Assembly: GCF_036327775.1 (NCBI RefSeq)
Contig: NZ_CP109598.1
Span: forward strand, 682,001-746,000
DNA length: 64,000 nt
Origin: Streptomyces sp. NBC_01498
GTDB lineage: Bacteria; Actinomycetota; Actinomycetes; Streptomycetales; Streptomycetaceae
Direction of reading: 5' to 3'
How positions within the stretch are numbered: the stretch's first letter is position 1; each line of letters starts with the position of its first letter. A program made the position numbers and the translations under genes. The notes under the pieces were generated by a model. The model was not told the origin of the DNA. It did not search any database and saw only the letters and a list, made by a program, of their open reading frames with translations. This document shows, piece after piece, positions 1 through 64,000 of the stretch.

Positions 1-617
1 GTGAGGTGTTCGAGGATGGTGGGGCCGCTGTACCAGTCCATGTGGGAGGACGGCTCGACCACGTTGTCGCCGAGCAGCGCGGAGACGGGGATCGCGGTGA
101 TCTCCGGGGCGCCGAGTCGAGCGGCGTACGCGGTGAACTCCTCGACGATCGCGGCGAAGACGGACTCCTGGTAACCGACGAGGTCCATCTTGTTGACGGC
201 CAGCACCACGTGAGGGACCCGCAGGAGCGCGGCGACGGCGGCGTGTCTGCGGGTCTGTTCGACCACGCCGTTGCGGGCGTCGACCAGGACGATGGCGAGG
301 TCGGCGGTGGAGGCGCCGGTGACCATGTTGCGGGTGTACTGCACATGGCCGGGGGTGTCGGCCAGGATGAAGCGGCGCCGGGGGGTGGCGAAGTAGCGGT
401 AGGCGACGTCGATGGTGATGCCCTGCTCGCGTTCGGCGCGCAGCCCGTCGGTGAGCAGGGCGAGGTCCGGGGCGTCCCCGGCGGAGGCCCGGGTGACGGC
501 CTCCAGCTGGTCGGTGAGGATGGACTTGGAGTCGTGCAGCAGCCGCCCGACGAGGGTGGACTTGCCGTCGTCCACGGAACCGGCGGTCGCGAAACGCAGC
601 GTGTCGATGGTCGTCAT
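1..617 (-). CDS. cysN: Sulfate adenylyltransferase subunit 1 (GTPase), partial
   Basis: This is the N-terminal part of CysN; the C-terminus lies beyond the left edge. CysN is the GTPase subunit that drives adenylation of sulfate to APS together with CysD. The visible protein starts [20 protein letters not shown], which contains the P-loop G1 motif. It continues with a switch region ([15 protein letters not shown]), the G3 motif DTPGH and the G4 motif NKMD. The ATG is two bases past the cysD stop codon, so the genes are in one operon. Together with cysC and a nearby sulfotransferase it suggests dedicated PAPS supply, although a role in general sulfate assimilation is also possible. Confidence 0.93.
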
Positions 618-619
618 GG

Positions 620-1555
620 TTAGAAGTACCCCTCGCGTTTGCGGTCCTCCATGGCGGCCTCGGACATCTTGTCGTCCGCGCGGGTGGCGCCGCGTTCGGT
701 GAGGCGGGAGGCGGTGATCTCGGCGATGACGGCGTCCAGCGTGGTGGCGTCGGAGTCGACGGCCCCGGTGCAGGACATGTCCCCCACGGTCCGGTAGCGC
801 ACCAGACGGGTCTCGGTGGGCTCGCCGTCCTTGGGACCGCCCCACTCGCCCGCCGTCAGCCACATGCCGTGCCGGCTGAAGACCTCACGCTCGTGCGCGA
901 AGTAGATCTCCGGCAGCTCGATCCGTTCCCGGGCGATGTACTGCCAGATGTCCAGCTCGGTCCAGTTGGAGAGCGGGAAGACCCGCACATGCTCGCCCGG
1001 CGCGTGACGCCCGTTGTAGAGCTGCCACAGCTCGGGCCGCTGACGGCGCGGGTCCCACTGCGAGAACTCGTCGCGCAGCGAGAAGATCCGCTCCTTCGCC
1101 CGCGCCTTCTCCTCGTCCCGCCGGCCCCCGCCGAACACCGCGTCGAAACGTTCCGCCTGGATCTTCTCCGTCAGCGGCAGCGTCTGGAGCGGATTACGCG
1201 TCCCGTCCGGACGCTCACGCAACGTCCCCGCGTCGATGTACTCCTGCACCGACGCCACATGCAGCCGCAGCCCGTGCGCCGCCACCGTACGGTCCCGGTA
1301 CGCCAGCACCTCCGGGAAGTTGTGCCCGGTGTCCACATGCAGCAGCGTGAACGGCACCGCCGCCGGAGCGAACGCCTTCAGCGCCAGACGCAGCATCACG
1401 ATGGAATCCTTGCCACCGGAGAACAGAATCACCGGCCGCTCGAACTCACCCGCCACCTCACGCACGATATGCACCGACTCCGACTCCAACGCGTCCAGGT
1501 GCGACAGCGTGTGCAGCCCGTCGGTCTCCTCGGAGACCTTGGCGACCGTCGTCAT
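620..1555 (-). CDS. cysD: Sulfate adenylyltransferase subunit 2
   Basis: This 311-residue protein is the ATP-pyrophosphatase subunit of ATP sulfurylase and forms APS from ATP and sulfate. The PP-loop motif [10 protein letters not shown] lies near residues 42-51, and the length is usual for CysD. Its ATG overlaps the cysC stop codon as ATGA, and cysN follows two bases downstream, so cysC-cysD-cysN are translationally coupled. The family assignment is secure. Whether this is the only sulfurylase in the cell or a cluster-specific copy cannot be judged from the window. Confidence 0.95.
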
Positions 1556-2145
1556 GCCAGCCCCCTCTCGGTCAGCAGCGCGACCAGGGACGCCGCGCAG
1601 TCCCGCACGGACCGCGTGTGCGACTCGATCCGCAGGTCGGGCTCCTCGGGCGCCTCGTAGGGGTCGTCCACACCCGTGAGACCACTGATCTCACCGGCCG
1701 CCTGCCTCGCGTACAGGCCCTTCACGTCCCGCACCGAACACACCTCGACCGGGGCGGCCACATGCACCTCGACATACGGTGTCCCGCTGTCGCGGTGCCG
1801 CCGGCGCACCGCCTCACGGCTGTCCGCGTACGGCGCGATCACCGGCACCAGGGTCAACACCCCGTTGCGGGCGAGTACTTCGGCGACCATGCCGATGCGC
1901 CGTACGTTGATGTCGCGTTCCTCGCGGGAGAAGCCCAGGCCCGCCGACAGGAAACGGCGGATCTCGTCGCCGTCCAGCACTTCCACCCGGCGGCCCCGGC
2001 CGCGCAGCGTCTCGGCCAGTTCGTCCGCGAGGGTGGTCTTTCCGGAGCTGGGCAGGCCGGTCAGCCACACCGTCGCCCCCGGACGACAGGTGCAGGGGAT
2101 GGACGGCGTGTCGCTCCGGTCGGTCTCCGCGGTGCGGCTAGGCAT
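1552..2145 (-). CDS. cysC: Adenylylsulfate (APS) kinase
   Basis: This 197-residue kinase phosphorylates APS to PAPS, the donor used by sulfotransferases. It has the Walker A motif GLPSSGKTTLA, then LDGDEIR, the SREERDINVRRIG substrate-binding segment and the DVKGLY element typical of CysC. I chose the ATG at 2145 (MPSRTAETDRS), which overlaps the end of the upstream MFS gene by eight bases. A longer reading would run far into that gene. Co-transcription with a sulfotransferase four genes upstream supports a role in product sulfation. Confidence 0.94.
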   Translation of the reverse strand: MPSRTAETDRSDTPSIPCTCRPGATVWLTGLPSSGKTTLADELAETLRGRGRRVEVLDGDEIRRFLSAGLGFSREERDINVRRIGMVAEVLARNGVLTLVPVIAPYADSREAVRRRHRDSGTPYVEVHVAAPVEVCSVRDVKGLYARQAAGEISGLTGVDDPYEAPEEPDLRIESHTRSVRDCAASLVALLTERGLA

Positions 2146-3493
2146 GGGCGGCGTCCTTCTCGCTCGTGGGTGGTGCGCCGCGGCGGCCGACGGCGCTCTC
2201 GGGCGATCCCTCACGGGGGAGCTGGAGGGTCAGTACGACAAGTACGAGGGTGGTCGCGGCGATCACGACGTAGTACCAGGTGAAATCCCCGGTCCATGCC
2301 TTGAGGAATCCGGCCGTGTAGTTGCCGACGATTCCGCCGAGTCCCTGTGTGACATTGGTGATACCGAAGATGACGGTCGCGGCGGCACCGGAGGCGGACT
2401 TCGAGACATAGGCCGGAACGAGTCCGTAGATGGGGTAGAAGGCGAGTGCGAAGAGCACCCCGGAGACCATGGGCAGATATCCGACCGGTGCGAGCACGAG
2501 CAGGGTCGCGGAGACGAAGAACATGCCGTAGCACAGGACCAGTGAGCTGCGTACGCCGATTCTGTCGGAGAGCCAGCCGACTCCGAATCCGGCGAACATG
2601 CCGATGACGCCGATGACGCCCCAGACCTGTGCCGCGAATCCGATGTCGAAACCGAGTCCCTCACGCAGATAGGGCGAGAGGTAGTTCTGGAACGGCATGC
2701 AGGCGAAACCGTTGAGGAACTTCATCACCCAGATGATGACGACCCACCGGACGAGCACCATGCGCCATCCCGCCCGCGCGCTGTCGTCGCGCTCCGGCTG
2801 CTCCGGGGACTCCTTCCCGGTGGCGCCCTCGGCCCGGAACAGGCCCAGGCGGTGGAAGGCGAAGGCCGCGACGGCGGTGGAGGTCAGGGTGCCGAGCCCG
2901 ACGCAGTACCAGAGGCCGCGCCAGTTGCCCCCGCCGACGAACGACGGGACCAGGAGGCTGTTGACGAAGACTCCGTAGCTGGTACCGCTGGAGATCAGGC
3001 CCAGTACCTTGCCGCGGTGCTCGTAGTCGACGACCCTGCCGACGATCTCGACCAGCGGCACGTAGACCGACGCCGCCGTGCCGCCCATGATCGTGAGCAG
3101 CACGCCGATGACGACGATGCTGTCCGTCAGGGGGATGAGCACCAGACACACACCGCACAGCGCGGCCGAGCCGATGGTCACCTGACCGCCGCCCACACGG
3201 GTCGACAGCCAGGTGCCGAGCAGGGCGAACAGCAGGAACCCGAGCTGCCCGGACGCCGTGACGGTGCCGACCACGGTGTAGCCGAATCCGAGATCCTTGC
3301 GCATGTCCGTGACGATCTGCGCGAAGAGATAGAAGCCGAATCCGTAGGTGGCCGCCACAAAGCTGGTCAGGAGCGCCGTGATGACGAATCCCGCGATCCG
3401 CCGTGAGCGTTTCGCCTGTGCCAGGTCTTCCATACTCATCGAGTTCTTCTGGTTCTTCGGGTTCATAGGGTCTGTCGGGTTCGTCGGTGTCAT
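2138..3493 (-). CDS. MFS transporter (probable exporter or importer of the cluster)
   Basis: This 451-residue major facilitator has about twelve hydrophobic segments after a short polar N-terminus rich in Pro, Thr and Asn. It carries two inter-helix motifs, one after TM2-3 (GTWLSTRVGGG) and one in the second half (GWLSDRIGVRSS). The ATG at 3493 overlaps the methyltransferase stop as ATGA, which decides the start. The next gene downstream is cysC. Its place in the operon between a methyltransferase and the PAPS genes suggests transport of the cluster product or a precursor. The substrate is unknown, and direction cannot be read from the sequence. Confidence 0.85.
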   Translation of the reverse strand: MTPTNPTDPMNPKNQKNSMSMEDLAQAKRSRRIAGFVITALLTSFVAATYGFGFYLFAQIVTDMRKDLGFGYTVVGTVTASGQLGFLLFALLGTWLSTRVGGGQVTIGSAALCGVCLVLIPLTDSIVVIGVLLTIMGGTAASVYVPLVEIVGRVVDYEHRGKVLGLISSGTSYGVFVNSLLVPSFVGGGNWRGLWYCVGLGTLTSTAVAAFAFHRLGLFRAEGATGKESPEQPERDDSARAGWRMVLVRWVVIIWVMKFLNGFACMPFQNYLSPYLREGLGFDIGFAAQVWGVIGVIGMFAGFGVGWLSDRIGVRSSLVLCYGMFFVSATLLVLAPVGYLPMVSGVLFALAFYPIYGLVPAYVSKSASGAAATVIFGITNVTQGLGGIVGNYTAGFLKAWTGDFTWYYVVIAATTLVLVVLTLQLPREGSPESAVGRRGAPPTSEKDAAHA

Positions 3494-4278
3494 CGGGGTT
3501 TCCTGGCGAGATGGATGACGAAATCGACGTCGTTCGTGTCGTAGTCCCGGCGGAAGTCCCCGAATTTCTCGACCGAATCGAACCCGGATTCCATGAGCAG
3601 GGCCGACAGTTCGGCGGCCAGGATCGGATAGACCTCCAGGTGGTGTCTGGCACCGTTCGGGAAGTCGTAGCGGAAACGGCACAGTTGGTCGTCGATGTGC
3701 GCGACCGACACCGAGGCGCCCGTACCGCAGTAGTAGTAATTTCCGCTGCTCCGGTACCGGTGGCGGCGGATGGCGTCGAAGTTCCGGTGGTCGACCACGA
3801 GCACACCGCCCGGGTTCAGCGCCTCGTAGAACTCGGCGAGGACCGCGCGGCGGTCGGACTCCTGGAAGAGGTGGGGGAAGGAGCTGCCGAGGCAGACGAT
3901 CGCGTCGTACCGGCCGGGCACGTGGTCGCGCAGCTGCCGCCAGTCCGTGCGGACGGTCGGGAACGACTGGCCGTGGCGCGCGGCGTTCACGCGGGTGCGC
4001 TCGATCATCTCCGCGCTGCCGTCGACGGCGGTGACGTCGAATCCGTGCCGGGCCAGCGTGACGGCGTGGTACCCGGTGCCGGCGGCGGCGTCCAGGACCC
4101 GACGGGCCCCGGCCCCCTCCAGGACCTCCACGAAGAAGCCCTGTTCACCCTCCCCGCGGCGGTCCCAGTCGATGAGCTCGTCCCAGCGGTCCACGAGCGG
4201 GCGGACGTACTGGCCCGCGAAGTCGTCCGCGGACTGGCCTGCGAAGTCGTCCGCGGACGACGTGATGTCGGTGGTCAT
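3490..4278 (-). CDS. Glycine/sarcosine N-methyltransferase-like SAM-dependent methyltransferase
   Basis: This 262-residue class I methyltransferase closely follows the layout of the glycine/sarcosine N-methyltransferases of betaine-making halophiles. I see WDELIDWDRR, motif I DAAAGTGYHAV, DGSAEMI, the WRQL segment, GRYDAIVCLGSSFPHLF, LNPGGVLVVDHRNFD and the NYYYCG substrate-site segment. Those enzymes methylate glycine to sarcosine and dimethylglycine. No dimethylglycine methyltransferase partner is present, and the gene lies among sulfotransferase and PAPS genes. I infer that it N-methylates an amino-acid-like intermediate of the cluster. The N-terminus repeats ADDFAGQ twice, from a 21-bp direct repeat near 4210-4257. 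GGAGAG precedes the ATG. Confidence 0.85.
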   Translation of the reverse strand: MTTDITSSADDFAGQSADDFAGQYVRPLVDRWDELIDWDRRGEGEQGFFVEVLEGAGARRVLDAAAGTGYHAVTLARHGFDVTAVDGSAEMIERTRVNAARHGQSFPTVRTDWRQLRDHVPGRYDAIVCLGSSFPHLFQESDRRAVLAEFYEALNPGGVLVVDHRNFDAIRRHRYRSSGNYYYCGTGASVSVAHIDDQLCRFRYDFPNGARHHLEVYPILAAELSALLMESGFDSVEKFGDFRRDYDTNDVDFVIHLARKPR

Positions 4279-4340
4279 ACGTGTCTCTCCGAGGGTCTGC
4301 CGGACAGGGCCGGGCGGGACTCAGCCGTCCGCGTGGCGGT

Positions 4341-5522
4341 TCAGCGGTGCGAGGCCGCGAAGGAGGCGTATTTACGGGCCAGTTCATCGGCCTGGCCGGC
4401 GCAGTCGGCCAGCTTCATGACGGGGCAGTCGTAGCCGAGCATCCGTTTCATGACGGCCATCTCCGGCTCGGCGAAGTACACGGTCCCGTCGTCGTCGATC
4501 CGGTCGATGCCGTCCGCCCGCTGACAGTCCTCGTTGAGCGTCACGGCCTCCTTGAGGGTGAGCCCCTCCGGCAGGTCGACCGACCCGCCGTCCCGGTGGA
4601 CGCGGACGGGATAGCCGCCGGGAAGCCCGCCGGGCGCCGGTGCGTGGGCCAGGACGCCGCTGTCCGTGGCCATGCCGCGCAGTACCCGTACGGCGGAGGA
4701 CGCGGTGAGCAGCTGGCCGTCGATGCCGCCCAGTCGCTTGAGCCGGTTGTCGAGCTGGGCGAACAGCGCCGGGTGGTCGACGTCCGCCGGGGTGTCACCG
4801 CCCTTGAGCCGCACGTCCAGGCGGTACGCGCCCTTCCCCGCGTCTCCGAACCGGGGCACGTAGTGGCTGAAGTAGTGCTGGGCGACCAGCCGCAGTTCCA
4901 CGTCGGCGGGATACTCGCCCAGGAGGTGCGCGGCGCCACGGGTCAGGGCGGGCACGATGTTGGCGACATTGCCCACGCCGATTTCCGGTGCGAGACCGAC
5001 CTTGGCGAGCACCGGGCCCACCGCGTCGGGGAAGGCGGCGTTGACCACCCGGGTGGGCACACCGGACGCCCGTACGGCCCGCATCAGCAGGTGGTTGAGC
5101 GTCAGGTGCATGGGCAGCCAGGGGCCGAACTGCGCCTCGTCCAGCTCCTCGAACGTCTTGGGGGGCAGTGCGGTGATCACCCGCCACGACTGGAGGGACG
5201 CGCCCATGAAGACGATGTCCGGGCGTACCCGGGCCAGGGTCTCGGCGGTGGCGTCGATGTCGTTCAGATCCATGTGCACGGTGTCGACGCTGCCGTGGTG
5301 CCCCAGGTTCGTCGCGGCGAACAGGGCGAGGTTGCCCCGTCTGCGGATGGTCTCCGTGTCCCTCCCGGCGAGGACGACCCGGTTGGTCGCGGGGTCGCCG
5401 AGCAGCATGGTGAGGACCCGGGCCGACAGGTCCCCCATGCCGACGAGCATGATGAGGGGGTTGTCCGTGGCCCTGCGCGTGGTGGCCGGCGCGGGGCCGG
5501 GGCTTCCTGGGGGTCGCTTCAT
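4341..5522 (-). CDS. Saccharopine dehydrogenase-like NAD(P)-dependent oxidoreductase
   Basis: This 393-residue protein has a Rossmann-type N-terminus: IMLVGMGDLSARVLTMLLGD near residue 24 is a variant dinucleotide-binding loop, followed by RVVLAGRD. It resembles proteins annotated as saccharopine dehydrogenase NADP-binding domain-containing. The C-terminal two thirds (for example HYFSHYVPRFGDAGKGAYR) match no family I can name with confidence. An AAAGG Shine-Dalgarno precedes the ATG. Lying in the operon between an SDR and an N-methyltransferase, it probably oxidises or reductively couples a pathway intermediate. The substrate is unknown. Confidence 0.7.
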   Translation of the reverse strand: MKRPPGSPGPAPATTRRATDNPLIMLVGMGDLSARVLTMLLGDPATNRVVLAGRDTETIRRRGNLALFAATNLGHHGSVDTVHMDLNDIDATAETLARVRPDIVFMGASLQSWRVITALPPKTFEELDEAQFGPWLPMHLTLNHLLMRAVRASGVPTRVVNAAFPDAVGPVLAKVGLAPEIGVGNVANIVPALTRGAAHLLGEYPADVELRLVAQHYFSHYVPRFGDAGKGAYRLDVRLKGGDTPADVDHPALFAQLDNRLKRLGGIDGQLLTASSAVRVLRGMATDSGVLAHAPAPGGLPGGYPVRVHRDGGSVDLPEGLTLKEAVTLNEDCQRADGIDRIDDDGTVYFAEPEMAVMKRMLGYDCPVMKLADCAGQADELARKYASFAASHR

Positions 5523-5586
5523 GGGTCTTCGCCTTTCTGGTGATCGGCTTTCCGGCGATCGGGTTCCTGGGATCGGCGTCCTGGGA

Positions 5587-6318
5587 TCAGCGCGGGTAGC
5601 AGCCGTTGTCCGCGCGCAGCAGGGCGCCGGTCAGCGTCCGTGACCGGTCGCTGAGCAGGTAGGCGCACACGTCGGCGACGTACTCGGGGAGGATGTCGCC
5701 GTCGAGCAGTTCCTGGCGCTTGTACTCGGCGTACCGGTAGTCCGGGATACGGTCCGCGATCGCCGTGCGGACGATCAGCCCGGGAGACACCACGTTGACC
5801 CTGATGTACGGGGCGAAGTTCATGGCGTTGGACTTGGTGAGTCCGATGACGCCGGCCTTGACCGTTCCGTACAGGGCGTCGGAGCTGCCCACTTCCCCGG
5901 CGACGGAGGCCAGGTTCACGATGGCGCCGCGCCGCTCGGCGGGCAGGAGGTGGTCGGCGAAGCGGCGTGAGAGCCACACCGGGCCCTTGATGTTGGTGCC
6001 GATGACCCGGTCGATGGTCTCGTCGTCGTACTCCCACACCGGCTGTCCGAGGTAGAGCCCGGCATTGTTGACCAGTCCGTCCACCTCCGGGTGGGCGGCG
6101 ATGACCGCGTCCATGAAGGTGTCGCAGTCCTCGTGCGAGGAGACGTCGGTGAGATGGGTGTCCAGCGGCCTGCCCCGGTGCTCCTCGGCGAGGGACTTGA
6201 GCCCGCTCTCGTCGATGTCGCAGGTGATGACCGTCTTGCCCTGGTCGAGGAGCAGGCCGACCAGGGCACGCCCCACTCCGCCCGCTCCGCCGGTGACGAT
6301 CACGGTGCCGACGCTCAT
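5587..6318 (-). CDS. Short-chain dehydrogenase/reductase
   Basis: This 243-residue classical SDR has the cofactor motif TGGAGGVG near the N-terminus, then CDIDES (an acidic residue at the end of beta-2, which points to NAD rather than NADP). It also has NNAG, the serine in NLASVAG and the YGTVK catalytic Tyr/Lys pair, plus SPGLIVRT. The start at 6318 is fixed by the ATGA overlap with the sulfotransferase stop. It probably oxidises or reduces a hydroxyl or keto group of the cluster intermediate. Confidence 0.9.
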   Translation of the reverse strand: MSVGTVIVTGGAGGVGRALVGLLLDQGKTVITCDIDESGLKSLAEEHRGRPLDTHLTDVSSHEDCDTFMDAVIAAHPEVDGLVNNAGLYLGQPVWEYDDETIDRVIGTNIKGPVWLSRRFADHLLPAERRGAIVNLASVAGEVGSSDALYGTVKAGVIGLTKSNAMNFAPYIRVNVVSPGLIVRTAIADRIPDYRYAEYKRQELLDGDILPEYVADVCAYLLSDRSRTLTGALLRADNGCYPR

Positions 6319-7067
6319 GTCGTCGCCTCCTTCACCGGCCGGAGCCGGAACTGGTCGAGGTGTTCGTAGAAGGGCCGGCAGTACCGCACGAACTCCCGCA
6401 GATGGGGCTTGTCGGCGTAGCCGAACCGGTAGTTGCGCCGCGGCGCGCGGATTCCGCTGCTCGCCGAGACATCGGTGTGCCAGCCGCTCCAGGTGGTCCA
6501 CTCGGGGCGTTCCCCGGCGGACCAGTTGAGGGCCTCGGGCAGGAACGGGACGCCGATCGCCTCGCAGTAGGCGGCGATGGTCTCGTGCGGCCGGGCCGCC
6601 AGGTCGGAGGCGTTGAGGACGAGGGGCGCGGTGCCCGTCAGCTCCGTCACGTGGTCGAACAGCCGGACGAGTTCCTCGTAGCCGAGTACGTCGCGGGTGA
6701 CGTCCGGGTGCACGGTGGCGTGGGAGAGGACGGCCTCCTCCGGTTCCCGGATCAGGAAGGTGTTGATCTGCCCCCGCAGATAGGCGGGGTCGCCCAGCAG
6801 ATGGTCCAGGCAGTGGTAGGGGAAGTCCTTGTGGAACACCGGGCTTTCCCGCCGTGCCTCCTCCATCATGTCCTTGATGTCGGGGTAGGTGAGCGGGTGT
6901 CCCGGCTGGGGGTTCTTGTGCGGGATCGCGGCGCGTTCCTCGTGCATGAAGTAGACGTAGGCGAATTCCTCGTGGAAGACCTTGAAGTCGCCACGCTCGA
7001 TGAAGGACCGTTCGAGCGCCGTCGACATCGACCGTGGGTGGCTCCAGAGTGCGATCGACGGATTCAT
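6315..7067 (-). CDS. Sulfotransferase family protein
   Basis: This 250-residue protein starts MNPSIALWSHPRSMSTALER. The SHPRSMST segment is the 5'-phosphosulfate-binding loop typical of PAPS-dependent sulfotransferases (P-R-S-x-S/T). FLIREPEEAVLS is the 3'-phosphate-binding strand with its arginine. It would transfer sulfate from PAPS to a hydroxyl or amine. PAPS synthesis genes in the same operon make this the most telling tailoring enzyme of the cluster. The start codon has AGGAAG upstream, and the stop overlaps the SDR start. Acceptor unknown. Confidence 0.85.
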   Translation of the reverse strand: MNPSIALWSHPRSMSTALERSFIERGDFKVFHEEFAYVYFMHEERAAIPHKNPQPGHPLTYPDIKDMMEEARRESPVFHKDFPYHCLDHLLGDPAYLRGQINTFLIREPEEAVLSHATVHPDVTRDVLGYEELVRLFDHVTELTGTAPLVLNASDLAARPHETIAAYCEAIGVPFLPEALNWSAGERPEWTTWSGWHTDVSASSGIRAPRRNYRFGYADKPHLREFVRYCRPFYEHLDQFRLRPVKEATT

Positions 7068-7101
7068 CGGGTGGGCTCGCTTCCTTGTGGTCGGGACACC
7101 G

Positions 7102-8337
7102 TCAGCGGGCAATTCCGGACAGCAGTGGCCGCGCCGAGTTGGACATCGTCTGGAACTGATGGGCGATGAAGTCGAGCAACTTGCGTGTGTTGCCGAGGAC
7201 TTCCGCGTACGTGGAGATGAAGGAGCCGTAGTGGGCGAACTCCTCGACGCCCATGCCCCCCGGTTCGTAGGCACGGTGGAAGGAGGGCAGCCACATCAGC
7301 TTCTCCAGGACCGGTTCCGGTATGTCCTGCTCGATGGCGTCGGCGGAGAAGTCGGGCAGCCGGTGGTCCTGACGCATCACGTCGGCCACGAACCGGGGCT
7401 TGCAGGTGTACGCGATCGCGCCGCCCGCGCTCTGCTCCAGGTGTGTGCTCAGCGTTCCCGGGCCGGCCGGGGGCTCGTCGATCTCCAGGCTGGAGAGCAG
7501 CGGTTTCACCGGGAGCCGGTGTTCCCGGACCCGGCGGTGGATGCGTTTGAGGACGGCCACCTCGGCCCAGCGGATCTCGCTCGGGGTGAGTTCCATGCCC
7601 CGGGTCGCGGCCTCGCAGCGCAGATCGCTGTTGGACCCGAATCGCCCGATCATGAAGGTGAAGACGGCACGTGAGCGATCGGTCGCGACGCCCTGCCTGC
7701 GGGCGTCCCGGAGCCCGGACTCGACGGCCTCGGCGCAGGCGAGGAGCTGCGGAACGGTGTACGAGAGCGTGTTGTTGATCGACAGTCCACGGGCCACGAG
7801 TTGGCGGATCACACGGTATCCGGCCGCGGACCCGGGGACTTTCAGCATCAGGTTGGGCGACAACTGCGCGATTCTGAGGGCCTGTTCGAGCATGAGATCG
7901 GCGTCGAACATGAGCCGCGGGTCGAGTTGGCCGGAGACCCAGCCGAACTGGCCCCCGCTCGCCTGCCACATGGGCAGCATGCGTGCCGCCGCGCGCCGTA
8001 ACGCCTCCTCGTACACGAGACGGAAGGTGCTCTCCACATCGGGGACGCTCTGGTCGCGAATGGCTTCCCGGATCTCGCCCCGCCAGGTCTCGGGCGAGGC
8101 GAGGATGCTCTGCGCCACCAGCGAGGGGTTGGTCGTGATCCCCCGGACCAGCGAGGCGCCCGGGTCGTCGGGACGGAGAAAGCGGTCGAGTTGCCGGCTC
8201 CAGCGTTCACGCGACGCGCTGTCCGGGGCGTCGTTGAGGAAACGGTCCCGCCATCGGGGGAAATCGAGCGGCGAGGAGTCCCACCAGATTTCGGCGGCAG
8301 GGCTGACCCGCTGTAATTCTTCGAGAACGATCGGCAT
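7102..8337 (-). CDS. Transaldolase family protein, catalytic lysine present
   Basis: This 411-residue protein is a transaldolase-fold enzyme. Recognisable pieces are IWWDSSPLDF (first-strand Asp), ITTNPSLVAQ, SGQLDPR, the Schiff-base lysine segment NLMLKVPGSAAGY, and GLSINNTLSYTVPQ. It is longer than standard bacterial transaldolases because of a C-terminal extension of about 100 residues. It would transfer or split a three-carbon unit from a sugar phosphate. With a HAD phosphatase directly upstream, this suggests that the metabolite begins from a transaldolase-built sugar phosphate, as in lincosamide octose formation. GGAAGG lies nine bases before the ATG at 8337. Confidence 0.85.
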   Translation of the reverse strand: MPIVLEELQRVSPAAEIWWDSSPLDFPRWRDRFLNDAPDSASRERWSRQLDRFLRPDDPGASLVRGITTNPSLVAQSILASPETWRGEIREAIRDQSVPDVESTFRLVYEEALRRAAARMLPMWQASGGQFGWVSGQLDPRLMFDADLMLEQALRIAQLSPNLMLKVPGSAAGYRVIRQLVARGLSINNTLSYTVPQLLACAEAVESGLRDARRQGVATDRSRAVFTFMIGRFGSNSDLRCEAATRGMELTPSEIRWAEVAVLKRIHRRVREHRLPVKPLLSSLEIDEPPAGPGTLSTHLEQSAGGAIAYTCKPRFVADVMRQDHRLPDFSADAIEQDIPEPVLEKLMWLPSFHRAYEPGGMGVEEFAHYGSFISTYAEVLGNTRKLLDFIAHQFQTMSNSARPLLSGIAR

Positions 8338-8406
8338 GGGGGGAGACCTTCCAATCCGATCCCCGGAAGAGGGGGATAGACGGCACACATACGGAAGCAG
8401 GTCGTT

Positions 8407-9093
8407 CTAGCGGGCCGATATCGAACCGCTTACGGGCCCCCGGGCGGGCCGGCTCCCGAGCAGCCCGGGAAGCGCGGTCATCGACTCGAAGGTGACCGCC
8501 CCGGCCCCGGCGAGGGCGGGGGCGGTGCCGTTCTCGGGAGGCGCGTAGCCGAACACGGTCATGCCGGCCGCGACGGCGGCCTGTACGCCGACGAGGCTGT
8601 CCTCGACCACGGCGCACCGGCCGGGCGGCACGCCCATGTCCCGGGCGGCGTGCAGGAACAGCCCCGGGTCGGGCTTCCAGGAGCCGACCTCGTACGCGCT
8701 GTAGATACGGCGCTCGAAGAGGGACAGCAGCCCGGTCAGCGCGAGGGTGTGCTCGATCTTGTCGCGCGGCGCGCTGGAGGCCGTGCAGAACGGCACGGTG
8801 AGGCCGTCGAGCACCTGCCGTACGTGCGGCACGGGCCGCAGCCCGGTGCCGAAGAGTACGGCCGCCCGGCGGCGGAACTCCCCGACGAAGTCCGGCCGCA
8901 GGGACTTTCCGAGCTCACTCTCCAGCTCGGCGACCCATACGGCGACCTTGCGGCCCCGGATGAACGCCAGCGCGTCGGCCGGGGTGAAGTCCCGTCCCTC
9001 GTCCGCCGCCATCTCGCGCAGGACCTCGGAGCTGAGGGTCTCGCTGTCCACCAGAACACCGTCGCAGTCGAAAATGACGAGACTCGTCTTCAC
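8407..9093 (-). CDS. HAD-superfamily phosphatase (subfamily IA)
   Basis: This 228-residue hydrolase begins with a GTG at 9093 followed by KTSLVIFDCDGVLVDSE, the HAD motif I with both aspartates. Motif II is CTASSAPRDK, the motif III lysine lies in SWKPDPGLF, and motif IV is VVEDSLVGVQAA. It is closest to the beta-phosphoglucomutase-like/sugar-phosphatase group. GAAGGG eight bases before the GTG supports the start. It is the first gene of the minus-strand operon and probably dephosphorylates a sugar phosphate made by the transaldolase. Confidence 0.85.
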   Translation of the reverse strand: MKTSLVIFDCDGVLVDSETLSSEVLREMAADEGRDFTPADALAFIRGRKVAVWVAELESELGKSLRPDFVGEFRRRAAVLFGTGLRPVPHVRQVLDGLTVPFCTASSAPRDKIEHTLALTGLLSLFERRIYSAYEVGSWKPDPGLFLHAARDMGVPPGRCAVVEDSLVGVQAAVAAGMTVFGYAPPENGTAPALAGAGAVTFESMTALPGLLGSRPARGPVSGSISAR

Positions 9094-9380
9094 GCCCCAG
9101 GCCCTTCGTCGGGATGTCCACGAATCCCAGAACAGCACGGCGGCCTCACGATCCGCTCCCGCGTGGATATCGCCCGGCACAGTGCGCCAGAACCGTTCAA
9201 AACGGGCGGGGTTGGCAGAGTCCTCGGTCATCCGGACGACAACTGGAAGCCGCCTCGGCATCCCGGCTACGTTCGGTCGACGGCCATCGCCGGTCACGTC
9301 GCCGCTCGATCACCGCTGTATCCCAGCCGGATGTTGTCCGCGGACTGCCGACCCAGGCGTCCGGACGAGAGGAATTCCCC
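9094..9380. promoter_or_regulatory. Divergent control region between HAD phosphatase and SARP genes
   Basis: These 287 bases separate the first gene of the minus-strand biosynthetic operon from the SARP gene. By position they must hold both promoters and are the most likely binding place for the SARP. I looked for the heptamer direct repeats bound by SARPs. I found only loosely similar CGTTC-containing segments (about 9197 and 9267), which are not convincing. Confidence 0.45.
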
Positions 9381-10253
9381 GTGAGGTTCGGAGTTCTCGG
9401 CCCGCTTTCCATGACGGATTCGCCCGTGAGTTCCCCGGCCGACACGGCGCCGGGAAGAGACCCGGGAGGCGCCGTCGGCCGTCTGCCGTCCGCCCCCAAG
9501 ACGCGGCAGCTGCTCGCACTGCTGCTCCTGCACACGGGCACTCAGGTCACCCTGGAGACGTGCGTCCACGAACTGTGGGGCGACCACGCGCCGCGCAGCG
9601 CCGTCCAGAGCGTGCACACCCGGGTCTTCCAGTTGCGCCGGGCGCTCGCGGCCCGGCCCTCCGTGGGGTCCGTGGAGGCCGCGAAACGCGTCCTCGAAAC
9701 CCGCTACCAGGGGTACGTGCTGCATGTGCGGCAGGGCGACCTGGACCTGCACGCGTGGGAGGGACACATGGCCCGTGCCCGCCGCGCCCTCGCGGCCGAC
9801 GACGACGTGACGCTGGCCGCCGCGCTGCGCTCCGCACTCGCGCTGTGGCGCGGACGGCCCCTGGTCGACGTCGAGGCGGGGCGGCACATCCAGGCCCAGG
9901 TGGCCCACCTCGAAGGCGTCAGGCTGACGGCGCTGGAGCAGTGCCTGGACGCCGAACTGCGGCTGGGACTCCACCACCAGCTGCTCTCCGAACTGGGCCT
10001 GCTGATCTCCCGGTACCCGACCCACGAGAACCTGCACGCCCAGTACATGATCGCCCTCTACCGCTGCGGGCGCACCGCCCAGGCACTGGAGGTCTACCGG
10101 GTGCTGAGCCGTCATCTCGCGGACGAACTCGGCATCGAGCCCTCGCACAAACTGCGCACGCTCCAGACCGCCGTACTGACCGAGAACGCGGAGCTGGACG
10201 TGCGGCCCCCGCTCAATCTGCGGCTCTCCCTGGATCTCGTCGCCAGCCGCTGA
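9381..10253 (+). CDS. SARP-family transcriptional activator
   Basis: This 290-residue protein begins VRFGVLGPL from a GTG with GAGAGG eight bases upstream, a hallmark SARP start. The N-terminal OmpR-like winged helix covers about residues 1-110 (LLALLLLHTG, ELWGDHAPRSA, VHTRVFQLRRAL). It is followed by the bacterial transcriptional activation domain (about 115-270, with YRVLSRHLADELGIEPS). There is no ATPase or TPR extension, so it is a small SARP such as those that switch on antibiotic clusters. It is divergent from the phosphatase-transaldolase-sulfotransferase operon and very probably its activator. Confidence 0.93.
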   Translation: MRFGVLGPLSMTDSPVSSPADTAPGRDPGGAVGRLPSAPKTRQLLALLLLHTGTQVTLETCVHELWGDHAPRSAVQSVHTRVFQLRRALAARPSVGSVEAAKRVLETRYQGYVLHVRQGDLDLHAWEGHMARARRALAADDDVTLAAALRSALALWRGRPLVDVEAGRHIQAQVAHLEGVRLTALEQCLDAELRLGLHHQLLSELGLLISRYPTHENLHAQYMIALYRCGRTAQALEVYRVLSRHLADELGIEPSHKLRTLQTAVLTENAELDVRPPLNLRLSLDLVASR

Positions 10254-10290
10254 CCCGCCGCCGGCCGAACCGGCCACGAGAGGAGAGTCC

Positions 10291-11679
10291 GTGACACCGG
10301 CCCCCCGTCCCGGTGCCCCCACCGCGCCGAGCACCGCCGACAAGCGCCGGATCCGCCGGTTCCAGACCCGGATCACCGTCTGCGCCGGCGGCGGCGAGGT
10401 GTGCGACGGCTGGATACTCGGCGTCGTGGGCGCGGCGCTGCCGCTCGCCCGCGACGACCTCGGGCTCAGCTCCTTCGAGACCGGACTCATCGGCGCCGCC
10501 ACCCTCGTGGGCATCTTCTTCGGGGGGCTCGTCTTCGGGCGGATCACCGACAGGATCGGGCGCCAGCGGATGTACCTGCTCGACCTGCTGGTCTTCCTCG
10601 TGGGCTCCCTGCTTCAGCTCGTCGTCGACGGCGCCGCCCAACTCTTCGCCGTACGGCTGGTCATGGGCATCGCCGTCGGCGCCGACTACGCCATCGCCGG
10701 GGCGCTCGTGGCGGAGTTCGCGCCGCGCGAGCGACGAGGCCGGCTGCTCGCCTCGCTCATCGCGTTCTGGTACGTGGGCTACACGCTGGCCGCGGCGGTC
10801 GGCTTCACCGTCGCCGCCCGGAGCACCGACCCGTCCGTGTGGCGCTGGATACTCGCCAGCAGCGCCCTGCCCTCGCTGGTGGTTCTCGTGGCCCGGCTGG
10901 GAACTCCCGAGTCGCCGCGCTGGCTGGCGAGCAAGGGCCGGTACGCCGAGGCGGACGCCATCAGCCGGAAGTGGCTGGGCACGGGCCTCCACGGGACGGC
11001 GGCGGACGCGATGCCGACCCCGAGGACGGGCCTCGCGGCGCTGTTCACCCGCCCGTACCGGCGCAGGACCGCGTTCACCAGCCTCTTCTGGCTCTGCCAG
11101 GTCACCCCGTTCTTCGCCATCGCGACCTTCGCCCCGCAGGTGCTCGCCTCGCTCGGGGCCGCCGACGAGGGGGTGAGCGAAGTCGTGCTCAACCTCTTCC
11201 TGCTGCTCGGCTGTCTGAGCGGGGTGTGGCTGATGGACCGGGTCGGCCGCAGACCGCTGCTCATCCACCCCTTCCTGGTCGCGGCCGGGGCGCTGCTGGT
11301 CCTCGGGCTCTGGCCGCAGGGCCCGCGCTGGGTGATCGTCGCCTGCTTCGCCCTCTTCGCGTTGTTCCACGCGGCGTCGAGCACCTTGCAGGCGGTCTAT
11401 CCCAGCGAGGTCTTCCCCACCGGGATACGTGCCACCGGGATCGGCTTCGCCGCCGCCATGAGCCGGCTCGGCGCCGCGGTCGGCACGTTCCTCGTCCCCA
11501 TGGCACTCCAGGAATGGGGCGCCGGCGCCGTCATGCTCTGCGGCTGCGCGCTCTCCCTGGCCGGGGCGCTGGTGTCGGCGGCGTGGGCGCCCGAGACGAG
11601 CGGTCTGTCCCTGTCCCGGGCGAGCGCGCCGCACGGGGTACCGCCCGGCGGTCCGCGCCGGCCCTCACAGGTCGGCTGA
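10291..11679 (+). CDS. MFS transporter, sugar-porter type
   Basis: This 462-residue carrier has about twelve membrane segments and the sugar-porter family signatures DRIGRQRMYL (after TM2), PESPRWL (end of the first half) and DRVGRRPLL (second half). The GTG start at 10291 has AGGAGAG just upstream and lies 37 bases after the SARP stop, so the two are probably co-transcribed. It may import a sugar or cyclitol precursor or export the product. It belongs to a different subfamily from the other carrier at 2138-3493. Confidence 0.87.
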   Translation: MTPAPRPGAPTAPSTADKRRIRRFQTRITVCAGGGEVCDGWILGVVGAALPLARDDLGLSSFETGLIGAATLVGIFFGGLVFGRITDRIGRQRMYLLDLLVFLVGSLLQLVVDGAAQLFAVRLVMGIAVGADYAIAGALVAEFAPRERRGRLLASLIAFWYVGYTLAAAVGFTVAARSTDPSVWRWILASSALPSLVVLVARLGTPESPRWLASKGRYAEADAISRKWLGTGLHGTAADAMPTPRTGLAALFTRPYRRRTAFTSLFWLCQVTPFFAIATFAPQVLASLGAADEGVSEVVLNLFLLLGCLSGVWLMDRVGRRPLLIHPFLVAAGALLVLGLWPQGPRWVIVACFALFALFHAASSTLQAVYPSEVFPTGIRATGIGFAAAMSRLGAAVGTFLVPMALQEWGAGAVMLCGCALSLAGALVSAAWAPETSGLSLSRASAPHGVPPGGPRRPSQVG

Positions 11680-11823
11680 GGCGCCAGCGCCGTGCACATA
11701 CCTCGCGCACCGGCCTCCGGAGAAGATCCGTGCCGTCCTCCGTCCACCCCGGAGCCGGCCACCGGGATCCACCGCGCCCCGCCCCCCGCACGCACTGACC
11801 GACCCCCACGGCTGGAGGGATCG

Positions 11824-12993
11824 ATGGGACACGAACGCCGGGCCGCCGAGATACTCGCGGACAGCGCGGTACTGCGCGGCCTCGCGGCGGAAGGGGTGTC
11901 CGTCTGGCTCGGCGACGTGGGCAGGCCGGAGCTGACCAGCGGCTCGTTGCGGACCTGGATCACCACCGTGCGCGTCACCGGGGTCGCGCTGTCCGCGTCG
12001 GCGCTGACCCGCGAGTTCCGCCGACGCGAGGACCACGCCTATCTCGACCAGCTCGGCCGCGTCGCGCGGCAGCGGGTCTCGCCGGACGCCATGGTGCGCG
12101 CCCTGCTGGCGTACGACGCCCGCTGGGCCTGCGACCTCCTCGCCCACGTGAGCACGGACACCGACGGCCTCGACGGCTGGGTCTGCGGGGAACTCGACGC
12201 GCGGCTGGCCCACGACCGCCGGTCCGCGCTCGAAGAGGCCCGTGCCTTCGCCGTGGCGGTGGGCCGCCCGAACTTCCTGGTGACGATCGCGGCCACCGAC
12301 GCCGGACTCGACGTGGTGCGCGCGTGCGTGGCCGAGGGCATCGGGGTGCACGCCGCCCTCGTTCACTCCGCCGAGCGCTACGGGCAGGTCCTCGACGCCT
12401 ACTGGGACGGGCTGGACCAGGCGCACCGCGACGGGCGTACGGCCCCCGGCACCTGTGCCGTCTCGCTGGAGGCCGCCGCCGTGGAGGCGGCGGTGGACGA
12501 ACAGCTCGGCGAGCTCGGCACCACGGCGGCCGGCGCCCTGCGCGGGCGCACCGCCCTCGCCTTCGCCCGCGTGGTCCACGACCTGCACGAGCGCAGGCTC
12601 GACTCCCGCCGCTGGCGCGCGCTGCGGAAGGCCGGAGCCCGCCCGCAGCGACTGGTCTGGTCCGGCGCGGGGACGGGCGGGGACCCCGGCGGCCCCGGGC
12701 AACTGGCCAGGCACGTACGCCATGTGGAGGAGATCGTGGCCTGGCGGACCGCGCACCTGCTGTCGCCCCTCGCCGTGGCGGAGGCCGCCCGCCGGGCGAG
12801 GCCGCACGGCGACTCCCTGTCGGGGGAGGCGGCCGCGGCCCTCGACGTGATGGCGGCACTGCGGCGGCACGGCATCCACCCGGGCTGTCTCGCCGAGGAC
12901 GTACAGCGGTCACGTCTGCGGGAGTTGGCGCGGGGCCGCGACGAACTGCTCGACGCCGTACGGAGCACCCCGTCCATCAGGACCTACCTGTGA
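11824..12993 (+). CDS. Transaldolase homologue lacking the Schiff-base lysine
   Basis: This 389-residue protein aligns along its length with actinobacterial transaldolase (Tal). Matches include EGVSVWLGDVGRPELTSG (normally VWLDDLSR), GELDARLAHD, GINV-like GIGVHAALVHSAERY, LRGRTALAFAR and AGARPQRLVWSGAG. The active site is rewritten. The FIKIPAT lysine segment reads FLVTIAAT (Lys to Thr), the first-strand Asp is Gly, and GVTTNPS reads RVTGVALS. It is therefore unlikely to act as a transaldolase and may be a non-catalytic partner of the enzyme at 7102-8337 or a repurposed protein. The start at 11824 has GGAGGG close upstream. Confidence 0.8.
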   Translation: MGHERRAAEILADSAVLRGLAAEGVSVWLGDVGRPELTSGSLRTWITTVRVTGVALSASALTREFRRREDHAYLDQLGRVARQRVSPDAMVRALLAYDARWACDLLAHVSTDTDGLDGWVCGELDARLAHDRRSALEEARAFAVAVGRPNFLVTIAATDAGLDVVRACVAEGIGVHAALVHSAERYGQVLDAYWDGLDQAHRDGRTAPGTCAVSLEAAAVEAAVDEQLGELGTTAAGALRGRTALAFARVVHDLHERRLDSRRWRALRKAGARPQRLVWSGAGTGGDPGGPGQLARHVRHVEEIVAWRTAHLLSPLAVAEAARRARPHGDSLSGEAAAALDVMAALRRHGIHPGCLAEDVQRSRLRELARGRDELLDAVRSTPSIRTYL

Positions 12994-13040
12994 GACCGGC
13001 GTCCCTCCCGGCCGCCCGCCGGCCGGCCCGGTGAGCGGCG

Positions 13041-13796
13041 TCAGGCGCCGACGAGGTCGCCGCCGGTTCCGGTCCGCGCCCGGCGGTCCCGGGCCGGGCG
13101 GATCTCCAGCAGCAGGTGTTCGACCCGGTCGTTTCCCTCGTCGACGGTCCGGGTGCGGAGCGTACGCAGCTCCCGGCCGCACTCGGCGGCGATCCCCCGC
13201 AGCGCGGCGAGGTCTCCCCGGTCGCTGAAGTGCAGGAGGGCGGTCCCTTCGTCGGTCAGATGGCGCACGGCCTCGGACAGATACCCGCGGTGGGTGCGGT
13301 AACCGGCGTCCACGTAGGCCCGTTCGTGGACGGTCCGGTACGCGTAGTCGGACGGCGCCCGCACATAGTTGGAGCTCCAGAACACCCGGTCGAAACGGGC
13401 GTTCGGGTCGAGTGCCGAGAACAGGTCGCTGTGCAGCACGGTGACCCGGTCGGCGACCCGGTGCCGTTCCGCGTTGAGCCGGGTGTTCTCGACGGCGTAC
13501 TCGTTGATGTCCGTCGCGACGACGGACGTACAGCCCAGGAGCGCCGCCTGGACGGCGATGACCCCCGTGCCGCAGCCGATCTCCAGCAGGGACGACGGCG
13601 GCGCGGACGACTCGCCGCCGGTCAGTCCGAGGAGCTCGGCGCCCGTCCGCGTGGACGGTGAGTAGAGAGGAGCGAACACCTGGTCGAGCAGATCCCAGCG
13701 CCGGCCGAGGAGGGTGAACTCCCGGGGCCTGTCCGGTCGTGTCAGTGAGTGATTGCTACGCTCAAGCGACTTGAGATGACTGCGGACATCCGACAT
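13041..13796 (-). CDS. PrmC/MTS-type class I methyltransferase
   Basis: This 251-residue methyltransferase has motif I LLEIGCGTGVIAVQAA, the acidic end of beta-2 in TDINEYAVENTRLNAE, and a DLF turn, as in the MTS domain of PrmC/HemK enzymes. The NPPY motif that holds the amide substrate in PrmC is replaced by SSNYV, so the substrate probably differs. GGGAGG precedes the ATG. It converges on the transaldolase homologue and diverges from the PucR-like regulator. Membership of the biosynthetic cluster is uncertain. Confidence 0.75.
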   Translation of the reverse strand: MSDVRSHLKSLERSNHSLTRPDRPREFTLLGRRWDLLDQVFAPLYSPSTRTGAELLGLTGGESSAPPSSLLEIGCGTGVIAVQAALLGCTSVVATDINEYAVENTRLNAERHRVADRVTVLHSDLFSALDPNARFDRVFWSSNYVRAPSDYAYRTVHERAYVDAGYRTHRGYLSEAVRHLTDEGTALLHFSDRGDLAALRGIAAECGRELRTLRTRTVDEGNDRVEHLLLEIRPARDRRARTGTGGDLVGA

Positions 13797-14038
13797 CGAA
13801 CCTCCCTACAGGGTGGTGAACTACTCCGGGCGAGGCGATTGCCCACAGTTTTCTCGAACAGGACGTGTCCTCGGAAGGTGATCCGGCGACCACCCCGGCG
13901 CTCTCGGTGGTGGCTCGACCACAGGGTGTCCCGCCCCGTACGGGGATTGCCGAGGGAAGTGAGGGGCAGCCTCATCCGAAGCGGACGGCGCACCATCGGC
14001 CCAGGAAACCGACCCGGACCAAGTGGGGTGGCACGCAG

Positions 14039-16060
14039 GTGCATTTAGACGAGGAGCCGAGACCCGGGGGAGAGTGGCCGGACGAGGCGGCGGCGATGCT
14101 CTCGATTCTCGAACTCCTCGCGAGTGAGGCCCCGCCGGCCCAGGTCGAGGGTGTCGCGCGGCGCTTCGGCAGCGGGCATCCGCGCCCGGACGGCGAGGCC
14201 GTACGACGACTGGAGCAGGCCGGGAGCCTGGCGCTGCGGGTGCACGCGCTGCTGGCCCGCCGTCAGCGGCGGGAGGCGGAGCTGTCCGCGCTGGTGGACA
14301 CCGCGCGCGACCTGATACTCCCCCACCGGCTCGACGCGCTCCTGGAGACCATCACCCGGCGCACCCGGAGCCTGTTCGGCGTGGACATCTCGTACATCAG
14401 CTTTCGTGACGCGGAGGCGGACGCCAGCGTCGTACGGACCGCCGAAGGCCATGCCTCCGCGCTCACCGTCGGCTACCGGGTGCCGCACCACTCGGGACTC
14501 GGCGACGCGGCGACCGAACGGGGCGTCCCCATCTGGACCCCCGACTACCTGTCGGACACCAGCTTCCGGCACACGGGCGTCCTCGACCACGTGGTGCGCG
14601 CGGAGGGGATCCGGGCCATCATCGCCGCACCGCTGGCGGTCGGCGGCGAGACCTTCGGGGTGCTGTACGCGGCCGACCGGAACGTGCGCCACTTCAGCGT
14701 CGGGGACGTCTCCCTGATGAGTTCGCTCGGGGGCCTGGCCGCCGCGACCATCGAGAAGGCCCGCGCCCTGGAACGCGTCCGCGCCGAGGTCGTCGGCCTG
14801 GCCGATGTCCGCCGGCTCGCGGAGCTGCACAGCAGACTGATCGACCTCGCGCTCGGGGGCGGCAGCTTGCAGACGCTGACGGCCGAGGTGGCCGAGGCCC
14901 TGGACGGGGCCGTGCTGGTACGGGACATGGAGCACCGCGGGCTGGCGTCCGTCGGGCGGTTCCCCGAGATCGACGAGAGCGACATCCGGGCGGCCGTCCG
15001 GAGCACCTCGGGGCCGGGCACGCCGGTCGCGCACCGCGCCGGATCGGCGGTGTGGGCCGCGCCGGTCATGGCGGGCGGCGAAGCGCTCGCGGTGCTGCTG
15101 CTGCACCCCCGGGAACCCCTGGACGATCCCGGTGGACGCCGTATGGCTCTGGCGGCGCAGGCCGTGGCCGTGCTGCTCCAGGTGCAGCGCAGCGAGGCGA
15201 CGGCGGCGAGCCCCTTCCGGGACGAACTGTTCGACGACCTGCTGGCGGTGGAGCGACGGCCGCTCAAACAGCTCGAACTGCGGGCGAACAGGCTGGGCAT
15301 CGACCATGAGCAGCCGTTCGTCGTGGTGGTCGTGCGGCCCGGCGGCGGCGCCACCGGGCGGACGGCGAGCTGGGCCGCGTCGTACGCGCGCCGGATGGGA
15401 GGGCTCCGGAGCATCCGGCGCGGCTGTGTCTCCCTGCTGCTGCCGGTGTCGTCCGCGCCCGCGCCGGGCGCCGGCGGCGGAGCGGGGGTCTTCGCCCGCG
15501 CGGTGTGCGAGCAGCTGACCGGGCTGCTGGGGCATCCGGCGACCGTGGGCGCGGGCGGGCCGGTCCTGGGGCTGGGCCAGATCCGGGGGGCGCATCAGGA
15601 GGCCATGCGCTGTCTGGAGGCGCTCGTCGCGCTCGGCAGTACGGGCACGGGCGCGGCGGCGGAGGATCTGGGGTTTCTCGGTGTCCTGCTCTCGGACGAC
15701 CGTGACGTGGCGGCCTTCGTCGAGTCGACGGTCGGGCCCGTGCTCGACTACGACGCGGAACGGCTGACCGATCTGACAAGAACGCTCGACGCGTTCTTCG
15801 TCTCCGGCGCCAGCCCCACCAAGGCGGCGGAGCTGCTGCACGTGCACCCCAACACGGTCTCCCGGCGGCTGGAGCGGGTGACCGATCTCCTCGGCGCGGA
15901 CTGGTCGAAGCCGGAGAAGGCCCTGGAGGTGCAACTGGCCCTGCGGCTGCACCGGACGCAGGACGTCCTGCGTCAGCAGCGGCCGGGCGACCGGGCGGCG
16001 GACTCCCCCGCTCAGGCCGACAGCTCGCACACCTCGGCGCCCCCGCCGTACGGTGACTGA
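14039..16060 (+). CDS. GAF domain and PucR-type helix-turn-helix regulator
   Basis: This 673-residue regulator has a GAF-like ligand domain at about residues 90-240 (LFGVDISYISFRD; IIAAPLAVGGETFGVLYAADR). A central region follows, and the C-terminal PucR/CdaR helix-turn-helix (LTRTLDAFFVSGASPTKAAELLHVHPNTVSRRLERV in parts) lies near residues 590-650. Such proteins sense small molecules and control catabolic or developmental genes. The start is uncertain: the GTG at 14039 has a weak GGGGTGG upstream, and an ATG at 14096 (MLSILELLAS) is also plausible. The 3' end overlaps the convergent gene by 49 bases. Confidence 0.8.
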   Translation: MHLDEEPRPGGEWPDEAAAMLSILELLASEAPPAQVEGVARRFGSGHPRPDGEAVRRLEQAGSLALRVHALLARRQRREAELSALVDTARDLILPHRLDALLETITRRTRSLFGVDISYISFRDAEADASVVRTAEGHASALTVGYRVPHHSGLGDAATERGVPIWTPDYLSDTSFRHTGVLDHVVRAEGIRAIIAAPLAVGGETFGVLYAADRNVRHFSVGDVSLMSSLGGLAAATIEKARALERVRAEVVGLADVRRLAELHSRLIDLALGGGSLQTLTAEVAEALDGAVLVRDMEHRGLASVGRFPEIDESDIRAAVRSTSGPGTPVAHRAGSAVWAAPVMAGGEALAVLLLHPREPLDDPGGRRMALAAQAVAVLLQVQRSEATAASPFRDELFDDLLAVERRPLKQLELRANRLGIDHEQPFVVVVVRPGGGATGRTASWAASYARRMGGLRSIRRGCVSLLLPVSSAPAPGAGGGAGVFARAVCEQLTGLLGHPATVGAGGPVLGLGQIRGAHQEAMRCLEALVALGSTGTGAAAEDLGFLGVLLSDDRDVAAFVESTVGPVLDYDAERLTDLTRTLDAFFVSGASPTKAAELLHVHPNTVSRRLERVTDLLGADWSKPEKALEVQLALRLHRTQDVLRQQRPGDRAADSPAQADSSHTSAPPPYGD

Positions 16061-17130
16061 CCGGCGGCGCCCGTCGACGTCAGCGCGGAGATCGCGTACG
16101 CGCACGAGGCGAGGGTCATGTGCCGGTGCCATCCCTGGAGCGACCGGCCCTCGAAGTCCCGCAGCCCGACCGACCCGCCGAGGGTGCGCCAGCCCCGGCC
16201 GACCTGCTCGGAGAGCCGGGTGAGGCCCAGGAGGGCGGGCGGGGACACCGTACGGGCGTTGGACAGCCACACCTCCGCCGGCGGGCGCAGCGGATCGTGC
16301 CACACCCCGAGGGCGGTGAGCGGTCCCCGGTCCGGCCCTTCGTCCGCGAGCCGTACCAGGGCGGTCGCGAAGGCGGTGGCCGGTCTGCCGGGACCGGTGG
16401 CCGGCCGGGTGTCCCGCAGTCTCGGCGACGCTTCGAGAATCCGGCGCAGCGGGGCGGGCCGACGGCCGTGACCGCCCGGCGCCGGACGTCCGGCGGTGAC
16501 CTCCAGGTGCCCGCCGACGCGTACCGCGAGGGGGAAGCGGGCCCCCAGGTGCCCGGCCGCGAGGGACCGCTGCTCGGGAATCCCGCTCAGATCGAGCAGC
16601 GCGGGCCGTCGCGGGTCGCCCCAGTCGCGGATGTCGCCGAGGAGCCCGGCGACACTGTCGCGCGGGCCGGTGTCCGCCGCGCCGTCGTCGTTCCACCGCC
16701 CGGTCAGCCGCAGCCGCCAGCTCACCGGCGCCGTCAGCCGCGCGGACGCGAACCACATGCCGTACGCCTGCTGGCCGTTGACCAACTGGCGGGCGTCGGG
16801 CGAGAAATGCCGTCCCACTCCGACGCTGTGCTCGCCCGTCTTGGGTATCGACACCGGCTTCAGCACCCAGGCGGAGGGACCGCCCGTGGTTTCCAGCGAA
16901 CGGGTGAGGGTGCGGCGCAGCGGCGTGCACTCCCACCGCGAGCCGGTGACGAAGTGCCGCAGCCGCTGGGCGTCGTGGGGGGCACCGACGGCGGACGCGA
17001 TGTTCGCGATGGACTTGCGTCCGTTCGCTCTCAGCAGCCCGTCCACGTACTGACGCGCGCGGATGCGCTGGTCGTACCGGCGGAATTCGCTGAACAGGGC
17101 GGCACAGAGCCGGGTGGCGATGTCTTCCAT
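16012..17130 (-). CDS. IS701-like transposase-derived protein with lost catalytic motif
   Basis: This 372-residue protein resembles IS701-family transposases: RARQYVDGLL near the N-terminus, then IPKTGEHSVGVGR and a long basic C-terminus ending in a conserved RGWRTLGGSVGLRDFEGRS region. In active IS701 enzymes the IPKTG segment is preceded by DDTGF with the first catalytic aspartate. Here it reads VLKPVSIPKTG, so that residue is gone. There is no frame break, and I see no flanking terminal repeats. It looks like a kept, non-mobile derivative rather than a live insertion sequence. The ATG has only a weak Shine-Dalgarno. Confidence 0.6.
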   Translation of the reverse strand: MEDIATRLCAALFSEFRRYDQRIRARQYVDGLLRANGRKSIANIASAVGAPHDAQRLRHFVTGSRWECTPLRRTLTRSLETTGGPSAWVLKPVSIPKTGEHSVGVGRHFSPDARQLVNGQQAYGMWFASARLTAPVSWRLRLTGRWNDDGAADTGPRDSVAGLLGDIRDWGDPRRPALLDLSGIPEQRSLAAGHLGARFPLAVRVGGHLEVTAGRPAPGGHGRRPAPLRRILEASPRLRDTRPATGPGRPATAFATALVRLADEGPDRGPLTALGVWHDPLRPPAEVWLSNARTVSPPALLGLTRLSEQVGRGWRTLGGSVGLRDFEGRSLQGWHRHMTLASCAYAISALTSTGAAGQSPYGGGAEVCELSA

Positions 17131-17297
17131 GACATACCAGGCTTCTGGCGTCCGGCCCCGGGGGCGAGGTGCGAGGAACACACTCCCGCCGTGCGGGCGT
17201 GGTGGCCCGCTCACCGGCCCCGCCGATTCGGGGCCGGTCCGGTGCCCGGCACGGGCCGGGCGGCGGTGGCGGGGCCACCGGCCGCCCTGCCGGTGCC

Positions 17298-18134
17298 TCA
17301 TGTGTCCCCGTCGAGGAAGTCCACGAGGGCGGCGAGCAGGTCCCCGGGCGCGTCCAGCGGCACGAGGTGCCCGGCACCGGGCACGAGGCGCAGCCGCGCG
17401 CCGGGAATCAGTGACACGAGTTCGTGGGCCTGGGCGACGGGGAGCCAGGAGTCCTCCTCGCCCCAGCACACGGTGACGGGGATGCCGATGTCCGGGTAGA
17501 GCTTCTGGATCTCGTCGGTGTGGCGCTGGTCGGCCTGGGCGATCTGCCGGTAGAAGGCCGCCTGCCCGGTCTCGTCGCTCCACGGCGCGGCCAGGGCTTC
17601 GGCCTGCTCCGGGCGCAGTCCGCGATGGCTCGCCGAGCCGATGTACTCGTGGACGAGCGCGCGGTGCAGTGCGAGCGGCAGCCGTGCCAGGACATGCGGG
17701 TACTCCGCCACCAGCCGGAAGAACGGCGAGCCCCAGGGCGCGAGGGCCACCGGGTCGACGAGTGCCAGCCGCCGGTAGGGGACGCCGTGCAGCAGATGGG
17801 CCCGCAGGGCGACACAGCCGCCGAAGTCGTGGGCGACGACGGACGGATCGGACAGCCGCCAGTGGTCCGTCAACGCGGCGAAGACCTCGCCCTGCGAGGC
17901 GAGGGAGACCTCCTGGCCGTCGGTCTTCTCGGACGCGCCGTAGCCGGGCATGTCCCAGACGTAGACCTCGTGGCCCCGGTCGGCGAGCGCGCGGGCGATC
18001 TCCCGCCACACGTACGACGAGAACGGAGTGCCGTGCAGCAGTACGACGGGCTCACCGCCCCGCGGCCCCAGCCGGTCCCACCGGACGGTCCCCGAACCGC
18101 TGTCGAAAACCTCGTGTAACTCCCAGTCGTGCAA
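17298..18134 (-). CDS. Alpha/beta hydrolase, Asp-nucleophile type (epoxide hydrolase/dehalogenase-like)
   Basis: This 278-residue hydrolase has the oxyanion segment LLHGTPFSSYVWRE, the nucleophile elbow VVAHDFGGCVA with Asp in place of Ser, and a late acid/His pair (WGEEDSWLP and GAGHLVPLD). An Asp nucleophile is the mark of haloalkane dehalogenases and epoxide hydrolases, which go through an ester intermediate. The start is a TTG at 18134 supported by GGAGG nine bases upstream. The neighbours do not reveal the substrate. Confidence 0.82.
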   Translation of the reverse strand: MHDWELHEVFDSGSGTVRWDRLGPRGGEPVVLLHGTPFSSYVWREIARALADRGHEVYVWDMPGYGASEKTDGQEVSLASQGEVFAALTDHWRLSDPSVVAHDFGGCVALRAHLLHGVPYRRLALVDPVALAPWGSPFFRLVAEYPHVLARLPLALHRALVHEYIGSASHRGLRPEQAEALAAPWSDETGQAAFYRQIAQADQRHTDEIQKLYPDIGIPVTVCWGEEDSWLPVAQAHELVSLIPGARLRLVPGAGHLVPLDAPGDLLAALVDFLDGDT

Positions 18135-18295
18135 GGCTCAGTTCCTCCGTGCCGTCGTCGCCGTGCCCCGGGTGCCGGGTCAGGGCCTTTCCACCGGTGC
18201 GTCGTGGGCAGTCTTTCACCTGGTGGGGGCTCCTTCGGGTCGGCGTGCCCGCCGCGTCGTCGGGGGCCGGCCCGGTCCGCGGCCGTACGGGCCCG

Positions 18296-18650
18296 GCCGA
18301 AGCGGCCGTTCACGTGGTCGGCGGTCCGGGAGCCGGCCGGCCGGGAGAACATCGCGTCGGTGAGGCCGTGTTCGACGATGCGGCCGGGGTGCCCTGCTCG
18401 GCGAGGAGAAAGGCACAACAGTCGGAGACGCGGGCGGCGTGCCGCGGGTTGTGAGCGACGGTGACGACGGTGATCCCGCCGGACAGTTCGGCGATCGTCT
18501 CCTCCACCTGCCGGGTGGATGTCGGGTCGAGCGCCGAGCACGGCTCGTCCGTCAGCGGGACCTGCGGCCGGACCACCGGTGAGCGCGCGACGCACAGCCG
18601 CCGCCGCTGACCGCCCGGGAGCGCGCCGCCGGGCCGGCGCCGGCCGTGAA
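18296..18650 (-). pseudogene. Degraded phosphate ABC transporter ATPase (pstB-like) remnant
   Basis: On the minus strand one frame reads GGQRRRLCVARSPVV, then LTDEPCSALDPTSTRQVEE and TVVTVAHNPRHAARVSDCC. These are the ABC signature, Walker B and H-loop of PstB. The tail GRIVEHGLTDAMFSR and ADHVNGRFG follows only after a frameshift near 18390, matching the PstB C-terminus. Upstream, to about 18830, there are weaker echoes of the N-terminal half: GPAGTAGT where GPSGCGKS is expected, and AAYGGP where NVAYGP is expected. No pst neighbours remain. This is clearly broken. Confidence 0.8.
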
Positions 18651-18886
18651 GGTCTCACCGCGCCGCAGTTCGTCGATGTGCGTGAAGGGACCTCCGTACG
18701 CGGCCTTGGCGGCCCCTGACGACGCCGATGACGCACCGGCCGGGCAGGGCCGTGTCCCGGCGGTGCCCGCGGGCCCGGTGAGCACGCCCGAGGTGGCGAA
18801 CGACGCGCTTGGCCGTGCATGCCGTTCACCCGCGTCGGCCCGGTGAGCGCGTCCACTCCGAGCCCCGCCGTTTCGGCGTGGTGGCG

Positions 18887-21583
18887 TCAGGGAGAGGGTT
18901 CCGTCCACAGGCGCGGGCCGCCGCCGTCGCGCAGACGGCGCAGGAAGGAGAGGACACCGGCGCTGCCGTTCGCCCACCCCGGTCCGGACGCGGCGAGGGT
19001 GTTGTCGGGGAACAGGGGCCGCCTCGGGGTGCCCCCGCTCCGTGCCAGGATCAGTCCCGCCACGTCCTCGGCGGCGCGGTGGAGCCGGTCGTCGCCGGTG
19101 ACGGCCGCGGCGTCGAGGAGCACCTCACCGACGCCGGACAGTCCGCAGCACTGGGAGACCGGGCTCATCCGGGGCGCGAGTGCGCGGCACGCCCGCGCGC
19201 ACCGTACGCCCAGGTCCGTCGCGTCCGTGTTCCCCTCGTACCCGCCCGTCCCGATCAGGAGGGTCCCGATCCCGGCGAGTCCTCGGCACCAGGACCCGTA
19301 GCGCCGGTGTGCCTCGGGGCGGGCGGCCAGCTCCAGCAATCTCGGGGTGTGCGACATCAGCCGGGCCAGGTCCCGGCGGGCGGCGGCGCCGGCGGCCGGA
19401 TCGCCGGTGAAGCGGTGGTAGGCGTGCAGGAAGTGGATGACGCCCGCGCTGCCGTGGGCGAAGCCGAACGTGAACGCCGCCTCGGACGAGGCCGCAGAGT
19501 GCTGCGGTCGCGGGTCCTCCCCCGTGCCCCGCGCGGCCAGCAGCGTACGGGCGCACTCCCCCGCCGCCGCCAGCCGGGCGTGGAACTCCTCGTCCCGGCC
19601 CGCCGCGTGCGCGCGCCGGGCGAGCGTCAGCAGTCCGGTCCCGGCGCCCGCCGCGCCGCCGATCTGGTCGCCGGTGTCGTCGTACGGGCGCGGGTCCGGG
19701 CGCGGGCTCCGAGGGGCGGCGTACACCGGTTCACCATTCGGCGCCGCGGCGGTGAGGAAGAGGTCGACACCGGTACGGCCCACGTGGAGCGCGGCGGTCA
19801 GGGCGGGCAGCGCGGGGTGGTGCGCGGTCCGGTGGGCGAGATCGGCAACGGCCCCTGGTACGCCGGGGTGTTCCGTGTGGTGCAGCAGTTCCAGGCCGAC
19901 GCCGGCCGCCCCGTCGTAGAGCGTGAGTCCGGAGCCCGGCGTGTCGTGCCGGGAGCCCGGTCCGGCGGGAAGCCCGGCGGCGGCGCGCACGCAGCCGGCG
20001 ACGGTGTGCGCGATCAGGTCGTCCAGCAGACCTCGGGTGAGGGCGGGCGGGGACGGGAAACCGCGTCCGGCCGCGACCGGGGCTTCCGCCGGGCCCTTTC
20101 GGCGCCACCGGTCCGCGCAGGCGGTACGCCGTGCGGGGTCGGGATCCATGAGCCCGGCGACGAGTTCGCGGGCCGGCCGGTGGGCGGCGTCCGGGAGCGC
20201 GGCGGCCAGGCAGGCGAGGGTGCGCTCGCGGTTGACGGCGTCGTCGGGGTCGACGACCACCGGGTCCATGCCGGTCAGCGCGAAGTGCAGGGTCGCGCCG
20301 AGCGCGTACAGGTCGTCGGCCGGTCCGGGCGGCCCGCCGGCCCGGTGGGCGGGCATCGAGTAGCCCGGCGTACCGCCCGTCGGCCGGTCGCCGCGCAGTG
20401 CGCTGACGCCGAAGTCCACCAGGTGCGCGGTACCGTCCGCGCCGAGCACCACGTTGGACGGTTTGAGGTCGACCATCACGACGCCCCGGGCGTGCACGCC
20501 GTCGAGCAGGGTGAGCAGACGGTGTGCGAGGGCGGCGTATCCGCGCCCGGCCGTGTTCCCGCCGTCGGGTCCGGAGATCGCGGGCGTGCGGGTGGTGTCC
20601 GGCCGGTAGGGCCCGTGGCCGAGTACGTCGCGGCGCAGGTCGCGGGGGCCGCTGTCGGTGGTGACGAGGTACTCGTCGTCGCCGTGCCGGACGTGGTCGC
20701 GGAGGCGGGGTACGCCGTCGACGCCGGACAGCGCCGCCAGGACCGCGTGCTCGTGGCGCAGCCGCCCGCGCGCGTCGACACCGTCGGTGTCCTCCCCGGC
20801 GTGGGCCCTGGCCTGTTTGACGATCACCCGCTCGCCGGTCCCGGTGTCGACGGCGCGGTAGATGTCGCCGTGCGGGGAGCGGGCGATCCCCGCGGTGAGC
20901 CGGTAACGGGCGCCGATCAGGCGGGCGGGGCGGCCCGGGGGCCGGTCGTCCGGCCGGAACGGGTCGGCGGCCCAGGGCGGTTGGCGGTAGCGGGTGCCGG
21001 CGCGCCCGGGGAAGCGGTCGCCGCCGGGGCCGGTCATGGTCAGGGCGGCATCGTCGGGGCCGGTGGACCGGAACGGGCCGTAGCGGTAGTAGACGGGCGC
21101 GTCGGGCCGGACACGCCGGTCGCTGAGCACCCGGGGGCCGGGGCGGCCGGCCAGCAGGTCGGCGAGTTCACCGCCGAGTGCCGTCACGTCCTCGGGGCGC
21201 GGATAGACGGTGACGGCCTTGCCGACGAGCGCGGGATCGGGCACGCCGCTGTTCATCGCGCCCAGTACCGCCGCGTCGCGGGCGAACTTGGCGTCGCAGG
21301 TGTACCGGAGCAGCACGGGCACGATCAGCTCCACGAGCGGTGCCAGATCGTCCGCGCGGGCGGAGACGTGGAGCTTCCAGCCGTGGTCCGGGACGCCGTC
21401 CGCGAGGGGGCGGGCCGCGAACAGGCAGAGCCACCGGCCGTCGGTGACCAGCCGCCTCCCGCAGCCGGCGAGCAGTGGCGTGAGCCGTTCCGTGAGGCCC
21501 GCTCCGGAACCGGCGGGCCGGTGCGCCACGACCTCGCGCGCGCCGGACCCGTCGGCTTCGGCCGGAGCCGTCCCGGCCGTCAT
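18887..21583 (-). CDS. lanL: Class IV lanthipeptide synthetase (LanL)
   Basis: This 898-residue protein has three domains. The N-terminal phosphoSer/Thr lyase-like region covers about residues 1-210. A Ser/Thr kinase region covers about 225-510, with loop GIARSPHGD, VIVKQ lysine, VDLKPSNVVLG catalytic loop and LVDFGVSAL metal loop. A LanC-like cyclase region runs from about 560 to 898. The cyclase keeps zinc ligands, Cys766 in GSWCRG and Cys812-Cys813 in SQCCGLSG, which separates it from zinc-free class III enzymes. The last ligand is Cys (CCG) rather than the usual His (CHG). It would dehydrate Ser/Thr and close thioether rings on the adjacent precursor, 13 bases upstream. Confidence 0.88.
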   Translation of the reverse strand: MTAGTAPAEADGSGAREVVAHRPAGSGAGLTERLTPLLAGCGRRLVTDGRWLCLFAARPLADGVPDHGWKLHVSARADDLAPLVELIVPVLLRYTCDAKFARDAAVLGAMNSGVPDPALVGKAVTVYPRPEDVTALGGELADLLAGRPGPRVLSDRRVRPDAPVYYRYGPFRSTGPDDAALTMTGPGGDRFPGRAGTRYRQPPWAADPFRPDDRPPGRPARLIGARYRLTAGIARSPHGDIYRAVDTGTGERVIVKQARAHAGEDTDGVDARGRLRHEHAVLAALSGVDGVPRLRDHVRHGDDEYLVTTDSGPRDLRRDVLGHGPYRPDTTRTPAISGPDGGNTAGRGYAALAHRLLTLLDGVHARGVVMVDLKPSNVVLGADGTAHLVDFGVSALRGDRPTGGTPGYSMPAHRAGGPPGPADDLYALGATLHFALTGMDPVVVDPDDAVNRERTLACLAAALPDAAHRPARELVAGLMDPDPARRTACADRWRRKGPAEAPVAAGRGFPSPPALTRGLLDDLIAHTVAGCVRAAAGLPAGPGSRHDTPGSGLTLYDGAAGVGLELLHHTEHPGVPGAVADLAHRTAHHPALPALTAALHVGRTGVDLFLTAAAPNGEPVYAAPRSPRPDPRPYDDTGDQIGGAAGAGTGLLTLARRAHAAGRDEEFHARLAAAGECARTLLAARGTGEDPRPQHSAASSEAAFTFGFAHGSAGVIHFLHAYHRFTGDPAAGAAARRDLARLMSHTPRLLELAARPEAHRRYGSWCRGLAGIGTLLIGTGGYEGNTDATDLGVRCARACRALAPRMSPVSQCCGLSGVGEVLLDAAAVTGDDRLHRAAEDVAGLILARSGGTPRRPLFPDNTLAASGPGWANGSAGVLSFLRRLRDGGGPRLWTEPSP

Positions 21584-21596
21584 CCGCCGTCCTCTG

Positions 21597-21758
21597 CTAG
21601 TCGCAGGCGACGCGCGTCGTCGCCGTCGGCCAGGGCTCAGGCAGACACGCCTCGATACCGCGGGCGGGGTCGCTCAGTTCCTCGAACGGGATCTCTTCTT
21701 CCTCCACGGCCACGTCGAGGGGGCCGGCGTCACGGATCTGAAGTGCCAGTGGGCTCAT
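21597..21758 (-). CDS. lanA: Class IV lanthipeptide precursor peptide
   Basis: This small gene encodes 53 residues starting MSPLALQIRDAG and lies 13 bases before the lanL start, on the same strand. AAGGA stands five bases before the ATG. The N-terminal part is acidic and leader-like (VAVEEEEIPFEEL, residues 16-28). The C-terminal part holds the ring-forming residues: Ser29, Cys38, Thr45, Thr47, Thr48 and Cys52, within GIEACLPEPWPTATTRVACD. I infer up to two (methyl)lanthionine rings. The cleavage site is not visible. Longer in-frame readings exist upstream but have no comparable support. Confidence 0.75.
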   Translation of the reverse strand: MSPLALQIRDAGPLDVAVEEEEIPFEELSDPARGIEACLPEPWPTATTRVACD

Positions 21759-22234
21759 GACGGTCCTTGTCTGTGCGAAGAGGCGGAGGGGACGGCTCGC
21801 GGCGCCACGGGCCGTCATGCTCCTGACAGTTTCAGCACGGGCGACCGCGCGCGCAAGATGGAGAACACCCGCGACAACCGGCGGCCCCCGGCCCCGGGCC
21901 CGCCGTCAACGCCCTTGCCCGGAAAGGAACTTGTGGTGCGGCCCCGGGGACACCTCCGTCAGGAGCCGCCACCGGCGTCCCCGGGTCGGGGGACCTGGGC
22001 CTTCGGTCCTTGCTCCCCGCCCAGTGCCCAAAACGACCAAGGGCCCGATTCGGATCGCTCCGAATCAGGCCCTGATCCGCCGATCATTCCCAGTCCGGCT
22101 CCCGCGGCACCGAGTCTCCGGTGGCCCGCCGACAAGGCCGGCGGACCACCACGCCGCCGGACCGCCGGCCAGGCGTGGCCGGGTACTCAGGGGCGGTCGC
22201 TGCGCCCCGGGCGCGCGGCTCCGTGACGCCGATG
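21759..22234. other. Intergenic region upstream of the lanthipeptide precursor
   Basis: This 476-base gap contains the leader and promoter zone of the lanA-lanL pair (nearest the precursor) and, at 22040-22073, a strong hairpin. I see no gene. A proline- and glycine-coding plus-strand frame runs through it but has no recognisable content. Confidence 0.5.
22040..22073 (-). terminator. Rho-independent-type terminator after the secreted protein gene
   Basis: The arms AGGGCCCGATTCGGA and TCCGAATCAGGCCCT pair over 15 positions with one mismatch around a four-base loop. On the minus strand it is followed by CTTGGTCGTTTT, a T-rich tail. It lies 160 bases downstream of the gene at 22235-22696. Its design closely resembles the hairpin after the tRNA-Pro gene at 25438-25471. 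Confidence 0.7.
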
Positions 22235-22696
22235 TCAGATGGAAGGGCTGCCGGTGAAGTCCGTGCTGTAGTCGCCCTGTCCATCGTTGTTGTGGTTGTA
22301 AACCATCGTGGCGTCGGCCGTGAGGGGCGACGATGCCGATGACCAAGGCACCTGACAGGGCCTGATGCCGCTGTTGATGTTGTTCACCTCGTCCTTGAAG
22401 TCGCAGACAGCTCCCTTCTGGACGACGTCGTACTTCTCCAGCCGGAGGTGGAGCTGCAGCTTCTCGAAGTCGACGGCGTACCCGCCGTGCTCCCAGTCGA
22501 ACGTGGCTTCCGCTCGGTACACGCCGGTCGAGTCCTTCTGCACACAGACGCGGACGTCCAGGTAGAGGTCGTCCCCGGGGGTTCCGACCACCTTCTGGGT
22601 GGTGGTGCATTCGCTCTGGACGACGGCGGCGCTCGCCGGACTGGCCAGGCTGAGCACGGTACCCATCGCGAGCGCTGCTATCGCTGTCTTGGCCAT
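22235..22696 (-). CDS. Small secreted protein of unknown function
   Basis: This 153-residue protein has a Sec signal peptide (MAKTAIAALAMGTVLSLASP followed by ASA) that leaves a mature domain of about 128 residues. The domain has four cysteines (ECTTT, RVCVQK, AVCDFK, RPCQV) that could form two disulfides. I do not recognise the fold. An in-frame TTG at 22708, four bases after GGGGA, would add LPSR and give a more basic signal-peptide start; it may be the true start. It diverges from the SH3-domain gene at 23114 and ends before a strong terminator. Confidence 0.7.
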   Translation of the reverse strand: MAKTAIAALAMGTVLSLASPASAAVVQSECTTTQKVVGTPGDDLYLDVRVCVQKDSTGVYRAEATFDWEHGGYAVDFEKLQLHLRLEKYDVVQKGAVCDFKDEVNNINSGIRPCQVPWSSASSPLTADATMVYNHNNDGQGDYSTDFTGSPSI

Positions 22697-23113
22697 GCGT
22701 GACGGCAAGATGTCCCCAGGTGTGTGCGAGGTTATGAATGTGTCATGATCGTGAACGAGTATGCGCAGATTCTCCTTAGGTCGGCAAGGTCGTTTGAGGG
22801 GAAGTCGTGGGAAAGCCAGCCCACTTGGCCAGTCGAGGGCAGCAGATGCGAGTTGAGTCCGGAACCCGATGGCGACGACGGCATCGCCCACGGAGGAGAT
22901 CCGGTCAGTCACGTGCGGCGGCCGGGGCGGGCCCCTTCAAGGAGGGCCGGAGCACTTCGGCGCGGCGCATCGTCCAGGACCTGTTCAGGATGTTGTTGCA
23001 CGGTGCGGCCGGGTGGCAAAAGGTTGTGCTGTTTCAGGGTTGAGAAGCGACCGATCTACCAAGATGCTTTGCGATGTCTTGACCAGATGACCAAGAGTGA
23101 ATGTGGGGAAAGC
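22697..23113. other. Divergent intergenic region between two secreted-protein genes
   Basis: This gap of about 417 bases must contain promoters for both divergent genes. It is locally richer in A/T than its surroundings near 22730-22800 and 23030-23110. I see no further coding sequence or clear repeat in it. Confidence 0.4.
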
Positions 23114-23485
23114 ATGACCATCCGTTCACGCACTGTCAGAGTCCTGGCGGCCGCTGCTTTGATTGCCGGTGGACTGACTGCCGCGACCGGCACGTCGGCC
23201 GCTGCGGCATCCCTGAGTTGTCCTCAATCCTGGAGCGACAAGAGTTGGTTCACGGGGACGGTCTCGGGAACCAACGTCAACTACCGCACCGGCCCTCACA
23301 CGAATTGCACTGCGTACGGGCAGTGGTCGAACGTCCCCGTCGACCACCACTGCTGGGCCACCGGCACTTTCGTGAACGGGAGTTCACAGTGGTGGCACGT
23401 ACAGCGAGTGGGGACTTCGCAGCAGGGCTGGGTGCACGAGTCGTACATGAGCGTCACCTCCGCCACGGCCTCGATGCGCTGCTAG
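23114..23485 (+). CDS. Secreted bacterial SH3 (SH3b) domain protein
   Basis: This 123-residue protein has a signal peptide (MTIRSRTVRVLAAAALIAGG then AAA near residue 32). A single SH3b-like domain follows: TVSGTNVNYRTGPHTNC, then CWATGTF, WWHVQRV and GWVHESYMSV. Four cysteines in the mature part suggest disulfides. SH3b domains bind cell-wall peptides, so it may act at the cell surface, but no catalytic domain is attached. GGGGA lies four bases before the ATG. A clean hairpin follows the stop codon. Confidence 0.8.
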   Translation: MTIRSRTVRVLAAAALIAGGLTAATGTSAAAASLSCPQSWSDKSWFTGTVSGTNVNYRTGPHTNCTAYGQWSNVPVDHHCWATGTFVNGSSQWWHVQRVGTSQQGWVHESYMSVTSATASMRC

Positions 23486-24062
23486 GCGCTCTCGGGCTCC
23501 CCTGGCCCGGCCCGCGTGGGCGGGCCGGGATCGGCCCGGACCGACCACTCGGGTCTCGGGCATCCGGCCCAGGCCCTCGGTTGCAGATTCTGGGAGAGGG
23601 CCCCTCCCCAACCGAGCGGCACGCACGCCTGATCGAGATTGCCGGCCGCCGCGTTCTCGGCAGCCAAGCCGAGCATCAATGTGAGGCTGTTCAGCGTCCC
23701 GCCCTCCGCGCCGTGGGTCGGTAGTCCGGCACGACCTCACAGGACAGCCCCGGCGGACCCTCAGCGTCGGCCGCGGTGCCGGGCCAGTCCAGAAGGCCCT
23801 CGGAGTGCTCGGGTCACAGGAACAGCAGCCGGCACGGTCGCCGTGCTCTCGCAGCGCATCGACGGACACAACGGGCAGAATCTGAAGGCGGTATGACAGC
23901 CTTCGCGGGCAGCGTCACACTTGTGCCACGCTCACGCTCCGTCAGCGTGACACGGATCGCAGCCGTTGGAGCCAGGATCAGTGGTTCTCGGGGCGGGCAC
24001 GGCGGGGAGAACGGCGAGCGCCCCGGCGGCTTCGGGCTCGGCGGCGAGCCGGGCCGCTGGCC
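23486..24062. other. Intergenic stretch after the SH3b gene
   Basis: Apart from the terminator at 23506-23529 I see no supported gene in these 577 bases. Minus-strand frames near 23482-23869 are open but have no start signal or recognisable domains. The stretch borders the telomere-protein relic and may itself be decayed accessory DNA. Confidence 0.4.
23506..23529 (+). terminator. Terminator hairpin of the SH3b gene
   Basis: CCCGGCCCGC and GCGGGCCGGG form a perfect ten-base stem around a four-base loop, starting 21 bases after the stop codon of the SH3b gene. No long T tract follows, as is common in Streptomyces. Confidence 0.7.
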
Positions 24063-24594
24063 CTCACCCTAGGCCGCTCGCGCACCCTGCTAAGGCTTCC
24101 CTTGACCGTCGTCTTGATGGCTGTGATGACGATCGTCAGCTCCGGGTCCCGCTCTTTGCAGCCGTCCATCGCGGCGAGGACGTCTTCCAGCGACAGGTCG
24201 GCGTCGACACCGAGGTCGGCCGTCGTGGCGAGGCAGGCGTCACACGGCCGCCGGTACCAGCCGTCCAGGTCGCGGCCGTTGTCGTACCGGACCCACGCCT
24301 CGTTCGGCGCGAGGTCGTAGCCGAGCTCCTGGGCGTAGGCGACGGTGGGCGTCGGGTACCAGGCCGGGCCCTCGGGGGCGGTCGCCCTCCGGCGTGAACG
24401 GGGAGGCAGCAGGCCGCCGTCCAGCTCCACCAGCTCCTTGCGGGCCTTCGCCTTCGACAGGTCGATGTGGGACAGGTCGACCAGCCAGGGACCGGGCGGC
24501 TTCGGGTCGAACGCGGGGGCCACGACGTGCGTCGGCTCGCCGAGGCCGATGTTCGGCCCGTTGGCGCCTGCGGCGTTGGGGGCCGGTCACGGGG
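24063..24594 (-). pseudogene. Fragment of telomere-associated protein Tap
   Basis: The minus strand encodes an internal piece strongly resembling the telomere-associated protein Tap of Streptomyces linear replicons. It reads NAAGANGPNIGLGEPTHVV, then FDPKPPGPWLVDLSHIDLSK, a segment LVELDGGLLPP, GPAWYPTPTVAYAQELGYD, NEAWVRYDNGR, LDGWYRR, DLSLEDVLAAMDG and RDPELTIVITAIKTTVKG. The long N-terminal region and the C-terminal part are missing, and the reading degenerates after RVRERPR. Tap recruits the terminal protein to chromosome or plasmid ends. Here it is a relic, probably from an integrated or lost linear plasmid. Boundaries are approximate. Confidence 0.75.
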
Positions 24595-24764
24595 GTCGGC
24601 TTGCACACGTCCGGGCTTCCGGTCCCCCGGGTGCAGGGACTCGGGCTTCCGGGCACGGTACGGGTGCGGACCGTGCCGCGGGCGCGCCGACGGGCTGTGC
24701 GCGCCGGGGATGTGCGGATGGCCATGAGGAGGGAATCCATCCCGCAAACTGGGGCTGCCCCGGT

Positions 24765-25292
24765 TCAGGGGGTGACCATGAGTGCCTCGATCGACCGGTT
24801 CTCACCCGTCGTGCCGACCGTGACGCGGCCGCCCGCCACCCAGCCCTGCCAGCCGTAGCCGCTCAGGTGTGCGTTGGCCGCCACGCTTCCGCTCTGGGTC
24901 TGGAACTCGACGGCCTCGATCGTGAGGGACCGGCCGGCGGTGCCGATCTCCAGGGTCGCGCTGTCCCCGGCGCAGATCCAGGACTGCCAGCCGATCGTGG
25001 AGACGTGCGCACGCGCGCACAGACCGGACATGCCGATCGTGACGAACCGCAGCGCCTCCACGGCCCTGCCCTCGCCCGTGGTTCCCGCCGTCGCTCCGTT
25101 GCAGGAGTACGCGTTCTCCCAGCCGATGCCCGCGACGTGCGCCTGGTAGCAGACCACGCGATTGGCCGCGGCCTGCGCCGTGTCCGCGCCCGGCTGCCCC
25201 CTCCCGGCGGCCCCGGCGCTCCCGGTCCCCACGAGCGACCAGCCGAGAGCGAGCAGGGCGCCTGCAAGAGCCATCGTCGGTGACTTGCGCAT
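24765..25292 (-). CDS. Secreted protein with three hydrophobic-W (ChW) repeats
   Basis: This 175-residue protein has a signal peptide (MRKSPTMALAGALLALGWSL then GSAGAAG). Three repeats of about 45 residues follow, each with the pattern AHV-GW-(W)-AG-GTTG/GTAG-EAL/EAV: AHVAGIGWENAYS, AHVSTIGWQSWI and AHLSGYGWQGWV. This is the ChW repeat, first named in clostridia and thought to bind surface or substrate components. No catalytic domain is present. GGAGG stands upstream of the ATG. It lies close to tRNA-Pro. Confidence 0.82.
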   Translation of the reverse strand: MRKSPTMALAGALLALGWSLVGTGSAGAAGRGQPGADTAQAAANRVVCYQAHVAGIGWENAYSCNGATAGTTGEGRAVEALRFVTIGMSGLCARAHVSTIGWQSWICAGDSATLEIGTAGRSLTIEAVEFQTQSGSVAANAHLSGYGWQGWVAGGRVTVGTTGENRSIEALMVTP

Positions 25293-25437
25293 GGGTCATC
25301 CCCTCCCGGGGCCGGCACGACTTCGGCAACCAGCGGCAGTGCGTGCCCAAGGATGTGCAACCGCTCTCCCTCCGGTCAACACCGCGTGCACCCCGCAGGC
25401 GCCTGGCTTACGGGGCTGACTCTTCCCCCAATGACCA

Positions 25438-25471
25438 AGGGCCGGTTTCGGGTTGCCCCGAAACCGGCCCT
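25438..25471 (-). terminator. Terminator of the tRNA-Pro gene
   Basis: AGGGCCGGTTTCGGG and CCCGAAACCGGCCCT form a perfect 15-base stem with a TTGC loop, 20 bases after the 3' end of the tRNA on the minus strand. It is followed by CTTGGTCATTGG. Confidence 0.85.
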
Positions 25472-25490
25472 GAACTGCGACTGTCTCCAG

Positions 25491-25564
<74 letters not shown>

Positions 25565-25674
25565 GTGGTTCCGCCGGCCAAGGATCCCTCCGGCGGTCAC
25601 AGTGGAGAACTTTACCCCACCCCGGACCGGCCGAAGGCCGCCCGTGGGGTGGGTGGGGCGGGGACAATCGGGGG

Positions 25675-26157
25675 ATGGCGGAGAAGCGGCGGGACCGGGA
25701 CACGGAAGGGCGGGCGCGGAACGCGCGGCCGAGGGACGGGCTGGGGCGGCCCCTGCCGTACGGGGCGCCCGGGGTCGAGCGGGCTCCCGAGGGGGTGGTG
25801 CGGGCGCCGGGTGAGACGGTGCGGGAGGCGCAGCGGCTGCTCGACGCGGGGATGCCGTTCCACGCGCACGAGGTGTTCGAGGACGCGTGGAAGTCGGGGC
25901 CCGCCGAGGAGGAGGCCCTGTGGCGCGGGATGGCGCAGCTCGCGGTGGGGCTGACGCACGCCGCCCGGGGCAATCCGACGGGCGGGGCGCGGTTGCTGCT
26001 GCGGGGCGCCGAGCGGATCTCCGGGTACGGGGCGCCGTACGGGATCGACGTCCCCGGCCTGTTCTCCTGGGCCCGGGAGCTGGCGGGGCGGCTGGGGGAC
26101 GTCTCGGTGGACGCGGCCGTCGAGGCACCGCGCCTGACGGGGTCCGGCCGGTCCTGA
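25675..26157 (+). CDS. DUF309 domain-containing protein
   Basis: This 160-residue protein has a basic, disordered start and then the DUF309 helical domain: AQRLLDAGMPFHAHEVFEDAWK, ALWRGMAQLAVGLTHAARGN and GGARLLLRGAERI. The HAHEVFEDAW motif is the family signature. Function is not established. It may be a structural or small-molecule-binding protein, and many actinomycetes carry one copy. It converges on lutC with an eleven-base gap. Confidence 0.88.
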   Translation: MAEKRRDRDTEGRARNARPRDGLGRPLPYGAPGVERAPEGVVRAPGETVREAQRLLDAGMPFHAHEVFEDAWKSGPAEEEALWRGMAQLAVGLTHAARGNPTGGARLLLRGAERISGYGAPYGIDVPGLFSWARELAGRLGDVSVDAAVEAPRLTGSGRS

Positions 26158-26168
26158 GACCCCGGCGG

Positions 26169-27098
26169 TCAGTCCTCGACCAGGACGACCTCCAGGGTGC
26201 GGGGGCCGTGCACGCCCTCGACCCGGTCCAGTTCGATGTCGCTGGTCGCCGACGGGCCGGAGATCCAGGTCAGCGGGCGGGTCGGGTCGATCCTGGGCAT
26301 CGCCCGCGGCACGGAGGCGACGACCTGTTCGGGTACCCGGACCACGCAGATGTGGTGGTCGGGGACGAGTGAGATTCGGCGCCGGCCCTGGTCGGGCCCG
26401 CCGTCGAGGACGATCGTGCCCGTCTCGGCGATGGCCAGGGCGCACCCGGTGACGACGCTGTCCACCTCGTCCAGTTCCCGTGCGGTGGACGCCTCCCGGT
26501 CGTGGATCCGGACCGGGTCGGCGGACGCGAGCCAGTGCGGGGGCAGGCCCGGTGGTACGAGGACCGTACGGGAGCCGTTCTCGGCGAGCAGGCGCATGAG
26601 CAGGTCCGGCAGTCCGGCGGAGTCGGTGCGGTGGACGAGGGCGCGGTAGTCGGCGAGGTTCTCGGCGAGCAGGTCGGCCACGGCGGCGGTCAAGGTGTCG
26701 GGGGTGTGCGTGTCGAGGTAGTCACGGGTGGCTTCCGGGGCCTCGGGCGCGTCGGCGACTGCCGCGCGGATACGGGCCAGGACCCGCTCGCGGGTGCTGC
26801 CCGTTCCGGAGCCGGAGCCGGGCACGCGGTCCGGGCCGGGTGCGGCGGCCGTCGCCGACGCGGAAGCGGGGCCGGGTGCGGCGGCCGTCGCCGACGCGGG
26901 AGCGGGGCCGGGCGCGGCGGCGGGACCGGACACGCGGTCTGGGCCGGGTGCGGGGCCGGACGCGGAGGCCGTCGCCGACGCGGGGTCGGACACGGAGGCG
27001 GGGACCTGAGATTGGCCGGTCGCCGGGTCGGACGCGCGGTCCGGGCCGGGCGCGGAGGCCGGAGCACGGCCGGACGCGGGGTCGGGCGTGGTGGTCAT
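26169..27098 (-). CDS. lutC: Lactate utilization protein C (LUD domain)
   Basis: This 309-residue LUD-domain protein is the third subunit of the LutABC L-lactate oxidation complex, which converts L-lactate to pyruvate. The LUD domain occupies about residues 110-309 (TGCALAIAETGTIVLDGG; RRISLVPDHHICVV). The first 100 residues are an unusual Ala/Pro/Ser/Gly/Asp-rich stretch built from repeats of the type SATAAAPGPA. These come from imperfect tandem DNA repeats near 26830-26990. The ATG shares one base with the lutB stop codon. Confidence 0.92.
   Translation of the reverse strand: MTTTPDPASGRAPASAPGPDRASDPATGQSQVPASVSDPASATASASGPAPGPDRVSGPAAAPGPAPASATAAAPGPASASATAAAPGPDRVPGSGSGTGSTRERVLARIRAAVADAPEAPEATRDYLDTHTPDTLTAAVADLLAENLADYRALVHRTDSAGLPDLLMRLLAENGSRTVLVPPGLPPHWLASADPVRIHDREASTARELDEVDSVVTGCALAIAETGTIVLDGGPDQGRRRISLVPDHHICVVRVPEQVVASVPRAMPRIDPTRPLTWISGPSATSDIELDRVEGVHGPRTLEVVLVED
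26830..26990. repeat. Imperfect tandem repeats inside lutC
   Basis: A unit of about 42 bases containing GCGGCCGTCGCCGACGCGG recurs two to three times nearly exactly, with further shortened copies. It keeps frame in lutC and encodes the low-complexity Ala/Pro/Gly linker. Repeat number probably varies between strains. Confidence 0.7.
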
Positions 27099-28561
27099 CA
27101 GGGGTTCTTCCCGTCCGTCTGCGACGATGTGCCGTCCGCCTGCGGCTGCCGGTTCTTCTTCCACCAGTCGCGGAACGGCTCCGCCGGCAGCTCCGGCAGT
27201 TCCCGGCTCTGTGTCCACGCCCCCGCGCCCGGCAGTCTCGACGGATGCAGCTTGCGGGTCTTCGACGCCACCCGCTCCCCCGCGCCCAGCACCCCGGGAC
27301 GGTCGAGCACCCAGCCCGCCGCCTTGATCGCGGCCCGCTCCAGCCGGTGGCCCTTGCCGCCCTGGTCGGCGACCCGCTCCCGCAGGTGGACCAGCACCTC
27401 GGGAATGTCGATCGCGACCGGGCACACCTCGTAACAGGCACCGCACAGCGACGACGCGTACGGCAGGGACGCGTCGATCTCGCTCCCTGTGCCCCGGAGC
27501 TGCGGGCTGAGGATCGCGCCGATCGGCCCCGGGTAGACGGAGCCGTACGCGTGCCCGCCCGCCCGTTCGTACACCGGGCAGACGTTGAGACACGCCGAGC
27601 AGCGGATGCAGCGCAGCGCCTGGCGGCCGACCTCGTCGGCGAGCGTGTCCGTGCGGCCGTTGTCGAGGAGGACCAGATGGAAGGTCCGCGGGCCGTCACC
27701 GTCGGTGGTGCCCGTCCACATCGAGGTGTACGGGTTCATCCGCTCGGCGGTCGACGAGCGCGGCAGCGTCTGGAGGAACACCTCCAGATCCCGCCAGCTC
27801 GGCACCACCTTCTCGATGCCCACGACGGAGATCAGCGTCTCGGGCAGTGTCAGGCACATCCGGCCGTTGCCCTCGGACTCGAAGACGACGAGCGTGCCGG
27901 TCTCGGCGACCATGAAGTTGGCGCCGGAGATCCCGACCTTCGCGCGCAGGAACTTCTCCCGGAGGTGGACCCGGGCCGCCTCCGCGAGTTCCGCCGGGAC
28001 GTCGGAGAGCCCGGCGGGCGCGGCCCGCCCCCAACCGGCCATCTTCTCGCGGAAGATGTCGCGGATCTCGCCGCGGTTGCGGTGGATCGCGGGGACCAGG
28101 ATGTGCGAGGGGCGGTCGTCGCCGAGCTGCACGATCAGTTCGGCGAGGTCGGTCTCGTACGCCGCGATGCCCTCGGCCTCCAGCGCCTCGTTGAGGCCGA
28201 TCTCCTGGGTGGCCATCGACTTGACCTTGACGACCTCGGTCTCGCCGGTGGCCTTGACCAGGTCGGCGACGATCCGGTTGGCCTCGGCGGCGTCGGCCGC
28301 CCAGTGCACGGTGCCGCCGGCCTCGGTGACCTTGGACTCCAACTCGACCAGGTAGCGGTCGAGATGACGGAGCGTATGGTCCTTGATCTGCTTTCCGGCC
28401 TCGCGCAGCCGGTCCCAGTCGTCGAGTTCGGCCACGGCCTTGGCGCGTTTGTCGCGGATGGTGTGGGTGGCGTGCCGCAGGTTGGCGCGCAGCGTCTTGT
28501 TGTGGACCGCCTCCTTGGCCGCGCGCGGGAAGGACGGCATACCGACGAACGTCCCGCTCAT
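27098..28561 (-). CDS. lutB: Lactate utilization iron-sulfur protein B
   Basis: This 487-residue protein combines a LUD-like region (about residues 60-290; GANFMVAETGTLVVFESEGN) with two 4Fe-4S ferredoxin-type motifs, CIRCSACLNVCPVY and CGACYEVCPVAI. It is the electron-transfer subunit of the lactate oxidase complex. The start at 28561 overlaps the lutA stop codon as ATGA. Length and domain order are those of standard LutB. Confidence 0.95.
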   Translation of the reverse strand: MSGTFVGMPSFPRAAKEAVHNKTLRANLRHATHTIRDKRAKAVAELDDWDRLREAGKQIKDHTLRHLDRYLVELESKVTEAGGTVHWAADAAEANRIVADLVKATGETEVVKVKSMATQEIGLNEALEAEGIAAYETDLAELIVQLGDDRPSHILVPAIHRNRGEIRDIFREKMAGWGRAAPAGLSDVPAELAEAARVHLREKFLRAKVGISGANFMVAETGTLVVFESEGNGRMCLTLPETLISVVGIEKVVPSWRDLEVFLQTLPRSSTAERMNPYTSMWTGTTDGDGPRTFHLVLLDNGRTDTLADEVGRQALRCIRCSACLNVCPVYERAGGHAYGSVYPGPIGAILSPQLRGTGSEIDASLPYASSLCGACYEVCPVAIDIPEVLVHLRERVADQGGKGHRLERAAIKAAGWVLDRPGVLGAGERVASKTRKLHPSRLPGAGAWTQSRELPELPAEPFRDWWKKNRQPQADGTSSQTDGKNP

Positions 28562-29277
28562 GCGAGGGGCTCCTCTCGGGTGCTCGCCAGGATGTCGGCG
28601 AGATGCAGGGCGCGCAGCGGTGCGGCCTCGCGGCGCAGTACGCCCCCGATGTGCATGAGGCAGGAGTTGTCGGCGCCGCACAGGACGTCGGCCCCGGTGG
28701 AGACGGCGTTACGGACCTTGTCCTGCCCCATCGCGGTCGAAACATCGGAGTTCTTCAGAGCGAAGGTGCCGCCGAAGCCGCAGCACTCCTCGGCGCCGGG
28801 CAGTTCGCGCAGCTCCAGCCCGTCGACGGCTTCCAGCAGCCGCCGGGGCCGGTCGCCGAGGCCGAGGAGCCGCAGCCCGTGGCAGGACGGGTGGTAGGTC
28901 ACGGTGTGCGGGAAGTAGGCCCCGACGTCGGTCACCCCGAGCACGTCCACGAGGAACTCGGTCAGCTCGTAGGTGCGGGTGGCGAGCGACGCGGCGGAGG
29001 CGTCGCCGATCTCCGGATAGTGCCGGCGGACCATGGCGGCGCAGGAACCGGACGGGGTGACCACGTACTCGTACCCCTCGAAGGCGGCCGTGGTCCGGCG
29101 TACCAGCGGCTCGGTCTCGCGCCGGTAGCCGGTGTTGAACTGGGGCTGGCCGCAGCAGGTCTGTGCCTGGGGGAAGTCGACCTCCACCCCGAGGCGTTCG
29201 AGGAGCCGCACGGTCGCGATCCCGGTGGACGGATACACCGCGTCGTTGACGCAGGTGACGAAGAGGGCGACACGCAT
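28558..29277 (-). CDS. lutA: Lactate utilization protein A (cysteine-rich CCG domains)
   Basis: This 239-residue protein carries the two cysteine-rich domains of LutA: TCCGQPQFNTGY near residue 42 and ECCGFGGTFALKN near residue 165, with SCHG between them. These CCG segments bind iron-sulfur clusters in heterodisulfide-reductase-like and glycolate oxidase subunits. It is the first gene of the lutABC operon, and its promoter lies in the 120-base gap shared with cobF. Confidence 0.95.
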   Translation of the reverse strand: MRVALFVTCVNDAVYPSTGIATVRLLERLGVEVDFPQAQTCCGQPQFNTGYRRETEPLVRRTTAAFEGYEYVVTPSGSCAAMVRRHYPEIGDASAASLATRTYELTEFLVDVLGVTDVGAYFPHTVTYHPSCHGLRLLGLGDRPRRLLEAVDGLELRELPGAEECCGFGGTFALKNSDVSTAMGQDKVRNAVSTGADVLCGADNSCLMHIGGVLRREAAPLRALHLADILASTREEPLA

Positions 29278-29400
29278 GGGCGGAGCATAAGCCGTCGTCA
29301 GGGGCGAACGTAAGCCCCACGCAATCATTCATCCGATGTCTTGGCTGTGGCGGCAGCGGGCGTCGCCAGGGGGACGCGGCCATGAGGCAGACTCGGGCCG

Positions 29401-30165
29401 GTGAGACACCTCTATGTGATCGGTATCGGCGCGGGCGACCCGGATCAGCTGACCCTCCAGGCCGTGAAGGCCCTGAACCGGGTGGACGTGTTCTTCCTCC
29501 TCGACAAGGGCGCGGAGAAGTCCGACCTGATCCGGCTGCGGCACGACATCCTCGCGGAGCACGTCGCGGAGGGCCGGGAGTACCGGCTGGTCGAGGCGCG
29601 CGACCCGGACCGTGACCGGACCGCCGGGGGGGCCGCCTACTCCCCGGCCGTCGGCGACTGGCGCAGCCGGCGCGCGGACATCTACGAGCGGATGATCGGT
29701 GAGGAGCTGGGCGAGGACCAGGTGGGGGCGTTCCTGGTGTGGGGCGATCCGGCGCTGTACGACTCCACGCTCGGCATCCTGGACGAGATCCTGGAGCGCG
29801 GGACGGTGCCCTTCGACCACGAGGTGATCCCCGGCATCAGCAGTGTCTCGGCGCTGCTCGCGAAACACCGCACCGGTCTGAACCGGGTGGCGCGCCCGGT
29901 GCAGATCACCACGGGCCGGCGGCTGGCGGAGGCATGGCCGGAGGGGGTGGACGACGTGGTGGTGATGCTGGACGGGCACCAGTCGTTCCGCCACTACCTG
30001 GCGGAGAACCCGGTGATCCACTGGGGCGCGTACGTCGGTACGCCGGACGAGATCCTGGTCTCCGGGCGGCTGGCGGAGGTCGCGGACCGCATCGTGGAGC
30101 TGCGGGCGGCGGCCCGCGCCCGCAAGGGCTGGATCATGGACACGTATCTGCTGCGGCGGGACTGA
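29401..30165 (+). CDS. cobF: Precorrin-6A synthase (deacetylating)
   Basis: This 254-residue SAM-dependent methyltransferase performs C-1 methylation with loss of acetate in the aerobic cobalamin pathway. It starts with a GTG (MRHLYVIGIGAGDPDQLT), and the GIGAGDP loop is typical of corrin methyltransferases. FLVWGDPALYDST and EVIPGISSVSALLAKH match CobF. Its 3' end overlaps convergent cobK by 32 bases, so two steps of the pathway are paired here away from a larger cob cluster. Confidence 0.93.
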   Translation: MRHLYVIGIGAGDPDQLTLQAVKALNRVDVFFLLDKGAEKSDLIRLRHDILAEHVAEGREYRLVEARDPDRDRTAGGAAYSPAVGDWRSRRADIYERMIGEELGEDQVGAFLVWGDPALYDSTLGILDEILERGTVPFDHEVIPGISSVSALLAKHRTGLNRVARPVQITTGRRLAEAWPEGVDDVVVMLDGHQSFRHYLAENPVIHWGAYVGTPDEILVSGRLAEVADRIVELRAAARARKGWIMDTYLLRRD

Positions 30166-30913
30166 GCCCGAGCCGGGCAAGCGCGCCCCGTACGTCGGGC
30201 ACCTCCGGCACACCCTCGGGCGACGGGGGCCGCTCCACCACGACGACGGGCAGGCCGAGTTCACGGGCGGCGGTGAGTTTCGCGGCGGTGGCCGCGCCGC
30301 CGCTGTCCTTGGTGACGACGACGTCGACGCGGTGTCCGAGCAGGAGCGCGGTCTCACCTTCGACGGTGTACGGGCCGCGGTCGAGCAGGACGCGGACGTC
30401 ACGCGGCAGGGGCGGCGCGGGAGGGTCGACCGTACGGACGAGGAAGTGCGTCCCGTCCAGTTCGGACCCCGCGAAGGCGGCGAGCCCCTGACGGCCGACG
30501 GTGAGGAAGACGCGCCGCGCGCCGAGGACGGGGAGCAGGGCGGCGGCGTCCGCGAGGGAACGGGCGGGGTGCCGGCGGTCGCGCGGGTCGGCGGGCCAGC
30601 CGGGGCGGCGCAGCGCGAACAGCTCGACCCCGGCGACGGCCGCCGCGCGGGCGGCGTGGGCGCTGATGGTGGCGGCGAAGGGGTGCGTGGCGTCGACCAG
30701 GACGTCGACACGGTGCGCGACGAGCCACGCGGCGAGGGCCTCGGGCCCGCCGAAGCCGCCGAGGCGGATCTCTCCGGCGGGGGTGGCGGGGTTGGCGACG
30801 CGCCCGGCGAGGGAGGTGGTGACGTGCAGATGGGGGGCTTCGGCGGCGAGCACGTCGGCGAGCCGACGGGCTTCGGCGGTGCCGCCGAGGATGAGCACGC
30901 GCGGGCGGGACAT
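30134..30913 (-). CDS. cobK: Precorrin-6A reductase
   Basis: This 259-residue NADPH-dependent reductase converts precorrin-6A to dihydroprecorrin-6. It has the N-terminal VLILGGTAEARRLADVL, then LVDATHPFAATIS, FLTVGRQGLAAF and VVVTKDSGG, all CobK features. I chose the ATG at 30913, although no strong Shine-Dalgarno stands before it; an upstream in-frame start is possible. It converges on cobF. Confidence 0.92.
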   Translation of the reverse strand: MSRPRVLILGGTAEARRLADVLAAEAPHLHVTTSLAGRVANPATPAGEIRLGGFGGPEALAAWLVAHRVDVLVDATHPFAATISAHAARAAAVAGVELFALRRPGWPADPRDRRHPARSLADAAALLPVLGARRVFLTVGRQGLAAFAGSELDGTHFLVRTVDPPAPPLPRDVRVLLDRGPYTVEGETALLLGHRVDVVVTKDSGGAATAAKLTAARELGLPVVVVERPPSPEGVPEVPDVRGALARLGLSPAAADTCP

Positions 30914-31230
30914 GGGGACGAGGCTACGGGGGCGGTACGGGTACGAGGAGACGGCCCCGGCGCGTACGGCCACCCCGTCGGTGTCGCGGCTGCGCTCCGG
31001 CGCGCGGCGGAGCCAGGTCGCGCGGGCCCGCTGTTCGTGGCGGAGGTGAGCGAGGCCGATCTCGACCACCGGGGTCAGCCCGAACCGGAAAGTGGACCAC
31101 GCCGTGCGTCCTCCAGATGAAGTCGTATGGACAACCGGCCGTCATAGCATGGGTCTTGGGGGACGGCGACGTGTCGGGGCGCCGTTGTTGATCGGGAGGA
31201 CCGGGGACCATCAGGGAACGCATCGCGGCC
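30914..31230. other. Intergenic region upstream of the NACHT gene
   Basis: About 317 bases lie between the cobK start and the annotated GTG of the NACHT protein. GGGAGGA at about 31194-31200 is a good ribosome-binding site, but it is followed nine bases later by ATC (31210), not ATG or GTG. A possible promoter lies around 31125-31150 (TGGACA and TAGCAT boxes, weak). No other gene is seen. Confidence 0.45.
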
Positions 31231-34200
31231 GTGTTCGGGGTTACGCAGGGAAGCGGGTATCTGCTCTCGTCACGCGTTGTCCTCACCGCACGGCATCTGT
31301 TGGACGTGGGCACGGAGACGACGGTGGTGGTGCCGGGCGGGCGTGGGCGTATCCGCTGCCGGACCGTGTGGGCCGGCAGGAGGTCCGGGGACGACGTGGC
31401 GCTCCTGCTCGCGGACGAAAGACTGGTGTCGGACAACGCCTCGGAGGCGTTTCAGACCAGTCTGTTCGCCCGTGTCGAGGGTTCCACTCCGCTGCTGAAC
31501 TGCTACGCCCTCGGCTTTCCCCAAGTAGGCAGGTACGACGGCCAGAAGCTGGACTCCGAGCAGTTCGTCGGCACGATCAAGCCGGGTTCGGGCAGGATGC
31601 GCGACGAGTACGTCGTGGAGGGGGCCGGCACCCCTCCGGCCCCTCGCGAAGACGGGGAGTCGCCGTGGGCCGGGATGTCCGGCGCACCGCTCTTCTCCGG
31701 CAGACACCTCATCGGCGTGGTCACCAAGGACGTCTCGGGCTGGCAGCACAGTCGGCTCACTGCCCTGCCCCTGGAAAGGCTGCCCGAACTGCCCGATTTC
31801 GTCGGCATCTGCGGCGCCTATCTCGGCAAGCCCCTGCACTTGGCCACGCTGCGCCAAACCCTTGACCACTCGGCCTCGTTCGAGGATCGGTACCGCGACT
31901 ATGTGACCGAGACGTTCGGCGAACTGAGCATCTTCGGCCTGGACTTCAGCCGGTCCGAACACGCGCAGTGGCCGCTCGACTCCGCCTATCTCAGTCTCGA
32001 ACTCGTCCACGGGGAGGGCGGGGAACGCGCGACCCCCGAGCGGGGCCGGGTCGAGTCCGCCCTGCGCGACCGGCATCGTGTGCTGCTGCGGGGTGCGGCC
32101 GGATCCGGCAAGACCACTCTCGTGCAGTGGCTGGCCGTGAACGCGGCACGGGATTCGTTCCCCGACCAACTCACCCACCTCGGTGGACGGGTCCCCGTCG
32201 TCCTGCCGCTGCGCACGCTGGTGCGCGGTGCGGCACTGCCCGCGCCGGGGGACTTCCTCAGCGCGGCGGGGCATCCGCTGAGTCCGCCCGCCGGATGGAT
32301 GGAGGCGGTGCTCACCGAGGGGCGTGGTCTCCTTCTCGTGGACGGCGTGGACGAGATGCCGGAAGCCGACCGGGCGCGAACGAAGCAGTGGCTCGTCAAG
32401 CTGCTCGCCGCCTATCCGCGCACGGCCGTCGTGGTGACCACCAGGCCGACGGCGGTCGAGGACAAGTGGCTGGACCGCAAGGAGTTCACCGAGTTCCAGT
32501 TGCTGCCGATGAACCGGCGGGACGTCACCGCGTTCGTGCACCGTTGGCACACCGCGGCGCGCTCGATCACCCGGCGGGACTCCGAACGAAGTGAACTCGA
32601 CGCGTACGAGCAGCAGTTGCTGTCCACCCTGCCCCGCAAGCAGGACTTGGCCCGGCTCGCCACCAACCCCCTCATGTGCGCGATGATCTGCGCCCTGCAC
32701 CGCGACCGGCGCGGGTTCCTGCCGGACAGCAGGATGAAGCTGTACGGCGCGGCGCTGACGATGCTCCTGGTACGGCGCGACCACGAACGGGCGATCGGAG
32801 CCCCGGAAGGTCTGACGGTCGCCGAGGAAGAACAGCAGAAGATTCTTCAGGAAATCGCCTACTGGATGATCCGCAACGAGATCGCGGAGGCGGAACAGGA
32901 GGACGTGATCGGGCTGATCGCCCGGATTCTGCCGGCGATGCCGCAAGTGGCGACGCCCGAGGACGCTCCACAGGTCTTCCGGTTCCTGCTGCACCGGAGC
33001 GGGCTCCTGCGCGCCCCGACGGCGCGCACGGTGGACTTCATCCACCGGACGTTTCTGGACTACCTGGGGGCGCGGGCGGCCGTCGAGGCACAGGACATCA
33101 ACATGATCGCCTCACATGCCCATGAGGCGCAGTGGGAGGACATCGTCCGGATGGCCGTCGGCCATGCCCGGGACAGTGAACGGGCGGCACTGCTCACCAA
33201 GCTCCTGGCGTCGGGGGACGCCGTTTCCGAGACCTCGCACAACATCATGGCGCGAATCCACTTGCTGGCCGCCGCGAGTCTGGAGCACGCGACGAGCCTC
33301 GATCCGGCGGTCCGTACCGAGGTTGAGCGACGGGCCGCCGCGTTGATCCCGCCCAAGAACGAGGAAGAGGCGAACCGGCTGGCCGACGCCGGCCCACTGG
33401 TGCTGGATCTGCTGCCCGGACCCGAGGGTCTGTCAGACGTGGAAGCGGCGGCAGTGGTGAGGACGGCGCAGTTGATCGGCGGGGATCACGCGTTGCAGGT
33501 GCTTCGTGAGTACGCCCGGCATCCGGCGCACGGTGTTCGGGTCGAACTCGTCTATTCCTGGGCCTCGTTCGAATCGACGGCTTTTGCCGAGACCATCCTC
33601 GCCCGTATGGACACCTCTGATCTGGCGGTCGCGGTGCACTCCTCGGAGCAACTCGCGGCTCTGCACCTGATGCGAAACGCACCCTGGGTGACATTCAACG
33701 GAGATCTGTGTCCTGAGGACATCGCGGGCGCCATCCGAGCAGTCGCAGCCCGCAAGGTCACGGTATTCGACAACAACCGGCTCAAGAGTCTCAGCGCGTT
33801 CAGCGAAACGGCCGCCTCCCTCGCCGAACTGCTTCTCGTCTCGTGCCCCGAGGTCAAGGACTACACCGGTCTTTCGAGACTGAACCTGGAAACCTTCGGC
33901 GTGCACGGCACACTGCCCGCGCAGGCGCTGTCCGGACTCGACGCCGCCGCGAATCTCCGCAAACTCACGCTCAACGTACTCGGTGACGACGCCCGGCCGG
34001 ACATGCTGGATCTGCCCGCCCACTTGCCCACGCTTCCGTCGGTCACTCAGCTTGAGCTCGTCCTGCACTTCGACAGGGACGTCGATGCCGCGCTGCTCGG
34101 GACGCGCTTCCCCAACGTGCGACGGCTGTACCTGCAAATGGCGTCCCACGGACACGCCGACGTGGACCTCTCGGCCCTGACATGGGTTCCCGAGATCACG

Positions 34201-34290
34201 GCCCTGATCCTCGGTGATTCCCTGCACCTCAAAGGCACCGAACTCCTGTCCATCCGCCAAGTGACGCCACCCGAGGAGGACCCCTCATGA
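31231..34290 (+). CDS. Trypsin-NACHT NTPase with LRR-like C-terminus (STAND/NLR-type conflict protein)
   Basis: The protein is 1019 residues from the GTG used here. Residues 1-190 are a trypsin-like protease: QGSGYLL, His22 in LTARHLLD, Asp55 in GDDVALLL, Ser150 in WAGMSGAPLFSG. Residues 275-560 are a NACHT NTPase with Walker A RGAAGSGKTTL (about 287-297), Walker B GLLLVDGVDEMPEADR and sensor VVVTTRP. A helical middle follows, then about 250 residues of LRR-like units (LAELLLVSCPEV, LRKLTLNVLG, VTQLELVLHF, VRRLYLQMA). Such proteins are thought to sense invaders and fire the protease. The frame stays open upstream, with good RBS spacing to an ATC at 31210, so the true start may be seven codons earlier. 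The next gene overlaps as ATGA. Confidence 0.88.
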   Translation: MFGVTQGSGYLLSSRVVLTARHLLDVGTETTVVVPGGRGRIRCRTVWAGRRSGDDVALLLADERLVSDNASEAFQTSLFARVEGSTPLLNCYALGFPQVGRYDGQKLDSEQFVGTIKPGSGRMRDEYVVEGAGTPPAPREDGESPWAGMSGAPLFSGRHLIGVVTKDVSGWQHSRLTALPLERLPELPDFVGICGAYLGKPLHLATLRQTLDHSASFEDRYRDYVTETFGELSIFGLDFSRSEHAQWPLDSAYLSLELVHGEGGERATPERGRVESALRDRHRVLLRGAAGSGKTTLVQWLAVNAARDSFPDQLTHLGGRVPVVLPLRTLVRGAALPAPGDFLSAAGHPLSPPAGWMEAVLTEGRGLLLVDGVDEMPEADRARTKQWLVKLLAAYPRTAVVVTTRPTAVEDKWLDRKEFTEFQLLPMNRRDVTAFVHRWHTAARSITRRDSERSELDAYEQQLLSTLPRKQDLARLATNPLMCAMICALHRDRRGFLPDSRMKLYGAALTMLLVRRDHERAIGAPEGLTVAEEEQQKILQEIAYWMIRNEIAEAEQEDVIGLIARILPAMPQVATPEDAPQVFRFLLHRSGLLRAPTARTVDFIHRTFLDYLGARAAVEAQDINMIASHAHEAQWEDIVRMAVGHARDSERAALLTKLLASGDAVSETSHNIMARIHLLAAASLEHATSLDPAVRTEVERRAAALIPPKNEEEANRLADAGPLVLDLLPGPEGLSDVEAAAVVRTAQLIGGDHALQVLREYARHPAHGVRVELVYSWASFESTAFAETILARMDTSDLAVAVHSSEQLAALHLMRNAPWVTFNGDLCPEDIAGAIRAVAARKVTVFDNNRLKSLSAFSETAASLAELLLVSCPEVKDYTGLSRLNLETFGVHGTLPAQALSGLDAAANLRKLTLNVLGDDARPDMLDLPAHLPTLPSVTQLELVLHFDRDVDAALLGTRFPNVRRLYLQMASHGHADVDLSALTWVPEITALILGDSLHLKGTELLSIRQVTPPEEDPS

Positions 34291-34625
34291 CCCCCGACCC
34301 CCTCCCCCGCATCGACCTCACCCAAGCCGTGCGGGTCGTCCGCGACCAGCTCATGGCAGCCGCCTCACACGGCGCCGGCCAGGATCTCCGGTTCGACGTC
34401 GGGGAGATCCAGATGGAGTTCGCCGTCGAGTTGCGGCACGACACCCGCGTCAAGGGCGGCGTCAGGGCATGGGTGGTCTCCGCCGACGTGGACGCCGGGC
34501 GCGGGGCCGCCCACACCCACAAGGTCGCGTTCACGCTCAAGCCCAAGAACGCCCGTACCGGCGGCGACTGGGAGATCGGCAACGACGGCCCCGACGCCGA
34601 CACCTCCGCGTTCGGCGGCAGCTAG
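34287..34625 (+). CDS. Trypco2 (trypsin-co-occurring) domain protein
   Basis: This 112-residue protein fits the Trypco2 family, small proteins found beside trypsin-domain conflict NTPases. It begins with an amphipathic helix (IDLTQAVRVVRDQLMAAAS) and continues with beta strands (LRFDVGEIQMEFAVEL, RAWVVSADVDA, HTHKVAFTLKP). The ATG overlaps the stop of the NACHT gene as ATGA, so the two are translationally coupled. By family context it probably regulates or is processed by the partner protease; its biochemical role is not established. Confidence 0.85.
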   Translation: MTPDPLPRIDLTQAVRVVRDQLMAAASHGAGQDLRFDVGEIQMEFAVELRHDTRVKGGVRAWVVSADVDAGRGAAHTHKVAFTLKPKNARTGGDWEIGNDGPDADTSAFGGS

Positions 34626-34632
34626 CAGGGAG

Positions 34633-35802
34633 TTACGCGCCCCACCCCGCCTGCTCCCCGCCCACCCGTTCCGCCACGATCCGCTTCCCGTATCCCGAGG
34701 CGTGGTACGCTGCCACCGGGTCCGCGTCCGCGCCCAGTTCCTCGCGGACCTCGGCCACCAGGGGGCGTACGTCCGTGTCGTACGCGTCCATCAGGGCCGC
34801 GTTCGCCGCCAGGACGTCGCCGTCGCGCTGGGCGGCCGACAGGGCGTCGGCGTCGACCAGGAGGGCCTTCGCCGTCGCCTCCTGGACGTTCATCACCGAG
34901 CGGACGACCGCCGGGACCTTCTCCTCGATGTTGTGGCACTGGTCGAGCATGAAGGCGACGTCCGGGGTGAGGCCGCCGCCCCGGATCACCTCGTACATGA
35001 TCCGGAAGAGCTGGAACGGGTCGGCGGCGCCCGCCATCAGGTCGTCGTCCGCGTAGAAGCGGGAGTTGAAGTCGAAGCCGCCGAGCTTCCCCTCCCGCAG
35101 CAGCATCGCCACGATGAACTCGATGTTCGTGCCCGGCGCGTGGTGGCCGGTGTCCACCACGACCCGTGCCTTGTCGCCGAGGCGCAGGCAGTGGACGTAG
35201 GCCGTGCCCCAGTCGGGGACGTCGGTGGCGTAGAAGGCGGGCTCGAACAGCTTGTACTCCAGCAGCATCCGCTGGTCGTCGCCGAGCCGTTCGTACACCG
35301 CCGCCAGCGCCTCGGAGAGACGGTCCTGGCGGGCGCGGAGGTCGTCCTGGCCGGGGTAGTTGGTGCCGTCGGAGAACCAGAGCTTGAGATCGCGCGACCC
35401 CGTCGCGTCCATGATGTCGACGCACTCCATCAGGTGCCCCAGTGCCTTGCGGCGCACCGCCGCGTCCGGGTGGCAGACGCTGCCGAGCTTGTAGTCGTCG
35501 TCCTGGAAGACGTTGGCGTTGATCGTGCCGAGCCCCACGCCGCGCTCGCGGGCGTACGCGGCCAGGGCGCCGTAGTCCTTCACCCGGTCCCAGGGGATGT
35601 GGAGCGCGACGGTGGGCGCGACGCCGGTGTGGGCGTGGACGCGGGCCGCGTCGTCCAGTTTCTCCTCGGGCGTCCGGGGGACGCCGGGCCGGGCGAAGAC
35701 CTTGAACCGGGTCCCGCTGTTGCCGTACGCCCAGGACGGGGTCTCCACGGCCTGTGTCCTGAGGGCCGCCTTCACGGCGGAGATGTCGGGTCGGCTCGTC
35801 AT
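34633..35802 (-). CDS. rhaI: L-rhamnose isomerase
   Basis: This 389-residue TIM-barrel isomerase converts L-rhamnose to L-rhamnulose. It belongs to the RhaI group found in actinobacteria and rhizobia rather than E. coli RhaA. Metal and substrate residues sit in LWFSDGTNYPGQDD, MLLEYKLFEPAFY, VVVDTGHHAPGTNIEF and GGFDFNSRFYADDD. GGAG precedes the ATG. The gene reads away from the rhamnose importer across an operator-bearing promoter region. No rhamnulokinase or aldolase gene follows; seven bases beyond the stop lies the convergent Trypco2 gene. Confidence 0.93.
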   Translation of the reverse strand: MTSRPDISAVKAALRTQAVETPSWAYGNSGTRFKVFARPGVPRTPEEKLDDAARVHAHTGVAPTVALHIPWDRVKDYGALAAYARERGVGLGTINANVFQDDDYKLGSVCHPDAAVRRKALGHLMECVDIMDATGSRDLKLWFSDGTNYPGQDDLRARQDRLSEALAAVYERLGDDQRMLLEYKLFEPAFYATDVPDWGTAYVHCLRLGDKARVVVDTGHHAPGTNIEFIVAMLLREGKLGGFDFNSRFYADDDLMAGAADPFQLFRIMYEVIRGGGLTPDVAFMLDQCHNIEEKVPAVVRSVMNVQEATAKALLVDADALSAAQRDGDVLAANAALMDAYDTDVRPLVAEVREELGADADPVAAYHASGYGKRIVAERVGGEQAGWGA

Positions 35803-35892
35803 CTCGCAACGCTCCATTCGGCGGACGGACGCGGACACGGGCACACGCGCGGGCCCCGGTGACCGGCATCGGCAGAGGCACGGACACCGTGC

Positions 35893-35906
35893 ATGAATCG
35901 ATTCAT
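35893..35906. promoter_or_regulatory. LacI-type operator upstream of rhaI
   Basis: ATGAATCGATTCAT is a perfect 14-base palindrome with a central CG, as is usual for LacI-family operators. It lies about 90 bases before rhaI. Related sites occur at 36056 and 45745. Confidence 0.75.
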
Positions 35907-36055
35907 CATCGGCGATGATGAGCCGGGCGGATCGGACTGTCAAGGGTGCGGCCCGACTCCCGCGCGCCGACACGCCCTTCACACCGTAAAGACGAGGGTT
36001 TCCGGTGCACGCCCATTGACGCGAAGCCTGTGGCCCGTCTAGCTTCCGGGAAAGT

Positions 36056-36067
36056 TGAATCCTTTCA
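36056..36067. promoter_or_regulatory. LacI-type operator upstream of the rhamnose ABC operon
   Basis: TGAATCCTTTCA keeps both half-sites (TGAA and TTCA at the same spacing) of the palindrome at 35893, with an altered centre. It lies 66 bases before the ATPase start. Confidence 0.65.
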
Positions 36068-36132
36068 TGCGCCAACTGACCTGACTGAACGCGACTGACC
36101 ATGCCAGCCCCAGCCCCGCCGAGGAGCCCGTC

Positions 36133-37755
36133 ATGGAAAAGCCCGACCAGGGCCCGGCCCCCGTCCCGGCGCCGGCCCCTGTCCTCGCGCTGAGGGGCGT
36201 CGCCAAGTCCTTCGGAGCCGTACGGGCCCTGCACGACGTCTCGCTGGAGCTGCGGTCCGGTGAGATCCACGCCCTGGCCGGTGAGAACGGCGCGGGCAAG
36301 TCCACGCTCATCAAGACACTCGCCGGGGTCCACCGCCCCGACGAGGGCCTGTTGCTGCTCGCGGGCGAACCCGTCGTCTTCCACGGCCCCGCCGACGCCC
36401 GGGACGCCGGGATCGCGGTGATCTACCAGGAACCGACGCTGTTCCCCGATCTCTCCGTCGCCGAGAACATCTTCATGGGCCGTCAGCCGCGCCGTTCGGC
36501 CGGGCGCATCGACCACCGGGCCGTGCACCGCGCGACCGCCGCCCTGCTGGACAGACTCGGGGTCGCCCTCGATCCGCGGCGGCCCGCGCGCGGACTGTCC
36601 ATCGCCGACCAGCAGATCGTCGAGATCGCCAAGGCGCTCTCCTTCGACGCGCGTGTCCTGATCATGGACGAGCCCACGGCGGCGCTGACCGGCGGCGAGA
36701 CCGCCCGGCTGTTCTCCGTCGTACGGGCGCTGCGCGCGGAAGGCGCCGCCGTGCTGTTCGTCTCGCACCGGCTGGAGGAGATCTTCGGCCTCTGCTCGCA
36801 CGTCACCACCCTGCGCGACGGCCGGCTCGTCGCCTCCGAACCGCTCGACGGGCTCACCGAGGACGACCTGGTGCGGCGCATGGTCGGGCGGGATCTGGAC
36901 GACCTGTATCCCAAGGCGGCGGCGGAGCCCGGCGCGACAGCGCTGTCCGTACGCAGGCTGACCCGCGAAGGGGTGTTCCGGGACGTGTCGTTCGAGGTGC
37001 GGCGCGGTGAGATCGTCGCGCTGGCCGGACTCGTGGGCGCCGGGCGCAGCGAGGTCGCGCAGGCGGTCTTCGGGGTGGACCAGGCGGACGCGGGCGAGGT
37101 GCGGGTCGACGGCCGGGTGCTGCGGGCCGGTTCACCGACGGCCGCGATGGCGGCCGGGCTGGCGCTGGTTCCCGAGGACCGGCGGCTGCGCGGGCTGGTG
37201 ATGGGGATGTCCATCGAGCGCAACATCGCGTTGACGGGGCTGCGGCGGGTACGCCGGCGCGGGCTGGTCAGCCGGGCGCTGGAACACGGGCGGGCCGCCG
37301 ACTGGGCGGTGCGGCTGCGGCTGAAGTACGGCAGGCTCACCGATCCGGTGTCCGTGCTGTCCGGCGGCAACCAGCAGAAGGTCGTCCTCGCCAAGTGGCT
37401 GGCCACCGATCCGGCCGTGCTGATCGTGGACGAGCCCACACGCGGGATCGACGTGGGGACGAAGGCCGAGGTCCACCGTCTCCTGTCGTCGCTGGCCGCC
37501 GACGGGCTCGCCGTGCTGATGGTGTCGTCCGACCTCCCCGAGGTGCTGCGCATGGCCGACCGGATTCTGGTGATGCACGAGGGGCGGCTGACCGCCGAGA
37601 TCCCTCGCGGCCGGGCGACGGAGGAGACGGTGATGGCCGCCGCCACCGGCCGCGCCCCGGATCCGGCTCCCGACCCGGCCTCCGTACCACCGACGACGGT
37701 GACCGGGTCCACCGCGGACACCGGACGCACGGCGGCGAAGGAGCCGACGCCATGA
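36133..37755 (+). CDS. Rhamnose-type sugar ABC transporter, ATP-binding protein (two ATPase domains)
   Basis: This 540-residue protein has duplicated ABC ATPase domains, as in RbsA/XylG/RhaT importers. The first has Walker [10 protein letters not shown], a Q-loop YQEPTLF and Walker [12 protein letters not shown]. The second has a degenerate Walker A (GLVGAGRSE), signature LSGGNQQK and Walker [13 protein letters not shown]. The N-terminus is Pro/Ala-rich. Its stop overlaps the first permease as ATGA. Clustering with rhamnose isomerase and a GH78 rhamnosidase supports L-rhamnose as substrate. Confidence 0.92.
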
Positions 37756-38849
37756 CCACCGCCCTCGACAAACCCGCCCCGGAGAACCCGGAGAACGCCA
37801 ACAGCGCGAAGAACGCGGACTCCCCGGAGAGCCACGGCGCCCCCGGGGCCCCGGAGGCCCGGTCGGCCCGTTCCCTGGTGGACGCCGTCCTCCGGGCGCG
37901 GGAGATCGCGATCGGCGGCGCGCTGGCGCTGCTGATCCTCGCCACCTGGCTCGCCAACCCCGGCTTCCTGGACGACCAGGGCGTCAAGGACCTGCTCCTC
38001 AACTCCTCGATCCTGGTCCTGCTCGCCGTCGGCCAGTCCGTCGTCGTGCTGACCCGCAACATCGACCTGTCGGTCGGCTCGGTGGTCGGTCTCACCGCCT
38101 TCGCCTGCGGCCACTTCGTCTCCGGCACCGACCACGGCCCGCTCACCGTCGTCCTGCTGGGCATCGGGCTCGGCACCCTGTGCGGGCTGGTCAGCGGCGC
38201 GCTGGTCAGCTTCGGCCGGGTGCCCGCGCTGGTGGTGACGCTCGGGATGCTCTACATCATCCAGGGCGTCGACCACGCCTGGGCGCACGGCGAGCAGATC
38301 AGCGCCGTCGACCTCCCCGACGGGGTCCTCTCCCTCGGCTCCGGCAGCGTCCTCGGGATCCCGTACCTGCCGCTGATCTCGGCCGCCGTGCTCGCCGCGA
38401 CCGGCTACTTCCTGCGTACCTACCGCGCCGGACGTGAGCTGTACGCGATCGGGTCGAGCCCGGAGGCCGCGCGGCTGGCGGGCATTCCCGTACGGCGCCG
38501 GATCCTGGCCGCGTACGCCTTCTCCGGCGCGGTCGCGGGCTTCGCCGGGGCGCTGTGGCTGGCCCGGTTCGGCACCGTCGTCGCGGACGCGGCCAACGGC
38601 TGGGAGCTGACCGTCGTCAGCGCCGTGGTCGTCGGCGGTGTCGCCATCACGGGCGGTACGGGCACCGTCTGGGGCGCGGCGCTGGGCGCGCTGCTGCTGA
38701 CCACCATCGGCAGCGCCCTGGTCGTCCTCAAGGTGGACTCCTTCTGGCAGCAGGCCCTCACCGGGATCCTGCTGCTCGCCGCCCTCACCACCGACCGTGT
38801 CCTCCAGGTGCGGACGACCAGCGCGCTCAGGAAGAGGGGCCGACGATGA
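37752..38849 (+). CDS. Rhamnose-type ABC transporter permease 1
   Basis: This 365-residue permease belongs to the BPD_transp_2 (ribose/xylose/rhamnose) family. It has eight to ten hydrophobic segments, with [15 protein letters not shown], the [14 protein letters not shown] loop and [15 protein letters not shown] characteristic. The first 40 residues are a polar, Asn/Ala/Pro-rich extension. ATGA overlaps join it to the ATPase upstream and to permease 2 downstream. Confidence 0.92.
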
Positions 38850-39910
38850 CAACCGCGGCAACACCCCCGACCACGACACCCCCGGCGACCGGGTCGACGG
38901 GGGCGGCCTCACCGACCCGGTATCTGCGCTGGGACACGGCCGTCGGCATTCTGCTGATCGCGGTCTTCCTCGCGGGCGCCGGCAGCACCGGAGGGTTCGC
39001 GACCACCGCCAACCTGTCCGCGGCGCTCGGCGACATCTCGGAGATCGCGCTGATCGCCCTCCCGATGACGCTGCTGGTCGTCGCCGGACAGGTCGACCTC
39101 TCGGTGGCCTCGATGCTGGGGCTGTCCAGCGCGCTCGCGGGCTCGCTCTGGCAGGCGGGCTTCGCCTTCGAACTCATCGTGCCCCTCTGCCTGTTGACGG
39201 GCGCGGTCGGCGGCCTGCTGAACGGCTGGCTCGTCACCCGGGTCGGGCTGCCCGCGCTGGCCGTCACCATCGGCACGCTCACCCTCTACCGGGGGCTGGC
39301 ATCGGTGATCCTCGGGGACGAGGCGGTGGCCGGTTTCCCGGAGGCGTACGCGCGGTACGCGGCGTACACGGAGACGGTGCCCGGCACGTTCGTCCCGTAT
39401 CCGGTCGGGCTGTTCGCGGTGCTCGCCGTCGGTACGGCGGTCGTGCTGCACCGCACGGGTCTCGGCCGCTCGCTGTTCGCGATCGGCGCGCAGGAGGACG
39501 CCGCGTGGTTCGCGGGCATCCGGGTCAAGCGGCTGAAGCTGGCGCTGTTCGTGGTGTCCGGTCTCGTCGCGTCGTTCGCCGGGATCGTCTACACGCTGCG
39601 CTACGGCAGCGCACGCGCCGACAACGGGCTCGGTCTGGAACTGGTCGTCATCGCCTCGGTGCTGCTCGGCGGCGTCGACTTCGACGGCGGCAAGGGCACG
39701 CTCGGCGGCGCCGTCGCGGGTGTGCTGCTGATCGGGCTCCTCACCAATCTGCTCACCCTCAACGACATCTCCAACGAGATCCAGGTGATCGTGACCGGTC
39801 TGCTGCTGGTCGCCTCCGTGCTGACCCCCCGGATCGTGGCGGTGGTCGCCGAACGCCGGCACCGGCGCACGGCGGCCGAGGAGTCCGTCCCGGTCTCCGC
39901 CGCGCCCTGA
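38846..39910 (+). CDS. Rhamnose-type ABC transporter permease 2
   Basis: This 354-residue permease is homologous to permease 1, with QVDLSVASMLGLSSALAG, AIGAQEDAAWFAGI and LLGGVDFDGGKGTLGGA. Two different permeases next to one double ATPase is the usual layout of rhamnose importers. The start is set by the ATGA overlap with permease 1. Confidence 0.92.
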   Translation: MTTAATPPTTTPPATGSTGAASPTRYLRWDTAVGILLIAVFLAGAGSTGGFATTANLSAALGDISEIALIALPMTLLVVAGQVDLSVASMLGLSSALAGSLWQAGFAFELIVPLCLLTGAVGGLLNGWLVTRVGLPALAVTIGTLTLYRGLASVILGDEAVAGFPEAYARYAAYTETVPGTFVPYPVGLFAVLAVGTAVVLHRTGLGRSLFAIGAQEDAAWFAGIRVKRLKLALFVVSGLVASFAGIVYTLRYGSARADNGLGLELVVIASVLLGGVDFDGGKGTLGGAVAGVLLIGLLTNLLTLNDISNEIQVIVTGLLLVASVLTPRIVAVVAERRHRRTAAEESVPVSAAP

Positions 39911-39960
39911 CACCCGATCGCGCCCCCGACCCCGACCGACACTCCCGAAAGGCACCCGCC

Positions 39961-41052
39961 ATGCCGTCACAGGCCCGTACCCGAAGCGGTGCGTCCGCCA
40001 CCGCGTCCGCCGCGCTGCTCTGTGCCCTGACGCTCGCCGTGTCCGGCTGCTCGGGCACCACCAAGGACTCCGTCAAGGACGACTCCCCCGCCAAGTCGGC
40101 CGGGGCCAGGGCGAATCCGGACGCCCCGCTGAAGAAGGGTCTGAAGATCGCCTTCCTGCCCAAGCAGATCAACAACCCGTACGAGAAGATCGTGGACGAC
40201 GCGGGTATCGCCGCCGCCCGGGAGATCGGCGCCACCGGCAAGGAGGTCGGGCCCTCCAACGCGAAGGCGTCGTCCCAGGTGTCGTACATCAACACCCTGA
40301 TCCAGCAGCGGCAGGACGCGATCCTCATCGCGGCGAACGACCCCCACGCGGTGTGCGGCCCGCTGAAGCAGGCGATGCGGCAGGACATCAAGGTGGTGGC
40401 GTACGACTCCGACACCGCGAAGGACTGCCGGCAGCTGTTCATCAACCAGGCCAGCTCCGAGGAGATCGGCCGCAGCCAGGTCCGCAACATCGCCGCGCAG
40501 CTCGGCAACAAGGGCGAGATCGCCATCCTGTCGGCGACGCAGAACGCGACGAACCAGAACACCTGGATCGAGTTCATGAAGGACGAGCTGACGAAGCCCG
40601 CGTACCGGGACATGAAGCTGGTGAAGGTCGCGTACGGCGACGACCAGGACCAGAAGTCGTTCCAGGAGACGCAGGGGCTGCTGAAGGCGTATCCGGATCT
40701 CAAGGGGATCATCTCGCCGACGACGGTCGGCATCGCGGCGGCGGCCCGCTACATCGGCGGCTCGGCCTACAAGGGCAAGGTCGTCCTGAACGGTCTGGGC
40801 ACGCCCAACCAGATGCGCGCGTACATCGAGAACGGCACCCTCGAACAGTTCTCGCTGTGGGACCCGAAGAAGCTCGGCCACCTCGGTACGTACGCGGCGG
40901 CGGCGCTGGCGTCCGGGCAGATCACCGGGGCCGAGGGCGAGACGTTCCAGGCCGGTGAGCTGGGCGAGTACACGGTCGGCAAGGACGGCGAGGTCATCCT
41001 CGGCCCGCCGACGGTGTTCGACGCGAAGAACATCGGCGACTTCGACTTCTGA
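39961..41052 (+). CDS. Rhamnose ABC transporter substrate-binding lipoprotein
   Basis: This 363-residue protein has a lipoprotein signal (LTLAVSGC, Cys near residue 29), then a Ser/Asp/Ala linker and a periplasmic-binding-protein type 1 fold. IAFLPKQINNPYEKIVDDAG, INTLIQQRQDAILIAANDP and LKAYPDLKGIISPTTVGIAAAA match rhamnose-binding RhaS proteins. It is anchored outside the membrane and hands sugar to the two permeases. Confidence 0.92.
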   Translation: MPSQARTRSGASATASAALLCALTLAVSGCSGTTKDSVKDDSPAKSAGARANPDAPLKKGLKIAFLPKQINNPYEKIVDDAGIAAAREIGATGKEVGPSNAKASSQVSYINTLIQQRQDAILIAANDPHAVCGPLKQAMRQDIKVVAYDSDTAKDCRQLFINQASSEEIGRSQVRNIAAQLGNKGEIAILSATQNATNQNTWIEFMKDELTKPAYRDMKLVKVAYGDDQDQKSFQETQGLLKAYPDLKGIISPTTVGIAAAARYIGGSAYKGKVVLNGLGTPNQMRAYIENGTLEQFSLWDPKKLGHLGTYAAAALASGQITGAEGETFQAGELGEYTVGKDGEVILGPPTVFDAKNIGDFDF

Positions 41053-41344
41053 GGCCGCCGGCCGCGCGCGGCCCGCGACGACGCCGGCGGCGGGACACGG
41101 CCGGTCCGGGGGCGGTCGCCACGGGCGGCGCGCCCCGGTGGGTAAAGTGGGCGCAGGCCCGCTGCCGGCGATCGGCGACACCGTCCCGCGTGTCGCCCCC
41201 GGCCGCGCCCCGGGCGCTCGCACCGGCACACGGAGTGCGGGCGGAGTGGGGCACACCCCGGACGCCCGCCACCGGCGACATCGTTCCGGAGCCGCGCGCA
41301 CCGGGCGGTCCGAGGGGTCTGGAGCGGGTGGAGGTCATGGACTG

Positions 41345-42388
41345 ATGGCGCAATCGGTGGGTATCAAGGACGTCGCGCGGGTGGCGGGCGTCTCGGTCGG
41401 CACGGTGTCGAACGTGATCAACCGGCCGGACTCCGTCGCCGAGGAGACACGGGCGAGGGTGCTGTCCACCATCGAGCGGCTGGGCTACGTACGGAGCGAG
41501 TCGGCCCGCCATCTGCGGGCGGGGCGCAGCCGCATCATCGCGCTGCTGGTGCTGGACATGGCCAACCCGTTCTTCGTGGACGTGGCGACCGGTGCCGAGC
41601 GCGTGGCGCGGGTGTCGGGGCTGGGCGTGATGCTCTGCAACAGCGCGCAGAGCAGCAGCGAGGAGGCCGTGTATCTGGGGCTGTTCAGTGAGCAGCGGGT
41701 GCGCGGGGTGCTGATCACCCCGGCCGACGGGACGGGCCGCAATCTGGAGAGCTTCCGGCGGCAGGACATCCCGTTCGTGTTCGTGGACCGGGTGGTGCCG
41801 AGCACCGAGGGCTGTTCGGTGTCGGTGGACGACGTGACGGGCGGGGCGCTGGCCGTGCGGCATCTGCTGGCGCAGGGGCACACCGACATCGCGTACGTGT
41901 CGGGGCCGCTTCAGCTGGCGCAGTGCCGGGACCGGCGGGCGGGCGCGCTGCTGGCGCTGGAGGAGGCCGGGCTGCCGGCCGACCGGCTGCGGGTGGTGGA
42001 GGCGGCGCGGCTGGACGTGCCGGCGGGGCGGGACTCCGGGGCGCGGCTGCTGGGGCTGCACAGCCGGCCGAGCGCGGTGTTCTGTGCGAACGATCTGCTG
42101 GCGCTGGGGGTGCTCCAGTCGATGTACGGGGCGGGGGTGGCCGTGCCGGACGAGATGGCGCTCGTGGGGTACGACGACATCGAGTTCGCGTCGGCCGCCG
42201 CCGTGCCGCTCACGTCGGTGCGTCAGCCGGCGGCGCGGATGGGGCAGCTGGCGGCGGAGTTGCTGATCGAGGAGACCGGTGAGTCGGCGGCCGGGCACCG
42301 GCATCAACGGATCGTTCTCCAGCCGGAGTTGGTGGTGCGGGAGTCCTCGATGCCGCGTTCGGCGGGCGGTCACGGGTCTCGCGTGTGA
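41345..42388 (+). CDS. LacI-family transcriptional repressor of the rhamnose locus
   Basis: This 347-residue regulator has the helix-turn-helix GIKDVARVAGVSVGTVSNVIN (parts at residues 6-26), the hinge helix SARHLRAGRS and a sugar-binding domain (ALLVLDMANPFF; VGYDDIEFASAAAVPLTSV). It is 290 bases downstream of the binding protein. I infer that it binds the TGAATC-type operators at 35893, 36056 and 45745, and is released by rhamnose or a derivative. Confidence 0.9.
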   Translation: MAQSVGIKDVARVAGVSVGTVSNVINRPDSVAEETRARVLSTIERLGYVRSESARHLRAGRSRIIALLVLDMANPFFVDVATGAERVARVSGLGVMLCNSAQSSSEEAVYLGLFSEQRVRGVLITPADGTGRNLESFRRQDIPFVFVDRVVPSTEGCSVSVDDVTGGALAVRHLLAQGHTDIAYVSGPLQLAQCRDRRAGALLALEEAGLPADRLRVVEAARLDVPAGRDSGARLLGLHSRPSAVFCANDLLALGVLQSMYGAGVAVPDEMALVGYDDIEFASAAAVPLTSVRQPAARMGQLAAELLIEETGESAAGHRHQRIVLQPELVVRESSMPRSAGGHGSRV

Positions 42389-42403
42389 CATGCCGGTGCG
42401 CGG

Positions 42404-42444
42404 CGGGGCCCGGACCGATGAGGTGCGTGGCGGTCCGGGCCCCG
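42404..42444. terminator. Bidirectional terminator between the LacI gene and the rhamnosidase gene
   Basis: CGGGGCCCGGACC and GGTCCGGGCCCCG form a perfect 13-base stem with a 15-base loop, between the ends of two convergent genes. Confidence 0.75.
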
Positions 42445-42454
42445 TCCCGGGCGG

Positions 42455-45400
42455 TCAGGACCGGCTGACGAAGTCCCAGGTGCCGTGTCCGGCGCGGTGG
42501 ACCTGGAAGCCGGGCTCGGTGCGGACGAAGGTGGTGCCCTTGGGCGCGGTCACCGTGTCGCCGGGTCCGGCGGGCACGTGGATCTCGGCGTCGGACCCGA
42601 CCGGCACGCCCACCGTCAGCCGCAGGTCACGGCCGACCCCGGACCAGTCGACGGAGGCCGTCCCCCGCACCGTACGGATGGACGTACGGGCCCAGTTGAC
42701 GCCGGTGCGGGCGTCGGGGCGGACGGTGAAGGTGCGGTAGCCGTCGTCGCCGGGGCGCAGGCCCGCGACGTTCTCGTACAGCCACTGGGCGACGGTGCCC
42801 TGGAAGTAGTGGTCGCGGGAGCGGGAGTCGAGCTGCCACATCTCCCACATGGTGTCGGCGCCGTTGGCGAACCAGTGGCCCCAGCTCGGGTACGTGCGCT
42901 GGGTGGCGACCGCGTGGGCGATGTCCGGGTGGCCGTGGGCGCACAGGACGCGCAGCAGGACGCTGGTGCCGAGGGCGCCGGTGTTGAGGTGGTTGCCGCG
43001 TGCGGTGATGTCGGCGACGAGGCTGTCCACGACGGAGGCGCGGGCTCCGGCGGGGACCAGGCCGAAGGCGAGCGGGATCGCGTTGGAGGTCTGCCGGTAG
43101 CCGGGGTCCTTCGCCGTGCGGTAGTGCCCGGCGTCGCCCAGGAACGTGGCGTTGAGGGCGTCCTTGAGTCCGTCGGCCGCCGTGCGGTAGCGCCGCGCCG
43201 TGTCGTCGTGGCCGATGAGGTGTCCCATCTCGGCGGTGGCGACCAGGGCGCGGTGCAGATAGGCGGTGGCGGTGAGCCGGGTGTCCTCGGGCGGGTTGCC
43301 GCCGTAGCCGGGCGGCAGGTAGTCGCCGAGGGCGGTGACGGCGAGACCGTCCACCAATCGGTCCAGCTCCCAGTCCAGATAGCGGGTCAGCACCGGCCAG
43401 TGGCGCCGGGCGATCCGGTCGTCGCCGTACACCCGGTACATCTCGCGGACCAGGAACGGGTAGACGGTGGTCCACTCCGGTGACGGGCCGAGGTCGCCGT
43501 AGCCCCAGCCGCCGCTGGGGACGATCACCGGCAGCTGCCCGTCCGGGTTCTGACTGTCCCTCAGGTCGTCCAGCCACTTGGCGAGGAAGCGGTGGACGCC
43601 GAACGCGTAGGCGAGGGTGGGCGCGCCGAGCTGGGCGTCGCCGGTCCAGCCGTTCTTCTCGTACATGGGGGTGTCGGTGGGGATGCCGTGCAGGTTGTTG
43701 AGGAGGGTGCGGCGCATGGCGCGGTCGAGTTGTTCGTAGAACGGCTCGGAGCAGGCGAACGAGCTGACCTCGTCGACCGGGGTGTGGACGGTGCGGCCGA
43801 GTACGTCGGCGGGCGCGGGGCGGGCGGGCAGGCCCTCGATCTGGACGTAGCGGAAGCCCTTGTAGGAGAACGACGGTTCCCAGACCTCGGGTTCCGTGCC
43901 GCCCGCGCAGATGTACTCGTCGCGCTGGAAGCGGCCGGGGACGTGGCCGGTCTCGGCGTGGACGCTGCCGTCGTCCTTGAGTTTCTCGCCGTGGGTGAGG
44001 GAGACCGTCGTGCCGGCGGGGGCTTCGACGGTCAGCCGGGTCCAGCCGGCGGTGGTGCGGCCCATGTCGACCACATAGACACCGGGGCGCAGTTCACTGA
44101 TGCCGGTGGGGGTGACGGTGTCGATGATCTCGATGGGGTCGTGCGGCTGGGCGCGCAGGGCGCCCCTGGGCGCCGGCTGGGCGCGCGCGGCACGCCAGTC
44201 GCGGTCGTCGAAACCGGGCCGGGTCCAGCCGTCGGGGGCGCGTCGCGCGTCGTACGTCTCCCCGGCGTAGAGGGAGTTGGTGAGGGTGGGGCCCTCGGTC
44301 ATGCGCCAGTCGGCGTCGGAGACGACGGTGGTGCGGGAGCCGTCGGGGTGGTCGGCCTCCAGCCGGCACAGCAGGCGTGGTTCGCCGTGCCACGGGGGCC
44401 GGTGCCAGTTCCACACGTTGGGGGTGGTCATGCCGTAGAAGCCGCGGCCGAGGGTGACGCCGAGGGCGTTGTCACCCCGGCGCAGCAGGGACGTCACGTC
44501 GTGCACGGCGTACAGGACGGTCTCGTCGTAGTCGGTGAAGCCGGGGTCGAGGACCTGTTCGCCGATCCGCTCGCCGTTCAACTCGGCGACGTAGTAGGCG
44601 AGTCCGGTGAGGTAGAGGCGGGCTCGGGTGACGGGTTTCGGTACGGTGAACTCGCGGCGCAGCAGGGGCGCGGGCGCCTCGGGCGCGGAGACGGACACGC
44701 CGTCGCCCCAGGGGCCCTGGCCGTAGGGGGCGAGGACGGTGGCGGGTGTCCAGCCGCTGTCGTCGAAGTCGCTTTCCCGCCAGCCCTGTTGTTCGGTGCC
44801 GGAGGTCAGCCAGCGGCCGTCGGTGCGCAGTTCGTGGCTCCCGCCGTCGGCGGTCGCGACGACGAGGCGGACGAGGAGTCCGGCCGGGTTGACGGAGGCG
44901 CCGCCGCGATTGGTGGCGACGGCGGCGAGGACGATACGGCGCCCGGCCGCCTTCACGGCGTCGGTGACGTCGGCGGTCCTGCCGGTGCGCCAGCCGTCCG
45001 TCTGTTCCGGGGCGTGCGCGGCCTCGGCGCCGTCGAGGTGGAGGGTGAAGTCGTCGTCGGCGGTGGCGACGAGGGCCGCGTGCGCGACGGTCGCGCCGGC
45101 CGGGAGGTCGAGTGCGGCGCGGAACCAGCGGGGCCCGGTGGGGGCGCCGCCCGTGGTGGCGCCCTCGGACCAGATCCAGGCGGCGCCGTCGGGGGTCAGC
45201 GGGTCGGCGGGGGCGTCGGCGCCGATCCAGGTGGCGCCCCAGCGTTCGTCGCCGAGTGCGGTCTCCCACCAGCCGGCCGGGCTCCAGTCCGAGACCCGGC
45301 CGGAGGTGTCCCAGACGCGGACCTGCCAGTGGCAGCGGGTACGGGGCGGCAGCGCGGGCCCGCCGTAGGGGACGGCGACGCTGCGGGCGGAGTCCGTCCT

Positions 45401-45727
45401 CCCGGTGTCCCACAGGAGCCGGCGTCCGCGTGCGAGGTCCCGGGGGTCGGTGGCGGCTCTGAGCTGGTACGCGCGCTGCCCGGCGCCGTGGCCGTCGGCC
45501 GCCGACTCCCAGGAGAGGAGCGGGGTGGGGTCGTCGGTGCCGAGGAGGTACCGCGCGTACTCGACGGTCGTGGTGACGACCCGCAGCCCCCGGGCGCCGC
45601 CGCGCGCGGGCCCCTCCTCGGGGGTGGCGGCCGAGGCGGCCGGGCTCCCGGCGAGCGAGACGATTCCGGTGCCCGCGCCCACCAGGGAGGTGCCCAGGAG
45701 ACCTCTGCGAGTCCAGCCCATGCCCAT
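42455..45727 (-). CDS. Exported GH78 alpha-L-rhamnosidase
   Basis: This 1090-residue enzyme releases terminal L-rhamnose. A twin-arginine signal (WTRRGLLGTSLVGAGTGIVS, then ASAA) predicts Tat export. N-terminal beta-sandwich domains lead to the (alpha/alpha)6 barrel, where GIPTDTPMYEKNGWTGDAQ holds the general acid glutamate and metal/substrate acids, and SWGHWFANGADTMWEMW holds the likely base glutamate. I chose the ATG at 45727, since AAAGGGG precedes it. The in-frame ATG at 45757 abuts the operator and has no clear Shine-Dalgarno. It supplies rhamnose for the importer encoded nearby. Confidence 0.92.
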   Translation of the reverse strand: MGMGWTRRGLLGTSLVGAGTGIVSLAGSPAASAATPEEGPARGGARGLRVVTTTVEYARYLLGTDDPTPLLSWESAADGHGAGQRAYQLRAATDPRDLARGRRLLWDTGRTDSARSVAVPYGGPALPPRTRCHWQVRVWDTSGRVSDWSPAGWWETALGDERWGATWIGADAPADPLTPDGAAWIWSEGATTGGAPTGPRWFRAALDLPAGATVAHAALVATADDDFTLHLDGAEAAHAPEQTDGWRTGRTADVTDAVKAAGRRIVLAAVATNRGGASVNPAGLLVRLVVATADGGSHELRTDGRWLTSGTEQQGWRESDFDDSGWTPATVLAPYGQGPWGDGVSVSAPEAPAPLLRREFTVPKPVTRARLYLTGLAYYVAELNGERIGEQVLDPGFTDYDETVLYAVHDVTSLLRRGDNALGVTLGRGFYGMTTPNVWNWHRPPWHGEPRLLCRLEADHPDGSRTTVVSDADWRMTEGPTLTNSLYAGETYDARRAPDGWTRPGFDDRDWRAARAQPAPRGALRAQPHDPIEIIDTVTPTGISELRPGVYVVDMGRTTAGWTRLTVEAPAGTTVSLTHGEKLKDDGSVHAETGHVPGRFQRDEYICAGGTEPEVWEPSFSYKGFRYVQIEGLPARPAPADVLGRTVHTPVDEVSSFACSEPFYEQLDRAMRRTLLNNLHGIPTDTPMYEKNGWTGDAQLGAPTLAYAFGVHRFLAKWLDDLRDSQNPDGQLPVIVPSGGWGYGDLGPSPEWTTVYPFLVREMYRVYGDDRIARRHWPVLTRYLDWELDRLVDGLAVTALGDYLPPGYGGNPPEDTRLTATAYLHRALVATAEMGHLIGHDDTARRYRTAADGLKDALNATFLGDAGHYRTAKDPGYRQTSNAIPLAFGLVPAGARASVVDSLVADITARGNHLNTGALGTSVLLRVLCAHGHPDIAHAVATQRTYPSWGHWFANGADTMWEMWQLDSRSRDHYFQGTVAQWLYENVAGLRPGDDGYRTFTVRPDARTGVNWARTSIRTVRGTASVDWSGVGRDLRLTVGVPVGSDAEIHVPAGPGDTVTAPKGTTFVRTEPGFQVHRAGHGTWDFVSRS

Positions 45728-46101
45728 GCGCGCGCCCCTTTGATTGAATCGTTTCATGCCCCGTGCGAAGAATCGTAGGGCCGATCCCCGAGGGCTCACA
45801 AGAGGGGCGCGAGGGGCGTGCGCGGAACGGTGGCACAGATCCGGCACTTGCTGCGATCGGAAGGATTCTTGCGTCCGGGGAAGGGTCGGCGACTCCCTCA
45901 AGAGGCCCAGCGATCACCGGAGTTGACGGGAGACGTCAACGGCACCGCGACCAACTTGACGCCATTTCAACGCAATTCTTCGATGTGGACTGCTTGGTAT
46001 TTCTTGCCGAACATTCATTTCTTGCGCAGATTCATAGACTTCCTGCGGAACCACTTCTAGCCTTTTCGCGTCCGCAGAGTCCCCACGAGCCGCAAGGACG
46101 T
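45728..46101. promoter_or_regulatory. Divergent region between rhamnosidase and beta-helix enzyme genes
   Basis: These 374 bases carry the operator at 45745-45756 near the rhamnosidase. Next to the beta-helix gene is an A/T-rich stretch (about 45950-46060), unusual for this genome, that may contain its promoter. AAGGAC stands before the ATG at 46102. Confidence 0.6.
45745..45756. promoter_or_regulatory. LacI-type operator upstream of the rhamnosidase
   Basis: TGAATCGTTTCA matches the operators at 35893 and 36056 in both half-sites. It lies 18 bases before the chosen rhamnosidase start and would block its transcription when bound. Confidence 0.7.
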
Positions 46102-48480
46102 ATGTCTGTGACACCTCCCCCAAGACACCGCCGCCTGTTCCGCCGCGGTGTGTCCGCCTCCCTCTCCGCCACCCTGGCCCTCGCGACGGCGGTGGCCGGC
46201 ACGGCCGTCGCCGTCGTCGTGTCCGCCGCTCCGGCGGCCATGGCCGCCGGAGTCCCCGCCCCCTCCCCCATCGGTGTCCCCGGCCGGGGCGCCACCGTGC
46301 CCTTCGTGGAGCACGAGGCCGAGTACGCCGCCACCAACGGCACCCTGATCGGCCCCAACCGGCTGTACGGAACGCTCCCCTCGGAGGCTTCCGGACGGCA
46401 GGCCGTGACGCTCGACGCGGTCGGTGAGTACGTGGAGTTCACCCTCACCAAGCCGGCCAACGCCATGACCTTCCGCTACTCGCTGCCCGACAACCCCGCG
46501 GGAACCGGCCGGGACGCCGGGATCGACGTACGGGTCAACGGCAACCAGCTCAAGAACGTACCCGTGACCTCCAAGTACGGCTGGTACTACGGCGGTTACC
46601 CGTTCAACAACAACCCGGGCGACACCAACCCGCACCACTTCTACGACGAGACGCGCACCATGTTCGGCTCGACCCTGGCGACCGGAACCAAGGTCCGGCT
46701 CCAGGTGTCGTCCACCGCGCAGTCGCCGACGTTCACCATCGACCTCGCCGACTTCGAGCAGGTCGAGGCGCCGAAGGCGAAGCCCTCCGGGGCGCTCGAC
46801 GTGGTGACCGACTTCGGGGCCGACCCGACCGGTGCCGCCGACTCCACCGCCAAGTTCCAGGCGGCGGTGGCCGCCGGGCAGGCGCAGAACCGTACGGTCT
46901 ACATTCCGCAGGGCAGCTACGAGATCCGCGACCACATCGTGGTCGACAAGGTCACGCTCGCCGGAGCCGGCCCCTGGTACAGCGTGCTGAAGGGCCGTCA
47001 CCCCACGGACCGCAGCAAGGCGGTGGGCGTCTACGGCAAGTACGCCAACCAGGGCGGCAGCAGCGATGTCACCCTCAAGGACTTCGCCATCATCGGCGAC
47101 ATCCGGGAGCGGGTGGACAACGACCAGGTCAACGCGATCGGTGGCGCGCTGTCCAACTCGGTCATCGACAACATCTGGATGCAGCACACCAAGTGCGGTG
47201 TCTGGGTGGACGGTCCGATGAACAACCTCACCATCAAGAACAGCCGCATCCTGGACCAGACGGCCGACGGCGTGAACTTCCACTACGGCGTCACCAACTC
47301 CACCGTCACCAACACCTTCGTGCGCAACACCGGTGACGACGGTCTGGCCATGTGGGCGGAGAACATCCCGAACGTGAACAACAAGTTCACGTTCAACACG
47401 GTGATCCTGCCGATCCTGGCGAACAACATCGTCACGTACGGCGGCAAGGACATCACCATCTCCGACAACGTCATGTCGGACACCATCACCAACGGCGGCG
47501 GGCTGCACATCGCCAACCGTTACCCGGGCGTCAACTCGGGCCAGGGCACGGCGGTCTCCGGCACCCACACCGCCGCGCGCAACACCCTGATCCGGGCCGG
47601 GAACAACGACTTCAACTGGCAGTTCGGCGTCGGCGCGGTGTGGTTCAGCGGGCTCAACGAACCGATCAACAACGCCACGATCAACATCACCGACACCGAG
47701 ATCCTCGACAGCTCCTACGCCGCGATCCATCTGATCGAGGGCGCGACGAACGGGCTGAACTTCAAGAACGTCAAGATCGACGGCGCGGGCACCTACGCGC
47801 TCCAGATCCAGGCACCGGGCCGGGCGACCTTCGAGAACGTCAAGGCCACCAACATCGCCCAGTCCAACAAGATCCACAACTGTGTGGGCGCGGGATTCCA
47901 GATCACCCAGGTCGGCAGCGGCAACTCCGGCTGGTACTCCAACCCGCCCGCCTGCACCGGCGTATGGCCGGCGCCGCAGTGGACCAACGGCGGTGTGCCC
48001 GGCGGCGGCCCCGGACCGGAGGAGCCGGAGGAGCCCGGGGAGCCGGAGGAGCCCGGTGACGAGGGCAACCTCGCGCAGGGCCGCCCGGTCACCGCGACCG
48101 GGCAGGCGCAGACGTACGGTCCCGGCAACGCCGTCGACGGCAACGCGAACTCCTACTGGGAGAGCACCAACAACGCCTTCCCGCAGTCCATCACCGTGGA
48201 CCTGGGCGCGGCGAAGAACGTCGACCGGCTGGTGCTGAAGCTGCCGCCGGCCTCGGCGTGGGCGACGCGCACCCAGACCCTCAGTGTCTCGGGCAGCACC
48301 GACAACTCCGCGTACAGCACGCTCAAGCCGTCGGCGGGCGTCACGTTCAACCCGTCGAGCGGCAACACGGCCACCGTCATCCTGCCCGGGACGGCGACCC
48401 GTTACGTCCGGGTGACCGTCACCGGCAACACCGGCTGGCCGGCCGCCCAGCTCTCCGAACTGGAGGTCTACAACGACTGA
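46102..48480 (+). CDS. Secreted beta-helix polysaccharide hydrolase with CBM32-like tail (GH87-like)
   Basis: This 792-residue protein has a long signal region (RRGVSASLSATLALATAV, then AAMAAG). A CBM35-like sandwich follows at about residues 60-220 (FVEHEAEYAATNGTLIG), then a right-handed beta-helix at about 230-630 (VVTDFGADPTGAADSTAKFQ; NTGDDGLAMWAE). After a Pro/Glu/Gly linker comes a discoidin/CBM32-like domain (about 655-792, NLAQGRPVTATGQ). The DDG pair and overall layout resemble GH87 alpha-1,3-glucanases/mycodextranases, but other beta-helix families remain possible. Divergent from the rhamnosidase gene. Confidence 0.7.
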   Translation: MSVTPPPRHRRLFRRGVSASLSATLALATAVAGTAVAVVVSAAPAAMAAGVPAPSPIGVPGRGATVPFVEHEAEYAATNGTLIGPNRLYGTLPSEASGRQAVTLDAVGEYVEFTLTKPANAMTFRYSLPDNPAGTGRDAGIDVRVNGNQLKNVPVTSKYGWYYGGYPFNNNPGDTNPHHFYDETRTMFGSTLATGTKVRLQVSSTAQSPTFTIDLADFEQVEAPKAKPSGALDVVTDFGADPTGAADSTAKFQAAVAAGQAQNRTVYIPQGSYEIRDHIVVDKVTLAGAGPWYSVLKGRHPTDRSKAVGVYGKYANQGGSSDVTLKDFAIIGDIRERVDNDQVNAIGGALSNSVIDNIWMQHTKCGVWVDGPMNNLTIKNSRILDQTADGVNFHYGVTNSTVTNTFVRNTGDDGLAMWAENIPNVNNKFTFNTVILPILANNIVTYGGKDITISDNVMSDTITNGGGLHIANRYPGVNSGQGTAVSGTHTAARNTLIRAGNNDFNWQFGVGAVWFSGLNEPINNATINITDTEILDSSYAAIHLIEGATNGLNFKNVKIDGAGTYALQIQAPGRATFENVKATNIAQSNKIHNCVGAGFQITQVGSGNSGWYSNPPACTGVWPAPQWTNGGVPGGGPGPEEPEEPGEPEEPGDEGNLAQGRPVTATGQAQTYGPGNAVDGNANSYWESTNNAFPQSITVDLGAAKNVDRLVLKLPPASAWATRTQTLSVSGSTDNSAYSTLKPSAGVTFNPSSGNTATVILPGTATRYVRVTVTGNTGWPAAQLSELEVYND

Positions 48481-48489
48481 CCCCGCGCG

Positions 48490-48533
48490 GGGGCGGTGCG
48501 CCGGCCGGCCGGACCGGGACGGCGCACCGCCCC
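48490..48533. terminator. Bidirectional terminator
   Basis: GGGGCGGTGCGCC and GGCGCACCGCCCC form a perfect 13-base stem between the convergent beta-helix and cupin genes. Confidence 0.75.
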
Positions 48534-48544
48534 GCGTACGGGGT

Positions 48545-49297
48545 TCACACCACGTACGTGTCGAGCCGCCCGCACATCCCGAACACCCCGCGCGCGTGCG
48601 GCAGTCGGGACCGTGTCCGCGCGTCGGCCAGATGCGACACGTCCCCCTCGGCGAGCCGGCCGAGCTGAACCCCGGTCTCCCGCGCGGCCCGCGCGGCGCC
48701 CGCCTCCCAGCGCGCCCGCCAGTCCGCCAGCCTCGACCGCACCAGGGCGCCCGCCGCCCGGTGGAAGTCCAGCAGCGGCTTCCCGTCCCCGGCGTCCCAC
48801 GCCGCGCGCAGCGTCGTGAACCCCTCCACGGCCAGGTCCCGCCGGCTCCGGGCGAACGCCTCCCGCTCCGCCTCGGCGCCCTCGGGAATCCGTACGGCAC
48901 GCGCGTACGTCTCCGGGTCGGCCAGATGCTCCGGCGGCAGGGTGAGCACGGCGTCCCCGGCCTCGGGCAGTCCGTTGTTCTGCATCAGGACGACGAGCCG
49001 CAGACCGCCCTCGTTGACGAGCCGGTGGACGGTGCCCGGGGTGAACCAGACCAGGGCGCCCGGCTCCAGCGGCGTACTCGCGAAACCCTCGGTGGCAAGG
49101 GTCTGCACGGCGCCGCGCCCGGCGGTCACCGCGTACCCCTCCGAGCAGGTCAGATGAAGATGCGGGGTGCCGCCGCGCAGCCCGTCGGCGGCCTCCCAGT
49201 CGTACACGGTCAGGTGCGAGACGGCGACGGCGCCGGGCAGTCCGGCGAACCCCTCACCGGTGCCGCTGTCGGTGGACGGTCCGGTGCGGGACGTCAT
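48545..49297 (-). CDS. Cupin-domain protein of a sugar locus
   Basis: This 250-residue protein has an N-terminal cupin barrel (PHLHLTCSEGYAVTAGRGAV; LEPGALVWFTPGTVHRLVN) with metal-type His/Glu residues. A helical C-terminal half follows with no recognised domain. The ATG at 49297 has GGGGGAG upstream. A classic AAGCGCTT operator lies about 35 bases upstream, so LacI-type control is likely. It may be a sugar isomerase or sensor; function is not established. Confidence 0.75.
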   Translation of the reverse strand: MTSRTGPSTDSGTGEGFAGLPGAVAVSHLTVYDWEAADGLRGGTPHLHLTCSEGYAVTAGRGAVQTLATEGFASTPLEPGALVWFTPGTVHRLVNEGGLRLVVLMQNNGLPEAGDAVLTLPPEHLADPETYARAVRIPEGAEAEREAFARSRRDLAVEGFTTLRAAWDAGDGKPLLDFHRAAGALVRSRLADWRARWEAGAARAARETGVQLGRLAEGDVSHLADARTRSRLPHARGVFGMCGRLDTYVV

Positions 49298-49330
49298 CGG
49301 TACTCCCCCTCGGGCGCGGATACGGCGCAG

Positions 49331-49340
49331 CAAGCGCTTT
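49331..49340. promoter_or_regulatory. LacI/CcpA-like operator upstream of the cupin gene
   Basis: CAAGCGCTTT contains the perfect palindrome AAGCGCTT, a core shared by many LacI-family operators. It differs from the two other operator types in this window, which suggests a third regulator from elsewhere. Confidence 0.55.
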
Positions 49341-49367
49341 CTTCCGGGTGCGGACCCGAACGTAGAG

Positions 49368-49403
49368 GCGCCCCCGATCCCGTGTCAACGGGACCGGGGG
49401 CGC
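49368..49403 (-). terminator. Terminator of the sugar ABC operon
   Basis: GCGCCCCCGATCCCGT and ACGGGACCGGGGGCGC pair over 16 positions with one mismatch and a four-base loop, just after the stop codon of the last permease gene. Confidence 0.75.
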
Positions 49404-49420
49404 ACGGCGCCGGACCGTGA

Positions 49421-50422
49421 CTACCCCTTGATCGCACCGGAGTTGGCGCTGCGCATGAAGTGCCGCTGGAAGGCGAAGAAGAGCGCCGCGACCGGAAGGG
49501 TCGCCAGCAGGGCCGCCGTCAGCTTGAGCGGATACTGCGTCCCGCTGCTCAGACTGCCCGAGACGAAGGACGCGAGGCCCGTCGTCAGGGTCTGGTACTG
49601 CGGCGACTGGGTCGCCACCAGGAAGTGCGTGAACTCGTTCCAGGAGCCCTGGAAGGAGAGGATCGTCAGGGTGATCAGGGCGGGCTTGGCCATCGGCAGC
49701 ACCACCGACCAGAAGGTGCGGAAGACACTGGCGCCGTCGATCCTGGCGGCCTCCTCCACCTCCCTCGGGATGGAGAGGAAGAACTGCCGCATGATGAAGA
49801 CACCCGCCGCGTCGACCATCAGAGGGATGATCATGCCGACGTACGTGTCGAAGATGCCGAGCTGGTTGAGGACGAGGAACTTCGGGATCAGCAGCACCAC
49901 GCCGGGCACCGACATCACCGTCAGCAGCGCGCTGAAGAGGAAGTTGCGCCCCCGGAAGTCGAGCCGGGCCAGCGCGTAGCCGGCCAGCGAGTCGAAGAAG
50001 ACCCGGCCCGCCGTGATGAACAGCGTGACGAGGACCGAGTTGCCCAGCCAGGTGCTGAACGGTACGGCGTCGGAGACGTTCCCGAGTCCGAACAGCCGCC
50101 GGTAGGAGTCCAGCGAGAACGGGTTCGGCAGCAGCGACAAGGGGTTCGACGCCGCGTCGGGGTCGGTCTTGAACGACGTCACGATCTGCACGACGAACGG
50201 CATCAGGTACAGCAGGCCGACCACGGTGAGCAGCAGATAGAGCACGGCGAGCAGGGCCCGCCGGCCGTTGCCGCCCGGGACGCGCGGCCCGGCGGGAGTG
50301 GCCGCGGGGGCGCGGGGCGCCCAGGCAGCCGGGGAGTCCGCGGTCGGGTCCGCGGTCACGGTCACGGTCGCGCTTATGGCCGCAGTCGGGTTCGGGTTCG
50401 GGTTCGCCGGTGTCGTACTCAT
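49421..50422 (-). CDS. Carbohydrate ABC transporter permease (MalG/CUT1 type)
   Basis: This 333-residue permease of the CUT1 family has a polar, Pro/Thr/Ala-rich N-terminus and then six membrane segments. The EAA loop EEAARIDGASVFRTFWSVVLP is the ATPase contact. The family layout needs a separate MsiK-type ATPase, which is not in the window, as is normal in Streptomyces. Its start overlaps the upstream permease stop as ATGA. Confidence 0.92.
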   Translation of the reverse strand: MSTTPANPNPNPTAAISATVTVTADPTADSPAAWAPRAPAATPAGPRVPGGNGRRALLAVLYLLLTVVGLLYLMPFVVQIVTSFKTDPDAASNPLSLLPNPFSLDSYRRLFGLGNVSDAVPFSTWLGNSVLVTLFITAGRVFFDSLAGYALARLDFRGRNFLFSALLTVMSVPGVVLLIPKFLVLNQLGIFDTYVGMIIPLMVDAAGVFIMRQFFLSIPREVEEAARIDGASVFRTFWSVVLPMAKPALITLTILSFQGSWNEFTHFLVATQSPQYQTLTTGLASFVSGSLSSGTQYPLKLTAALLATLPVAALFFAFQRHFMRSANSGAIKG

Positions 50423-51609
50423 GAAGCCCTCCGGCGTATGGCCCCGAAGCGCCTGCCCGGCTTGACCGGCTTGTCCCGGTCGCGCAGCAGGACACGCTGG
50501 ATCAGGGTCATCACCATGATGATCGCCAGCAGGATGAAGGCGATGGATGCGGCGCGGCCGTATTCGGAGTCCTGGAATCCCGCGGTGTAGGAGAGGAAGG
50601 CCGGGGTGAGGGTGGTGTTGCCCGGGGCGCCCTGGCTCATCACGTACACGGCGTCGAAGATCTGCCAGCTGCCGATCAGCCCGAGGGTGAGCACCAGGAA
50701 GATCACCGGCCGCAGCGCGGGGAGGGTGACGTTGCGGAACGACTGCCAGCGGTTGGCGCCGTCCAGCAGGGCCGCCTCCTCCAGTTCGGCGGGCACGTCC
50801 TGGAGCGCGGCGAGGAAGATCAGCATGTAGGTGCCTGAGGAGGTCCACACGATCAGCGCGATGATGGTGCACATCGCGATGGAGGGCCCGGACAGCCAGT
50901 CCCACCAGGACAGTCCGAGGAAGCCGTTCGACGCGAGCGCCGCCGTCGGCCTGTCGGGGTCGACGATGCCGAGGCCGCCGAGCACCGTCCAGACCAGGCC
51001 GTTGGCGTCGGTGAACCACTTGGGTCCGGTGATCCCGACCCACTTCAGCAGCGCGTTGACGGCGCCGCTGCCCTGGAAGAGGAAGAGGAAGACGGTGGAG
51101 ATGGCGATGGAGCTGGTCACCGAGGGGAAGTAGAAGATCGTCCGGAAGAGGCTCTTGCCCTTGACGCGGCGGCTGTTGACGGCCACGGCGAGGGCGAGGG
51201 AGAGGACCGTCTGAAGCGGTACGGCCAGCAGGACGAAGTAGAGGTTGTTGCGGACCGAGGTCATGAAGAGCGTGCGGTCGAGACCGTCCTCGCCCAGGAC
51301 CTTGGCGTAGTTGTCGGCCCCGACGAAGTCGGCGGCGCCGGTGAACGGGTTGGACTGCCCGTTCCAGTTCAGCAGGCTGACCCACAGGGCCATGCCGATG
51401 GGCAGCAGCAGGAACAGTCCGAGCACCACCACCATCGGGCTCACGAACAGCCAGCCCCACATGCCCTGCCGGCCCTTGATGCCGGAGCCGGGCCGGCGCG
51501 GGCGCCCGGCCTCGGCGGCGGTGCCCCCGGTGTTCCCGGTGCCTCCGTCGTCTCCTCCGGCGGCGGGCGGCGCCGCGACGGAGCCGCTGCCGCTGCCGTA
51601 CTGACTCAT
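50419..51609 (-). CDS. Carbohydrate ABC transporter permease (MalF/CUT1 type)
   Basis: This 396-residue permease carries the EAA loop LEEAALLDGANRWQSFRNVTLP and six to seven membrane segments after a Gly/Ala-rich cytoplasmic start of about 45 residues. It pairs with the permease encoded downstream to form the channel for the binding protein encoded just upstream. Confidence 0.92.
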   Translation of the reverse strand: MSQYGSGSGSVAAPPAAGGDDGGTGNTGGTAAEAGRPRRPGSGIKGRQGMWGWLFVSPMVVVLGLFLLLPIGMALWVSLLNWNGQSNPFTGAADFVGADNYAKVLGEDGLDRTLFMTSVRNNLYFVLLAVPLQTVLSLALAVAVNSRRVKGKSLFRTIFYFPSVTSSIAISTVFLFLFQGSGAVNALLKWVGITGPKWFTDANGLVWTVLGGLGIVDPDRPTAALASNGFLGLSWWDWLSGPSIAMCTIIALIVWTSSGTYMLIFLAALQDVPAELEEAALLDGANRWQSFRNVTLPALRPVIFLVLTLGLIGSWQIFDAVYVMSQGAPGNTTLTPAFLSYTAGFQDSEYGRAASIAFILLAIIMVMTLIQRVLLRDRDKPVKPGRRFGAIRRRAS

Positions 51610-51682
51610 GGTCTTTCCCTCTTCTCCCGCACCCGCCGGGGCCGTGCGCCCCGGCGGGTGTCCTACACGTGTAACCGTCCGG

Positions 51683-52924
51683 TCAGCCGTTGCTCTTCAG
51701 GATCTGCTCACCGTTGGTCTGAAGATCACCGAGGATCTTCTTGGGGTCGGCGGTCGCCAGCTCGGCCAGGTCCGTGTCCAGCTGCTGGAGGACCTTGGTG
51801 AAGCCGGGAAGGGTGACCGGACCCTGCGCGTAGGCGGAACCGTCCACGAACGCCTTGTCCTGCGGGTGCTTCTCCTCGTACGTCGCCAGCGCGCTGGTGC
51901 GCGAGGGCATCACACCGTACGCGTCGGCGAACGCCATCTGCTGCTCGGCGGTGGTGAACGCCTCGACGAGCGAGACCGCGGCGTCGTGGTGCGCGCTCTT
52001 GTTGGCGATGCCCCAGCAGGTGCTGAAGGACAGTGTGCCCCGGCCCTTCGGGCCCTCGGGCAGCGGGACGACCTGGTAGTCGACGTCCGGGTAGTCGTTG
52101 GTCATCGCACCGGTGAGCCAGTTGCCCTCGATGGTCATGGCCGCCTTCTGCGTACCGAACGCCTCACCGCCCCAGCCCGCGTCGACCTGCGGCGGGAAGG
52201 CGAGGACCTTGTCGTTCAGCAGCTTCTTCACATAGGTGAGCGCCTCGACGTTCTCGGGACTGTCGGCCGTGATCTCGGTCTGGTCGGCGTTGGTGATCCA
52301 GCCGCCGGCCTGCTTCATGAAGGGGCCGAGCTGGTTGTAGCTGGCGTTGGCGACCAGGCCGTGGACCTTGCCCTTGGTCAGCTTCTTGGCGACCGCCGCC
52401 AGATCGTCCCAGGTCTTGGGGTGGTCGGCCTCGGTGAGACCGGCGTCCTCCCACATCTTGGTGTTGATCGCGAGGCCCAGCGTGGAGCTGTCCTTCGGGG
52501 CGCAGACGAACTTGTCCTCGTAGGAGAAGGAGCTGCGCAGCGTCTCGGCGAAGTCCTCCTTGTCCTTGAGCTTGTCGCCGTACGCGTACAGGGAGTTGCC
52601 CTTGGCGTAGTTGGCGAAGACGGACGAGCCGACGTAGAAGACGTCCGGCGGCGCGCCGCCCGCGAGCGCCTGGCCGAGCTGCTGCTCCAGGTTCTGCGCC
52701 GGGACGACGGTGACCGTGTTGCCGGTCTTCTTCGCCCAGGCGTCGGCCGCGGCCTTGACGGCGTTGGTCTCGGCGTCGCCGGACGAGCCGATCATCACGG
52801 TCAGCTTCTGCTTGCCGGAACTCTTCTGTTCGGCGCTGCTGTCGCTGCCGAAGTCGGACGAGCAGCCGGTTATCAGGAGCGCGCCGCACACGGCGGCGGC
52901 GACTGCGGCTCTGTTCTTGTTCAT
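51683..52924 (-). CDS. Carbohydrate ABC transporter substrate-binding lipoprotein
   Basis: This 413-residue family 1 solute-binding protein has a lipobox (GALLITGC, Cys near residue 21) and a mature domain typical of oligosaccharide binders (GGAPPDVFYVGSS; TWDDLAAVAKKLT; AAMTIEGNWLTGAM). It is first in the minus-strand operon with the two permeases. The nearby debranching-like glucosidase suggests alpha-glucosides as ligands, but this is inference. Confidence 0.92.
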   Translation of the reverse strand: MNKNRAAVAAAVCGALLITGCSSDFGSDSSAEQKSSGKQKLTVMIGSSGDAETNAVKAAADAWAKKTGNTVTVVPAQNLEQQLGQALAGGAPPDVFYVGSSVFANYAKGNSLYAYGDKLKDKEDFAETLRSSFSYEDKFVCAPKDSSTLGLAINTKMWEDAGLTEADHPKTWDDLAAVAKKLTKGKVHGLVANASYNQLGPFMKQAGGWITNADQTEITADSPENVEALTYVKKLLNDKVLAFPPQVDAGWGGEAFGTQKAAMTIEGNWLTGAMTNDYPDVDYQVVPLPEGPKGRGTLSFSTCWGIANKSAHHDAAVSLVEAFTTAEQQMAFADAYGVMPSRTSALATYEEKHPQDKAFVDGSAYAQGPVTLPGFTKVLQQLDTDLAELATADPKKILGDLQTNGEQILKSNG

Positions 52925-53113
52925 CTGCTTCTCTCTCCAGCTGTCGCTGTCGGACGTGCTGTTGGGGGTTTCGGTGGCCGGGTGGGCCGGGGGACGGTGG
53001 CCGGTGGTCCGGGGAGGGGGCCGGGATCCGGCCGGGGCGGGGCGGGGTGGTACGAGGGTGGAGTCACGGGGCCGGACCCGGGGTGCGGATCCGAGGGCCG
53101 TGCCGCCCGGGGG

Positions 53114-54166
53114 TCAGGTCCCGGGCGGCACGGCCGTCGAGCTTTCGCGGACGATCAGTTCGGGTGCCAGCAGGACACGCTCCGGCGCGGCGTCCGGGTC
53201 CTTGATCCGGGCCATCAGGATCCGGGTGCAGGCGCGGCCGACCTCGTCCAGCGGCTGGCGGACGCTGCTGAGGCTCGGCGAGAGGAGACCGGCGGCGGGC
53301 GAGTCGTCGAAGCCGACGACCGCCACGTCCCGGCCGGGGCTCAGGCCCGCGTCCCGCAGCGCCCGGTAGCAGCCGAGGGCCAGGGTGTCGCTGGCGGCGA
53401 CCACGGCCGTGGCGCGGCCCACCACCTTGGCGACCGCGACGCGGGCGGCGTCGACGTCGTCCACCGAAGAGACTCGCAGGTCACGGATGGGCAGGTCGTG
53501 GCGGCGCATGGCCTCGCGCCAGCCGCCGGCCCGGTCGTCACCGACGCCCGAGCCGCGCGGCCAGCCCAGGAACGCGATCTTCCGGTGCCCGGCCGCCACC
53601 AGCTGGTCGACCGCCGCGCCGGTGCCGTGCGCGCCGTCGACGTCGACCCAGTCGCCGGTGTCCCGTGCCGACCAGCGGCCGAACGCGACGAACGGGACGT
53701 TGTTCCTGTGGAGCCAGCCGGGCCGTTTGTCGCCCCGGTAGGTGTTGCTGAGGACGAAGCCGTCGACGGAGTGCTCACGGAGCAGTTCGTCGTAGCGTTC
53801 GGCCTCGTCGTCGGCGCCGAGGGGCGCGGCGAAGAGCAGGATCCGGTACCCGGCCTGGTCCGCCGAGTCGGACAGCGCGTGCAGGAAGTGGTCGGAGACG
53901 GGCGTCGACAGGCCCGGGGGCGTGGGCTGGACGCCGTAGCCGATCAGCCGGCTGGAGCGGGTGCGCAGCGAACGGGCGGCCTGGTGGGGCCGGTAGTCCA
54001 GTTCGTCGAGCGCCTCCCGCACCCGGGTCAGGGTGGTGGGTGCGAGGAGGTCGGGGGAGTTGAGCGCGTTGGAGACGGTCTGGGTGGACACCCCGGCCCG
54101 CTGGGCGACGAGGGCCAGGGTGACCGGCCCTCCCTTGCGTCCGCCCGCCGACGTCGTACGTGCCAC
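53114..54166 (-). CDS. LacI-family transcriptional repressor
   Basis: This 350-residue regulator begins at a GTG (VARTTSAGGRKGGPVTLALV) with GGAGG six bases upstream. The helix-turn-helix VTLALVAQRAGVSTQTVSNA leads to hinge helix AARSLRTRSSRL and a sugar-binding domain (VVGFDDSPAAGLLSPSLSSV). It lies between the ABC importer operon and the divergent glucosidase gene. It probably represses both through the ATCGAT-centred operators in the divergent gap. Confidence 0.9.
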   Translation of the reverse strand: MARTTSAGGRKGGPVTLALVAQRAGVSTQTVSNALNSPDLLAPTTLTRVREALDELDYRPHQAARSLRTRSSRLIGYGVQPTPPGLSTPVSDHFLHALSDSADQAGYRILLFAAPLGADDEAERYDELLREHSVDGFVLSNTYRGDKRPGWLHRNNVPFVAFGRWSARDTGDWVDVDGAHGTGAAVDQLVAAGHRKIAFLGWPRGSGVGDDRAGGWREAMRRHDLPIRDLRVSSVDDVDAARVAVAKVVGRATAVVAASDTLALGCYRALRDAGLSPGRDVAVVGFDDSPAAGLLSPSLSSVRQPLDEVGRACTRILMARIKDPDAAPERVLLAPELIVRESSTAVPPGT

Positions 54167-54236
54167 CGACGGCCTCCGTTCTCCTGTGCGTTCACGCGCA
54201 CGGCAGCCGCTCGAAATGCGGCGCCGCATCTGCAAT

Positions 54237-54248
54237 GGATCGATAAAA
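54237..54248. promoter_or_regulatory. Possible LacI operator, regulator-proximal
   Basis: GGATCGATAAAA shares the GGATCGAT core with the stronger site at 54286 read on the opposite strand. It lies 71 bases before the LacI start, so autoregulation is plausible. Confidence 0.5.
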
Positions 54249-54285
54249 CTCTTTCCCATGGCAGCTTGGCAAGGGTTAAGGTGAA

Positions 54286-54302
54286 TTTTGATCGATCCAA
54301 AA
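54286..54302. promoter_or_regulatory. LacI-type operator upstream of the glucosidase gene
   Basis: TTTTGATCGATCCAAAA is a near-perfect palindrome centred on CG, 18 bases before the GTG of the glucosidase gene. It lies in one of the few A/T-rich spots of the window. Confidence 0.7.
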
Positions 54303-54320
54303 CATGAGAGGCGCCACACA

Positions 54321-56435
54321 GTGAACACGGTCGTCCAGGGAAACCCCACCGGTCACCAGCCGCCCGCGGACGTCGTCACCGAGGGCCTTCAGCCCTTCCT
54401 GCACGACGTCCGCACCACGCTCTACGCGCCCAGTCTGGTGCTGTCCCGGCCGGCCGGAGACATCGCGGGCGGCCCCGACGGGTTCTTCCACGGGGACCGG
54501 CGGCTGCTCTCCCGGCTGACGGTCGGGGTCGAGGGCGTGCCCGTCCTGCCCGTCGGGGACAGCCTCGGGGCGGCCGACCGGACGTCGTTCCGCGCGGTGT
54601 TGCGGGGTGTCGGTGAGCACACCGCCGACCCGGCCGTCACGCTGCACCGGGTGCGTTCGGTCGAACCGGGCGTGCTCCGCGAGGAGTTGGAGATCGCGAA
54701 CGCCGGCGTCAAGGCGATACGGGTGACGGTCGTCGTCGGCGCGGCCAGCGATCTGGTCAGCATGAACGACGTCAAGTCCGGCCGCCCCTCCCCCGCCCTG
54801 CCCGCCGCCGTCGAGGACCGGGCGCTGGTGTGGCGCCGGGACGGGGTCGAGGTGCGGCTGGCCGCGTCGGCCGGGTCCCCCGCCGTGGACGCCGGGGCGG
54901 GCGAGTTCCGCTTCGAGGTGGCCCTCGCGGCGGGCCAGTCGTGGCGTACGACGCTGGAGTGCGCCGTCACGGACGACGACCCGCTGCGGTTCCCGGCGGT
55001 CGCGCGCGACGCGGTGCCGTGGTCCCCGACCGGGCTGCGCAGCGCCGATCACCGCATGGACCAGTTCTTCGCCCGGTCGGTCGGGGACCTGGAGCGGCTG
55101 CTGCTGTCCGACCCGGAGCACCCGGAGGACCGGTTCCTGGCCGCCGGGTCGCCGTGGTTCCTCACCCTGTTCGGCCGTGACTCGCTGTGGGCGGCGCGGA
55201 TGCTGCTGCCGCTGGGCACCGAACTGGCGGCGGGCACCCTGCGTACCCTCGCGCGCCGCCAGGGCACCGCCACCGACCCGCGCACCGACGAGCAGCCCGG
55301 AAAGATCCTGCACGAGGTGCGCCGGGAGGAACTGACGCTGAGCGGGGGCGCGTCCCTGCCCCCGGTCTACTACGGCACGGTCGACGCCACCCCGCTGTGG
55401 GTGATCCTGCTGCACGACGCCTGGCGCTGGGGCATGGACCCCGAGCAGGTGCGCGACCTGCTGCCGCACGCCGAGGCGGCGCTTGAGTGGCTGGCGGCTT
55501 ACGGCGACGCGGACGGCGACGGCCTCCTCGAATACATCGACGCCTCCGGCCTCGGTCTCGCCAACCAGGGCTGGAAGGACTCCAGCGACTCCATCCGCTG
55601 GCGCGACGGCGAGCTCGCCGAGGCCCCGATCGCGCTGTGCGAGGTCCAGGCGTACGGGTACGAGGCGGCCATGGGCGGCGCGGCGCTGCTGCGGGCCTTC
55701 GGCCGGCCCGGCGCGGAGCGCTGGGAGGAGTGGGCGGAGCGGCTGAAGGAACGTTTCCGGGAGAGCTTCTGGGTCGAGGACGAGACGGGCCGCTACCCGG
55801 CCGTGGCGCTGGACGCCGCCAAGCGCCCGGTGGACTCGGTCACGTCGGGGTTCGGGCATCTGCTGGGCACCGGACTGCTCGACGCGGAGGAGAGCGCGCT
55901 GCTCGCCGCCCGGCTGGCCGGTCCGGAGCTGAACTCGGGCTTCGGGCTGCGTACCCTCAGCACCGACTCGACCGGTTTCAACCCGTTCGGGTATCACATC
56001 GGGTCGATCTGGCCGCACGACACCGCGATCGCCGTGCACGGTCTGGTCCGGGCGGGCTTCCCGGTGGAGGCGGCGTCGCTGGCGGACGGTCTGGTCGCCG
56101 CGTCGGCGGCGTTCGAGGGCCGGCTGCCGGAGCTGTTCGCCGGGCACGGCTCGGCCGTCGACAGCGCGCCCGCGCCGTATCCGGCGTCCTGCCGCCCGCA
56201 GGCGTGGTCGGCGGCGTCGGCCGTGGCGCTGCTCCAGGCCGCGCTCGGTCTGGAGGCGGACGTACCGGCGGGGACGCTGAGCTTCTCGCCGCGCGCCGCC
56301 GAGAGCATCGGTCCGCTGCGGCTGACCGGTCTGCGGGTGGCGGGCGCGCCGCTGGCCGTCCGGCTGGACGCGACGGGCCGGGTACGGGTCGAGGCCCCGG
56401 GCTCACTGACCGTGCACGGCGCCGAGCGCGCCTGA
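54321..56435 (+). CDS. Glycogen debranching-like / amylo-alpha-1,6-glucosidase family protein
   Basis: This 704-residue cytoplasmic protein has an N-terminal debranching-type beta domain (about residues 25-225; PSLVLSRPAGDIAGGPDGFFHGDRR in parts). An (alpha/alpha)6 barrel follows, with SPWFLTLFGRDSLWAARM, NQGWKDSSDSIRW and FNPFGYHIGSIWPHDTAI. These segments match the GH133-like glucosidases. The GTG start has GAGAGG nine bases upstream. It is probably expressed with the CE7 esterase 135 bases downstream to process imported oligosaccharides. Confidence 0.88.
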   Translation: MNTVVQGNPTGHQPPADVVTEGLQPFLHDVRTTLYAPSLVLSRPAGDIAGGPDGFFHGDRRLLSRLTVGVEGVPVLPVGDSLGAADRTSFRAVLRGVGEHTADPAVTLHRVRSVEPGVLREELEIANAGVKAIRVTVVVGAASDLVSMNDVKSGRPSPALPAAVEDRALVWRRDGVEVRLAASAGSPAVDAGAGEFRFEVALAAGQSWRTTLECAVTDDDPLRFPAVARDAVPWSPTGLRSADHRMDQFFARSVGDLERLLLSDPEHPEDRFLAAGSPWFLTLFGRDSLWAARMLLPLGTELAAGTLRTLARRQGTATDPRTDEQPGKILHEVRREELTLSGGASLPPVYYGTVDATPLWVILLHDAWRWGMDPEQVRDLLPHAEAALEWLAAYGDADGDGLLEYIDASGLGLANQGWKDSSDSIRWRDGELAEAPIALCEVQAYGYEAAMGGAALLRAFGRPGAERWEEWAERLKERFRESFWVEDETGRYPAVALDAAKRPVDSVTSGFGHLLGTGLLDAEESALLAARLAGPELNSGFGLRTLSTDSTGFNPFGYHIGSIWPHDTAIAVHGLVRAGFPVEAASLADGLVAASAAFEGRLPELFAGHGSAVDSAPAPYPASCRPQAWSAASAVALLQAALGLEADVPAGTLSFSPRAAESIGPLRLTGLRVAGAPLAVRLDATGRVRVEAPGSLTVHGAERA

Positions 56436-56528
56436 CCGACGCTTCCGGGTCGCCGGGCCGGGGTCGCCGGGCCCGCAGGCGGCGAGCCACGAGCCGCACA
56501 TCCACGAGCCCCTGCGTCCGCGACTCAA

Positions 56529-56556
56529 CGAGTCCACGAGTCCACGAGTCCACGAG
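56529..56556. repeat. Short tandem repeat before the esterase gene
   Basis: The eight-base unit AGTCCACG repeats three times in a row in the gap between the glucosidase and esterase genes. No function is apparent. Confidence 0.6.
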
Positions 56557-56570
56557 AAGGAACCGCTGCC

Positions 56571-57551
56571 ATGCCGCTGATGGACCTGCCCCTGGAGGAG
56601 TTGCGCGGCTATCTCCCCGACCGGGAGGAGCCGTCGGACTTCGACGCCTTCTGGGCCGACACGCTCGCCGAGGCGCGCGGCCACGACCGGGCGCCCGTCT
56701 TCACGCCGTACGACGCCGCGCTGACCGAGGTGGACGTGTACGACGTGAGCTTCCCGGGCTTCGGCGGCGACCCGGTGGCCGGCTGGCTGCTGGTGCCGGC
56801 CTCCGCGACGGGGCCGCTGCCGTGCGTGGTGGGTTTCCTCGGGTACGGGGGCGGGCGCGGCTTCCCGTACGAGTGGCTGACCTGGCCGTCGGCCGGGTAC
56901 GTCCATCTGCTGATGGACACGCGGGGGCAGGGCGGCTCGCTCCAGCCCGGCGCGACGGGCGATCCGCACGGCAGCGGGGGCGCGTCGTCGCCGGGGATGG
57001 TCACGCGCGGCATCGAGGACCCGGCGGACTACTACTACCGCCGGGTCTTCACCGACGCAGTCCGGGCCGTGGACGCCGCACGCGCCCATCCGTCGGTCGA
57101 CCCGGCGCGGATCGTCGTCGCCGGGGGCAGCCAGGGCGGCGGCATCGCACTGGCCGCGTCGGCGCTGAGCGACGGGGTGACGGCCGCGCTGATCAACCAG
57201 CCCTCGCTGACCCACTTCCGGCGCGCGCTCCAGGTGGTGGAGGGCAACGCGTACCGGGAGATCTGGACCTATCTGCGGACCCACCGGAACGCGGAGGAAC
57301 GGGTGTTCCGGACGCTGTCGTACTTCGACGGGGTCAACTTCGCGGCGCGCGCGACCGCCCCGGCGCTGTTCGCGGCGGCCCTGATGGACGACATCTGCCC
57401 GCCGTCGACGGTGTTCGCGGCGTACAACCACTGGGCCGGCCCGAAGGACATCCGGGTCTGGCCCTGGAACCGCCACGAGGGCGGCGGCTACTTCCAGGAC
57501 CTGGAGCAACTGCGCTTCCTGCGGGCGCTGCCGGGGCTCGGGAGGAGCTGA
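56571..57551 (+). CDS. CE7-family acetyl esterase (acetylxylan esterase/cephalosporin C deacetylase type)
   Basis: This 326-residue alpha/beta hydrolase of the CE7 family has the early RGQGGS motif (MDTRGQGGS), the nucleophile elbow GGSQGGG with the catalytic serine, an aspartate in [11 protein letters not shown] and a histidine in WNRHEGG. The length and four-motif pattern are those of CE7 enzymes. With no signal peptide it should act in the cytoplasm on acetylated oligosaccharides taken up by the adjacent importer. Confidence 0.92.
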
Positions 57552-57586
57552 GGGCGCGGAGGGGCACGTCGGGGGCCGGGGCTCGG

Positions 57587-58840
57587 TCAGAGTCCGTAGT
57601 GGACATGTGCGGCCCACAACGTCGGTGTGGCGGGGGACCGTTCACGTCGCGCGCGGATCGCCTCGTGCGGTGCGCGGGCGGCCCCGGAGGCGTCGGCGGA
57701 GCCGCCCGCGCAGGGCGAACCGGCGGTCGGCGTCGCGTAGAAGCGGTTCGCGATCGCGGCGGACTCCTCGTCGTCCACGCTCCGGAGCGTACCGATCACC
57801 TGGCGGAATCCGGCCGTGTGGAAGGCGCCGGTGATGTGCGGGGCCTCGTCCGCCGGGGCGTCGCGTCCGCCCAGCGTGTCGCACGCCGACAGATACGCCG
57901 ACTCCGCCTGGTCCAGGCGGAGTCGGGCGATGTCCGCCGTGGCGAGCAGCCGTTGCGCGTGGTCGTGGAGCGGCAGGTGCCCGCCGGGCGCGGTGTCGGC
58001 GGCGCTGATCGCGTGGCAGGCGATGTGGGCCCGGTTGTGCCGTGGCAGCGCGTCGAGGACGGTCCGGTACCGGGCCTGCGGGCCTTTCAGCCGGACGTCG
58101 AGCATCAGTTGGCGGGCCAGTGCGTCCGTCTCCTTCTCGACGCCCGGCAGTTCGGCGGCACCGGGGGTGTGGCGGAGCGCGACGGCAAGCACGCGGCGGG
58201 TGGGTGACGGTGTGCGGGCCCGGTCCCGGACCGGTTCGCGCACGGTGGTGGCGTACGACGACACGACCCGGTCGAGCACGGTGTCCCCGGGGGGCGCCCG
58301 GCAGGCCGGCGGCGTGGAGCGGGAAGCCGACGAGCGGACCGGTGGGAATCCACCACATCCGGGGCGGCGCCTGTCCGCCGGGCGGTGGGCCGGTGAACCC
58401 GAGTGCGTCCAGCACGGGTTCGGTTGACCGCTTCCCACAGCCGGGCCAGGGTCCGTACGACGCGCCGGCCCGCGGCCTGTTCGGCGAACGAGCCGGCGCC
58501 GCCCACTGCGTCCAGCTGCTCGGCGAACTCGGCCGACCGGGCGAGGAGTTCGTCGTAGTGGACGTCCGGCAGCGGAATCGACCGGACTCGTCCGTGCTGG
58601 AGCAGCGGCGCCGCGCAGCCGAGACCGCTGATGTTGATGACGGCCACCGGACCGAGCGCGTCCGCCTCCGCGGCCAGCCGGCGGGGCCGGGCGGCTTCAG
58701 GAGGTCCGGGAAGCCGGGCCGTCTCCGTACGGTGTCGACAAGTCGCTCCCACTCGTCGGCCAGGGCGTGGCGTTCCTCGCCCGCCAGGGGGGCCTGGCCG
58801 TACGGCTCCCGGGGCCGCCCGTGGTGGGAAGTGCCTCGCG
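57587..58840 (-). pseudogene. Frameshifted CHAT-domain (caspase-like) protease gene
   Basis: The minus strand encodes a CHAT protease in pieces. HALADEWERLVDTVRRRPGF, then GPVAVINISGLGCAAPLL with EFAEQLDAVGG, then PRMWWIPTGPLVGFPLHAAG, then AHIACHAISAADTAPGGHL and SAYLSACDTLGG lie in alternating frames. The breaks fall near 58690, 58437 and 58305. The dyad residues (His in ACHA, Cys in SACDT) remain in the last frame, which ends intact at 57587. The usual N-terminal TPR region is absent. CHAT proteases act in conflict and cell-death systems; this copy appears dead unless the frameshifts are sequencing errors. Confidence 0.75.
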
Positions 58841-58915
58841 AGCCGGCCCGGCGGCGGAGATCAGCGCGTGGAGGTCGCCGCCCGCCGTCCACGTACGTCA
58901 GCGCGAGTCGCCGCG

Positions 58916-59194
58916 TCAGCGCGAGTCGCCCCGCCAGTCCCAGCGTCCCGGATCCCCGGCGCGGGGCCCGTACTGGGTCCGGCCGCCCGGACCGTACGCG
59001 CCTATCTCGGTGGGCAGGGCGGCGCCGTCGGCCAGTTCCTGGTCCGTCCAGCCCGTCACGTCCAGCAGCAGCCCGTCCAGCGGACCGGCGCACAGCTCCC
59101 GGTAGGCACGGCCGGTGCGCGGTCCGGGATCGGGGTCGTCGTGGTCGGCGCCGTACACCCGGCGCCGCTTCAGTTCGTCCATGTACGGCAGCAT
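58916..59194 (-). CDS. Conserved hypothetical protein (92 aa)
   Basis: This short protein starts MLPYMDELKRRRVYGADHDD and contains CAGPLDGLLLDVTGW and TEIGAYGPGGRTQYGPR. It resembles a small family of Streptomyces hypotheticals. No function is known. It lies between the CHAT pseudogene and another hypothetical gene, on the same strand. The Shine-Dalgarno before 59194 is weak. Confidence 0.65.
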   Translation of the reverse strand: MLPYMDELKRRRVYGADHDDPDPGPRTGRAYRELCAGPLDGLLLDVTGWTDQELADGAALPTEIGAYGPGGRTQYGPRAGDPGRWDWRGDSR

Positions 59195-59229
59195 CCCAGC
59201 CGCCACTGACAACGGGGCCCGCGTCCGGT

Positions 59230-60060
59230 TCAGCGGGTGGCGACGGTGAGCAGGACGGGCTCGGTGACGCCCGCGGCGCGCAGCGCGTCCAGGAATACCT
59301 CCGCGGTCCACGCGGCCACGTCCGGGGCCCATTCGCGGGTACGGCACCGGAAGGCCATGGCGGGGCGCATCCCGCGTGTCTGGACCTGGCCGGTCAACGG
59401 GTGCGCCAGAGCGCCGGGGTCGTGGTCCGGCGGCAGAGCGGTGACCGGGGTCGTGAGCCCGAACGCCGACTCCCGTACGTGGTCGCCGACCCGTGGTGCC
59501 AGCGCGGACAGGCCGTGTCCCCGGCCCGCCACGGTCACGGTCAGTTCGGTGGGGGCGTCCGGGTGCGGGTCCGTCATCGCGAACCAGTCGGCCGCGTCGA
59601 CCAGGGCGAAGGTGGTGGTGCCGGGGGCCAGACGCGTCGGCAGCAGGGCGTGCAGGCCGGTCAGCCGGAAGGCGCCGACCCGGCGCAGGATGTCGCCGAG
59701 GACGGTCGCCACCGGGAGGACCGGCAGCCGCTGACCGCGCAGTCCTTCCGCGACGGCGATCTGGAGCCAGGCGGCCTCACGGACACGGCCGTCCGCCGTC
59801 CAGTCGCCGCCCGCGTCGTTGTGCCCCCACCGGGCGCCGTCCAGTTCCCCGTCCGGGCCGAGGGTCGTGGTGCTCCAGCCGTACGCCTCCGCGCGCTTCA
59901 CGGCCAGACTGAAGACGTCCTCCTCAAGGCCGCCCTCGGTCTCGTCGTTCCTGTCGTCCCCGTTGTCTCCTTGCGCGATCGCGCGCGTGACCCACGGGTG
60001 CGGGTCCAGGACTCCGTGCAGCCCCATGATCATTGTCGGGTCCCCGAAGGTGTCGTCCAC
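59230..60060 (-). CDS. Conserved hypothetical protein (276 aa)
   Basis: I do not recognise this protein. It is soluble and acidic, with no signal peptide or membrane segment. It starts MDDTFGDPTMIMGLHGVLDP and includes DGVR-like VREAAWLQIAVAEGL and PTELTVTVAGRGHGLSALA. The C-terminal half may contain a small domain repeated from the N-terminal half, but I cannot confirm that. It precedes the 92-residue gene by 35 bases, so the two may form an operon, possibly with the broken CHAT gene. Confidence 0.65.
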   Translation of the reverse strand: MDDTFGDPTMIMGLHGVLDPHPWVTRAIAQGDNGDDRNDETEGGLEEDVFSLAVKRAEAYGWSTTTLGPDGELDGARWGHNDAGGDWTADGRVREAAWLQIAVAEGLRGQRLPVLPVATVLGDILRRVGAFRLTGLHALLPTRLAPGTTTFALVDAADWFAMTDPHPDAPTELTVTVAGRGHGLSALAPRVGDHVRESAFGLTTPVTALPPDHDPGALAHPLTGQVQTRGMRPAMAFRCRTREWAPDVAAWTAEVFLDALRAAGVTEPVLLTVATR

Positions 60061-60264
60061 GGCCCGGACCCTATCCCGGCGCCGGGACGGTGCCCTCGGC
60101 GACCCGGCGGCCCAACTTCCTTTCGGGGAAGCCGAGTCGGGATGATCGGCGACTTCGGGGGTGAGCGGCGCCGGGCTGCGGCGGCCTCCCGGGTTGGCTC
60201 ATTCGCACCGCGCCACGCGGAAAATCGGGGGCTCCCGGCCGCTCCGTGCCCCACGGTCCGGCAC

Positions 60265-61000
60265 ATGAATGACGAGGACGGTTACTTCGGCGAGCGCGTC
60301 GCGGCCACCTACGACGATCCGTCGGCGGCGGAATTCCTGCCGGAGACACTGAATCCGATGGCCGACCTCCTGGCGGAACTCGCCGACGGGGGCCGGGCCC
60401 TCGAACTCGGCATCGGTACCGGCCGGGTCGCCCTCCCCCTCGCGGAGCGCGGCGTCCCGGTCCACGGCATCGACATGTCGGGCCGATGGTGAGCCGGCTG
60501 CGCGCCAAGCCCGGCGGCGACGGGATCGGCGTGACGATCGGGGACTTCGCGACCACGAGGGTGGCCGGGACGTTCTCCGTCGCCTGTCTCGTCTTCGACA
60601 CGATCATGAATCTGACCACACAGGACGCACAGGTCGCCTGCTTCCGCAATGTCGCGGACCATCTGGCGCCCGGCGGCTGCTTCCTCGTCGAGACGATGCT
60701 CCCGGAGCTCCGGAAGCTTCCGGCCGGCCAGAGCCTCGTACCGTTCCATGTGAGCCCGACGCGTTGGGCGTTCGACGTCTACGAAGTCGCGACGCAGCGG
60801 CTGACATCCAACCATGTGGAGGTCGTGGACGGTCACGGCTCGTACACGCACACGCCCGGTACGTCTGGCCGGCGGAACTCGACCTGATGGCACAACTCGC
60901 GGGCATGCGGCTGCGCCACCGCTGGGAGGGCTGGCAGCGCGAGCCCTTCACCGACGAGAGCACGAAGCACGTCTCGGTGTGGGAGAAGCCCGCCGGCTGA
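60265..61000 (+). pseudogene. Frameshifted class I SAM-dependent methyltransferase
   Basis: Frame one gives MNDEDGYFGERVAATYDD and motif I ALELGIGTGRVALPLAERGV, ending GIDMSG and then a stop. One missing base near 60481 would restore DMSEPMVSRLRAKPGGD and continue through FDTIMNLTTQDAQVACFRNV and LAPGGCFLVETMLPEL. A second break near 60862 is needed to reach RYVWPAELDLMAQLAGMRLR and the normal end HVSVWEKPAG. Without these it cannot make a full protein. Sequencing error is possible because the two breaks are single-base events in GC-rich DNA. Confidence 0.8.
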
Positions 61001-61040
61001 CCGGGGCGGGGGCCCGGAGCGCGAGACCCACGGCACGCGT

Positions 61041-61084
61041 CACGGCTCACGCGGCTCACGGCGGCTCACGGCGGCTCACGGCGG
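61041..61084. repeat. Ten-base tandem repeat
   Basis: The unit GCGGCTCACG repeats three times exactly with one partial copy on each side, between the methyltransferase pseudogene and the XRE regulator. Copy number could vary; no function is evident. Confidence 0.75.
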
Positions 61085-61187
61085 ACGATCCCCGCCCGGC
61101 ACCGCACGGGCACCGCACGGAGACGTCGCGCGAATGTCGTTACGATTTGTCTTCCGCGAGTTCGCCGAGGCGGCGCCGACACACAAC

Positions 61188-61205
61188 CGTTCGCGATACC
61201 GAACG
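61188..61205. promoter_or_regulatory. Inverted-repeat operator upstream of the XRE-cupin regulator
   Basis: CGTTCG-CGATAC-CGAACG is a perfect six-base inverted repeat with a six-base spacer, 61 bases before the regulator start. A related site with the same spacing lies at 62004-62021. Confidence 0.7.
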
Positions 61206-61266
61206 GAAACACGCCCGTCATCGCCCACTGAAGCGAACACACCTGACGGTCGAAGGAGATCGCCCG

Positions 61267-61860
61267 ATGTCCCCCAGCAGCCCGGTCCGCAGCACTCTGG
61301 CCGCCAATCTCCGCCGGGAGCGGAGGCGCCGGGGGCTGTCGCTCTCCGAGCTGTCCCGGCTCTCCAAGATCGGCAAGGCGACCCTGTCGCAGCTGGAGTC
61401 GGGGACCGGGAATCCGACCATCGAGACGGTCTTCAGCCTCTCCCGCGCCCTGGAGGTACCCATCTCGGACCTGCTCGACACCGGGCACGCCGAGGCGGTG
61501 ACCGTGGTCCGGTCCGCCGAGGTGGACGTCCTCAGTGGCGAGGGCGTGGACCTGCGTCCGCTGCGGCGGATCGAGGCGGGCGGGGTCATCATGGAGGTGT
61601 ACGACCAGCAGGTACGCGCCGACGCGCAGCAGCCGTCGCTCGGGCACGCCGGCACCGAGCACACGGTGGTGCAGAGCGGCACGCTGGAGGTCGAGGTGGA
61701 CGGTCACCGGGTGGAGCTGGGGCCGGGCGACTACGTGTCGTTCGACGCCTCACTGCCGCACCGGTACGCGGCGCAGGACGGGCCGGTGCGTTCGGTGCTG
61801 CTGCTGCACTACCCGTCCGGCGGCGGGTCCCTTCCCGAGGCACCGGGCACGCCGCACTGA
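61267..61860 (+). CDS. XRE-family regulator with C-terminal cupin domain
   Basis: This 197-residue regulator has an N-terminal XRE helix-turn-helix (LAANLRRERRRRGLSLSELS; LSQLESGTGNPTIETVF). A cupin sensor domain follows (HTVVQSGTLEVEVDG; LGPGDYVSFDASLPHRY). This PuuR/SutR-like build commonly controls amine or amino-acid catabolism. GGAG precedes the ATG. It sits directly before a flavin dehydrogenase operon, and both promoters carry the CGTTCG-type inverted repeat, so I infer it regulates itself and that operon. Confidence 0.9.
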   Translation: MSPSSPVRSTLAANLRRERRRRGLSLSELSRLSKIGKATLSQLESGTGNPTIETVFSLSRALEVPISDLLDTGHAEAVTVVRSAEVDVLSGEGVDLRPLRRIEAGGVIMEVYDQQVRADAQQPSLGHAGTEHTVVQSGTLEVEVDGHRVELGPGDYVSFDASLPHRYAAQDGPVRSVLLLHYPSGGGSLPEAPGTPH

Positions 61861-62003
61861 CCAGGCACCGGTCCCGCACCGGCACGGCGGGGACGGAGCG
61901 GGGAGGACACCGGTCGGCCGGCCGGGAGGACGACGAGGACTCCGCGTCCGTCCGGCCCGTCCGATCCGTTGACACCTCCGGCACGCAGCCCTAGCCTCAG
62001 CAT

Positions 62004-62021
62004 CGTTCGTCATACGGAACG
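62004..62021. promoter_or_regulatory. Inverted-repeat operator upstream of the dehydrogenase operon
   Basis: CGTTCG-TCATAC-GGAACG matches the site at 61188-61205 in both arms (one mismatch) and in the ATAC end of its spacer. It ends ten bases before the GTG at 62032, so it overlaps the ribosome-binding region. Confidence 0.65.
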
Positions 62022-62031
62022 CGGAGGTCTG

Positions 62032-63348
62032 GTGGACCGAACACGAGTGGTCGTGGTGGGTGCCGGAATCATCGGTGCCGCCTGCGCGCGTGAACTCGCC
62101 GTCGCCGGTTTCGACGTGCTCGTACTGGACCGCGCCGGACCCGCCGCCGCGACCACCTCGCACGGCGAGGGAAACATCCTCGTCTCCGACAAGGGACCGG
62201 GCCCGGAACTGGAACTCGCCCAGCTGTCCCGGCGGTTGTGGCCCGAGGTGCTGGCCGCCGTCGCCGGACAGAACCCGGCGGGAGCGGGCCCGGACGCGGT
62301 CGAATGGGATCCCAAGGGCGGCATCGTGGTCGCGACCACCCCCGAGGGCGCCGAGGCGCTGCTGCCGTTCGCGGCGGCCCAGCGCGCGGTCGGCGTACGC
62401 GCCGAGGTCCTGGACGACGACGCCCTGACCGCCGCCGAACCCTTCCTCACCGAACGGCGCACCGCCGCCGTGCACTACCCCGAGGACGCCCAGGTCCAGC
62501 CGGCCGGCGCGGCCACCACCCTGCTCGCCGACGCCCTGCGGGCCGGAGCCCGGCTGCGTACCGGCGCCGAGGTGCTCGGTGCCGTCGTGCGCGGCGGACG
62601 GCTGACGGCGGTCCGGACGGCGGACGGGACCGTCGAGGCCGACGTGTTCGTCAACGCGGCCGGGCCGTGGTCCGGCGAGGTCGCCCGGCGGCTCGGCGTC
62701 CGGCTCGACATCCGCCCGCGCCGGGGCGAGGTGCTGGTGACCACTCCCCGGCCGCCGACCGTCTTCCACAAGGTGTACGACGCCGACTACGTCGGCGCGG
62801 TGGGCAGCGGCGCGGGCGACCTCCAGACGTCGGCGGTCGTGGAGTCGACCCGCGCGGGCACCCTGCTCCTCGGTTCCTCGCGGCGGCGTGTCGGGTTCGA
62901 CGACCGGACGCGCCCCGAGGTGCTGTCGGCGATCGCGGCCAAGGCGCTCACACTCTTCCCGTCGCTGGCGGACGTGCCGGTGATGCGGGCGTACGGAGGG
63001 TTCCGCCCGTACGTCCCCGATCATCTGCCGGTCATCGGCGCCGACCCGCGACTGGACGGTCTGTGGCACGCCACCGGCCACGAGGGCGCGGGGATCGGTC
63101 TGTCCGTCGGCACCGCGCGGCTCGTGCGCGAACTGATGACGGGCACCGCGACGGCCATCGACACGGACCCGTTCCGGGTGGACCGGCCGGCCGTGCTCGG
63201 CGACGACGCGACCGACACCGCACCCGCCACCGCGCCCGCCACCGCACCGGGCGACACATCTGGCGCCGCGCCCGCCACCGCACCGGGAGACCGACCGCCC
63301 GGCAGCCCCCGCGACGCTTCGACCGCCGCCACCGAGGAGCGCTCATGA
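62032..63348 (+). CDS. FAD-dependent amino/imino-acid dehydrogenase, DadA-like beta subunit
   Basis: This 438-residue flavoprotein begins at a GTG (RVVVVGAGIIGAACARELA, the FAD-binding GxGxxG). It continues with LDRAGPAAATTSHGEGN, VFVNAAGPWSGEVARRLG and the C-terminal FAD contact VIGADPRLDGLWHATGHEGAGIG in parts. This is the DAO/DadA family, such as the beta subunit of D-hydroxyproline or opine dehydrogenases. The last 45 residues are a low-complexity Ala/Pro/Thr tail. GGAGG lies four bases before the GTG, and the next gene overlaps as ATGA. Confidence 0.88.
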   Translation: MDRTRVVVVGAGIIGAACARELAVAGFDVLVLDRAGPAAATTSHGEGNILVSDKGPGPELELAQLSRRLWPEVLAAVAGQNPAGAGPDAVEWDPKGGIVVATTPEGAEALLPFAAAQRAVGVRAEVLDDDALTAAEPFLTERRTAAVHYPEDAQVQPAGAATTLLADALRAGARLRTGAEVLGAVVRGGRLTAVRTADGTVEADVFVNAAGPWSGEVARRLGVRLDIRPRRGEVLVTTPRPPTVFHKVYDADYVGAVGSGAGDLQTSAVVESTRAGTLLLGSSRRRVGFDDRTRPEVLSAIAAKALTLFPSLADVPVMRAYGGFRPYVPDHLPVIGADPRLDGLWHATGHEGAGIGLSVGTARLVRELMTGTATAIDTDPFRVDRPAVLGDDATDTAPATAPATAPGDTSGAAPATAPGDRPPGSPRDASTAATEERS

Positions 63349-63734
63349 GCCCCCGTCTCGTCCCCGCCGCGTCCGACCCGGCCGGACGCCGGGACCGTGC
63401 GCTGACCATCACCGTGGACGGTGAACGGGTCACCGGCGTCGTCGGCCAGACCCTGGCCGGGGTGCTGCTCGTGTCCGGCCGGCCCGCCTGGCGCCAGGCC
63501 CCCTCGGGCGCGCCGCGCGGGGTGTTCTGCGGGATCGGCGTCTGTTTCGACTGTCTGGTGACGGTGAACGGCGAGCCCGACGTACGCGCGTGCCGCCGCC
63601 GCGCCCGCGACGGCGACACGGTGACCACACAGTCCCGGGCGGCGCCGAGCACGCGGTCCGGAACGCCCGACGACCGGGACGGACGAGACGGACAAGGCGG
63701 GCGAGACCGACGAGACGGGCGGTGGACGCCGTGA
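63345..63734 (+). CDS. 2Fe-2S subunit of the dehydrogenase (gamma-type)
   Basis: This 129-residue protein has a plant-type ferredoxin fold with Cys spacing C-x4-C-x2-C-x11-C (FCGIGVCFDCLVTVNGEPDV then AC), as in the small subunit of HcnA-type and hydroxyproline/opine dehydrogenases. The C-terminal third is a charged Asp/Arg/Gly-rich tail. It overlaps both neighbours (ATGA upstream, GTGA downstream), so the three subunits are coupled. Confidence 0.88.
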   Translation: MSPRLVPAASDPAGRRDRALTITVDGERVTGVVGQTLAGVLLVSGRPAWRQAPSGAPRGVFCGIGVCFDCLVTVNGEPDVRACRRRARDGDTVTTQSRAAPSTRSGTPDDRDGRDGQGGRDRRDGRWTP

Positions 63735-64000
63735 CCGGCCGTCGCCGTCATGTCGTGGTCGTGGGAGCGGGACCCGCCGGACTCGCCGCCGCCGACACCG
63801 CGCTCGCGGCGGGCGCCGATGTCACGCTGATCGACGCGGCCGAACGGCCCGGCGGCCAGTACCACCGGATGCTGCCCGAGGCGTACGGGGCGACCGACCC
63901 CGGGGCCCTTCAGCACGGCTACCGCTCCTTCGAGCGCCGCAGCCGCCGGGTGCTGGAACACCCGCGCTGTTCCTGGTGGGCGGAGAGCTCCGTCTGGGCG
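63731..64000 (+). CDS. FAD/NAD(P)-binding alpha subunit of the dehydrogenase, partial
   Basis: Only the first 90 residues are in the window. The GTG start overlaps the stop of the iron-sulfur subunit as GTGA. The N-terminal RHVVVVGAGPAGLAAADTAL is the Rossmann FAD-binding loop, and ERPGGQYHRMLP is the motif seen in HcnB/OoxA-type alpha subunits. It completes a beta-gamma-alpha operon. Confidence 0.85.
   Translation, partial: MTGRRRHVVVVGAGPAGLAAADTALAAGADVTLIDAAERPGGQYHRMLPEAYGATDPGALQHGYRSFERRSRRVLEHPRCSWWAESSVWA

Follow-up and report, generated by a model that had tools for sequence, protein, structure and literature searches.

The window, the 64,000-nucleotide stretch of Streptomyces sp. 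NBC_01498 DNA analyzed here, carries two overlapping open reading frames on its forward strand. The larger one (GTG 31231 to 34290) encodes 1019 amino acids, or 1026 if ATC 31210 starts translation. The smaller (34287–34625) encodes 112 residues, and its start overlaps the stop of the large gene as ATGA. This partner had been singled out in an earlier note on the same DNA and is indeed a Trypco2 family member (Pfam PF19631, E 2.5e-25; 89 bits versus a cut-off of 24.2) next to a trypsin domain. Residues are counted from ATC 31210, so that His29, Asp62 and Ser157 equal His22, Asp55 and Ser150 counted from the GTG. The pair has the following features:

31194..31199, + strand: GGGAGG, putative ribosome-binding site for the ATC start (sequence; also found before the ATC in relatives L032 and L164)
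31210..34290, + strand: trypsin-like protease/NACHT/LRR protein, a predicted bacterial NLR (reading frame, Pfam, predicted structure, relatives)
31210..31818, + strand: serine-protease domain, about residues 1–203, predicted HtrA/Deg/V8 fold (Pfam Trypsin_2, structural match, triad in 42 of 42 sequences)
31294–31296, 31393–31395 and 31678–31680, + strand: His29, Asp62 and Ser157, triad of the protease domain
32077..32556, + strand: NACHT NTPase domain, residues 290–449 (Pfam, conservation, structural match to the NLRP3 NACHT)
32092–32118 and 32329–32355, + strand: Walker A (GAAGSGKTT) and Walker B (LLLVDGVDE) within the NACHT domain
32620..33609, + strand: mainly helical region behind the NACHT, residues 471–800 (predicted structure)
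33625..34263, + strand: predicted leucine-rich repeats (LRRs), residues 806–1018, units of about 23 residues (predicted structure, fold matches, variability)
34287..34625, + strand: Trypco2 protein, 112 amino acids (Pfam Trypco2, conservation)

Consensus scans located neither a promoter nor a terminator. Translation of the large gene probably begins at ATC 31210. The first ATG, GTG or TTG codon after the in-frame stop at 31189 is GTG 31231, and ATC 31210 is therefore the one plausible start from which residues 2–7 (RERIAA), conserved in distant relatives, would be translated. Arg-4 and Val-8 are at least 90% conserved in alignment A4, and residues 5–9 form a strand in the predicted structure; these elements lie upstream of or across GTG 31231, which disfavors the GTG that the earlier note had taken as residue 1 (its own start coordinate, 31210, is that of the ATC). 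The GGGAGG motif lies 10 nt upstream of the ATC, which is retained in both L032 and L164. ATG 31149 lies in another frame, is not retained in L032, and was rejected.

Predicted folds and active sites

The model of the large protein (pLDDT 85.5) matches HtrA/Deg/V8 proteases at its N terminus and animal NLRs over the remainder, with sequence identities to the latter of 11–20% among the matches listed. The absence of a protease or NACHT fold from such a model, which the earlier note would have taken as a refutation, is thus not what is seen; a sequence search of solved structures gave one match (E 0.069). The N-terminal domain is predicted to adopt a PA-clan trypsin-like fold with a His-Asp-Ser triad, and Pfam Trypsin_2 covers residues 14–163 (E 2.9e-6; 28.5 bits versus a cut-off of 27.6). 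The NACHT domain is recognized by Pfam PF05729 at residues 290–449 (E 5.8e-25), and the protein belongs to the NACHT-clade STAND NTPases, with Walker A and B motifs and, from its model, C-terminal LRRs. Pfam LRR models have no match in the window protein; among six relatives they match three, one above its cut-off. The LRR-like units described earlier nevertheless hold up in the model, where strands are spaced by about 23 residues and the structural alignment with NOD2 and NLRP3 extends to residues 1017–1026, i.e. through the LRR.

In an alignment of 42 trypsin-NACHT sequences, among them the window protein and the first open stretch of a decayed copy, all 42 share the triad and the checked Walker A/B residues, and the glycines flanking the triad are equally invariant. 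The claims of an intact triad and of complete Walker motifs were thus borne out. A second alignment combines the window protein with the best 120 of 2950 database proteins; its 121 rows contain only His, Asp or Ser at the three triad columns, apart from gaps in seven rows at His and five at Asp; the five closest database proteins lack the active-site His.

Distribution and diversification of the unit

The gene pair is bordered by a CbiJ/CobK protein upstream and, behind Trypco2, by rhaI (no Pfam match at 1e-5). At the cobK-rhaI junction, where a comparison of relatives had been suggested, the unit is patchy: two genomes have it intact, a third has a decayed copy and a fourth lacks it. The protease form occurs in 12 of 37 same-genus genomes, including its own, and the wider NACHT family is common, matching 43 of the 61 relatives. 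Pfam scans covered six genes of the window that flank the unit; these are metabolic, transport-related or without a match, so that no defense island is seen. They include no MoxR ATPase, vWA or VMAP component, and no match to an MBL-fold nuclease, the partner in Avs1/Hachiman pairs. Among 22 related loci, the non-overlapping families common to at least 10 are Trypco2, ClpC, M23 peptidase and histidine kinase, and the families identified include no shared neighboring effector gene; clpC is nearby in 45 of 80 wide loci. Curated defense families in PADLOC or NCBIfam gave no full-length match (PADLOC: four partial matches near the NACHT, best 5e-4; NCBIfam: best DS8, 17.1 bits versus a cut-off of 790). 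A phage collection contained no match to the unit, and pattern-led scans of viral_contigs confirmed no relative among the 54 and 600 stretches tested; we thus discarded a phage origin. GC3 is lower in the unit, except in Trypco2 itself, whose value of 0.95 is similar to that of the flanks.

The LRR region is 61% identical to that of the nearest relative with DNA, compared with 90–98% for the other regions, and the differences map mostly to predicted concave-face positions, a concrete handle for a ligand search. Residues 471–730 are the most conserved of five regions compared with L032 (98% identity, dN/dS 0.05). In the LRR, dS is 0.53 versus 0.18–0.28 elsewhere and dN/dS is below 1; the raised dS implies that the divergence may partly reflect recombination rather than selection. 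Judged by its sequence variation, the C-terminal LRR is the diversifying part of the protein and probably its sensor. Of the earlier proposal that the LRR senses an invader, computation supports the variable, sensor-like part, and recognition of an invader would be a further step.

Trypco2 and the exchange of N-terminal domains

The same NACHT chassis has the protease at its N terminus in some proteins and a different domain (NNH1 where tested) in others, with several swaps, and Trypco2 accompanies the protease version. The link between Trypco and trypsin domains cited in the earlier note is therefore specific: across NACHT loci, Trypco2 is tied to the protease domain. Of 41 trypsin-NACHT frames, 11 are without their own Trypco2 gene at a distance of 400 bp or less; nine of the 11 form one clade, for which Trypco2 is present elsewhere in all seven genomes searched. 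The family occurs somewhere in 78 of 121 genus genomes, and seven of 38 Trypco2 loci are without a same-strand protease neighbor.

At an E-value limit of 0.1, Trypco2 matched no family but its own in Pfam, NCBIfam or PADLOC, and our reading of the alignment revealed no recognizable catalytic set among the conserved residues. We claim no fold for Trypco2 because its model is poor (pLDDT 62.2, pTM 0.38) and no PDB match fell below E 0.57. The protein has about an even chance of controlling the protease, as an inhibitor or activation partner; that it is a protease substrate or pro-effector appears less likely, and a role as substrate adaptor less likely again.

Relation to known systems and possible function

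The animal inflammasome NLRs NLRC4, NOD2 and NLRP3 share the fold of NACHT, helical region and LRR. They recruit caspase-1 via CARD or PYD domains, whereas the window NLR has its protease fused directly. Bacterial NLRs, or bNACHT proteins, were reportedly the subject of work by Kibby in 2023. Bacterial proteins combining NACHT and LRR have been called bona fide bacterial NLRs (Conte 2025, PMC12169576); bNACHT proteins likewise have a central NACHT, a C-terminal sensor and an N-terminal effector, but in the excerpt of that paper the effector is a nuclease or not readily discernible, where we find a serine protease and a Trypco2 partner. Trypco2 was named in VMAP/MoxR-vWA ternary conflict systems, in which a trypsin-like domain likewise lies beside a Trypco2 gene, but there the protease is on VMAP, with MoxR and vWA as partners (Kaur 2020, PMC7159879), and in the window a NACHT-LRR protein carries it. 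In predicted conflict systems, NACHT/nSTAND proteins can have trypsin or caspase N termini (Kaur 2021, PMC8195603); the fusion to trypsin is shared with the window protein, but the STAND-FGS combinations in the excerpt of that work are without LRR or Trypco2, and our unit has both. Avs1, Hachiman and Lamassu, which are activated by oligomerization, also have a trypsin-like domain fused to a sensor and a separate adjoining partner gene, and their nuclease-protease pair is exchanged among systems much as the protease-Trypco2 pair moves between chassis; their partner is an MBL-fold pro-nuclease, in contrast to a 112-residue Trypco2 without a recognized enzyme family (Tuck 2025, PMC12799240). Trypsin-STAND fusions and trypsin-Trypco2 pairs have each been described, and the combination is a variant of these. 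Among the matches listed in the CC-licensed PMC literature, we found no paper on a trypsin-NACHT-LRR protein with Trypco2, and no functional test of the window clade.

Computation shows the domains and their predicted folds, the conservation of the active sites, the diversification of the LRR, the swapping of effectors and the linkage of Trypco2 to the protease. The diversification and swapping, together with the patchy junction and the start and triad data, support a bacterial NLR whose effector is a protease. The unit probably acts as a defense or cell-suicide sensor, and we somewhat favor a two-gene NLR in which an LRR trigger leads via NACHT assembly and the protease to arrest or death that limits an invader. 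Trigger, nucleotide-driven assembly, activation and outcome are what we infer: the diversifying LRR end would recognize a sign of danger inside the cell, most likely a protein made, or a condition brought about, by an invading phage or mobile element, and recognition would elicit nucleotide exchange and oligomerization of the NACHT, as in animal NLRs. The oligomer would bring the N-terminal HtrA/V8-fold domains together and switch the protease on, which could then cut cellular targets and halt growth or kill the cell. Trypco2, probably made from the same transcript as the NLR, would be devoted to the protease domain rather than to the sensor.

Some observations run against this reading. No phage or viral relative appeared among the sequences scanned, known defense models match weakly and mostly in the NTPase region, and the six flanking genes scanned form no defense island; the dN/dS of the LRR and the flank-like GC3 of Trypco2 also count against it, as do the loci where protease and Trypco2 are not adjacent. 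Trypco2 could itself be the effector, a small proprotein cleaved once the protease is active, by analogy with Hachiman and Avs1, in which fused trypsin domains cleave the pro-nucleases: it is likewise a separate gene beside a sensor-fused trypsin domain, the pair moves between chassis, and it lies upstream of the protease gene in 24 of 30 pairs, like typical pro-nuclease genes (PMC12799240). Its small size, the lack of any family match beyond its own and of a recognized catalytic set make such a proprotein rather unlikely.

A housekeeping or developmental regulator unrelated to invaders, for example a protease switch in stress or morphogenesis, would fit the wide occurrence of the NACHT family and the proximity of clpC, and bacterial STAND NTPases have primarily been studied as transcriptional regulators (PMC7159879). 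We consider it unlikely, given that the protease form is patchy and decayed or absent in close relatives, and that lower GC3 and a diversifying LRR are unlike a conserved housekeeping gene. The LRR could also read a variable self component, in analogy to NLR incompatibility in fungi, the parallel drawn for related conflict systems reported as enriched in multicellular bacteria (PMC7159879); LRR diversification would suit such kin recognition, but no linked gene for a polymorphic ligand was noticed, a close relative is without the unit at the same junction, and we regard it as improbable. A protease domain reduced to peptide binding or regulation, without catalysis, would have a precedent: nearly all trypsin domains that occupy the vWA effector position are reported as catalytically inactive (Kaur et al., PMC7159879). 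Such a relic is very improbable here, where triad and flanking glycines are invariant and the 121 rows hold no substituted triad residue.

A bolder form of the favored NLR reading, which we put forward as speculative, is a single-chain bacterial inflammasome that combines LRR recognition, assembly of a NACHT wheel and an HtrA/V8-like protease and is kept scarce by its AUC start. Its Trypco2 would be a switch or substrate under proteolytic control, passing along with the protease from one unrelated sensor chassis to another, and would add a second partner-protein logic to that of the Avs1/Hachiman pro-nucleases. If so, receptor, assembly wheel and protease would reside in one bacterial protein, inflammasome logic could be tested without adaptors, and the role of Trypco2 would become directly testable.

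Gene organization and translation start

The unit consists of two plus-strand genes located between a cobK-type gene and a gene that, like the earlier note, we take to be rhaI by name alone:

30134 onward, minus strand: cobK-type gene (Pfam CbiJ/CobK), left neighbor of the unit
31210/31231-34290, plus strand: NLR gene, encoding the protease-NACHT-LRR protein
34287-34625, plus strand: Trypco2 gene, encoding a 112-residue protein and overlapping the NLR gene as ATGA
34636-35793, minus strand: rhaI, right neighbor of the unit; product without a Pfam match at 1e-5

The protease triad and Walker motifs assigned in the earlier note are correct. Past the Pfam model, the Trypco2 end (window 34560-34622) contains a conserved motif closing in FG, with Phe-109 and Gly-110 nearly invariant in a 43-row alignment. 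Trypsin domains on STAND proteins (PMC8195603), trypsin-Trypco2 pairs (PMC7159879), and bacterial NACHT-LRR proteins (PMC12169576) have each been described. Among the papers listed by searches of openly licensed literature, none joins all three.

An in-frame stop is found at 31189, and the first ATG, GTG or TTG thereafter is GTG 31231. Translation nevertheless likely initiates at an AUC codon (ATC 31210), because, numbered from this codon, residues 2-7 are conserved in distant homologues, Arg-4 and Val-8 are conserved at 90% or more in a 67-row alignment, the predicted model has a strand at residues 5-9, and GGGAGG followed by ATC recurs in Streptomyces sp. NP-1717 (L032, the nearest relative with DNA) and in a decayed copy in genome G377 (L164). 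Records of the five closest proteins in the database (P0001-P0005) start too far downstream and miss the active-site His, and P0002-P0005 additionally lack the Asp; the ATC start is probably the cause (region 31210-31400 of the window). Their precomputed Pfam lists contain NACHT only, and the clade thus appears in databases as a protease-less NACHT protein.

Trypco2 linkage and exchange of the N-terminal effector

Trypco2 goes with the protease domain rather than with the NACHT chassis. No other observation says more about its role, although the linkage fits a regulator, a substrate or an adaptor alike. We located 144 distinct NACHT ORFs outside the window, 41 with and 103 without the protease. 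Trypco2 lies just upstream of 24 trypsin-NACHT ORFs and just downstream of 5 (6 with the window), and one ORF is the decayed copy itself; the other 11 have no Trypco2 of their own within 400 bp, with many flanks only 1.5 kb long, and their wide loci contain one only at the second gene of L085. ORFs with the downstream arrangement, the window's among them, form a single clade (support 96). Of the non-protease ORFs, 4/103 have a same-strand Trypco2 in their locus: it immediately precedes a trypsin-NACHT gene in L011 and L082, lies at a distance of 5.8 kb in L100, and in the fourth case is the fragment belonging to the decayed copy. The L082 Trypco2 is almost equally close to both genes (41 bp to the non-trypsin gene, 42 bp to the trypsin gene), so its assignment to the latter was our choice.

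Among 38 Trypco2 loci (10 from genomes of the clade without an adjacent Trypco2 and 28 among the best-scoring of a genus-wide search), a same-strand protease domain is present within 600 bp in 31, next to this NACHT core in 16 of them; it is on the opposite strand in 2 and not seen in 5, counts that are not independent, because the sets overlap and contain related genes. Trypco2 distances correlate with those of the protease (0.48) and of NACHT (0.41) over 30 pairs, and the partial correlations are 0.33 and 0.21 (permutations as high, 2 and 8 of 1000), which is a small gap. In the clade without an adjacent Trypco2, all seven genomes searched carry one elsewhere, adjoining another trypsin-NACHT gene in six, so supply in trans is possible, against a background presence in 78/121 genomes. 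The trypsin-NACHT proteins of L003, L117, and L118, without adjacent Trypco2, have a short C-terminal part of 140-163 residues beyond the NACHT query; other members of their clade keep a long C terminus.

N-terminal clustering of the 41 protease ORFs and of the 92/103 others having at least 150 residues before the NACHT query yielded one protease family, one protease-free family of 90, and two singles. NNH1 was found in two members tested of the 90-member family; one single, L027, was tested and is not NNH1. A tree built from 142 NACHT cores, among them the window's but without three short ORFs, requires 6 changes of the non-protease label compared with a shuffled mean of 35.8; well supported branches force at least 3 of these changes. 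The NACHT chassis appears to have exchanged its N-terminal effector repeatedly, the exact number of swaps being uncertain because the tree is quick and its branches are long. The same genome encodes an NNH1-NACHT paralogue (L178) about 2.46 Mb from the unit (55% identity across query residues 221-740).

Variation in the LRR domain and a candidate mechanism

Comparison with L032 revealed 90% identity in the protease, 90% in the linker, 94% in NACHT, and 98% in the helical region (residues 471-730), but 61% in the C-terminal region (residues 731-1026); dN/dS is 0.29, 0.16, 0.17, 0.05, and 0.55, respectively. The raised dS of the C-terminal region (0.53 versus 0.18-0.28 elsewhere) suggests that recombination as well as selection contributed to its divergence.

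We counted different residues per column in eight strand cores of the form X-L-X-L-X. Six close sequences gave 3.25 at X, compared with 1.50 at L and 2.34 across the remaining LRR (permutations as high: 30/10,000 against polar rest positions and 4/10,000 against all), and 15 sequences gave 5.67, 2.19, and 3.95 (3/10,000 and 0/10,000). As the strands were picked after variability had been seen, we slid the register as a control; offset 0 ranks highest of 22 in both sequence sets, whether eight strands or all ten are used. Variability at X is the pattern expected of a recognition surface; the strand pattern, rather than atomic coordinates, leads us to infer that these positions would line the concave face. 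By analogy to NLRs and bNACHT proteins (PMC12169576) and to Avs1/Hachiman, in which oligomerization activates the fused trypsin domain and a partner protein is cleaved (PMC12799240), the LRR would probably sense a cue, NACHT would assemble, and the protease would fire.

Presence, decay, and distribution

Comparison at the rhaI-cobK junction, proposed in the earlier note, gives a patchy picture across L032, G377, and genome G367, whose flanks mostly share 84-92% DNA identity (79-84% in short stretches). The unit is intact at this junction in L032. The G377 copy is decayed in both genes: a frameshift falls near residues 431-464, and a deletion of about 1.25 kb has removed the C-terminal part together with the Trypco2 start. 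The unit was not found within a 19-kb stretch of G367, where the junction holds 1.35 kb of other DNA with a 393-residue ORF lacking a Pfam match, nor in 18 kb around rhaI of the more distant G355, in which genes for an aldolase/short-chain dehydrogenase and an FGGY kinase come after rhaI. Because cobK is not within 1.5 kb of rhaI in 29 other rhaI loci, the junction seems to be of recent origin. GC content is 67.8% in the unit and 72.2-72.5% in two flanks. The NLR gene has a GC3 of 0.84, compared with 0.96 for rhaI and 0.95 for Trypco2; the NLR gene therefore looks acquired, and Trypco2, by GC3, does not.

The window belongs to a single contig of 7.27 Mb, and the closest named relatives are Streptomyces. 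Matches that begin by residue 20 and extend past residue 700 occur in 12/37 same-genus genomes, its own included, and matches at E 1e-190 in 24/392 genomes (15/24 beginning at residues 1-3). Fourteen plasmid records match at E 1e-40; the protease part is present in one of them, which also has trypco2 upstream. The phage collection contained no match, and no relative was confirmed among the 54 and 600 viral-contig stretches tested.

The fetched stretch contains clpC in 45/80 NACHT-family loci, 34/59 of other types and 11/21 of the trypsin type (L036, L040, L049, L069, L071, L079, L082, L084, L085, L088, and L090). Among 22 trypsin-type loci, 10 contain an M23 peptidase gene and 10 a histidine kinase gene. 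The clpC region is a chromosomal NLR hotspot whose occupants vary in their N-terminal effector, and the window's unit sits outside it.
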